A stretch of 34,248 nt of DNA from Fidelibacterota bacterium. Lineage in GTDB: Bacteria; Fidelibacterota; Marinisomatia; Marinisomatales; UBA1611. Within the stretch, counting starts at the first letter, position 1; each line of letters starts with the position of its first letter. A program made the position numbers and the translations under genes. Positions 1-34,248 of this stretch are shown piece by piece. Where the stretch lies: contig JAOHKG010000010.1 in NCBI GenBank assembly GCA_028101095.1, forward strand, positions 1-34,248. Reading direction: 5' to 3'. The notes below the pieces were generated by a model. That model was not told the DNA's origin, did not search any database, and was given only the letters and a program-made list of their open reading frames with translations.

Positions 1-2
1 AC

Positions 3-380
3 CTCACCTCTCCTTCTATTCCATATCCATTTCAATTTAAAAAGTGGGTTGATTTTTATCAAAAAAATAATGAAAGTATATTTTCATATGCGGTACAAAG
101 AGATGATTGGATTATTGGTCATGGTAGTATTCAAATAAAAAAAAAGATAGGACATATTTTTCATGTTATAATTGACTCAGGGTACAGAAGGAAAGGATTG
201 GCCTCAAAATTAATTAAAGAATTAAAAGAGAAAGTTCACCAAAAAGGCGTGAAAGAAATAACTTTAAATGTAGATAGAAAAAACCTTGCCGCTTTTCACC
301 TTTATGAAAAATTAGGATTTCTCAAAGATATGGACGTATCAAAAAATACTTTAAGGATGAAGACTAAATTATACGCTTAA
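3..380 (+). CDS. GNAT-family N-acetyltransferase, 5' end outside window
   Basis: The frame is open from base 3 to the stop at 378-380, so only the C-terminal 125 residues are present and the start lies upstream of the window. The segment YRRKGLASKLIKEL, at about residues 60-73 of this fragment, matches GNAT motif A (R/Q-x-x-G-x-G/A), which binds the acetyl-CoA pyrophosphate. The later N-L-A-A-F-H-L-Y-E-K-L-G-F is the classic motif B end of the fold. The acceptor substrate cannot be told from this fragment. The gene ends inside the 3' end of the convergent fur-like gene (17-base overlap). Confidence 0.85.
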   Translation, partial: LTSPSIPYPFQFKKWVDFYQKNNESIFSYAVQRDDWIIGHGSIQIKKKIGHIFHVIIDSGYRRKGLASKLIKELKEKVHQKGVKEITLNVDRKNLAAFHLYEKLGFLKDMDVSKNTLRMKTKLYA

Positions 381-780
381 CAAATAGTTGATGCACATGC
401 CTCACTACTTTATATCCGTACTTTTTAGCAATTTTATCCTGCAATAGCTCAAGCTCTTCGTCAAAAAATTCAATTATTTTTCCTGAGTCAACACATATCA
501 TGTGGTCATGGTGATCATTATCAAGCTGTGCTTCATATAGACTTTTTCCATCACCTACATCCATTTTTTGAACCATTTTATTTTTGGTAAGAACATCTAT
601 TGTCCTATAGACTGTAGCTCTTGATACACCGATATTTTTACCACGAAGAGCCTGATATATTTCTTCAGCATCTCTATGCTTTTTACTTCTTTTAATTTCA
701 TCCCAGACTGATTGTCTTTGAAGTGTATATCTTAAACCTTCTTTTTTTAATACCTCTGTAAGACTTTCTTTATTATTCAT
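364..780 (-). CDS. Fur-family metal-responsive transcriptional regulator
   Basis: This 138-residue protein has the normal Fur/Zur/PerR length. An N-terminal winged helix contains the recognition helix VSRATVYRT (residues 52-60). The dimerisation domain carries the family metal motif H90-H91-D92-H93, C96, and later H128 and H130. Proteins of this family bind operators as metal- or peroxide-responsive repressors in the cytoplasm. The usual structural-zinc CxxC is reduced to C96-V-D-S99, and there is no second C-terminal cysteine pair, so the structural zinc site of E. coli-type Fur is missing. Whether it senses iron, zinc or peroxide cannot be decided here. It stands alone, divergent from nothing, 70 bases downstream of the helicase gene on the same strand. 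It could be co-transcribed with that gene. Confidence 0.9.
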   Translation of the reverse strand: MNNKESLTEVLKKEGLRYTLQRQSVWDEIKRSKKHRDAEEIYQALRGKNIGVSRATVYRTIDVLTKNKMVQKMDVGDGKSLYEAQLDNDHHDHMICVDSGKIIEFFDEELELLQDKIAKKYGYKVVRHVHQLFVKRII

Positions 781-849
781 TTTATATTTATTGTTTATTT
801 ATAGAATAATTTAATACATAATCAAAAAATAAATAAATCATACTTTAGA

Positions 850-3021
850 TTAGCTTACTTTTGTGAGGTTCGCATATTTCACGATTAATTTCTTTTTTGT
901 GCCATCTTTGAAAACAACACCGACTCTTTGGTTCTCTCCAGTGCCACTAAGCACCATAATTTTGCCCATTCCAAATATTGAATGTTCTACTAAGTCGCCA
1001 ACTTTAAAATCATCGAAGGTCGTTACAGTTCTTGTAACAGTAACTTTAGTATGTTTTTTTAAAGATCCTCCAACTACACGTCGAGTTAGTGCACTTTGAA
1101 ACTCAATACGATCTAAAAATTCTGGAGGAATTTCACCAATAAACCGACTTGGCATTCCAATAATATTTTCGCCACCCATCCTGCGCCTATTTGTAGCATA
1201 AAGAAGAATTGCTTTTTCTTGTGCTCTTGTTAAGGCGACATAAAAAAGTCTTCTTTCTTCTTCGAGTTCTTTCTTATTCTCAAGAGTAGCGTATAGAGGA
1301 AATAAACCATCATCAAGACCCGCAATAAAAACAACTGGAAACTCCAGACCTTTAGAAGAGTGAACTGTCATTAAGGTAACTCTATTATCAGAATCATTCC
1401 AATGGTCAATGTCAGATAATAAAGAGACTTCTTCTAAAAAATCACTTAGGTTTGCATTAGGTTTTTTGGAACAGAAATCATCTATACTATTAAGCAACTC
1501 TAAAATATTTTCATAGCGTTCTTTATCTTCAGGATTTTCAGACTTTTTAAATTTAGAAAGTACTCCAACCTCTTCGATTAAACTTCTGCTTAGTTCATTT
1601 GCACTAAGTTTATTTCTTAAACTGTGATATTTTTTTACTAAATCGTAAAAAGCAATTAAAGCAATAGATTGTTTGCCTCTAATGGATAACTGATCTGCTA
1701 TTTTTAAAACATCAAATAACTCAATTTTATCTTTTTCAGATCTCAAAACACACTTATCCATTGTTTTCATACCAATACCCCTTGGAGGGAAATTAATAAT
1801 TCTGCGCAGTGAAATTGTATCTCTAAGATTTATAACAAGCCTTAAGTATGCGAGTACATCCTTTACCTCTTTTCGATCATAAAACCTTACACTACCAACT
1901 AAGTTATATGGTATACCCATTCTTCTAAAGCTATCTTCTAAAGCCCTAGATTGTGCATTTGTTCTGTATAGAACTGAAAAATCACTAAATGTCCTTTTGT
2001 TAAGTTTTATTTCTTTCTCAATAGACGATATAATAGCATCAGATTCTTCTAATTCATCCCGTGTTTCCATTAAACCTAATAATTCTCCAGAACCATTTTC
2101 AGCGGTTAACGTTTTAGTTGCTCTTACATCATTATGCGAGACCACTGCCGTTGCTGCATCCAAAATCTGTTGAGTTGATCTGTAATTTTTTTCCAGTGTA
2201 AATATTTGACAACTAGGGAAAGATTTTTCAAAATCTAAAATATTTGTAACATCTGCACCTCTCCAACCGTAAATAGATTGATCATCATCTCCAACAACCG
2301 ATATTTGTTTATTCTTTTCAGCTAACCGTGTAAGAAAGAGAAACTGAGGACGATTTGTATCTTGGTATTCATCAACTAAAATATATTTCCATTGATTTTG
2401 ATACTTTTTTAGAATTTTTGGGTGTTCATCAAAAAGTTCCAGTGGTTTGAGCAATAGATCATCAAAATCGAGTGCTTCATTTTTCTTTAAAGCTTTTTGA
2501 TATTCGCTGTAAACATCTACAATTTTTTTCTCAATTATTGTTCTCGCTTTTCTTAATTGTGACGAGGGGCTAATCATTTTATTTTTTAAATAACTTATCT
2601 GGTTACGCACGTTATTTGGCGATAATTGGTCTTTTGGAATATTTAAATTTTTCAATATTACTTTTAGTAAATCCTTTTGATCCTGAACATCATATATTGC
2701 AAAGCTTGGGCTGATATTTAAATGTGAGGATTCTATTCTTAAGAGACGTGCACATACGGAGTGAAAAGTTCCAATAGTGATTGGTAAATCTTTTGCTTTT
2801 AATAAATCCATAACCCGCTCTTTCATTTCTTTGGCGGCTTTATTTGTAAATGTTACGGATAAAATATTTTCAGGCTTAAATTGCTTATCTTTAATAAGGT
2901 GAAACATTTTGTGTGTAAGTACCCGAGTTTTCCCACTTCCGGCACCTGCAAATATTAGAACTGGGCCATCTGTAGCTTCAACTGCCGCACGTTGTGTCTT
3001 ATTTAAAGTTTTTAAACTCAT
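850..3021 (-). CDS. pcrA: UvrD/PcrA-type superfamily 1 DNA helicase
   Basis: This is an ATP-dependent 3'-5' DNA helicase of 723 residues, as expected for PcrA/UvrD, acting in excision repair and in removing recombinase or stalled RNA polymerase. Walker A (AGAGSGKT) is at residues 25-32. Walker B/motif II (DEYQDT) is near residue 218. Motif III (GDDDQSIYGWRGA) follows, and motifs V-VI (TVHSSKGLEF; EERRLFYVALTRA) lie in the second RecA-like lobe. The last 50 residues (about 670-720, FKVGDLVEHSIFGMGKI) form the Tudor-like fold that in PcrA/UvrD contacts RNA polymerase. Its ATG overlaps the mltG stop by four bases, so the two are translated in series from mltG. The choice between the names uvrD and pcrA is conventional. 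Confidence 0.95.
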   Translation of the reverse strand: MSLKTLNKTQRAAVEATDGPVLIFAGAGSGKTRVLTHKMFHLIKDKQFKPENILSVTFTNKAAKEMKERVMDLLKAKDLPITIGTFHSVCARLLRIESSHLNISPSFAIYDVQDQKDLLKVILKNLNIPKDQLSPNNVRNQISYLKNKMISPSSQLRKARTIIEKKIVDVYSEYQKALKKNEALDFDDLLLKPLELFDEHPKILKKYQNQWKYILVDEYQDTNRPQFLFLTRLAEKNKQISVVGDDDQSIYGWRGADVTNILDFEKSFPSCQIFTLEKNYRSTQQILDAATAVVSHNDVRATKTLTAENGSGELLGLMETRDELEESDAIISSIEKEIKLNKRTFSDFSVLYRTNAQSRALEDSFRRMGIPYNLVGSVRFYDRKEVKDVLAYLRLVINLRDTISLRRIINFPPRGIGMKTMDKCVLRSEKDKIELFDVLKIADQLSIRGKQSIALIAFYDLVKKYHSLRNKLSANELSRSLIEEVGVLSKFKKSENPEDKERYENILELLNSIDDFCSKKPNANLSDFLEEVSLLSDIDHWNDSDNRVTLMTVHSSKGLEFPVVFIAGLDDGLFPLYATLENKKELEEERRLFYVALTRAQEKAILLYATNRRRMGGENIIGMPSRFIGEIPPEFLDRIEFQSALTRRVVGGSLKKHTKVTVTRTVTTFDDFKVGDLVEHSIFGMGKIMVLSGTGENQRVGVVFKDGTKKKLIVKYANLTKVS

Positions 3022-4049
3022 TTTTTTCTCTTTTTTCTATGTTCTCTTCGAAGTTTTTGAAGTTTTCGTTTTGCACGGTTATGATCATTTTCATTAGTGG
3101 AGAAAGTATGATAACCATCTCCAGTAGCGACAAAATAAATAAAGTCGTTTTTTTCTGGATATAATGCTGCCCTTATAGATTCTTTTCCGGGAGAATTTAT
3201 AGGACCGGGAGGCAGACCTTTATGTAAGTAGGTATTATAAGCAGATATTATTTTTAAATCTTTATTTAGAAGTCTTCTAGGGCTATCAGGAATAATATAT
3301 TGAATAGTTGGGTCAGCTTGTAATCTCATATTTATGTTTAATCGATTATGATATACAGCAGAAATTTTAGATCTCTCACTGTCGTAAATAGCCTCACCCT
3401 CAATTATGGAGGCTAATGTAACTACTTCATGTTCTGTAAAATTCAATTCTTTAGCCCGTTTGTAATTATCATTATTCCAAAAGGTCTTATATTCTTTAAT
3501 TAGTTGAGCTAACACGGACTCAGGACTTTCACCTTCAAAGAAAAAGTAAGTATCGGGAGACAAATAACCTTCTAAAGAGCTACTTTTAATACCATGTTTG
3601 GAAATGAATTTCTCATTTTCAATTAATTCCAACAAATCTAGACTATCAAAACCCATTACAATTGATAGATGATTAGCAATTTGATTAACATTCCAACCCT
3701 CTAGTATTCTAACTTTTTTGACTTCTGGAGCACCATATACAAGCTGCTGAATTATTGAATAATTAGATTTAGCATTCACTATTCTAAAAGTACCGGTTGG
3801 TAGCTCCTTCTCTTTACCCATAATCATTACAGCAAGCGAAAATATTTTCTTATTTGAGATTACATTTTTATTCGATAATAAATTTGAAATATTTTTCAAT
3901 GTTGAACCAGATTTAACTGTTATTTTTATAATTTTGTGTGGATTTTGCTGAGGCCAAAATAATATAACTGATATTGAAATAAATATTAGAGATATAAAAA
4001 ATATTATTCCTGTGAATAAAGATGACTTTGTTTTGAATTTTTTGGTCAT
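3018..4049 (-). CDS. mltG: Endolytic murein transglycosylase MltG
   Basis: MltG cleaves nascent peptidoglycan strands at the inner membrane and sets glycan chain length. The 343-residue protein has a short cytoplasmic N-terminus, one membrane helix (about residues 11-33), a LysM-like segment and the YceG catalytic domain. The domain shows LEGYLSPDTYFF (159-170), the catalytic glutamate E217 in ASIIEGEA, and LQADPTIQY (243-251). The C-terminal motifs are LPPGPINSPG and a final YFVATGDGYHTFS. The C-terminus is very basic (KLRRE then KKRKK). The gene is first in a two-gene unit, and its stop overlaps the helicase start by four bases. The start ATG follows an AT-rich leader with no strong Shine-Dalgarno. 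Confidence 0.95.
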   Translation of the reverse strand: MTKKFKTKSSLFTGIIFFISLIFISISVILFWPQQNPHKIIKITVKSGSTLKNISNLLSNKNVISNKKIFSLAVMIMGKEKELPTGTFRIVNAKSNYSIIQQLVYGAPEVKKVRILEGWNVNQIANHLSIVMGFDSLDLLELIENEKFISKHGIKSSSLEGYLSPDTYFFFEGESPESVLAQLIKEYKTFWNNDNYKRAKELNFTEHEVVTLASIIEGEAIYDSERSKISAVYHNRLNINMRLQADPTIQYIIPDSPRRLLNKDLKIISAYNTYLHKGLPPGPINSPGKESIRAALYPEKNDFIYFVATGDGYHTFSTNENDHNRAKRKLQKLRREHRKKRKK

Positions 4050-4163
4050 TTTGAACCCGGAAATATATTATAATTATTTTTATTTTAACATATAATAATT
4101 CCAATGAAATGGTTGTAAAAATGATTTTGGCCCTTAAAGAATCAATTGTAATTTATACTTCAT

Positions 4164-4406
4164 ATGAGCAAACTTTTTTACAAAGAAGGTATCAACAAAA
4201 AGTCAACGTTATTTGATTCATGGGCTTTTAGTAGAATTAATTACATATTTTTTTTTGTCGGGCTAGCACTTATTTTCTTAGGCTATATTGTAATGGCTAC
4301 TGGATCTGTAAATAGCTTTCAAAGTTTAACTTTAGCACCCACTCTTCTTTTTTCTGGTTACATTATATTAATTCCACTATCATTATTGTACAGAAAACAT
4401 AGTTAA
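4164..4406 (+). CDS. Small two-helix membrane protein, DUF3098-like
   Basis: This 80-residue protein has a short N-terminus and two predicted membrane helices (about residues 27-46 and 57-76). They are separated by a polar loop (TGSVNSFQS), and the C-terminus is RKHS. The pattern fits the DUF3098 family of FCB bacteria: a helix with G-Y-I-V-M-x-T-G, a short loop, then L-A-P-T-L-L-x-S-G-Y. Members have no known biochemical role and often sit near cell-division or isoprenoid genes. It is read divergently from mltG, with the start 115 bases away. The tRNA-Asp gene follows 10 bases after its stop and could share its transcript. The family call rests on pattern recognition. Confidence 0.7.
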   Translation: MSKLFYKEGINKKSTLFDSWAFSRINYIFFFVGLALIFLGYIVMATGSVNSFQSLTLAPTLLFSGYIILIPLSLLYRKHS

Positions 4407-4416
4407 ATAAATAAAA

Positions 4417-4600
<184 letters not shown>

Positions 4601-4618
4601 TGCTACCATACTGCTACC
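4601..4618 (+). repeat. Paired TGCTACC motifs inside left island end
   Basis: TGCTACC occurs at 4601-4607 and 4612-4618, 11 bases apart, immediately inside attL. A third copy is at 12219-12225, between the integrase start and attR. The spacing of about one helical turn and the position at both ends suit recombinase or excisionase arm sites. The role is inferred. The rest of 4619-4770 holds no gene I can support. Confidence 0.35.
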
Positions 4619-4770
4619 CTAATGTAGTAACTCAACTTATTATCAAGGTATGGTTTATTGTATAGCTCCAAAATCAACGAGTTTAGACCCCCATACCTCG
4701 AAACAAGCAGGGGTAGGTACAACTGTATAGTAGGTGCATCCATTCTAAAATAAGTTTTAAATTATTTCAT

Positions 4771-5397
4771 ATGTTTTTAGGACCTTACAATCTTTGGGAT
4801 ATTATTACGGTAGATGAAATACCTACCTTGGAGATTACTGCTATTATTTTTAATCTGGATGAAAAACTCAATCATTACTTTCAGCATAGTCATCTTCCAC
4901 TTAAAGATAATAGCATTGAATATTGCAAAAATGAAAATGATAAACAGGTAGAGTTATTATATTTTTCTATAAGCAAGGTACAATTGTTTTTTAAGGGAAA
5001 TCCTGATTCCACAAAAAGAAAGAATCAAATAGAGTATCTTTCAAACACACTAGACCACTTTGTGACCTGGTATGATAATAATAAGTTAATTATACCTAAG
5101 AAAGCACCCGAGTTAAAATGGAACAAAGGTATTTTCTTTGCAAATCAAGATTTCTCTATTATTACAATTAAAGATGAGACCTATAGTCTCAGACCAAACC
5201 AATCTAAAGTGGTCGGGCTTCTTTTTAAGAATCTTACTGATGAGCTTGATGGGTTATCTTATTGGGAACTTGCTAGAGAGTTAGATTTAACTAATAATTA
5301 TAATTCAAAACTATCAAATTATTTCAAGGATTCACCAAGGGTAGGAGATTTGTTCAATCACTCCAGAAGAAATGGTAAATATACCCTAAAAACCTAA
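4771..5397 (+). CDS. Element-encoded protein with C-terminal winged-helix-like domain
   Basis: I do not recognise a named family for this 208-residue protein. The N-terminal 110 residues look like a mixed globular domain without known motifs. The C-terminal 75 residues (from about YSLRPNQSKVV, residues 137-147) resemble a winged-helix module common in phage- and plasmid-borne proteins: a short beta hairpin, a helix starting R-P-N-Q-S-K-V-V-x-L-L, a second helix (YWELARELDL), then K-L-S-N-Y-F-K-D-S-P and a closing N-G-K-Y-T-L wing. A DNA-binding regulatory role for the island is a reasonable inference. It is the first gene of the left block, and no strong Shine-Dalgarno precedes the ATG. Confidence 0.65.
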   Translation: MFLGPYNLWDIITVDEIPTLEITAIIFNLDEKLNHYFQHSHLPLKDNSIEYCKNENDKQVELLYFSISKVQLFFKGNPDSTKRKNQIEYLSNTLDHFVTWYDNNKLIIPKKAPELKWNKGIFFANQDFSIITIKDETYSLRPNQSKVVGLLFKNLTDELDGLSYWELARELDLTNNYNSKLSNYFKDSPRVGDLFNHSRRNGKYTLKT

Positions 5398-5450
5398 GAT
5401 ACTCCGTGGTCGCTCCGACCTCACTCCCCAGCTACTCCTAAGCTTGGGCT

Positions 5451-5675
5451 ATGAAATTATCATTCAAAACCCCAATTAAATCTATCAGGGACAAGTGTCT
5501 TGATTGTACTGCTGGTTCCCGCAAAGAAATAAGATTATGCCCAGTGATAGAATGTGCACTCTACCCCTATCGTTTTGGTAAAAGACCTACACAGGCGATA
5601 GTTGATACCATTAATGATTATTATGATAAAAACTCTGAGCCTGCTAGGGGTTTATCAGATAAAAAGGGTATTTGA
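5451..5675 (+). CDS. Small four-cysteine protein of phage/island type
   Basis: This 74-residue protein has the pattern CLDC (residues 16-19), then SRKEIRLCPVIEC (C30, C35) and LYPYRFGKRP. The four cysteines could bind zinc. Proteins with the same layout (I-R-x-K-C-x-D-C-x-x-G-S-x-K-E-V-x-x-C-P, then C-x-L-x-P-Y-R-x-G) are common in prophages and integrative elements next to replication or regulation genes, but I know of no established function. It ends three bases before the next gene, so the pair is probably co-translated. Zinc binding is inferred from the cysteines only. Confidence 0.75.
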   Translation: MKLSFKTPIKSIRDKCLDCTAGSRKEIRLCPVIECALYPYRFGKRPTQAIVDTINDYYDKNSEPARGLSDKKGI

Positions 5676-5678
5676 GCG

Positions 5679-6179
5679 ATGGACATTAAGGTTAAAATGA
5701 ACAAAGGATGCTTCTATCGTAATGATATTTGGTTTTCCTCAGCTTATCTGAGCCTAAGTATCTCATCAAGGGATTTATTACAATGCTTGGTTACAGAAAT
5801 AAATAAAGCTAAGGTTAAGGGTAAATGGGTATCTTTCCGTAATGGAGAGTTATCCTTTATAGAATCTGATTACATCAAACTGACTAAAAGAAGTAAACAA
5901 ACTTATGTAAACGCAAGAAACCAACTTATTCAAACTGGATTTATTAAAATGACTCACAGAGGTGGTAATGGTGCCGGCGATAGAGCGATGTATCGTGTTT
6001 TGATTGCGGATGATGTAAGAATTGAGCATCAACGCTGGCGAAAGTATCCTGAGCAAAACTGGACTAATGAAATACCAAAGTCCAGGGGACTAACAATTGG
6101 AAAAAAAACAAGGTTTAAGAAAGGTCAGAGTGCTAGGAAAGTTATTTCTCACCCTATTGAACTAGACCCTAAAGTATGA
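5679..6179 (+). CDS. Replication-initiator-like winged-helix protein of the island
   Basis: The 166-residue protein opens with KGCFYRNDIWFSSAYLSL, then I-S-S-R-D-L-L-Q-C-L. This matches the start of phage/satellite replication or regulatory proteins, which describe a replication-type helix-turn-helix. The second half of the domain (YIKLTKRSKQTYVNARNQL, about residues 67-85) looks like a recognition helix, followed by the wing QTGFIKMTHRGG. The C-terminal 45 residues are basic and low in complexity. The gene is three bases downstream of the four-cysteine gene. Right after the stop, the motif HPIELDP recurs twice in degraded form in a shifted frame, which suggests that an originally longer tail has been lost. 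A role in element replication is inference. Confidence 0.6.
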   Translation: MDIKVKMNKGCFYRNDIWFSSAYLSLSISSRDLLQCLVTEINKAKVKGKWVSFRNGELSFIESDYIKLTKRSKQTYVNARNQLIQTGFIKMTHRGGNGAGDRAMYRVLIADDVRIEHQRWRKYPEQNWTNEIPKSRGLTIGKKTRFKKGQSARKVISHPIELDPKV

Positions 6180-6591
6180 ATTCCACCCTAATGAACTATA
6201 CCCTTGTTTTGATTAAGCTCCTAAAGAACTTGACCCTTCCTCCTCGTAGGAACTCTTTATTAAGGGTCTACTCTAATAGGGTATCTTATAAGTAGCCATA
6301 CATACTAGTAAGATGCCATCCTTGTTATATCGGGATAGTAAATAAATCACTTCCGTGTAACATAAGCCATAAGAAGGGATGGCACTGTGATAATCTCTTC
6401 CTTGTTAATATCGTTGAGTAATTCAATCAGCTACAAAACAGGTGCTCCGTATATGATGTTACTTAGTTTATCTCCCCTTATTAATTAAATAAGTAATCAA
6501 TCAGTACTACGCTGTAGGTGTGATAAAATAGTACCCATTGCACGCTCTGATTAAGATAGGGGGGTTTTTGTTTGTGGGATGATTTGTATAT
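6180..6591. other. Gene-free stretch with eroded tandem motif and repeats
   Basis: No gene is supported over about 410 bases. Bases 6150-6245 hold three related units starting CACCCTATTGAACTAGACCC, CACCCTAATGAACTATACCC and GCTCCTAAAGAACTTGACCC, spaced 34 and 33 bases apart. Farther on, TGCCATCC (6314-6321) faces GGATGGCA (6377-6384) as an inverted pair. The segment CCTTGTTATATCG is repeated near 6400 as CCTTGTTAATATCG. The arrangement could be an untranslated structured RNA or part of an element origin. Nothing decides this. Confidence 0.4.
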
Positions 6592-6595
6592 TTGG
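6556..6595 (+). repeat. Cassette-type intergenic repeat, copy 1
   Basis: Contains GGGGGGTTTTTGTTTGTGGG followed by ATGATTTGTATATTTGGG. It matches the T-tract and tail half of the repeats near 7161, 10136, 12451 and 23701. It ends just before the ATG at 6598. The left half, where other copies have the CCCCACATT hairpin arm, is not preserved. Confidence 0.6.
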
Positions 6596-6597
6596 GT

Positions 6598-7095
6598 ATG
6601 GTTAGATATTTATCATTTCTACTATTCATTGGGTTGGCTTGGGGGCAAAGTCTAAAATTCATTAATATTGATGGACGGTCTATTACTTTTAAAAAGGCTC
6701 CTTCACAATTAAGATTTGGACCATACACCAGCGACACTTTTTATTTAAACGGGACTAATTATTCTTTAAAGAATATAGACTTTAAAACAAAAGTAGTTAA
6801 GGTAAAAAAGATATACCGTAATGGTATAAGCCAATTTATTAATTATAACAAATACGAAGAAATTCCCTTTGATTCTATTCGTTCTTTCAGGTACTTAAAA
6901 CGAAGTTTTAGTGTCATTCCGATGGTAATTGGTGGAGCTATAGGATACTTTTATTTAACAAATCCAAATGCCAATACTCTATCTTTTTATTTTAGTATGT
7001 CTGCTTTCGGACTTGGTGTGAATTTATCATTTAGGCCAAAGTTTAGTGAGGAATTAATTGTGGGAGATGGTGGATGGACTATCAACACTGAATAA
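6598..7095 (+). CDS. Exported protein of unknown function
   Basis: I do not recognise the family. Starting at the ATG at 6598 (a TTG six bases earlier is less likely) gives 165 residues. There is a clear signal peptide, MVRYLSFLLFIGLAWGQ. Next comes a domain rich in short beta strands (NIDGRSITFKK; GPYTSDTFYLNGTNY; FKTKVVKVKK), then two short hydrophobic segments near residues 105-140 (VIPMVIGGAIGYFYL and a following FYFSMSAFGLGVNL). It may be a periplasmic or envelope-anchored protein. It is bounded on both sides by copies of the same intergenic repeat, so it may have arrived as a single-gene unit. Confidence 0.6.
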   Translation: MVRYLSFLLFIGLAWGQSLKFINIDGRSITFKKAPSQLRFGPYTSDTFYLNGTNYSLKNIDFKTKVVKVKKIYRNGISQFINYNKYEEIPFDSIRSFRYLKRSFSVIPMVIGGAIGYFYLTNPNANTLSFYFSMSAFGLGVNLSFRPKFSEELIVGDGGWTINTE

Positions 7096-7126
7096 TCCAC
7101 ATCTTTTTTCATATAAACTCTAGCCG

Positions 7127-7212
7127 TCATAAACCAAAAGAAAGATAGGACAAGTTTATGGACACACATTATTGGTTTTTTTGTTTATGGGATGATAGGT
7201 TGATTTAAAACT
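7127..7212 (+). repeat. Cassette-type intergenic repeat, copy 2
   Basis: Two parts are present. CATAAACCAAAAGAAAG matches the second repeat type seen at 13239 and 23670. CACACATTATTGG, a T-run and GTTTATGGGATGATAGGTTG then match the first type. The copy separates the exported protein gene from the thioredoxin gene. Confidence 0.6.
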
Positions 7213-7228
7213 AATCTTTAGATAAAAA

Positions 7229-7714
7229 ATGAATAGAACAAAACCGGAATTACTAAATTTATTAAAAACACACTGGCTGTGGATATGGTTCTGGCGTTTA
7301 ACTTTGGTTTTTTCTCTCTCCTACGCTTGGTATTGTTTTTATGTCCCTTCTAACGATATTGTTTGGGCTGAAAATTATATCTCTGCTCAAAACAAAGCGT
7401 TCCAGTCTGATAAGCCTATTATACTCTTTTTTACTGGAAAGTGGTGTGTCCCCTGTAAAATTATGAAGCGTCAAGTTTGGGCAGATGAGCAAGTTAGGGA
7501 TGTAGTAAATAAAGAGTTTATCCCATTGATAATTGATGTAGATGACCCTGATAACATTGATTTATTGGTTCGCTATAATGTTGCTGGTACACCAATTACG
7601 ATTATTACCGATTCAAATGGAAATGCTTTGCAATGGCGAGTAGGGGGAATTGGCAAATCCGAATTTCTTGAACTACTGAGGGAATCAAGTTCAATTGCCA
7701 TTAATACTATATAG
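7229..7714 (+). CDS. Membrane-anchored thioredoxin-like protein
   Basis: The protein has 161 residues with one N-terminal membrane helix (about 18-40) followed by a thioredoxin fold. The active site is W72-C73-V-P-C76, followed by KIMKRQVW, which is typical of the thioredoxin_7/DsbD-gamma-like group. The cis-proline motif GTPIT comes later in the fold (VAGTPITIITDSNG). The catalytic domain is probably on the outer face of the cytoplasmic membrane, giving or taking electrons from envelope cysteines. No partner (DsbD, CcdA) is adjacent. It lies between two copies of the intergenic repeat, like its upstream neighbour, which suggests that it is cargo of the island. Confidence 0.85.
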   Translation: MNRTKPELLNLLKTHWLWIWFWRLTLVFSLSYAWYCFYVPSNDIVWAENYISAQNKAFQSDKPIILFFTGKWCVPCKIMKRQVWADEQVRDVVNKEFIPLIIDVDDPDNIDLLVRYNVAGTPITIITDSNGNALQWRVGGIGKSEFLELLRESSSIAINTI

Positions 7715-7720
7715 TCTTTT

Positions 7721-7762
7721 TAAACCCCCACATTCGTCGGGTTTTTTGTTTATAGCCTCACA
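7721..7762 (+). terminator. Terminator and repeat copy after thioredoxin gene
   Basis: AAACCCCCACATTCGTCGGGTTTTTTG forms a short CCC(G)A/TCGGG hairpin followed by six T and GTTTATAG. It is the same family as the element at 11236, here serving as terminator for the thioredoxin gene. Confidence 0.65.
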
Positions 7763-7778
7763 CACATTGTAGGTTGGT

Positions 7779-7988
7779 TTAATTATACTGAAATGCTGCT
7801 TCTAATGGCACATCAAAAACTTTAGCTATACGAAATGCAAGCTCAAGTGATGGTGAGTATTTTTGTGCTTCAAGTGCAATAATCGTTTGTCGTGTGACAC
7901 TTGCTTTCTCAGCTAACTCTGCCTGAGTCATCTCATTTGCCTCAAATCGCAACCGACGAATTTGATTCTTTATTTTATGTTTTTTCAT
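7779..7988 (-). CDS. XRE-family helix-turn-helix regulator
   Basis: The 69-residue protein is almost entirely one lambda-repressor-like [13 protein letters not shown] (residues 20-29) is helix 2, [15 protein letters not shown] is the recognition helix and turn, and [21 protein letters not shown] is the closing helices. Regulators of this exact shape are commonly coded next to a DUF2178-like membrane protein. That is what is found here: the ATG follows the stop of the upstream gene with no gap (TAGATG). The pair probably controls its own expression. The ligand or signal is unknown. Confidence 0.9.
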
Positions 7989-8450
7989 CTAAGTGTTTTT
8001 TCTATAATAATATAATTGATTAACCGATTTCACTGTTGAAGAAAAAAGAGCTATGATGAATAATAACATGGCTATCATTGGAGGAGACATCAGTTCAGTC
8101 AAACGTACTCGATTAATTGGATAGAAAATAATTAGTCCTATCAAGAGGTAAATAGATACCTGAGATATTATGTTGCTCATTCTATAACTTTTCAGTTCAA
8201 AAGTATAATCCCGTTCATCTTTGTCTTCCTTTTTAATAAAAATATTAATAGATCCAAAAACAGATACTGAGTAAATGATAGAAATAATAATTGAAGTCGC
8301 AATTATGTCAATTAAAGCTTCACCATATAGCTGGCCATTAATTATTAACGGAAATATTTTAGGTATAAAATAAAATGACACTACCACATTTAATATTAAT
8401 TCTGCCCATATGTTTAATTCTCTATTTGAATAATTATTGAGATAGTTCAT
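7989..8450 (-). CDS. Four-helix membrane protein paired with XRE regulator (DUF2178-like)
   Basis: The protein has 153 residues with four predicted membrane helices (about 15-36, 45-70, 95-118 and 125-142). Between helices 2 and 3 lies the cytoplasmic motif KKEDKDERDYTFELKSYR. The DERD-x(3)-E-x-K-x-x-R pattern is typical of DUF2178-like proteins found with small XRE regulators. Such pairs are widespread in bacteria but have no settled function; sensing of envelope or temperature stress is only a guess. It is the first gene of the two-gene unit read leftward. Confidence 0.75.
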   Translation of the reverse strand: MNYLNNYSNRELNIWAELILNVVVSFYFIPKIFPLIINGQLYGEALIDIIATSIIISIIYSVSVFGSINIFIKKEDKDERDYTFELKSYRMSNIISQVSIYLLIGLIIFYPINRVRLTELMSPPMIAMLLFIIALFSSTVKSVNQLYYYRKNT

Positions 8451-8633
8451 TTAACTCATCCTTTTTTTATTAATTGATTATTATAATGTAAGAAATATAT
8501 TACATAATGACAAATATATTTTACACTGTAAATATTATCTCAAAATACTTACTTAGAAGGTTTTTTGTTAATAAAATGGTTCAATTTCCACTACAGATAC
8601 ACTGGTAAAGTTTCATTTATAGAGGATTCTGAG

Positions 8634-8690
8634 CCTGCTTTGGGAGCAGGAGATCGGGAGTTCGAATCCTTCCCCCGCTACAACACGAGA
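8634..8690 (+). pseudogene. tRNA-Pro(TGG) 3' fragment
   Basis: The anticodon arm CCTGC-TTTGGGA-GCAGG (anticodon TGG at 8641-8643) is intact. A variable region, a T-arm-like GGGAG-TTCGAAT-CC and an acceptor-like CCCGCTACA follow. Nothing upstream forms a D arm or a 5' acceptor strand. The T stem carries extra or changed bases. A 3' fragment of this kind is the usual scar of site-specific integration into a tRNA gene, here into tRNA-Pro. It sits inside the tRNA-Asp island. Confidence 0.75.
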
Positions 8691-8736
8691 CAACCAGAGT
8701 CTCGACATAAAGCCCTCTTAATTGAGGGCTTTTTTG
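8684..8736 (+). terminator. Two hairpins after tRNA-Pro fragment
   Basis: The first is CGAGAC/GTCTCG. The second is AGCCCTC-TTAATT-GAGGGCT followed by TTTTTTGTTTG, a strong rho-independent terminator. It was probably the original terminator of the tRNA-Pro gene, carried along with the fragment. The tail TTTTTTGTTTG resembles the cassette-type repeat. The segment 8451-8840 holds no other gene. Confidence 0.8.
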
Positions 8737-8840
8737 TTTGTAAAATAATGTTAGTCCAACCCTACTTTTTATTTTCCTCAATAAAAAAAATAGTTTTTAA
8801 CCTTTTGTCATTTTAGGTGTCTATAATTATTGGGAAGTAT

Positions 8841-9968
8841 ATGACGGTAATACCAATAGGAACATTTAACATAGTGAAATTTTTATCAATACTTGCATTA
8901 TTAACTACAATTTATGGACAAACTGAGTCTACATTTTATGATTTAAATGATGATGGTGAAACTGACATAGTTGATTTAGAATTATTAGTATTATGGGTTT
9001 TAGAAGATTCATTTGATGAGGATGGCGATGTAAATCAGAACGGTGTTTTAAATATTTTTGATGTTATTTTATTAGCTGATATAATTTTATATCCTATACC
9101 AGAATCAGGGTTATTTATCAATCAACAATATCAAGAAAGTGAGCTTTCAATTATCTATGATTTAGAATATTCTCGAAGACCAAATCCATACGGTGTACAA
9201 TATTCTTCTAGCAGCACTCAGCAAGAAGAACAGTTACAAGATACTATTTTTTTACACTTAGACCTTGTCTTACCTCCAAACCCAGAAAATCTGCTACTTC
9301 CTATGGTTATGATGATTCATGGTGGAGGTTTTCATACTGGAAATAAAGAACAAAAATTGCATTATGCTCAAGATTATGCAACATTAGGCTATATAGGATG
9401 TACCATTAATTATAGATTAACTCGACAAAATGTAATCCAGGAATCAGATGAGAACTATATAGCTGCAGTTAATGATGCTGTTGAAGATGCTATGAATGCT
9501 ATTAGATACTTAAAAACTCAAAGCTCTATCTATAACATTGATAATGATAGAATAGTAACCATTGGAAACTCTGCGGGAGCATTTATTTCATTACACAATG
9601 CAATTGATAATGACGAATCCTTACCAGACCAAGAAAGTATTAATGACTATTCTGGAATTTCATCAACAGTGTCAGTATCTATATCAACAGGTGCTGTATT
9701 TCCAAATGAGGCATTAATTCATTTGAATTTTGATGAAAATGATGCAAGTTGCTTAATTATGCATGCTGAAGATTACGACTCAGTTACAGACACATATTGG
9801 GAAGAGGATGTTATCCCTTTTTATGAAGCAATTATAAATTCAGGTAATCATGCGGGCCTAGTGCCTCAACCTTCAGGTTCTCATGGCGTGGGAGTTGGCC
9901 CATTTGAAGAATATAGCGAAGTTATTATTCCATTTATATGGAATCAATTAAATCTTAATAATTGGTAA
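8841..9968 (+). CDS. Secreted alpha/beta-hydrolase (carboxylesterase-like) with N-terminal dockerin-like repeat
   Basis: Starting at the ATG at 8841 gives 375 residues; a GTG at 8817 would add eight. A signal peptide ends near TTIYGQ. Residues about 31-83 hold two calcium-loop motifs (DLNDDGETDIVDLELL; GDVNQNGVLNIFDVILL), a type I dockerin-like pair. The hydrolase follows, with oxyanion-hole motif HGGG (160-163), nucleophile elbow G-N-S244-A-G and a late SH348GVG as the likely catalytic histidine; the acid is probably in HAEDYDS. The layout fits the BD-FAE/acetyl-esterase-like family acting on ester-linked decorations of polysaccharides. The dockerin may only be a calcium-stabilised spacer, since no cohesin is seen. 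It lies directly after the tRNA-Pro scar. Confidence 0.8.
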   Translation: MTVIPIGTFNIVKFLSILALLTTIYGQTESTFYDLNDDGETDIVDLELLVLWVLEDSFDEDGDVNQNGVLNIFDVILLADIILYPIPESGLFINQQYQESELSIIYDLEYSRRPNPYGVQYSSSSTQQEEQLQDTIFLHLDLVLPPNPENLLLPMVMMIHGGGFHTGNKEQKLHYAQDYATLGYIGCTINYRLTRQNVIQESDENYIAAVNDAVEDAMNAIRYLKTQSSIYNIDNDRIVTIGNSAGAFISLHNAIDNDESLPDQESINDYSGISSTVSVSISTGAVFPNEALIHLNFDENDASCLIMHAEDYDSVTDTYWEEDVIPFYEAIINSGNHAGLVPQPSGSHGVGVGPFEEYSEVIIPFIWNQLNLNNW

Positions 9969-9975
9969 TTTGTAA

Positions 9976-10131
9976 AATAATCTAATTGATTTCAATCAAT
10001 CACCTGGCTACAAATCAGTTCAACGGAATGCCAATAATACTCAAGGTCAACCTGTATCAGTGGGTGTATACCTTTACAGCATTGAAGCAGGAGAGCTTAG
10101 GCAGACAAAGAAGATGATATTGTTGAAATAG
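9976..10131 (+). pseudogene. Orphan C-terminal sorting domain of a lost secreted protein
   Basis: A reading frame open from 9976 to the TAG at 10129-10131 gives 51 residues without a start codon. It contains SPGYKSVQRNANNTQGQPVS and ends with GVYLYSIEAGELRQ then TKKMILLK. This is the end of a Por/T9SS-type sorting domain, like the one closing the 706-residue protein at 31876. The usual W in V-x-W-N-A is R here. The piece is in a different frame from the esterase, so it is the remnant of another gene. Confidence 0.75.
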
Positions 10132-10135
10132 AATA

Positions 10136-10198
10136 ATCTTTACGCAATAAGCCCCACATTAGTGGAGTTTTTTGTTTGTGGGAGGATGGGTAGATTTA
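10136..10198 (+). repeat. Cassette-type intergenic repeat, copy 3 (full length)
   Basis: This is the best-preserved copy. It consists of ATCTTTACGCAATAAG, CCCCACATTAGTGGAG, six T, GTTTGTGGGAGGATGGG and TAGATTTAA. The CCCCAC/GTGGAG hairpin with its T-run can act as a terminator. The 5' block ATCTTTACGCA is shared with the copy at 12451. The oxidoreductase gene starts 24 bases later. Confidence 0.7.
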
Positions 10199-10221
10199 AG
10201 AATAGAAAGGAGAAAATAAAA

Positions 10222-11184
10222 ATGCCAAAAATGAAAGCTTCAATGCGGACAAAATACTGTTTACCAAATCAGATAAAAGTTGAAAGCATTGACAAACCGA
10301 TTCCCAAAGAAAATGAAGTATTAATAAAGGTTTACTCTACTACAGTAAATAGAACTGATTGTGCAAACCTTATAGCCAAACCTTTTATTATGAGATTTGT
10401 TATAGGGTTATTTAAACCGAGAAAAACAATATTGGGGACAGATTTTGCAGGTAAGGTAGAATCAATAGGGAGAAATGTTAAGTCTTTTAGTATTGGCGAT
10501 AAAGTATTTGGTTTTATTGATACAGGTTCTCAATCACAAGCCACATATTTCACAACAAAAGTAAAAAATCTATTTCTAATTCCGAAAAAGATTGATTTTG
10601 ATAAAGCAGCAGCTAGCTTGGAAGGAGCTCATTATGCTTATAGTTTCATACAAAAAACAAACATCAAATCTGGACAAGATATTTTAATAAATGGAGCAAC
10701 TGGGGGGATTGGTTCTGCCCTTCTACAATTTGTAAGACAATATGATGTAAACATTACAGCCACTTGTAATACTAAAAACATTAAGCTAATAGAATCTTTA
10801 GGTGCTGACAATATTTATGACTATACCAAAAAAGACTTCACAAAAGAGAATGATAAATATGACTTTATATTTGATACAGTGGGTAAAAGTACTTTTGGAA
10901 AGTGCTTAACATTATTAAAAGAAAAAGGAATTTATATATCTACAGAATTAGGGCCTTATTCTCAAAATATTTTCTATCCCTTATTGACTTCAGTGTTAAG
11001 TAGAAAAGTTATATTTCCCACTCCATACAGTACAGAGAAAACGATACCTTATATTTGCAATCTTTTGGAGAAAGGAAAATTCAATCCTGTGATAGACCGA
11101 AAATATGTATTAGAAGATATCTCTAAAGCTTACGAATATGTAATTAAAGGACAAAAAACAGGAAATGTTTTGATTAAAATATGA
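10222..11184 (+). CDS. MDR-family zinc-independent oxidoreductase (quinone oxidoreductase-like)
   Basis: The start is the ATG at 10222, preceded by AAGGAG at 10207-10212, giving 320 residues. An upstream in-frame ATG at 10162 lies inside the repeat and is rejected. The N-terminal GroES-like domain has the usual P-x-x-N-E-V-L-I-K-V and T-V-N-R-T-D, then LGTDFAGKVESIG. The Rossmann domain has the nucleotide motif NGATGGIGSALLQ, and the C-terminus ends KTGNVLIKI. Cysteines that would bind catalytic or structural zinc are absent, as in NADPH-dependent quinone/enone reductases of this superfamily. The substrate cannot be assigned. Repeat copies lie on both sides, so it is probably island cargo. 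Confidence 0.85.
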   Translation: MPKMKASMRTKYCLPNQIKVESIDKPIPKENEVLIKVYSTTVNRTDCANLIAKPFIMRFVIGLFKPRKTILGTDFAGKVESIGRNVKSFSIGDKVFGFIDTGSQSQATYFTTKVKNLFLIPKKIDFDKAAASLEGAHYAYSFIQKTNIKSGQDILINGATGGIGSALLQFVRQYDVNITATCNTKNIKLIESLGADNIYDYTKKDFTKENDKYDFIFDTVGKSTFGKCLTLLKEKGIYISTELGPYSQNIFYPLLTSVLSRKVIFPTPYSTEKTIPYICNLLEKGKFNPVIDRKYVLEDISKAYEYVIKGQKTGNVLIKI

Positions 11185-11235
11185 TAAAGGATTAGAAACA
11201 AGCACACTAAACAATACGATTATTTCCACTTACAA

Positions 11236-11258
11236 GCCCCACATTCGTGGGGTTTTTA
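11236..11258 (+). terminator. Terminator after MDR oxidoreductase, repeat-family hairpin
   Basis: A perfect hairpin, CCCCAC-ATTC-GTGGGG, is followed by five T. It is the cleanest example of the terminator half of the cassette-type repeat. It also faces the end of the integrase gene at 11294. Confidence 0.85.
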
Positions 11259-11293
11259 GTTTTAAGGGGGAGCATTACACTCCCCCTATTAGC

Positions 11294-12181
11294 CTATAAC
11301 ACAAAGTCATCAATCTCCGTAGCAAGTAAAGGAGCATAATGACGCTCCGTTGTGGTCACGGATGAATGACCCAATAGCTTACTTACTTCATAGATTGGTC
11401 TTCCTTGCCTAATTAAATTATAACCAAAGGTTCTCCTTAGGTCGTGGAACCTGATATCAGGTATACCAAGCCTTATGGCTTCTTTCTTGAACTTGTGTGA
11501 TACGAAGTCCTTGGTATAATCCCAGAGCTCATCCAGTCCATCCAATATCTCCTGAGCTTGGTTATTTAGCTTGATTAATCTCTTACCACTTTTACCATAT
11601 GCGACTATATGATTAGAAAATATTTTTTCCCTTGATATAGAGCGTATTTCACCGCTTCTAGCACCAGTGTAGTAAGCGAATCTGACAAAGCAATTGAAGC
11701 GATTATCCCTTATTTCATCAAGGAGAGTCTTGAGTTCAGAATCACTTAGTACTCTACTTCTGGATTCCCACTTGCTCCCCCCTTCTATCTTAATTGGCTG
11801 ATTGATTAAACCATGTTTAAATCCCCAATTATTACAGGCATTTATTGAACGGATTGTCATTGCTTTCGTAGTTTTATTAGCAGGAAGACTATTCACTAAG
11901 TACTTATTCAAGAGACCTTTATTACGCTCTTTAGTACTTTTTGCCCAATCGTGCCCTTGGTATTGTAAATATCTTTCAACAAGGTTATTGAATGAGATAG
12001 TTTGCGGTTTCTTTTCACTTGCTCCATTGATTAACTCTGAGAGGATTTGTTTTTCTATCTGAGGAGTTACCTTCTTTGCAGTTTCATAACAACGAGTTCC
12101 TAAACTGCGAGTTATTCGACTGTTTTGAAAGGTTACTGCCAAATAATAAACACCTGTTGATTTGCGGTAAACTGAAGCCAT
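11294..12181 (-). CDS. int: Tyrosine recombinase (integrase) of the tRNA-Asp island
   Basis: The 295-residue protein is a phage-type integrase. A short N-terminal arm-binding-like region (MASVYRKSTGVYYLAV) is followed by a core-binding SAM-like domain (about 60-130) and the catalytic domain. All catalytic residues are visible: R175 (YTGARSGEI), K197 or K200 (YGKSGKR), H246 and R249 (HDLRR), H272 (LLGHSS) and Y282 (RHYAPL). A good Shine-Dalgarno (AAAGGAG) precedes the ATG. It sits about 90 bases inside the right repeat and reads inward. This is the normal place for the integrase of an island inserted into tRNA-Asp. No excisionase was recognised. Confidence 0.95.
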   Translation of the reverse strand: MASVYRKSTGVYYLAVTFQNSRITRSLGTRCYETAKKVTPQIEKQILSELINGASEKKPQTISFNNLVERYLQYQGHDWAKSTKERNKGLLNKYLVNSLPANKTTKAMTIRSINACNNWGFKHGLINQPIKIEGGSKWESRSRVLSDSELKTLLDEIRDNRFNCFVRFAYYTGARSGEIRSISREKIFSNHIVAYGKSGKRLIKLNNQAQEILDGLDELWDYTKDFVSHKFKKEAIRLGIPDIRFHDLRRTFGYNLIRQGRPIYEVSKLLGHSSVTTTERHYAPLLATEIDDFVL

Positions 12182-12218
12182 CAGAGACTCCTTTCACTTA
12201 TGTTTACTGCTTCTATAT

Positions 12219-12225
12219 TGCTACC
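12219..12225 (+). repeat. Third TGCTACC motif, right island end
   Basis: Matches the two motifs at 4601 and 4612. It lies between the integrase start and the right attachment repeat, a plausible recombinase arm site. Inference only. Confidence 0.3.
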
Positions 12226-12274
12226 CCTAAAAACATAATCTTGTTTTAGTAGCTCTCCATTCGTCGACAAACTG

Positions 12275-12450
<176 letters not shown>

Positions 12451-12453
<3 letters not shown>

Positions 12454-12510
12454 TTTACGCATTAAGTCCCACATTTTTGGTTTTTTTTAGGGTGGTTGGT
12501 AGATTATAAT
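12451..12510 (+). repeat. Cassette-type intergenic repeat, copy 4
   Basis: ATCTTTACGCATTAAGTCCC, then ACATTTTTGG, eight T, AGGGTGGTTGG and TAGATTATAA. It aligns throughout with the copy at 10136. It abuts the right attachment repeat directly. Confidence 0.65.
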
Positions 12511-12619
12511 TTTTGACACCCTTGGTGGGTGTTTCTATTTCTTTTCACTTGCGATACTCTGTTTTCCCCCATAGGTTTTTAATAATTATTTCAATTTAAA
12601 TCATAAGGGGGAGGGCCTG

Positions 12620-13147
12620 ATGAAAAAGATAAGAAAATATTTAGTAGCCGTTTTTATTTTTTCCGTAGTTTTTTCACAGGATAATAAACTAACTAAAAAA
12701 TATATTAATCACGGAATGAGTATTCGTATTGGAAATGAATCTATTTTACAAATTTTTTCAGGGTTCGATAATTCGACCTCTTTCGTTAATCCCAGTTTTT
12801 CATATTCAATTCGACTAAACAATTATATTTATGAGCCAGGGATAAACCATATTAGAGAGTGGGGTAATAATCAAACTCGGACGGCGACTATATTCGGTTT
12901 AGGAATCTTCAAATCAAAAAATTTAAATAATAACCTTATGAGTAGGTATTTTGGTTTACAGTTTAAAACAGTAATGTTAACAGACGAAGGTCCAGTTCAA
13001 GTAATTTCTCCTACTTATGGTCTAGAATACTCAATTAATGCCAATTTTTCAATTAGTGGTGAGGCATCTATAAACTATCTTTTTGATGATGCTGATAATA
13101 AACAAATCGACACATCATCTAAAATTGTTTTTAGGTTTTATTTATAA
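12620..13147 (+). CDS. Exported protein, possible small outer-membrane beta-barrel
   Basis: I do not recognise the family of this 175-residue protein. It has a clear signal peptide (MKKIRKYLVAVFIFSVVFSQ). The mature part consists of alternating strand-like segments with aromatic residues (SMSIRIG-type, FSYSIRLNNYIYEPG, TATIFGLGIF, YFGLQFKTVM, SPTYGLEYSI, SISGEASINYLF). It ends KIVFRFYL, with a terminal strand and aromatic residue as in outer-membrane barrels. A strong Shine-Dalgarno (GGGGGAGGG) precedes the ATG. It stands alone between two repeat copies. A barrel of about eight strands in the outer membrane is the best reading, at moderate certainty. Confidence 0.6.
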   Translation: MKKIRKYLVAVFIFSVVFSQDNKLTKKYINHGMSIRIGNESILQIFSGFDNSTSFVNPSFSYSIRLNNYIYEPGINHIREWGNNQTRTATIFGLGIFKSKNLNNNLMSRYFGLQFKTVMLTDEGPVQVISPTYGLEYSINANFSISGEASINYLFDDADNKQIDTSSKIVFRFYL

Positions 13148-13187
13148 ACCAATCTATAACTAAAGTTGCTAGAAAAAAATCATCTAT

Positions 13188-13275
13188 TAGGCTTTAAAGT
13201 CCATTATGGTTTAGGACTTTGTCGGTGCTAATCGAGTTCCCCATAAAGGAATTCAAAAGAAAGTCTGAGGTTTTC
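13188..13275 (+). repeat. Second intergenic repeat type, copy 1
   Basis: A 5' part (AAAGTCCATTATGGTTTAGG, then ACTTTGTCGGTG) and a 3' part (CCCCATAAAGGAATTCAAAA, then GAAAGTCTGAGG) recur. The 3' part is nearly identical at 23670-23704. Both parts are recognisable at 24190-24262, and the 3' part weakly at 7127. It does not form a strong terminator. Confidence 0.6.
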
Positions 13276-13330
13276 TAAACAAGAAATTATTGAAATATTT
13301 GGTTCTTAACTTTTGTTAATTTTTTTTTAA

Positions 13331-13352
13331 TTGTACATTTGATAGTGTACAA
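13331..13352. promoter_or_regulatory. Perfect inverted repeat upstream of susC-like gene
   Basis: TTGTACA-TTTGATAG-TGTACAA has seven-base arms and an eight-base spacer, 80 bases before the ATG at 13433 and just after a T-rich tract. The size and position fit a dimeric repressor operator or activator site for the transport locus. The binding protein is unknown. Confidence 0.45.
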
Positions 13353-13432
13353 ACAAACTATTGGTTTTGTAAACTCTAAAATATTTAAATGATAATTATA
13401 ATAATTAATTATTTATTAAACGGAGAAAATAA

Positions 13433-16400
13433 ATGAAAAAGTTTTTTGTCATTCTGTTCTTTTTAGTTGGAATGAAAACATTTGCAGACATTGGGTCCGT
13501 ACAGGGCAGTATCAAAGATGGTTCAGGGGAGCCACTTTGGGGAGCCAATGTATATCTACTTAACACCTCATTTGGTGCTTCAACCGATTCTGCGGGTACC
13601 TATCAGATCCAGAATATTCCTTTAGGAAAGTATACTCTTATTTGTGACTATATAGGCTATCGATCTCAAAATCGAACCATTTATATTTCTGCATTTGACA
13701 CAGACAGTGCTACAAATATGGACCAATCCTACCTTGATAAAATGGGTCTTGATGAGGATGAGGATTTAGATCTTGATATTATAAAGGGTAATGATTTAGT
13801 AGAAATAAACTTTAAGCTTGAAGAAGATGTTTTTAATAGTCAAGAAGTTGTTGTTACCGGGGTTGCATCCGAACGTTCGGTGGAGGTTTCGGAGGTTGCA
13901 GTAACAAGGTTAAAACCAAGAAAATTTAATGAATCTACATCCTATACTGATTTTGGTTCATTACTAATGGCAAAGGTCAGTGGGCTTGATATTCGAAAAG
14001 CTTCTGGAACAGTTGGCGGAGGCTTCAGGTTTGATATGCGAGCAGGCGGGGGGTTGAATGGAAAAGAGCAACCAGTTGTTTACATAGATGGCATGAGAGT
14101 AGTTAATGATGAAATTGGTGGTATGGGGTCTAACGCCCTGACTACTGGGGGACAAGGAATATCAACATTACTTGATTTCAATCCCGATGATATTGAGAAT
14201 ATTGAGATTTTAAAAGGACCTGCTGCAGCTACAAGCTATGGAACTAACGGATCAAACGGTGTGGTCTTTATTGAGACTAAGAAAGGTAATATTGGTCAAG
14301 ATGGCCCTGTATTTAACTACAAATTTACCTCTGGAAGAAACAGTCCTAACTTTAAAGTGAATGATGGGTTCCAAAATAGAGATCTATTTCATAGTCTATT
14401 ATCAGACGGTTCCATTAATGATAACTACTTTAGTATGAGTGGCGGTAACTATGTTTTTAGGCACTTCGTCTCTATTTCTAGAAGGCACGAGGAAGGAATG
14501 GTAATTTGGAAAGATAAAAACTACTTTGACAGAAATACTCTGAGAGCAAACTTTGATATAATACCGCAGGATAATCTAACTTTAAGTCTAAATACATCCT
14601 ATAGTACTCTTGATGCAGCCATGCCACCAAGTGATAATCATATTTACAGTGTCTCGTACAATACTTTAGTTGCTTTTAACCCTTGGCAAGAGTCTGATAG
14701 TACGTCTATTTCCCAATTAGGAATAAATTTCAAAACTAAAAGGTTGATTAGCTCTGCATCAATTAAATATTATCCATTTAATAACATCTATCGTTTTGGC
14801 TTGAATACGTTTCAGCTGTATGCAAAGTTAGGCTTTGATGATGCTGAGCGACATAACAGTAATTTATTCCCCTCTGGATATAACTATGCACTTTTCAATG
14901 ATGGTACAAAAGCCATAGAAAAGTCAAATGAAAGGAATACAATCTTTGATTTAGGCGCTGCACATAATTACAGAATGGGACGATTGGTCGCCACTTCAAG
15001 CTTGTCAGCTCAATTTTTTGATAGGAAGTGGGAAGGATTGGAGATTGCTCGAGATTCCTTTGGACAAAATGCAGTAACAGATATTGGCTCGGGTTCTAAC
15101 ATAACCGTTGCTGGGGAGTGGGAAGGAAATGCTAGGGATGCAGGAGCTATTTTAACACAGGAAATGTCATTCCTAGACCAATATTTTCTAACCTTAAGCT
15201 ATAGAAAGGACTATAGTTCTGCTTTGGGTTCTTCATCTAGATCAATTGGATACCCTGGAATGCGGTTCTCTACAAGATTGGATAAGTTCAATTTTGTTCC
15301 ATCTCAATTTCAAATGCTAAAATTTAGAGCAGCTTATGGTGAGAGCGGTGTCTTGCCAGCTCATACGGACGGTCAGAACCTTCTTTGGTCGGGTAGTGTG
15401 GGAGGAAATGGATCAGGTGCAACAATATCTGGAGTAGGTAATCCAAACATTGAACCTGAAAGAATTAAGGAACTAGAACTAGGGTTAGATATGACTTGGA
15501 AAAGCCTGTTATCTCTAGAATTATCCTCTTACAAGCAATGGGCAGAAAACTCTGTAATCTACCGCCCTCTCTCTCCATCTCTGGGATACGGAAATTTGGC
15601 AAGGCCAGATAACATTGGCAGCATGGAAATGGAAGGATTTGAAGCGCTATTTAGAGCTTCTCCAATAAAAAAGAAAGATTTAAACGTAGATATGAGTCTT
15701 TCATATAGTTGGAATGATAATACCGTTAAAAAAATGGGTGACCCGGTATTTGATAACTTTGGACTAGTTACTATCAGAGAAGGTTATCCAAAATACTCTC
15801 TCTGGGGTCAAAAAGTTAATGGCGCTATGATTGATACTTTCGATCTTGCACTCTTAGGCCTGGAGGGCTCCGTTCCATTTTTTGATCCAGTTAATGGGTA
15901 TAGACTAGAGGAAGAAGGTTACATAGGACGCCTAGTACCTGAGCATATAGGAAACTTTTCTGTAAATGTTGATTATAAAATATTTGATTTTTTTATGCTA
16001 TTTGAGCGGAAAACAGGGTTTTCTTCTGCCGTTGGAGGTATGTGGTGGGCCACCGGACCAAACAACAATGGTCACATTGGTTGGTTAAGTTCAATGCAAA
16101 AACTTGGGCTAGATGAACTGTTCGCTGCGATGAATTTGATTCCTGCTGAAATGACAAGGCAGGTTACACCTGTTGTAGGAGATGAAGAAATCGTGGGCAC
16201 TATTGATTATGATGTTTTTGGAGCGACTAACGGCGCGGTAATTCTGCCTATTGCTGTTTCAGGCAGGGAGGATGAATGGGCACAAACAGCTGATGAGTTT
16301 GCAAAAGCACATCCTGCATTTTCGTCAAACTATACTGAAGATGGTAGCTACACAAGATTGAGGGAGATAAGTATGGGCGTAAGTTTAGACGAGTTTTTAC

Positions 16401-16627
16401 CTCTACTCAAATTAGATAATGCGATATCTGGGTTAAGAGTATTTGTTTCAGCTAATAATGTAAAACTGTGGAGAGCGAAAGGCGCGGTTGGTGTAGATCC
16501 TGAGCTAAACATGTCAGGTGCTATAACAGACCCGATAGGCACTACAGGCAATGGTTATAGAAGCGTAGAGGTTCATACGATGCCCTATCCCACTACTTAT
16601 AATTTTGGAATTAACGTAAGGTTTTAG
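13433..16627 (+). CDS. SusC/RagA-like TonB-dependent outer-membrane receptor
   Basis: The protein has 1064 residues, normal for SusC-like receptors, which import oligosaccharides or peptides through the outer membrane with TonB energy. The signal peptide is residues 1-19. A carboxypeptidase-regulatory-like beta domain (about 21-130) includes GSIKDGSGEPLWGANVYLL and LGKYTLICDYIGYRSQ, followed by an acidic insertion (DEDEDLDLDI). The plug (about 140-285) has QPVVYIDGMRV and ILKGPAAATSYGTNGSNGVV. The 22-strand barrel then runs to a terminal NFGINVRF. GGAG precedes the ATG by eight bases. The SusD-like gene follows after three bases, so the pair is one transcription unit. The substrate is not determined. 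The late region has a lower-conservation insert (about 870-960). Confidence 0.95.
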   Translation: MKKFFVILFFLVGMKTFADIGSVQGSIKDGSGEPLWGANVYLLNTSFGASTDSAGTYQIQNIPLGKYTLICDYIGYRSQNRTIYISAFDTDSATNMDQSYLDKMGLDEDEDLDLDIIKGNDLVEINFKLEEDVFNSQEVVVTGVASERSVEVSEVAVTRLKPRKFNESTSYTDFGSLLMAKVSGLDIRKASGTVGGGFRFDMRAGGGLNGKEQPVVYIDGMRVVNDEIGGMGSNALTTGGQGISTLLDFNPDDIENIEILKGPAAATSYGTNGSNGVVFIETKKGNIGQDGPVFNYKFTSGRNSPNFKVNDGFQNRDLFHSLLSDGSINDNYFSMSGGNYVFRHFVSISRRHEEGMVIWKDKNYFDRNTLRANFDIIPQDNLTLSLNTSYSTLDAAMPPSDNHIYSVSYNTLVAFNPWQESDSTSISQLGINFKTKRLISSASIKYYPFNNIYRFGLNTFQLYAKLGFDDAERHNSNLFPSGYNYALFNDGTKAIEKSNERNTIFDLGAAHNYRMGRLVATSSLSAQFFDRKWEGLEIARDSFGQNAVTDIGSGSNITVAGEWEGNARDAGAILTQEMSFLDQYFLTLSYRKDYSSALGSSSRSIGYPGMRFSTRLDKFNFVPSQFQMLKFRAAYGESGVLPAHTDGQNLLWSGSVGGNGSGATISGVGNPNIEPERIKELELGLDMTWKSLLSLELSSYKQWAENSVIYRPLSPSLGYGNLARPDNIGSMEMEGFEALFRASPIKKKDLNVDMSLSYSWNDNTVKKMGDPVFDNFGLVTIREGYPKYSLWGQKVNGAMIDTFDLALLGLEGSVPFFDPVNGYRLEEEGYIGRLVPEHIGNFSVNVDYKIFDFFMLFERKTGFSSAVGGMWWATGPNNNGHIGWLSSMQKLGLDELFAAMNLIPAEMTRQVTPVVGDEEIVGTIDYDVFGATNGAVILPIAVSGREDEWAQTADEFAKAHPAFSSNYTEDGSYTRLREISMGVSLDEFLPLLKLDNAISGLRVFVSANNVKLWRAKGAVGVDPELNMSGAITDPIGTTGNGYRSVEVHTMPYPTTYNFGINVRF

Positions 16628-16630
16628 ATC

Positions 16631-17971
16631 ATGAAAAAAATATATATTTCGTTATACCTATTACTTATTTTAACTGGATGTGAATCGTTCGTTGAAAGTA
16701 CAACCTCTTCAATATCTTATGTGACTGATGAAGAAATAAATGATCCTGCAAACATACCTTTTCTTATAAATGGTGTATTGAATGATTATTCTAGTGCTCA
16801 TACATATGTTTCTCTATGGGCTGATTTATTATCAGATGCATTGGTTAATGATGGCAAAGTGCAGGGTTCAACTGATGTAAGAGGAGAATATCTCGATAAT
16901 GGAAGCTACGACCCTACAGTAGGGACATATGCTCCTCCTTACCAGGCAATTGCTAAGGTCTGGAGATCCGCTAACTCATTAAAATTAAGATTAGACTTGA
17001 TGGATGGTGATGAATCATCGGAAAAGCTAGGTTATTATACTGCATATTTATACCAAGCATTACCATGTTATCTTCTAGGTACGTATTATGGTAACGGACC
17101 AAACTATCCTGATGATGGCGGAGCAACACTAAATGAAAGTGCCTTTCAGCGCTCAAGTAATCTTTATTCAATGGCGATATCATATTTCGATTCTGCGATG
17201 ATCTATGCAGATGAATATCAAAAGAAAATCATCCACTCTCTATTAGGCAGACAATACCTTTATGAGGGTAATTATAGTGCTGCAGCTCAACATGCTTTGT
17301 TGGGTCTTCAGCAGAGTGATGAATCTTTTAATGCACTTTCAGGGGAGGAAGACCCATGGCCAAATTGGTATTGGTATGAAGCAGGAAGTAACAGAACACG
17401 CTATACACTAGCCTCCAGATTTAAACACTTTCTAGGAGAGGATTTCGAAGATACAAATGGTAATGGTGTATGGGACTCAACAGAAACATTTACAGATTGT
17501 GCAATCACTGGAGCAGATGTAGGCCAAGGTAATGGTACGTACGATGGACCGCTTGAACTAGAAGAGATTGTTCGTTTATCATTATCAGTTGCTACGATGA
17601 CGCCTGGCCAAAGCTACTCAAGGTACTTTCAGACGAAATATCCGTTTGCAGACTCACCGGTATCCATCATTGACTGGAAGGAAAACCATCTTATTCTTGC
17701 AGAACTTGCACTAAGAGGTGAATCTGTTAATGTGACAGCTATTGATGCAGTCAACTCGGTAAGATCATCGCATGGGCTTCAATCACTTGCTAGTGTTGAT
17801 TATGAGGTCCTTTTACATGAAAGAGATAAGGAATTATTCTGTCAAGGACAAAGACTCATAGACCAAAATAGATTCTCGGACATTCTAAACTGGCATTTGC
17901 CTGATGGTGATACATGGCGCTATCTGCCGGTACCTTTTGAGGAAGCACTAAATAATCCAAATTATCCATAA
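16631..17971 (+). CDS. SusD/RagB-like nutrient-binding lipoprotein
   Basis: This is the cell-surface lid partner of the SusC-like receptor. Of 446 residues, the first 17 are a lipoprotein signal with lipobox L-T-G-C17. The mature part is helix-rich with TPR-like segments (SLLGRQYLYEGNYSAAAQHALLGL). It ends with the SusD-type C-terminus, including DWKENHLILAELALR, then IDAVNSVRSSHGLQSL and LLHERDKELFCQGQRLIDQNR. It is shorter than typical SusD (500-600 residues). An aspartate-rich loop (DTNGNGVWDS, about residue 276) could bind calcium. The substrate is unknown. The gene is three bases from the receptor gene and 15 bases before the STAS gene, so all probably share one transcript. Confidence 0.92.
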   Translation: MKKIYISLYLLLILTGCESFVESTTSSISYVTDEEINDPANIPFLINGVLNDYSSAHTYVSLWADLLSDALVNDGKVQGSTDVRGEYLDNGSYDPTVGTYAPPYQAIAKVWRSANSLKLRLDLMDGDESSEKLGYYTAYLYQALPCYLLGTYYGNGPNYPDDGGATLNESAFQRSSNLYSMAISYFDSAMIYADEYQKKIIHSLLGRQYLYEGNYSAAAQHALLGLQQSDESFNALSGEEDPWPNWYWYEAGSNRTRYTLASRFKHFLGEDFEDTNGNGVWDSTETFTDCAITGADVGQGNGTYDGPLELEEIVRLSLSVATMTPGQSYSRYFQTKYPFADSPVSIIDWKENHLILAELALRGESVNVTAIDAVNSVRSSHGLQSLASVDYEVLLHERDKELFCQGQRLIDQNRFSDILNWHLPDGDTWRYLPVPFEEALNNPNYP

Positions 17972-17986
17972 TAAAGAAATTAGTTC

Positions 17987-18346
17987 ATGTCAAACCCCAC
18001 ATTAACAACAGCTGTAGAAAAGATACAGCCGACTGCGATCATCAAGTTGGATGGGGCGTTTAATGACTTTCACGCCAAAGAGGTAATCGGGATAATTGAT
18101 GATTTATTAGCGCAAGATTTTGTTCATTTCATTATCAATTTTAAATCCTGCACTGAGGTAAATAATTATGGTGTATCAGTATTAATTAGTCTCATTGGAT
18201 CAATAAATCAAAAATCTGGAAAATTATTTTTTACAAATGTTGATTCACATCTTGAAAAAAAGTTGAAAATGATGGGCCTTGCTGCATACGCAGAATTCTA
18301 TTCTGAGGACAAGGTGGCACTCGAATCATTAATTGAAAAGCACTAA
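17987..18346 (+). CDS. STAS-domain anti-sigma factor antagonist-like protein
   Basis: The 119-residue single-domain protein matches the SpoIIAA/RsbV fold: a TAIIKLDGAFNDFHA strand and helix start, VHFIINFKSCTEV, then the loop N59-N60-Y61-G62-V63 where phosphorylatable members have D-S-S/T-G-L. The serine/threonine acceptor is therefore missing. Family members bind and sequester anti-sigma kinases when unphosphorylated. One without the acceptor would be a constitutive antagonist, or would respond by another route. The gene sits between the SusD-like gene (15 bases) and the SpoIIE-type phosphatase gene (38 bases), which strongly implies a functional link. No HATPase-type kinase is in the window. 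Confidence 0.85.
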   Translation: MSNPTLTTAVEKIQPTAIIKLDGAFNDFHAKEVIGIIDDLLAQDFVHFIINFKSCTEVNNYGVSVLISLIGSINQKSGKLFFTNVDSHLEKKLKMMGLAAYAEFYSEDKVALESLIEKH

Positions 18347-18384
18347 GTAATAACTTTTAAATCTAACGTATTGGAAAATAAGTA

Positions 18385-21369
18385 ATGTTAAATAAGACAA
18401 AACTAATTCTTTTTCATTTCACAGTATTGTATAATTTTATTTTTGGTAATCCTTCTGAAGGAGTATGGAAGCAATTCTTGTATACGAATGGAATTTCAAG
18501 CAACTATACATTTGATGTTCACAAAGATAAACAAGGTAGGGTTTGGGTCGGAACTCAAAATGGTATCACTCTAATTGATGGAAGCATTACAAGAAAATAT
18601 GGTGTCTCTCATGGCTTACCCTCTGCTGACATTATCAAAATAACTGATATAAATGGACGTTTATTTGCAGCTACATCTGGTCAAGGTGTATATGTTTTGG
18701 AAAATGATACTTTTGAAAAAGTAAATTTTGTAAAAGGATCAAATGTTACCACAATGGAAAATATTGGGGACAAAATCTTTATATCTACGAACCTGGAAAA
18801 TATCATGTATGATGGAAATAGCACCTCCTTTATGGGTAAAGGATTTCCAAATTCTAAAATTATTGATACTTTTTCAAATGAAAAAAATGACTGGTTTGTT
18901 TCTGATAGGAACCTTATCAAACTAGAGGAAAATAAGTATGTATCAGAAAAAATAACATTTCCTAGCTCGAATGCAAAAATACAAGCATTAATTATTGATG
19001 ACGATATTGAATATTTTGGTACCAATCAAGGCCTATGGAGCAGACAAAATAATAGGAATGCCAAATTAATTAAAAATATCAATGTATTGAGTCTCGATAG
19101 AACATCAAATGGCTTAATAATTGTTGGAGCAAAAAAAGGTTTTTATTATCTAAGCAATGGAGCTCTGAAAGAGATAACTCCCGTTGGGCAAGATTACCTT
19201 TCACTCAGCAAGACTGCTGTAAGGGATATTGAAGTCACTTCAGAAAATGAAATATGGTATGCTACGTTTGGAATGGGTCTCTTTCTTCATGATCCAGGAA
19301 CTTTTACTAATATAAATACTAAAAATGGTCTAGACGTCGGTGGGATGACTTTTGATCTAGAAAGAGACGGAGATAAAGTATATATAGCTACAAAAAACGG
19401 CCTCTTCATCTATAAAAAAAATAGAATAGAAAAACATTTCACCAAAAAAGATGGTTTGCCATCAAATATGATACTAGATCTTGACCTTGATTCTAAAGGT
19501 AATTTATGGATTGCAACTGCTAATGGTCTTTCAAAGTTGTCTGGATCTTTCTTTAAAAACTATTCGCGTACAGATGGCTTACCATCCAAATTAGTTACAT
19601 CAGTGCATGTAGATAAAAGAGATGACTCCAGAATTTGGATTGGCTCGGAAAGGTCGGGATTGACAAGATTTGATGAAAAAGGGTTTTATACATTTGCAGT
19701 ACAGGACGGTCTACCAAGCAATTCAATAAGGGATATTACTCAATTAAACAATGGCACGCTTATAATTGCCTGTTACAAAGCTGGAGTCGCAAAATTTGAT
19801 GGAAAAAGATTTACACTGTACGATAATGGGCTTGATGATAAACGTGTAATACTATTGGAAAACGGGTTTGATGGAGAAGTTTGGGCCGGAACGGAATCCG
19901 CCGGAATAGGTGTATTAGAAGGGAATCAATTCAGGATGATTCGCGATTCAGACGGCCTTGCCCATAATGAGATGTTTTCACTTTATAATGATGGAAAAAA
20001 AATGTGGGCAGGAACATTTGGTGGTGGAGTAAGTTGCTTTCACGAGAATACATGGTTTACCCTCAGAGAATCTGATGGTTTAAATAGTAATACCGTAGGT
20101 TCAATTGTATCAATTGATGAAAATACTACAATGATTGGTGGTACTTCAGGGATTTCAATCTTTAAAATGAATAATCAAACGTTCAGTTTAGAAATAATAA
20201 ATATACTAACGCCTAGTGAAGAACTTTCATTTGAAAAACAGATGGAACCCATAAGTGGTATTTTAAAAGACAGATTTACTTTGACTCCTAATCCCATGGT
20301 ATATAATCCCTCTGATGCAGAAATAAAATATAGGTATAGAACAAAAAAATTCAGTGATCCAAAATTTAGTGATTGGTCAAAATTATCACTTTCACCACAA
20401 ATTTCATATGTGCCACAGGATGTTGGTTCTTTCCAGTTACAAATACAAGCTGTGGATAATAGAGTAGCTTTCTCTGAAATAATTACGGTACCATTTAACA
20501 TCGGTCGTGTATGGTATCTAGATCCAAAAACTGCTATTCCATTTTGGGGAAGTATCTTGCTCTTAATTGGATTTTCTACTGTTACTTACATTAATTACCG
20601 TAAAAAAAGTATAGAGGCTGAAAAACTTAGAGAGGCAGAAATAGAGCGTCAGCAGGCAGAAATGGAAGAAGCAAGAGAGTTTCAACAAGCGATGTTGCCA
20701 AGTGAAATGCCTATTACTGATGATTATGAGATGGTGGGGTTTCAAAAGACTGCAACTGAAGTTGGAGGAGATTTTTTTGATTTTATGCAAAAAGAAGATG
20801 GAAGATGGGTTGCAATATGTGGTGATGCAACTGGGCATGGTCTGACCTCAGGAAATGTTGTTTCCATAACAAAAACTGCAATGAGTTCACTTGTAGAAGA
20901 AGATCCGGTACCAACTCTTGACTCATTAAACAAGACACTACTTAATATGAATATTGGTTTAAACAGAATGTGCTTAAATATTGCAAGTATTGGTAAAGAC
21001 TCTATTCGCTTTTCTTCTGCTGGTATGCCTCCGGCCTATTACTATTCTGCTGAAAAACGCGAACTAGAAGAAATATTAGTTGGAGCACTACCTCTGGGTT
21101 CTTTCAAGAGAGCTATCCACACAGAGAAGGAGATTGCTTTTAAAAACAGTGGAGATATCCTAATAATGATGTCTGATGGCCTTCCTGAGGCAGAAAACTC
21201 CAAAAATGAGATGGTAGGTTATGAGCGAACATTAGATTTGATTAAAACTTTATCTGATAAATCCGCTGAAGAAATAAAAGATGGACTTGTAGAGATGTGC
21301 GATAATTGGCTTGGTGATACTGCTAAACTTCAGGACGACATGACATTTGTAATAATCAAAAAAAGATAA
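18385..21369 (+). CDS. Periplasmic propeller sensor with cytoplasmic SpoIIE/PP2C phosphatase
   Basis: The 994-residue protein has a signal peptide or anchor (about 1-22) and then Reg_prop beta-propeller repeats to about residue 600. The repeats recur as W-V/I/A-G-T: GRVWVGTQNGITLI near residue 52, then GNLWIATANGLSKL, RIWIGSERSGL, EVWAGTESAGIGVL and KMWAGTFGGG. A Y_Y_Y-type Ig-like domain (about 640-708), one membrane helix (about 719-736) and a glutamate-rich coiled coil (IEAEKLREAEIERQQAEMEE) follow. The PP2C/SpoIIE domain has metal-binding GGDFFDF (793-799), GDATGHGLTSG (812-822), SDGLPEA (about 931) and QDDMTF (about 983). The N-terminal half is that of Bacteroidetes hybrid two-component glycan sensors, but the output is a phosphatase and not a histidine kinase. 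It probably senses a ligand in the periplasm and dephosphorylates a STAS partner. Confidence 0.93.
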   Translation: MLNKTKLILFHFTVLYNFIFGNPSEGVWKQFLYTNGISSNYTFDVHKDKQGRVWVGTQNGITLIDGSITRKYGVSHGLPSADIIKITDINGRLFAATSGQGVYVLENDTFEKVNFVKGSNVTTMENIGDKIFISTNLENIMYDGNSTSFMGKGFPNSKIIDTFSNEKNDWFVSDRNLIKLEENKYVSEKITFPSSNAKIQALIIDDDIEYFGTNQGLWSRQNNRNAKLIKNINVLSLDRTSNGLIIVGAKKGFYYLSNGALKEITPVGQDYLSLSKTAVRDIEVTSENEIWYATFGMGLFLHDPGTFTNINTKNGLDVGGMTFDLERDGDKVYIATKNGLFIYKKNRIEKHFTKKDGLPSNMILDLDLDSKGNLWIATANGLSKLSGSFFKNYSRTDGLPSKLVTSVHVDKRDDSRIWIGSERSGLTRFDEKGFYTFAVQDGLPSNSIRDITQLNNGTLIIACYKAGVAKFDGKRFTLYDNGLDDKRVILLENGFDGEVWAGTESAGIGVLEGNQFRMIRDSDGLAHNEMFSLYNDGKKMWAGTFGGGVSCFHENTWFTLRESDGLNSNTVGSIVSIDENTTMIGGTSGISIFKMNNQTFSLEIINILTPSEELSFEKQMEPISGILKDRFTLTPNPMVYNPSDAEIKYRYRTKKFSDPKFSDWSKLSLSPQISYVPQDVGSFQLQIQAVDNRVAFSEIITVPFNIGRVWYLDPKTAIPFWGSILLLIGFSTVTYINYRKKSIEAEKLREAEIERQQAEMEEAREFQQAMLPSEMPITDDYEMVGFQKTATEVGGDFFDFMQKEDGRWVAICGDATGHGLTSGNVVSITKTAMSSLVEEDPVPTLDSLNKTLLNMNIGLNRMCLNIASIGKDSIRFSSAGMPPAYYYSAEKRELEEILVGALPLGSFKRAIHTEKEIAFKNSGDILIMMSDGLPEAENSKNEMVGYERTLDLIKTLSDKSAEEIKDGLVEMCDNWLGDTAKLQDDMTFVIIKKR

Positions 21370-21387
21370 TAGCCTAGCTTAATGCTT

Positions 21388-21471
21388 ACCCAAATAGCGG
21401 AATTGGTATGCGCGCGCGGTTCAGGTCCGTGTATCTTATTAGGCATGCTGGTTTTAATCCAGTTTCGAGTC
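21388..21471 (+). tRNA. tRNA-Leu(CAG)-like sequence, probably degenerate
   Basis: AGCGGAATTGGTATGCGC is a normal leucine D arm. GCGCGG-TTCAGGT-CCGTGT is a full anticodon arm with anticodon CAG at 21422-21424. A short class II variable arm (TCT-TATT-AGG) and a paired T stem (GCTGG/CCAGT) follow. The faults are a T loop reading TTTTAAT in place of TTCGAAT, an acceptor stem (ACCCAAA against TTCGAGT) with two mismatches, and discriminator C in place of A. It lies between the AT-rich SpoIIE-type gene and the foreign ABC gene, where an integration scar would be expected. Confidence 0.5.
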
Positions 21472-21667
21472 TTTAAGATAAGCTATGAAGTTGAATATTC
21501 ATTGTTAGATTATTTCATAAATGAATAACAGTTGGCTTATATGACCCTACTCTTCCAGAGTTCACCAACCGAGTCTTTTGGCCACGGTGCTTTAGGTTAT
21601 AAACATTAAATGTACATCATGCATAAACTTAAAATCACAAAAATGATTGCTACGATTAGGCATTCCC

Positions 21668-23521
21668 ATGTCCCGCTCTAACTCGCCCCATATTCCGCCT
21701 GCCTCAGCAGGTTCTAATGCCAAAAGCCCACGGCGATATTTGGGGGTGTTTCGGTATAGTGGTCGGGCACTGGGGTTAGTATGGACTACGCATCGGGGAC
21801 TGACGCTGGCTATGATGGCACTTGTATTGGCTGCGGGGTTGATGCCTGCTGTAGTCGCATGGCTGGGAAAAATGATTGTTGACACAGTAGTGCTGGCGGC
21901 AGAAACACAAGCGCCCGCCAACAGGCATTTGGCGATAATGTATGTTGTGGCTGAAGCAGGTGCAATCGGCTTACTGGCTGGATTTCAACGCGGTATTGCG
22001 GTGTGCGAGTCGCTATTGCGCGCCCTGCTTGGCCAACGAGTCAATGTAATGATTCTGGAAAAGGCTGGGACATTATCGTTGGAGCAATTCGAGGATTCGG
22101 AGATATATGATCGCATGACACAGGCACGTCGCGAGGCATCTAGCCGCCCGCTGGCGTTGGTACGCAAAACTTTTGGGCTGATTCAAAACTCTATTTCTAT
22201 AATTGCCTACGGAGGATTGCTGATACAATTTTCGCCTATTGCTGTGGTGGTGCTGTTTGTAGCGGCCCTGCCCGTCTTTTTTGCCGAAGCTCGTTTCTCG
22301 GGTGAGGCCTTTCGCCTGTTTACATGGCGTACCCCTGAGCGACGCGAGCAGCTGTATCTAGAGACCGTACTGGCCCGCGAAGATTACGCCAAAGAGGTAA
22401 AACTTTTTGGCCTGTCTTCAATGCTGCTCGGACGCTATAAGGCAATATTTAAAAGGTTATTCAGCGACGACCGTAACCTAACGTTACGCAAAGGTTTCTG
22501 GGGCTACCTATTGGGCTTATTGGGCACGTTGGCCTTTTATGGTGCTTATGGATGGATAGTCATAGAGACAGTTGCAGGGGTATTAACCTTGGGTGGCATG
22601 ACGATGTACATCCTAGTATTCAAACAAGGTCAGGCCGCCATAACCGCTAGCCTATCAGCAATTGGCGGCATGTACGAAGACAACCTATACCTTTCGAACC
22701 TTTATGAATTTCTTGAGGTTCCCATTACAAAGGATACAGGCCGTGCTAGCTCAGGACCGAACCCTAAAGACGGCATTCGATTTGAGAACGTTGGATTCAC
22801 TTATACGGGCGCCGCTAGCCCTACCCTGCAAGGAATAAACCTGCACCTTCAACCAGGGCAAAAACTGGCGTTGGTCGGACACAATGGTTCGGGCAAGACA
22901 ACACTGATCAAATTAATGTCTCGGCTATACGAGCCTACCGAAGGCCGAATACTGTTCGAGGGCCGCGATCTCCAGGATTGGGATATCGCTACGTTGCAGG
23001 ACAAAATTGGTGTGATATTCCAAGATTTTGTCCAGTACCAAATGAAAGTAGGTGAAAACATCGGTACTGGTGATGTCCAGAATTTCGATGACCAAGACCG
23101 TTGGCAAGACGCTGCGACTAAAGGGCTGGCTGCGGACTTTATCGAACGTATGCCCAACAGCTACCTAACTCAATTGGGTAGATGGTTCGCTGGTGGTCAA
23201 GAATTGTCTGGCGGAGAATGGCAAAAAATAGCGCTATCGCGCGCATTTATGCGCCGGTCAGCCAATGTCATAGTGCTCGATGAGCCCACCAGTGCAATGG
23301 ACGCCGAAGCTGAAGCCAAAATATTTGACCACTTTCGCCAAATCACCGAAGATCAAATGGCGATTCTAATCTCACATAGATTCTCGACTGTTCGTATGGC
23401 TGATCAAATTGTAGTCTTAGAACACGGGCAAATACAAGAGCGCGGTACGCACGAAAAATTATTAGAGGCCGACGGCGAGTATGCACGATTGTTCAAACTA
23501 CAAGCCGCAGGGTATCAATAG
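21668..23521 (+). CDS. ABC exporter (fused membrane and ATPase domains), foreign composition
   Basis: Starting at the ATG at 21668 gives 617 residues (a TTG at 21647 is less likely). Membrane helices occur at about 40-65 and 75-100 (VVGALA-type hydrophobic runs), 170-200 and 260-310. The ATPase domain follows, with Walker A GHNGSGKTT (about 405), Q-loop GVIFQDFVQY, signature LSGGEWQK (about 513), Walker B VIVLDEPTSAMD (about 533-544) and H-loop ISHRFSTVRMADQ. It exports an unknown substrate, probably as a homodimer. Base composition differs sharply from its neighbours: the 60 bases from 22321 have 37 G+C, against 17 in the 60 bases from 20341. This points to recent transfer from a GC-richer donor. 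It stands alone, preceded by the tRNA-Leu-like sequence. Confidence 0.92.
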   Translation: MSRSNSPHIPPASAGSNAKSPRRYLGVFRYSGRALGLVWTTHRGLTLAMMALVLAAGLMPAVVAWLGKMIVDTVVLAAETQAPANRHLAIMYVVAEAGAIGLLAGFQRGIAVCESLLRALLGQRVNVMILEKAGTLSLEQFEDSEIYDRMTQARREASSRPLALVRKTFGLIQNSISIIAYGGLLIQFSPIAVVVLFVAALPVFFAEARFSGEAFRLFTWRTPERREQLYLETVLAREDYAKEVKLFGLSSMLLGRYKAIFKRLFSDDRNLTLRKGFWGYLLGLLGTLAFYGAYGWIVIETVAGVLTLGGMTMYILVFKQGQAAITASLSAIGGMYEDNLYLSNLYEFLEVPITKDTGRASSGPNPKDGIRFENVGFTYTGAASPTLQGINLHLQPGQKLALVGHNGSGKTTLIKLMSRLYEPTEGRILFEGRDLQDWDIATLQDKIGVIFQDFVQYQMKVGENIGTGDVQNFDDQDRWQDAATKGLAADFIERMPNSYLTQLGRWFAGGQELSGGEWQKIALSRAFMRRSANVIVLDEPTSAMDAEAEAKIFDHFRQITEDQMAILISHRFSTVRMADQIVVLEHGQIQERGTHEKLLEADGEYARLFKLQAAGYQ

Positions 23522-23667
23522 GCTTGCACAATAGATAGTGTATAATTTCAGGTATACAAGTAACAATTCTACCTTACAATCTTTACAGAAACATGCATGT
23601 TCCACTAACAATTTCACTCGAGTAATCCATAAATAATTCATAGGAGTGAATAATGAATATCAATCTA

Positions 23668-23742
23668 ATCCCCATAAAGTAATTCAAAAGAAAGTATGAA
23701 GTTTTTTGTTTTTGAGATTTTGGGTAGATTTTATTTAAAAGT
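23668..23742 (+). repeat. Combined intergenic repeats before small membrane protein
   Basis: CCCCATAAAGTAATTCAAAA, then GAAAGTATGAAG, is the second repeat type (compare 13239). It runs directly into GTTTTTTGTTTTTGAG and TTTTGGGTAGATTT, the tail of the cassette-type repeat. Both types are therefore parts of one larger unit. Confidence 0.6.
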
Positions 23743-23755
23743 AAAGAGGGTTAAA

Positions 23756-24157
23756 TTGAAAAGAAAAATCGTTGGCATATTTGGATTGCTATTTTTTGTT
23801 ATTCTTTCAGTATGGTATGCACTTAGGGTTGAAGGAATTATAATTGATAATTATTTTGCGAGTATACCTTCTCTTGGTATTGTCTTAGCATTTAGTGGAC
23901 TTACATATGCAAAAAAAGATAAATATAAATTTCACCAATTAGGTAAAGTATTAAAGAAAGATTTGATATTAGGCGGATGGATTGGCACAATGATAGGTAT
24001 CATGTTAACATTTGGATTAGTAGACAATAGTGTTAATAATAATTTTGGAGATTTATTAAACAGTATTGGAATGGCAATGATTACTTTATTGTATGGATAT
24101 ATGATTGGTCACATAGTTGAATCCTGTTGGCCAAAAAAAAGAATAGACAATATTTAG
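23756..24157 (+). CDS. Small membrane protein, weakly MotA/ExbB-like
   Basis: The TTG at 23756 is preferred because AGAGGG lies five bases upstream and the in-frame ATG at 23696 lies inside a repeat. This gives 133 residues. Three to four hydrophobic helices are present (about 5-22, 32-50, 75-95, 105-125). The segment GTMIGIMLTFGLV followed by INSIGMAMITLLYGYMIG-like sequence resembles the two pore helices of MotA/TolQ/ExbB proteins, but the protein lacks their large cytoplasmic domain. A proton-channel subunit is possible but not shown. The gene is flanked on both sides by the intergenic repeats, as in the island. Confidence 0.6.
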   Translation: MKRKIVGIFGLLFFVILSVWYALRVEGIIIDNYFASIPSLGIVLAFSGLTYAKKDKYKFHQLGKVLKKDLILGGWIGTMIGIMLTFGLVDNSVNNNFGDLLNSIGMAMITLLYGYMIGHIVESCWPKKRIDNI

Positions 24158-24262
24158 TCACACATTAGCAGGTTTTTCTGTTTACTATTAAAGTCCTTTG
24201 TGGTAAAGTTCTTTGTTGGTGTAGTAATTCTATCCCATTATATACATTCAAAGAAAGTCCAA
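24158..24262 (+). repeat. Combined intergenic repeats after small membrane protein
   Basis: TCACACATTAGCAGGTTTTT and CTGTTTA correspond to the cassette-type hairpin and tail. They are followed by AAAGTCCTTTGTGGTAAAG, TTGTTGGTG, CCCATTATATACATTCAAAG and AAAGTCC, a diverged copy of the second type. With the copy at 23668 it encloses a single gene. Confidence 0.5.
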
Positions 24263-24372
24263 AATTAAAATAAGTGAAAAGCTGCAAATAAATAATACTG
24301 AATAATTGAATGTGTAAAGACATTCAGTATTATATTTTATAGAAATTAATTATAATTCTTGGGGGTTTAAGT

Positions 24373-24846
24373 ATGAAAAATGTATTCTTATTATTAACTA
24401 TCTCTTTCTTTGTTGGCTGTGAAGATGATAAAGGAAATAGCGAGGATGAAAAAATGGCAGAAGATATATGGCAGGAAATTCAAGGCTACTCTAACTGGGA
24501 CCAGACAGTGGACTGGACAGATATTAAATCATCCCTTGATGGAACTCATGGAAATTTTGTACAAATATGGTTAAACCAAGAGGCTTTACCTTCATTTGAA
24601 GATAGTATTAGCACAGATCTTCCCTATGGCTCTATCTCTGTGAAGGAGGGTTACTCATCGATTGATGGTTCTAGCATAAATACAATTACTGTAATGAAAA
24701 AGATTGAAGGTTTTGACCCTGATCACGGTGATTGGTTTTGGGCCTCTTTTGATACTAATGGTGATGTAAATAAGGCAGGTTCTGTATCATCGTGCTATAA
24801 CTGCCATATTTCCGGCATAGACTACATAAAATTTAAATCTCACTGA
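24373..24846 (+). CDS. Cytochrome P460-like c-type haem lipoprotein
   Basis: The 157-residue protein has a lipoprotein signal (MKNVFLLLTISFFVGC16). The mature domain has the P460 layout: HGNFVQIWLN (59-68), LPYGSISVKEGY, NTITVMKKIEGFDP, DWFWASFD and a C-terminal haem motif C141-Y-N-C-H145. Cytochrome P460 enzymes carry a lysine-crosslinked haem and oxidise hydroxylamine; many environmental relatives have no tested activity. K110 or K109 in the VMKK segment would be the candidate crosslink. It is probably attached to the periplasmic face of a membrane. Its stop is five bases from the convergent ATP-grasp gene, with a small hairpin (CACTGA/TCAGTG, 24841-24861) across the junction. Confidence 0.75.
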   Translation: MKNVFLLLTISFFVGCEDDKGNSEDEKMAEDIWQEIQGYSNWDQTVDWTDIKSSLDGTHGNFVQIWLNQEALPSFEDSISTDLPYGSISVKEGYSSIDGSSINTITVMKKIEGFDPDHGDWFWASFDTNGDVNKAGSVSSCYNCHISGIDYIKFKSH

Positions 24847-24851
24847 GAACA

Positions 24852-25946
24852 TTATTCAGTGCAATGAGAGTGTATGTTCTTAAACAGATTTTTATAGTAG
24901 TTCCTATAATTTAGGAAAGAATATATATTTGGTATTTTCTCTGAGAGCTGTGTTTTATTTTTTAATAAATACGATTGAAATTTAGTATTTCCGAAACCAA
25001 TTTTACTCGCCTGCCCTCCCCACATTGGATTAAACTCTAGGAATATTGGGTTACCATCTCGAATGAAAAACTCAATTGCACCTAAATTGCACCCCAAGAC
25101 CTCTGACGCTTTTATAATCTTGTCCTTGTGCTTTTCAACTATTTCTGAAATGGATATATTCAACTCAATAAATCTGTTGAGACTATTTAAGTCCATATCA
25201 CAATTATGAAAAACATTAAGGTCCGCTGTCACAGCATAATAACTAAGGACCCTACCAAGAAGTATATGTACTCGGTATAGATCGTTAAAATTTTGATCTG
25301 TTTCTGGTTTAATAAACTGGACTAATACTATACGTGTGTCTTTTCTTTGTTGAAGAAAATATTTACACCTACTAATTAGAGTTTTGAGTTTTTCAGTGAT
25401 CTCTTGTAAAGAGGTATCTCTATCTAATAAAAACATACCCTTTGCAGCGGTTTCATTATTTGTACGAAGAAATACTTTTCCATTCTCATCAATAAATTCT
25501 CTTATTCTATTAACAGTTGACTCTATGTCATTATCGGCGTCTATTGGGCATATGGGTAAAAATGCCGGGCATGGTATTTTCTTTTTTCTCCAGATACCAA
25601 ATGTTCGATCCTTAGAATCATAGTTGTAAAAGCAGGATGTATCATTTATTATTGTTTTTATTTTCCTGTATGGCTCTAGTCTTCTATTTATACAAGCTAT
25701 CTCCTTATCAGTAGTGAACTCAGGTCTTACACGAACCCATATTGAATCTGATAGAGACATAAATCTTGTTTGTACAATACGGTGACTCACCTCCTTTAAC
25801 CCTTCAGATTCTTTATATCGCCGATTCTCAAGATGGCTAAGTCTCCATCTGCGTTTTCCAAACCCTTGTTTTCTTCCTATAAAATATATTTTTGATCTCT
25901 TCACTAATGACCAAACTCTAATTCTTTTAAAATATAATTTGCACAT
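24852..25946 (-). CDS. ATP-grasp domain protein, possible amide ligase
   Basis: The 364-residue protein has a basic N-terminal 60 residues and then an ATP-grasp fold. The ATP-binding lysine region is KVFLRTNNETAAKGMF. A phosphate-loop-like helix follows, then LGAIEFFIRDGNPIFLEFNP, in which E304 and N306 are the likely magnesium ligands, and a final MWGGQASKIGFG. Enzymes of this fold join a carboxylate to an amine or other nucleophile via an acyl-phosphate. The substrates here are unknown. The first 43 bases of the gene overlap the end of the transferase gene, and the three genes 28455-24852 run in one direction. Joining the product of the upstream decarboxylase to an acceptor is an attractive inference only. 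Confidence 0.75.
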   Translation of the reverse strand: MCKLYFKRIRVWSLVKRSKIYFIGRKQGFGKRRWRLSHLENRRYKESEGLKEVSHRIVQTRFMSLSDSIWVRVRPEFTTDKEIACINRRLEPYRKIKTIINDTSCFYNYDSKDRTFGIWRKKKIPCPAFLPICPIDADNDIESTVNRIREFIDENGKVFLRTNNETAAKGMFLLDRDTSLQEITEKLKTLISRCKYFLQQRKDTRIVLVQFIKPETDQNFNDLYRVHILLGRVLSYYAVTADLNVFHNCDMDLNSLNRFIELNISISEIVEKHKDKIIKASEVLGCNLGAIEFFIRDGNPIFLEFNPMWGGQASKIGFGNTKFQSYLLKNKTQLSEKIPNIYSFLNYRNYYKNLFKNIHSHCTE

Positions 25947-27046
25947 AGTTCCGAGGATGACGAATCCGATTGATGTATAAATCTTTGTTGGTGTTCTATT
26001 TGCTTTTTATGATAAGGGTTATTGCTAAGGCTATCTTTAATTATATTTTTAAAGTTATTTGGATCATCTGTAACAGTACCATATCGCCACATATTATAAT
26101 TTTCATTTCCCTCCCAACTAGTATTATGAGCATTGATAAATATACATGGCCTGGGTTTGAAATTGATCCACTCCGTAACCATGCTACTTACATCACCAAT
26201 GTAAACATCCGATAAAGCATTATATGTACCATCATTTAGCTTTGGGCTGTCTAGGTCAATAATAATATTTTCACTGCTATCATCTTGATTGTTAATCTTA
26301 TAATTTTTTCTTTTTGAATGATGTTTTACCAAAGGATGGGGTGCAAAAATGAGGTTGTATTCTTTGTGTTTTCTAAAAAAATCTAAAACCACATTTCTCC
26401 AACTTAGATAAGAAGAAATTTCCATCTCCCAATGTGGATTATAATAAAAGACCGGGTTTTCATTGTTGAAAAGATTTGTTTTTGATGGATGATTATTTTT
26501 TATCCATTCAAGCTTTGGCTGACCAACCATTCTAATTTTTTTCTCATCACATACATCATCATTAATTAAGCGGTCTCTGTGATAGGGCCCTGGTGCCAAA
26601 ATATAGTCAAAACCATCAAGCTTATTATCAAAACCATACTCTCTAGTACCTGTCCCGTGATAGAGATAAAAAAGCTTAGGTCTTTTAATTTTATTTTTAT
26701 TAATATATTTCGGTAGCTCATGGCTAGTGGACACAATAGCCGATGCATTTTTTAATTTAGAAACGATCTTATTTAACCTAGTATTTACAGGTGGATATAA
26801 CTTTGCCTTATATGATTTTATAAGCCAATACCTTAATGGTAGAGGAATATCAATTAATTTAAAACTGGCAGAAGAATATAAGCGCTGACTATCCTTTATA
26901 ATTTTGGTATTGATAGGATTACCAGAGACAAATATTGGTTCATATTGGTTATTATCAGTTGCAAATCTTAAAGCAGGCTCTATGAGGTGATAAACATGAT
27001 GAGGTCCATTTATAAATAAAAAAAATACTGATTTACCTACTTGCAT
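25904..27046 (-). CDS. CDP-glycerol glycerophosphotransferase-like (TagB/TagF-type) protein
   Basis: The 380-residue protein resembles the teichoic-acid polymerase family in its GT-B-like layout. Its marks are YLYHGTGTREYG (about 128-139), VGQPKLEWI, FYYNPHWEMEISSYLSW, IFAPHPLVKHH and the late D-V-Y-I-G-D-V-S-S-M-V-T-E-W-I with PRPCIFIN. The D-S-S-M-x-x-E stretch matches the conserved nucleotide-phosphate motif of this family. Related genes occur in Gram-negative capsule and lipopolysaccharide clusters and transfer polyol-phosphates. It lacks a membrane segment. Its ATG overlaps the decarboxylase stop by one base (TAATG), so the two are translationally coupled. The donor and acceptor are unknown. 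Confidence 0.75.
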   Translation of the reverse strand: MQVGKSVFFLFINGPHHVYHLIEPALRFATDNNQYEPIFVSGNPINTKIIKDSQRLYSSASFKLIDIPLPLRYWLIKSYKAKLYPPVNTRLNKIVSKLKNASAIVSTSHELPKYINKNKIKRPKLFYLYHGTGTREYGFDNKLDGFDYILAPGPYHRDRLINDDVCDEKKIRMVGQPKLEWIKNNHPSKTNLFNNENPVFYYNPHWEMEISSYLSWRNVVLDFFRKHKEYNLIFAPHPLVKHHSKRKNYKINNQDDSSENIIIDLDSPKLNDGTYNALSDVYIGDVSSMVTEWINFKPRPCIFINAHNTSWEGNENYNMWRYGTVTDDPNNFKNIIKDSLSNNPYHKKQIEHQQRFIHQSDSSSSELCANYILKELEFGH

Positions 27047-28455
27047 TAAATATAATTAGTCAGGAGTTTGTACGCATTAGATTCTATATCTGAGAATAGC
27101 TGATCTATATGTTTTGTATTTAAATCAAAGTTAACAGTTACCAGTCTCATGCAAATTCTTCCATCTATTTCAGCATAGTTTACCATCGCATCTCCATTTT
27201 TAAATAATTCATCACGGACTGCAACAGTAAAAATTCCTACCTGATTAATATTCATACCATCTGGCTTTATTTGAAAACAAATATTTAAATAATTAACATC
27301 AGATATCAAATTCAATATTTTTGATTTTATTATCATTGACTCCGCGTACTTAGCCATAGAAAAAAGATGATCAATTTTTTTTCCATATTCACTATCGCCA
27401 TAATATTTCCACGCAAGCCACAATTTTAATACATCGACACGTCTCCCGCACTGCAAAGACTGTTTCCCTAAGTCGGGATCTTTAGTATCTTTATTATGAA
27501 ACAAATACTCTGTACCCGCCACATCATTAAGACTCTCCAAAATTGAAGGATTTTTAAATAATATCGCTGTACACATTAATGGCTGGGCCATCGCCTTATG
27601 AGTACACCAAGTAACAGAGTCAGACTGATAACACCCTTTCATCAAATTTCTATGCTTTTCAGATAATAATACAGATCCTCCCCAACTAGCATCTATATGG
27701 AACCATACATTATATTTTTTGCAGATCTGTGCTATCTCTTGGATCGGGTCAAAGCATCCTCTCACAGTCGTACCAGCTGTTGCCCCTACAAAAAATGGTG
27801 TTGATCCGATATTTAATGAAAATTGAATAGCATGATCTAAAGCATCAGGGATCATTTTACCAGCTTTATCAACATCAACTTTGATAATATTATCTGTTCC
27901 TATCCCAAGCTGGTTTGCAGATTTAATCATTGAATAGTGACAATCCTTCGATACAAATATAGTCATAGGGCTAACCCCAAATAATCCAGAGTTCATAACT
28001 GCCGGCATGCGATAGTGTCTCGCAGCCAACATCGCTAGAAAATTTCCGCTACTACCACCGGGGACAAATGTACCACCTCCATTTTCATATCCTATTAGGC
28101 CACTCATTTTATTAAGTAATTCAATTTCTATTAGGGTTGCAACAGGACTCATTTCATATGTGTACATAGAATTATTCGTGATTGTAGATAAAATCTCTCC
28201 AATATAACCAGTCGTTGAAAAACCTGAAAACAATTGGTTAAAAAACTTCGGACTATTTGTTTTTGTGGAATACTCAAGATATTTATCAAAGAGAACCTTG
28301 ATTTGGTTTAGATCAGAACTTTTGCCAATGGAAAGATCTATCTCTGATCTTATTTCTTTTTCAGTTTTATTTGGCTTAATGTCAATATCGCTTAAATATT
28401 CGATGACCTTTGAATGAATATCATTTAACAGCTTTTCTTGATCTTCAGGTAACAT
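27046..28455 (-). CDS. PLP-dependent group II amino-acid decarboxylase
   Basis: The 469-residue protein is a fold-type I PLP enzyme of the glutamate/aromatic-amino-acid/cysteine-sulfinate decarboxylase group. It has TYEMSPVATLIEIELLNKM, GTFVPGGSSGNFLAM (cofactor phosphate loop), FVGATAGTTVRGCFDPI, WFHIDASWGGSVLLS (aspartate to the pyridine nitrogen) and WCTHK287AMAQPL with the Schiff-base lysine. The substrate cannot be chosen between glutamate, aspartate, cysteine sulfinate and aromatic acids from the sequence alone. The nearest feel is to the cysteine-sulfinate/aspartate type. It is the first gene of a tightly packed three-gene unit with the transferase and ATP-grasp genes. Confidence 0.9.
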   Translation of the reverse strand: MLPEDQEKLLNDIHSKVIEYLSDIDIKPNKTEKEIRSEIDLSIGKSSDLNQIKVLFDKYLEYSTKTNSPKFFNQLFSGFSTTGYIGEILSTITNNSMYTYEMSPVATLIEIELLNKMSGLIGYENGGGTFVPGGSSGNFLAMLAARHYRMPAVMNSGLFGVSPMTIFVSKDCHYSMIKSANQLGIGTDNIIKVDVDKAGKMIPDALDHAIQFSLNIGSTPFFVGATAGTTVRGCFDPIQEIAQICKKYNVWFHIDASWGGSVLLSEKHRNLMKGCYQSDSVTWCTHKAMAQPLMCTAILFKNPSILESLNDVAGTEYLFHNKDTKDPDLGKQSLQCGRRVDVLKLWLAWKYYGDSEYGKKIDHLFSMAKYAESMIIKSKILNLISDVNYLNICFQIKPDGMNINQVGIFTVAVRDELFKNGDAMVNYAEIDGRICMRLVTVNFDLNTKHIDQLFSDIESNAYKLLTNYI

Positions 28456-28758
28456 TCTAGAGAGTGGACATTACTTTGTATCTCGATAGGAAAAGTCAAT
28501 AAATACAAATTGGGATGAGAGCCTTTCCCAATAGTTCGAGGATGTGGTATCGACAGCCGTAACATTGATTTTTGCTGTATAAATATTATCAAGATATACA
28601 GCAATTAATGACATAATTAAGCTCCAAAATAGTATATAATTCAGTTCTGAAAATCAAAAGCATGATTTTAAGAACAATCCCTTAAAACACATTAATTTAT
28701 ACTAGCTCAGCACTATAAGGCAAGGCGAATAAAAGAATAATAATATGGTGGAGAAAAT
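28456..28758. other. Intergenic region with inverted repeat, upstream of decarboxylase operon
   Basis: No gene is seen. TTGCTGTATA (28572-28581) and TATACAGCAA (28595-28604) form a perfect inverted repeat with a 13-base spacer and no T-run on either strand. It is an operator candidate more than a terminator. It lies about 120 bases before the start of the decarboxylase gene on the minus strand. Confidence 0.4.
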
Positions 28759-29767
28759 TTAGTCAGGCCAATTAGAAATTATATTTTTAGCAAGTTTACC
28801 AGCTTCGGTAAGATCTGATTCTTGCCATTGGCCTGTTATACTTGCACCAGGTATTACGATTGACCATTCTTCATCTTTATCATTCACAGCCCAGTTTACA
28901 TGACTAATTTTATTTGTATTGCACCAATTCATCCATTTGTTTGCCTCTGAATCAATCATGCTATATCCTACAGAGCCCCATTCTGTCACAAAAATAGGGA
29001 TACCATTATTAATTGCAGCTGTAGCTCTCTCCCTAAGCCAATCTTGATGATAAATAGTGTAAAAATGTAAGCTGTAAGCAATATTTGGGAATGTTGTAAT
29101 TGGATCTTCAGCCACAAGATCTACTCGTTGTGACCATTCAGGAGACCCCACAATTATTAAATTATCTGGATCTATCGCTCTTATTGCTTTTATAACTTGA
29201 ATGGCATATGGCTTTACTATTTCAGACCATGAAACATTGAGAGGTTCATTATAAATTTCATAAATGACATTTTCAGATTCCCCATAAGTTTGTGCCATTT
29301 CTTGAAAAAATAGTTTTGCTTCTTCGAGATGATCTTCTGCATGGTGTGAATGCCAATCAATAATGACATAAATACCTTCTTCAATAGCAGCTTCAACTAC
29401 AGTCTTTAATCGTAATTTATTTGCTTGTTTATTGTAGAGATAGCCGCCAGGATCTTCAACCCCCATAGCTGCTCTGACAATTTTAGAGTTCCAGTCTGTC
29501 TTTAGCCATTTAACCGTAGAAGAATTATAAAATCTTTCTCCTCCCCAATTATCATTACTCCAAAAAAAACTATTGCCGGCAAAGCTTACTGGATCATTGT
29601 TTTTATTTACTATTTTGTTACCAGATACTTTTAAAAGTCCATTTTCAGTAACTATTGAACTATCTATTCCTTCAGGTATTATGTTTGAATTATGATTATT
29701 ATTATTGTCATCGCAAGAGATGTTGAAATACTGAAATAAAAAGAATGATAAAAATTGAATTAATCAT
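28759..29767 (-). pseudogene. GH5-like glycoside hydrolase lipoprotein with 5' frameshift
   Basis: The main frame is open from 29763 to the stop at 28759 (334 codons). It includes WSNDNWGGERFYN, VKWLKTDWNSKIVRAAMGVE, VIIDWHSHHAED, the acid/base YEIYNEPLNVSW and the nucleophile FVTEWGSVGY, a complete GH5 (cellulase-like) core. The first in-frame ATG, at 29466, falls inside the fold and cannot be the start. Upstream, ATG at 29767 opens MINSIFIILFISVF, a signal peptide in the neighbouring frame. In the main frame the sequence continues as ISCDDNNNN, a perfect lipobox. One extra base between the two (two five-base A-tracts are at 29738 and 29750) would explain this. It is either a broken gene, a phase-variable one or a sequence error. 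Confidence 0.8.
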
Positions 29768-29954
29768 TTTTATTGGTCTAATAAAATGATTAAAGAAAGA
29801 TAGCATTTTTTTATTAATTAGGTGAAAAAATACAATTATAAAAATCTTGAAGGATATAAGACAATTCAATTATACAATAGAATAAATTAATCTATATTAA
29901 AATATTTTCCTCACTAAAATCTAAACATAAAATATCTCGTGAAAGGAAAAAAAT

Positions 29955-30434
29955 ATGAAACCAATAATTAATATTGAAGATTTAACTGACTTTAAGGGGC
30001 ATAATAATGGATCATTTGAGTCTAAATATGCTGATGTAGGTCAGAAAATAGGTGCTGTACAACTAGGATATAATATCACGATAATTCCACCAGGAAAAAA
30101 ATCATGGCCTTTTCATAATCATCACGTAAGTGAAGAAATGTTTATGATTTTAGAAGGAAAAGGAATTTTAAGGTTTGGAAATGATAAATTTCTATTAAAA
30201 AAAAATGATATTATTTCTTGTCCTATTGGCGATAGATCTGTGGCTCATCAAATTATAAATAATAGTAATGAGGATTTAAAATATTTAGCTCTTGGTACTA
30301 AAAAACCATATGATATATGTGAATATCCAGATTCTGATAAAATTTTATCTAGAGTTAATTCTGATAAAGATTCAAAATTATGGAATATGTCAAAAGGTGC
30401 CGAGTCATATGAATATTTTGAGGGAGAAAATTAA
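29955..30434 (+). CDS. Cupin-domain protein
   Basis: The 159-residue single cupin barrel has motif 1 from H54-N-H56 (WPFHNHHVSEEMFMILEGKG), with E60/E61, and motif 2 around H98 (PIGDRSVAHQIINNS). The metal-ligand set H54, H56, E61, H98 is therefore complete. These small cupins bind iron, manganese or zinc, and act as isomerases, dioxygenases or sugar-binding regulators. Sequence alone does not decide. The tail (KPYDICEYPDSDKI) recurs in a widespread subgroup of uncharacterised cupins. It reads divergently from the GH5 gene, with 187 bases of AT-rich sequence between them; AGGAAA precedes the ATG. Confidence 0.85.
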   Translation: MKPIINIEDLTDFKGHNNGSFESKYADVGQKIGAVQLGYNITIIPPGKKSWPFHNHHVSEEMFMILEGKGILRFGNDKFLLKKNDIISCPIGDRSVAHQIINNSNEDLKYLALGTKKPYDICEYPDSDKILSRVNSDKDSKLWNMSKGAESYEYFEGEN

Positions 30435-30492
30435 TTTTAGTTTTACGATATAATCATTAGATTTGTTTTATCTTGTAGGAGGGATTTCTGAA

Positions 30493-30978
30493 ATGATTAA
30501 AAAAAACTATCTTTGTAATATTATGTCCTTATTGGGGATTATTGGAATTATTGGAATTATTGGATGTGAAGACTATTACGGAACTCAACCAAGCATTAAA
30601 GAGCAAGTTAATACTTTAGAGGGGTTTTGGTTTGCATGTGAATTTGATGATTGTTTAATTCTTGATGATGATGGATATCATTTTACAAGTAATGGTGAAA
30701 TTTATTACGTTGAAGAAGCAACTCAAAATTCTGAATCCGAATGTGGAGGTAGCCCATGTTTTTGGGCAGACCAAGAATCAATAAGTGTAGATAGAGGTCT
30801 TGTAGGAGAGTACACTTATTCTAATGGCTCTCTAAAAATTACTATAGATTCTTATTATGGGGGCTGCGATGAGCTAATACCATGGAATACAAGTGCTGAT
30901 TTTTTTGAACCTCAATCATCATGCCTCCCATTCCAAACATCGCTTGTGAAAAAATTTTCTGGACAAGTTTATTATTAA
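30493..30978 (+). CDS. Lipoprotein of unknown function
   Basis: The ATG at 30493 is chosen because AGGAGGGA (30477-30484) sits eight bases before it; a further in-frame ATG at 30463 has none. This gives 161 residues. The signal sequence ends in three tandem copies of the same nine bases (GGAATTATT), coding GIIGIIGIIG, followed by the lipobox cysteine in IIGCEDYYG. The mature part contains cysteines in pairs (FACEFDDC; ECGGSPC) and resembles small extracytoplasmic lipocalin-like domains (LEGFWF at the start, GEYTYSNGSLKITI later). The function is unknown. A weak hairpin (CTAAC/GTTAG, about 31000-31020) lies after the stop. Confidence 0.65.
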   Translation: MIKKNYLCNIMSLLGIIGIIGIIGCEDYYGTQPSIKEQVNTLEGFWFACEFDDCLILDDDGYHFTSNGEIYYVEEATQNSESECGGSPCFWADQESISVDRGLVGEYTYSNGSLKITIDSYYGGCDELIPWNTSADFFEPQSSCLPFQTSLVKKFSGQVYY

Positions 30979-31039
30979 TCCAGTTCCAGCTTCCCGCCCA
31001 CTAACGCAAAGTCGCTGTTAGCGGATGGTGCTACTCTTG

Positions 31040-31774
31040 TCAAGTGTCTAATATTTCAACCGTAATCATCCCTGTTTCCAGTAGCGGAACCTGGTCAACA
31101 ATCTGTCCGATTGGATTTATAGCTGCGGTTGGACCATATGAAATCCATCCATCTACTTCGCCCGTTACGTCTGAAGAAATAATCCAAAGTTTGGTTTCTT
31201 TCGCTCGTTCGATCCGCGTACTGTTATGTAGGTACCGAAATTTCTCTGCCATTTCATATTTCATCATATTGTTTGCTGGGCAAAGAATTAGAGTTGCGCC
31301 TTGCTTAGCAATTTTCATTGAACATTCTGGAAATTGGGTGTCGTAGCATATGTTTATTCCAAATTTCATATTTCCATTTTGAAATACAGGATATTCAGAA
31401 CCCCTTTCAAATATTCTTTCGCCATCTAAAAGGTGGGTTTTCCTATACTTTCCAAGCAACATTCCATTTTTAACTACCACGGCAGTATTGAAAATATTTT
31501 CTCCATCACTTTCTATTAAGCCGAAGACTATTATTGGATTAATGCTTTCCAGCCGATGAATCATTTTTTTAAAGCTAGCTGAATCCAAGTTTACCGCATT
31601 CTTCCTAGCGATATTCTCGTTTGTTAAGTAACCTTGCAAAAAACATTCTGGAAAGCAAACTAAGGACGCGCTTTTTTGTTCGGCCTTTTTTGAAAATCTT
31701 TCAATCCAATCAAGAGATGCGTTAATATTTTCCTTTAAAGCTGGGACTTGACAAGCTGCAACTATAGTTGGCAT
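31040..31774 (-). CDS. Nitrilase-superfamily carbon-nitrogen hydrolase
   Basis: The 244-residue protein is complete for the nitrilase superfamily. The catalytic triad is visible as E43 (CFPECFLQGY), K112 (GKYRKTHLLDGERIFERG) and C143 (INICYDTQFPE). Enzymes of this group hydrolyse amides or N-carbamoyl compounds in the cytoplasm; the substrate cannot be assigned. The C-terminal region keeps the RAKETKLWIISSDVTGE and GPTAAINPIGQIVDQ motifs. It lies downstream of the large secreted protein gene on the same strand, but a strong terminator separates them, so it has its own promoter. Confidence 0.92.
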   Translation of the reverse strand: MPTIVAACQVPALKENINASLDWIERFSKKAEQKSASLVCFPECFLQGYLTNENIARKNAVNLDSASFKKMIHRLESINPIIVFGLIESDGENIFNTAVVVKNGMLLGKYRKTHLLDGERIFERGSEYPVFQNGNMKFGINICYDTQFPECSMKIAKQGATLILCPANNMMKYEMAEKFRYLHNSTRIERAKETKLWIISSDVTGEVDGWISYGPTAAINPIGQIVDQVPLLETGMITVEILDT

Positions 31775-31828
31775 GCGAGAGACTCTATTTCTTTTTGCGA
31801 TTTAGTGAATTATCAGTTGGAGCAGATT

Positions 31829-31868
31829 AAAAGTAAAAAGCCCCAAGCTTTAGAGGCCTTTTACTTTT
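31829..31868. terminator. Bidirectional-type terminator after secreted protein gene
   Basis: AAAAGTAAAAAGCC (31829-31842) pairs with GGCCTTTTACTTTT (31855-31868) around a loop containing AAGCTT. T-tracts flank on either strand. On the minus strand it closes the 31876-33996 gene, eight bases after its stop. Confidence 0.85.
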
Positions 31869-31875
31869 ACATTTA

Positions 31876-33996
31876 TTATTTTAAAAGAATCATTTTTTGA
31901 CTAACACGTTTTCCTCCAGAAATAAGTTCTGAAAAATAAACACCACTGGAAAAACTACTAGCATCCCACTGAACCTCATAACTACCACTTTTAAGTCTTT
32001 CATTAATGAGTGTTGCAACATTTTTTCCTGAAATATTATAAATATTTAGCACTGATTTACTCGAAACAGTCTCAACATCAAATTGAATAGTTGTCAAAGG
32101 ATTAAATGGATTAGGGTAAGCAGGATATAGTTTGAATTGATTAGGAAACACACCAACATTTGGTTCAATAGATGTGAAAACTACTGATGTGAAACTCACC
32201 TCCTGTCCAATGCGAAAATTATCAATTTCAACCAATTCATCAAATCCGGGTAGATCTATATCATTAAAACAATCTTCATAGGTATTATATCCATCCTCTG
32301 CACATGGATCAAAGAAGCCTTGTGTAAAAAGCGTATCTTGATTGATCATATATTCTAGACTCATTGTATCATCATAATAATATAAAAATAAAGAATCTGT
32401 TGAGGCTGCCCAATTAAAGTAAGACGTATCTAGATACTCAACTGAACCATAACTATCATATGAACTATCCAGTTCAACATCGATTCCGCTCCAATCATCA
32501 TAAAATGTAAGTGATAACTCTCCTTCACCGTCCCCATCTTCAAATAAAAAATCAATAGATGTTTCTATGCCTGCCTGTAATTCAATTGAACCAGGACCGA
32601 TACTTCCATTTACTGTTAGAAATACAGCACCTGTAGAATCATATAAGTTCAAATTTGTAATCGTTAAAACTGAATTTATCGTATCAATGGAGGTTGCTGC
32701 AATTGTTTCCATGGAGTCTGCCTCCAATTCTACTATGCTGGATTCAGAAAATATAATTCCGTTGACATCATCAATGTGCCCATCTTCTCTAGTTGAATTG
32801 ACACTTATGACAGTTGGATTTTCCACATCAATTTGATTTAAGTCCATTTCAAATGTTAGCGCAAAAAATTCCATTAAATCCATATTCATAATCAACACTT
32901 CTGAATCATCATCCTGATTATCAACTCCACCAACCTGTCCAGCTAAATACCCAGCCGCACAATCCCCATCACCATCATCGCAAAACCAGCAAACACAATA
33001 TTCATCACCAGACTCAAAACCGATATTACCATCATTATTTATATAAATCTGGCTATAAGCTTCGCCGTAAAATAAAAACTCATTAGATAGTACTTGAAAA
33101 TCATAATCATCATCTTCAACAGAAATAACATTTCCATATAATCCAGGCAAATCAGTAATAGACTCTTGTGAAACAGTATATTCTGAAAAATCACCATTTG
33201 GTGAAAAAGTCACTTTCGTGTATGCTAAATCCAACTGGTTCTCTATCGAATAGGCTTCAACAGGGTAAGTATATGATTCTTCCGATATTGTACTAAAATC
33301 TACTGCGTCATATTCTCCACTTCCATCAGAAATCCCAATGGCTAAACCGCCATAAGCGTCACCAGTATTGGAACCGGATAGAGAAAGATCTTTATAACTC
33401 AAGACAACCTTGTTTGACTCGTAAATTAATTGAATTTGAAAAGTATGAGTAAGATCAAGATTATCAAATTTAGGTACGTCAACAAAAGTAATAGTCGCAT
33501 CAGTATCTGTATCGTCAAAGTAAACAGATCCTCCTGATCCTGGATCAAGATCTGTTAATAGAGCACCAATTCTTGGGCCATAAGAATAAGTACTATCATC
33601 TTCATCATCATTATCATCACCTTCCATATTTGATAGATCCAAAATATATTTTAATTCTGTTATAAAATCATCTGTTGTTGCAGTCAAACTTCCCTCGGCT
33701 TCTTTCATTCCCATTAATGTCATGGCATCTTGAATACTTTGATCTTGACCAACCGTGATATAAGCATTCGAATTTCTTTCAACCTCCTCCCAACTACCAA
33801 TTAAATCATCTGCATCTCGAGTAGATGTTTGTTCTGTGTTATTTGGTGATAGTTCTTTTTGTTTTTTCATTTGAGAGATTGATTTAAAATTAAGTTGTTT
33901 TTGTAGATCTTTACTTAACTGTATCATTCGTTCTTGTAGATCCCCTGTACCGTAACATATTGAAAAAACGAGGATGCTTATAAAAAATTTTATCAT
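31876..33996 (-). CDS. Large acidic secreted protein with Por/T9SS-like C-terminal sorting domain
   Basis: The protein has 706 residues, with a signal peptide at 1-16. A coiled or flexible N-terminal 70 residues (LQERMIQLSKDLQKQL) is followed by very acidic beta-rich domains (EGDDNDDEDD; DDTDTDATITFVDV) and a Y-S-Q-I-Y-I-N-N-D-G-N-I-G-F strand typical of extracellular adhesion-like modules. A long run of beta-repeats with D/E/Y/S bias follows. The last 80 residues start FKLYPAYPNPFNP and end GVYFSELISGG then KRVSQKMILLK. This is the FlgD-like sorting domain that directs proteins through the Por/T9SS machinery in FCB bacteria. The function of the passenger is unknown. A terminator follows. Confidence 0.85.
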   Translation of the reverse strand: MIKFFISILVFSICYGTGDLQERMIQLSKDLQKQLNFKSISQMKKQKELSPNNTEQTSTRDADDLIGSWEEVERNSNAYITVGQDQSIQDAMTLMGMKEAEGSLTATTDDFITELKYILDLSNMEGDDNDDEDDSTYSYGPRIGALLTDLDPGSGGSVYFDDTDTDATITFVDVPKFDNLDLTHTFQIQLIYESNKVVLSYKDLSLSGSNTGDAYGGLAIGISDGSGEYDAVDFSTISEESYTYPVEAYSIENQLDLAYTKVTFSPNGDFSEYTVSQESITDLPGLYGNVISVEDDDYDFQVLSNEFLFYGEAYSQIYINNDGNIGFESGDEYCVCWFCDDGDGDCAAGYLAGQVGGVDNQDDDSEVLIMNMDLMEFFALTFEMDLNQIDVENPTVISVNSTREDGHIDDVNGIIFSESSIVELEADSMETIAATSIDTINSVLTITNLNLYDSTGAVFLTVNGSIGPGSIELQAGIETSIDFLFEDGDGEGELSLTFYDDWSGIDVELDSSYDSYGSVEYLDTSYFNWAASTDSLFLYYYDDTMSLEYMINQDTLFTQGFFDPCAEDGYNTYEDCFNDIDLPGFDELVEIDNFRIGQEVSFTSVVFTSIEPNVGVFPNQFKLYPAYPNPFNPLTTIQFDVETVSSKSVLNIYNISGKNVATLINERLKSGSYEVQWDASSFSSGVYFSELISGGKRVSQKMILLK

Positions 33997-34136
33997 TTAC
34001 ATATTCCTTTTAATAATGTGAGGAAAATTAATAGTTTTATGAAGATTTTCTTAAGGATTTAAAAAATATTATACCCATATTATTTTGAAAAATTAATAGT
34101 TCAAAAAACTATCTATAATTGTTCGTAGGTTCTAAT

Positions 34137-34248
34137 ATGAATCACAACATTAATGCTCTAAAATCTACTTTTGAAAATAATGAACTCGAACAAGATTATT
34201 TTGATGATAAATGGATAAAGGTCAGCTCATTTTACTTTAAAGTAATTA
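34137..34248 (+). CDS. Start of a gene running off the window
   Basis: From ATG at 34137 the frame stays open for 37 codons to the window edge (MNHNINALKSTFENN, then ELEQDYFDDKWIKVSSFYFK). The sequence is too short to recognise. It reads away from the secreted protein gene, so 33997-34136 probably holds divergent promoters. GTTCGTAGG lies some 15 bases upstream, with no strong Shine-Dalgarno. Confidence 0.5.
   Translation, partial: MNHNINALKSTFENNELEQDYFDDKWIKVSSFYFKVI

Follow-up and report, generated by a model that had tools for sequence, protein, structure and literature searches.

A SusCD importer array with a STAS protein and a propeller-sensor SpoIIE phosphatase in Neomarinimicrobiota, and its link to TonB-dependent receptors

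A four-gene array: importer pair, Asn-STAS and sensor phosphatase

The window, the whole 34,248-nucleotide stretch of DNA analysed here, is one contig of a 1.22-Mb Neomarinimicrobiota MAG (G000) that is 60% complete. Four genes on its + strand, separated by gaps of 3, 15 and 38 bp, form a tight, operon-like array:

13433-16627, + strand: SusC-family TonB-dependent outer-membrane receptor, 1064 aa (domain and profile matches, orthologues)
16631-17971, + strand: SusD-family surface lipoprotein, 446 aa, lipobox LTGC (profile matches)
17987-18346, + strand: STAS-only protein in which Asn (VNNYG) takes the place of SpoIIAA Ser58 (Pfam, alignment, purifying selection)
18385-21369, + strand: sensor phosphatase with signal peptide, periplasmic sensor, transmembrane segment (TM), coiled coil and SpoIIE/PP2C domain (Pfam, motifs, AlphaFold model)

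A promoter and terminator scan gave signal no better than that in shuffled sequences. Just upstream of SusC lies a tyrosine recombinase/integrase gene (window 11294-12181), not found at the orthologous loci examined; on the other side, an ABC exporter gene (window 21647-23521) of ~50% GC in a ~33% GC genome, with best plasmid-borne relatives only ~40% identical, was probably acquired horizontally.

The SusC protein carries CarbopepD_reg_2 and Plug domains (Pfam) and matches TIGR04057 just above the cut-off and TIGR04056 just below it (6.7e-102); its orthologues in G018, G022, G010 and G045 are 94, 86, 73 and 57% identical. No STN signalling domain was found on it in the Pfam scan, which returned CarbopepD_reg and Plug only; it thus differs from receptors of TBDR-FecR/ECF surface signalling. 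SusD alone had no Pfam match at 1e-3, and a structure prediction from three close sequences was useless (pLDDT 36.6) and was replaced by a profile of 14 relatives. This family profile matches solved SusD proteins (3kez at 1.9e-15), and SusD_RagB was matched in 14/14 members at E ≤ 0.1 (best 4.4e-7); the ortholog in G045 is 48% identical. By profile membership, a SusC receptor and SusD lipoprotein importer pair is present. Carbohydrate-active enzymes, a trait of polysaccharide utilisation loci, were not found among the window neighbours scanned with Pfam; an ORF at window 28759-29466 is cellulase-like by eye only.

The phosphatase matches SpoIIE (4e-29) and Reg_prop (1e-17) in Pfam; Y_Y_Y reaches only 0.011 in the window protein, and is matched in 6/7 orthologues (best 7e-7). 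With the signal peptide and TM read off the sequence, the chain divides into a periplasmic region of two propellers plus Y_Y_Y (residues ~25-708), the TM (~714-735), a coiled coil (~741-769) and the SpoIIE/PP2C domain (805-992). Its AlphaFold model (pLDDT 78.7) matches the periplasmic domains of the HTCS sensors BT4663, BT4673 and BT3049 at ~1e-31 to 1e-34, and all PP2C metal-ligand motifs are present (EVGGDFFD, GDATGHG, SDGLPE, DDMT), including the metal-ligand Asp residues of partner-switching phosphatases. The protein therefore has the periplasmic Reg_prop double propeller and Y_Y_Y of an HTCS, with a SpoIIE domain instead of histidine kinase, receiver and DNA-binding output in one chain.

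In an alignment of the STAS protein (PF01740, 3.4e-9) with structurally solved SpoIIAA, NNYG stands in place of the DSSG motif, Asn replacing Ser58, and Asn occupies this position in 7/7 orthologues; by this alignment the protein lacks the phosphorylatable Ser/Thr of partner switching and cannot be phosphorylated at the canonical site. Identity among orthologues is 83-92% for STAS vs 55-82% for the propeller, and substitutions in the Asn-STAS are overwhelmingly synonymous (pN 0.05-0.13 vs pS 0.6-0.85), which rules out pseudogene decay and marks a maintained state.

A first-pass annotation had described four closely spaced genes at these coordinates and an HTCS-like propeller/Y_Y_Y sensor with SpoIIE output, and both descriptions hold. 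Its view of the adjacent STAS as the natural substrate type of the phosphatase does not: besides the uniform Ser-to-Asn change, a near-complete relative (G010) keeps the pair, and no RsbW-type kinase was found in it.

Recurrent linkage to TonB-dependent receptors

A midpoint-rooted tree built from 26 SpoIIE domains separates the window group, together with G045 and G154, both long branches, from other propeller-SpoIIE proteins (support 96/91). A TonB-dependent receptor (TBDR) lies within 2 kb in 8/9 loci of this clade (family f1, G045 and G154; three families), whereas none was found in the 18 other propeller-SpoIIE loci, or in 11 when the seven with less than 2 kb of flank on at least one side are set aside. 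Seventeen of these 18 are in the tree and one, a fragment, is outside it; G015, also outside, was assigned to the clade by identity and counted as its one member without a receptor. The G015 phosphatase departs from the family after residue 898, where the contig shifts from 29-37% to 42-50% GC, and this contig is probably chimeric. With 4-29 plug domains per 1.2-2.9 Mb genome, adjacency throughout the clade is unlikely by chance, although the loci do not count as independent cases. Four or more distinct receptor arrangements occur: SusCD lies upstream in G000, G018 and G022, a receptor lies downstream in G010, G028 and G003, and G045 and G154 each have an arrangement of their own. A binning artefact is ruled out by AG-390-N21, which we take from its name to be a single-cell genome and in which STAS, phosphatase and receptor are linked within one contig (L035/L085).

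The loci of G045 and G154 are the strongest evidence. In G045, from another family of the order, the genes that come directly after the SusC (57%) and SusD (48%) orthologues on the same strand encode, in this order, a HATPase, a Ser-STAS, a cyclase, another Ser-STAS and a TBDR; the phosphatase orthologue is convergent to this array. In G154, from another family of the class, TBDR, phosphatase, HATPase, Ser-STAS and cyclase are consecutive on one strand (Pfam-checked). A second tie to TonB-dependent transport comes from sister modules in G096, G106 and G123, where the genes right after HATPase-STAS are exbB-exbD-exbD-tonB, whose products energise TonB receptors (Pfam on G123):

L228, 7441-10308: HATPase-STAS and exbB-exbD-exbD-tonB
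L227, 4131-7176: HATPase-STAS and exbB-exbD-exbD-tonB
L226, 1469-4485: HATPase-STAS and exbB-exbD-exbD-tonB

These results support a link of partner-switching genes to SusCD/TonB receptors that is non-random, clade-specific and recurrent in other families. The SusCD-sensor link proposed in the first-pass annotation thus stands for this phosphatase clade; a general association of propeller-SpoIIE proteins with receptors is ruled out, and outside the clade such phosphatases do adjoin unrelated genes. Conservation of the neighbourhood is partial: only three genomes keep the exact four-gene order, and one further copy of it has decayed. Across the broad SusD subfamily (31-38% identity) the neighbouring genes vary and include class III cyclase genes (G007, G024) and a gene for a Reg_prop protein (G201); a tie to STAS/SpoIIE is therefore not a general property of SusCD. 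The class III cyclase genes lie directly or nearly upstream of these distant SusCD pairs (L186 40-5148, L193 1365-3821).

In each of the seven f1 genomes the Asn-STAS gene accompanies the phosphatase gene; it always adjoins the phosphatase and never the kinase. G003 has lost SusCD, of which a 46-residue SusD tail persists between the receptor gene and STAS (L034 6059-6205), and keeps the STAS-phosphatase pair. G010, 92% complete and without contamination, carries SusCD elsewhere without STAS, co-occurring with the phosphatase but unlinked; the pair is therefore separable from this SusCD. In some genomes it is apparently also separable from the kinase: neither a HATPase_c_2 kinase nor a Ser-STAS was found in G010, its dnaN locus lacks the module described below, and its other STAS domain is part of a SulP-like transporter of 568 aa. 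The phosphatase there would thus have another target, or the genes fall in the missing 8%.

A kinase, Ser-STAS and cyclase module near dnaN and gyrB

The assembly of G000 contains one SpoIIE, one HATPase_c_2 and two STAS genes, a single one of them a Ser-STAS; since it is only 60% complete, the window phosphatase is provisionally the genome's only SpoIIE phosphatase. Next to dnaN-recF-gyrB-gyrA lies a module that encodes the HATPase kinase, the Ser-STAS and a class III cyclase with GAF and PAS domains (L055, G000:C23:22000-41000, 6750-9537). The kinase keeps the N- and G-box motifs of the ATP site, and the STAS, like its relatives, has Ser at the Ser58 position (VNSIG). In alignment, the cyclase retains metal, Lys/Asp and Asn/Arg residues that we take to be typical of adenylyl cyclases, and is predicted to be one.

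Across the class, predicted partner switches that include a class III cyclase are repeatedly found close to the replication genes. The HATPase-STAS-cyclase module has a propeller-SpoIIE gene in front of it in G015, G018, G023 and G050, whereas this position holds no phosphatase in the window genome, G003 and G013. Genes for phosphatase, kinase, STAS and nucleotide cyclase likewise occur together in G154, in G045 and in the modules near dnaN in relatives; in G000 the cyclase sits with the kinase and Ser-STAS, apart from the phosphatase, and the window locus has no cyclase. The first-pass annotation had called for a search for the cognate HATPase kinase, and one of the RsbW/SpoIIAB type, absent from the window locus, is encoded at G000:C23. 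Its anti-sigma output was not borne out: a class III cyclase accompanies the kinase and STAS genes, and the genes recognised in the module loci include no sigma gene.

Proposed mechanism, alternatives and known systems

The best explanation, which we hold tentatively and at somewhat below an even chance, is an importer-linked PP2C partner switch with cyclase output, in which the Asn-STAS is a pseudo-substrate or docking subunit. SusCD would form an outer-membrane importer co-expressed with the sensor phosphatase, and the HTCS-like periplasmic double propeller may sense the imported compound or its breakdown products. The ligand signal would pass through the TM and coiled-coil linker to control the cytoplasmic PP2C (SpoIIE) phosphatase, whose partner-switch parts in G000 would be the RsbW-type kinase, the Ser-STAS and the predicted adenylyl cyclase near dnaN/gyrB; once dephosphorylated, the Ser-STAS would alter the activity of the cyclase. 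The lost phosphorylation site of the adjacent Asn-STAS makes a role as pseudo-substrate or docking partner of the phosphatase most likely. In favour of this explanation are the receptor linkage of the phosphatase clade, the G045 and G154 loci, the single SpoIIE, HATPase_c_2 and Ser-STAS of the G000 assembly, its phosphatase-free kinase locus, unlike those of G015, G018, G023 and G050, the seemingly intact kinase and cyclase residues, the constant company of Asn-STAS and phosphatase, and the presence of both SusCD and phosphatase in G010; the G010 pair without kinase or Ser-STAS, the G003 pair without SusCD and the low completeness of the G000 assembly count against it. The wider proposition, that TonB uptake in Neomarinimicrobiota is under a phosphatase-driven partner switch with cAMP and not a sigma factor as output, one branch having evolved a dedicated Asn-STAS as pseudo-substrate regulator of the sensor phosphatase that can persist where there is no kinase, is possible, though doubtful as a whole.

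It is unlikely, but still the likeliest of the alternatives, that the Asn-STAS is a constitutively active antagonist, never phosphorylated, that titrates the HATPase kinase and so biases the switch upon SusCD expression, with the phosphatase acting separately on the Ser-STAS. In its favour, a STAS without the acceptor should behave like the unphosphorylated protein, as in SpoIIAA/RsbV mutants, and the kinase is present in G000, G003, G015 and G018. However, the Asn-STAS is 85% conserved in G010, where the kinase went undetected, and it follows the phosphatase rather than the kinase, which would favour the pseudo-substrate or docking role.

The STAS and phosphatase could also be an independent envelope-sensing unit, a chance neighbour of TonB receptors with no functional tie to SusCD. 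The loss of SusCD in G003, its unlinked state in G010 and the different receptors flanking the pair in G010 and G028 are consistent with this; the receptor next to all but one clade member, across three families and several arrangements, the low plug-domain background, and the exbB-exbD-exbD-tonB genes beside sister modules in another family make it quite unlikely. We give a slimmer chance to a phosphatase target outside the STAS proteins, some other Ser/Thr-phosphorylated protein such as the substrate of a Hanks-type kinase, for which the Asn-STAS would be the adaptor: G010 would accord with it, but in G045 and G154 the phosphatase is encoded together with a kinase, Ser-STAS and cyclase. A classical RsbU/RsbV/RsbW anti-sigma switch with the adjacent STAS as substrate is highly improbable, for although STAS and PP2C are adjacent and co-conserved and a HATPase kinase is in the genome, the acceptor Ser is Asn throughout, the pair persists in G010, where no kinase was found, and the kinase module is linked to a cyclase rather than to any identified sigma gene.

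In distant relatives, the genes around the corresponding sensor encode importers, a kinase, an intact STAS and an enzyme of the cAMP type. This context suggests a coupling of nutrient uptake to second-messenger signalling and not to a sigma factor. If true, a propeller sensor with phosphatase output, tied by context to kinase, STAS and class III cyclase, would mean second-messenger control of nutrient uptake in a widespread uncultured marine phylum. The Asn-STAS would offer a test case of a protein that kept its phosphatase partner and lost its phosphorylation site. Known control of SusCD loci is by hybrid histidine kinases or ECF/anti-sigma pairs. The literature searched, which covered few subscription papers, contained no report of SusC, SpoIIE and STAS combined. 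Non-canonical STAS-only proteins whose targets are unknown have been reviewed (PMC8256260), and a term search of that review returned no SusCD-linked case.

Compared with SusCD importers of Bacteroidota, the window pair belongs to the same families by profile and has the same SusC-SusD order, but is a divergent Marinimicrobia subfamily, with no carbohydrate-active enzyme recognised directly beside it. The sensor shares with Bacteroides HTCS of Sus-like loci (BT4663-type), its best solved-structure matches, the double propeller plus Y_Y_Y and the position next to SusCD; its output is a cytoplasmic PP2C/SpoIIE phosphatase, whereas that of HTCS is histidine kinase-receiver-AraC. As in RsbU-RsbV-RsbW and SpoIIE-SpoIIAA-SpoIIAB, a SpoIIE-type PP2C, a STAS and an RsbW-type HATPase with intact motifs occur in one genome; here, however, the phosphatase-adjacent STAS has no acceptor Ser, the kinase is encoded elsewhere, and the genes identified in the module loci include no sigma factor. 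In their logic, SiaABCD and HptB/HsbR-HsbA-HsbD of P. aeruginosa appear to match the evidence best: there, a phosphatase and a kinase determine whether a STAS-like protein is phosphorylated, and this protein in turn controls a diguanylate cyclase (PMC8457831, PMC5085249). The likeness lies in a phosphatase, a kinase and a STAS-like protein with a nucleotide cyclase, not a sigma factor, as the proposed output, all side by side in relatives of the window though not at the window locus; the differences are a class III, predicted adenylyl, cyclase instead of a diguanylate cyclase, a periplasmic propeller as sensor, and the linkage to TonB receptors.
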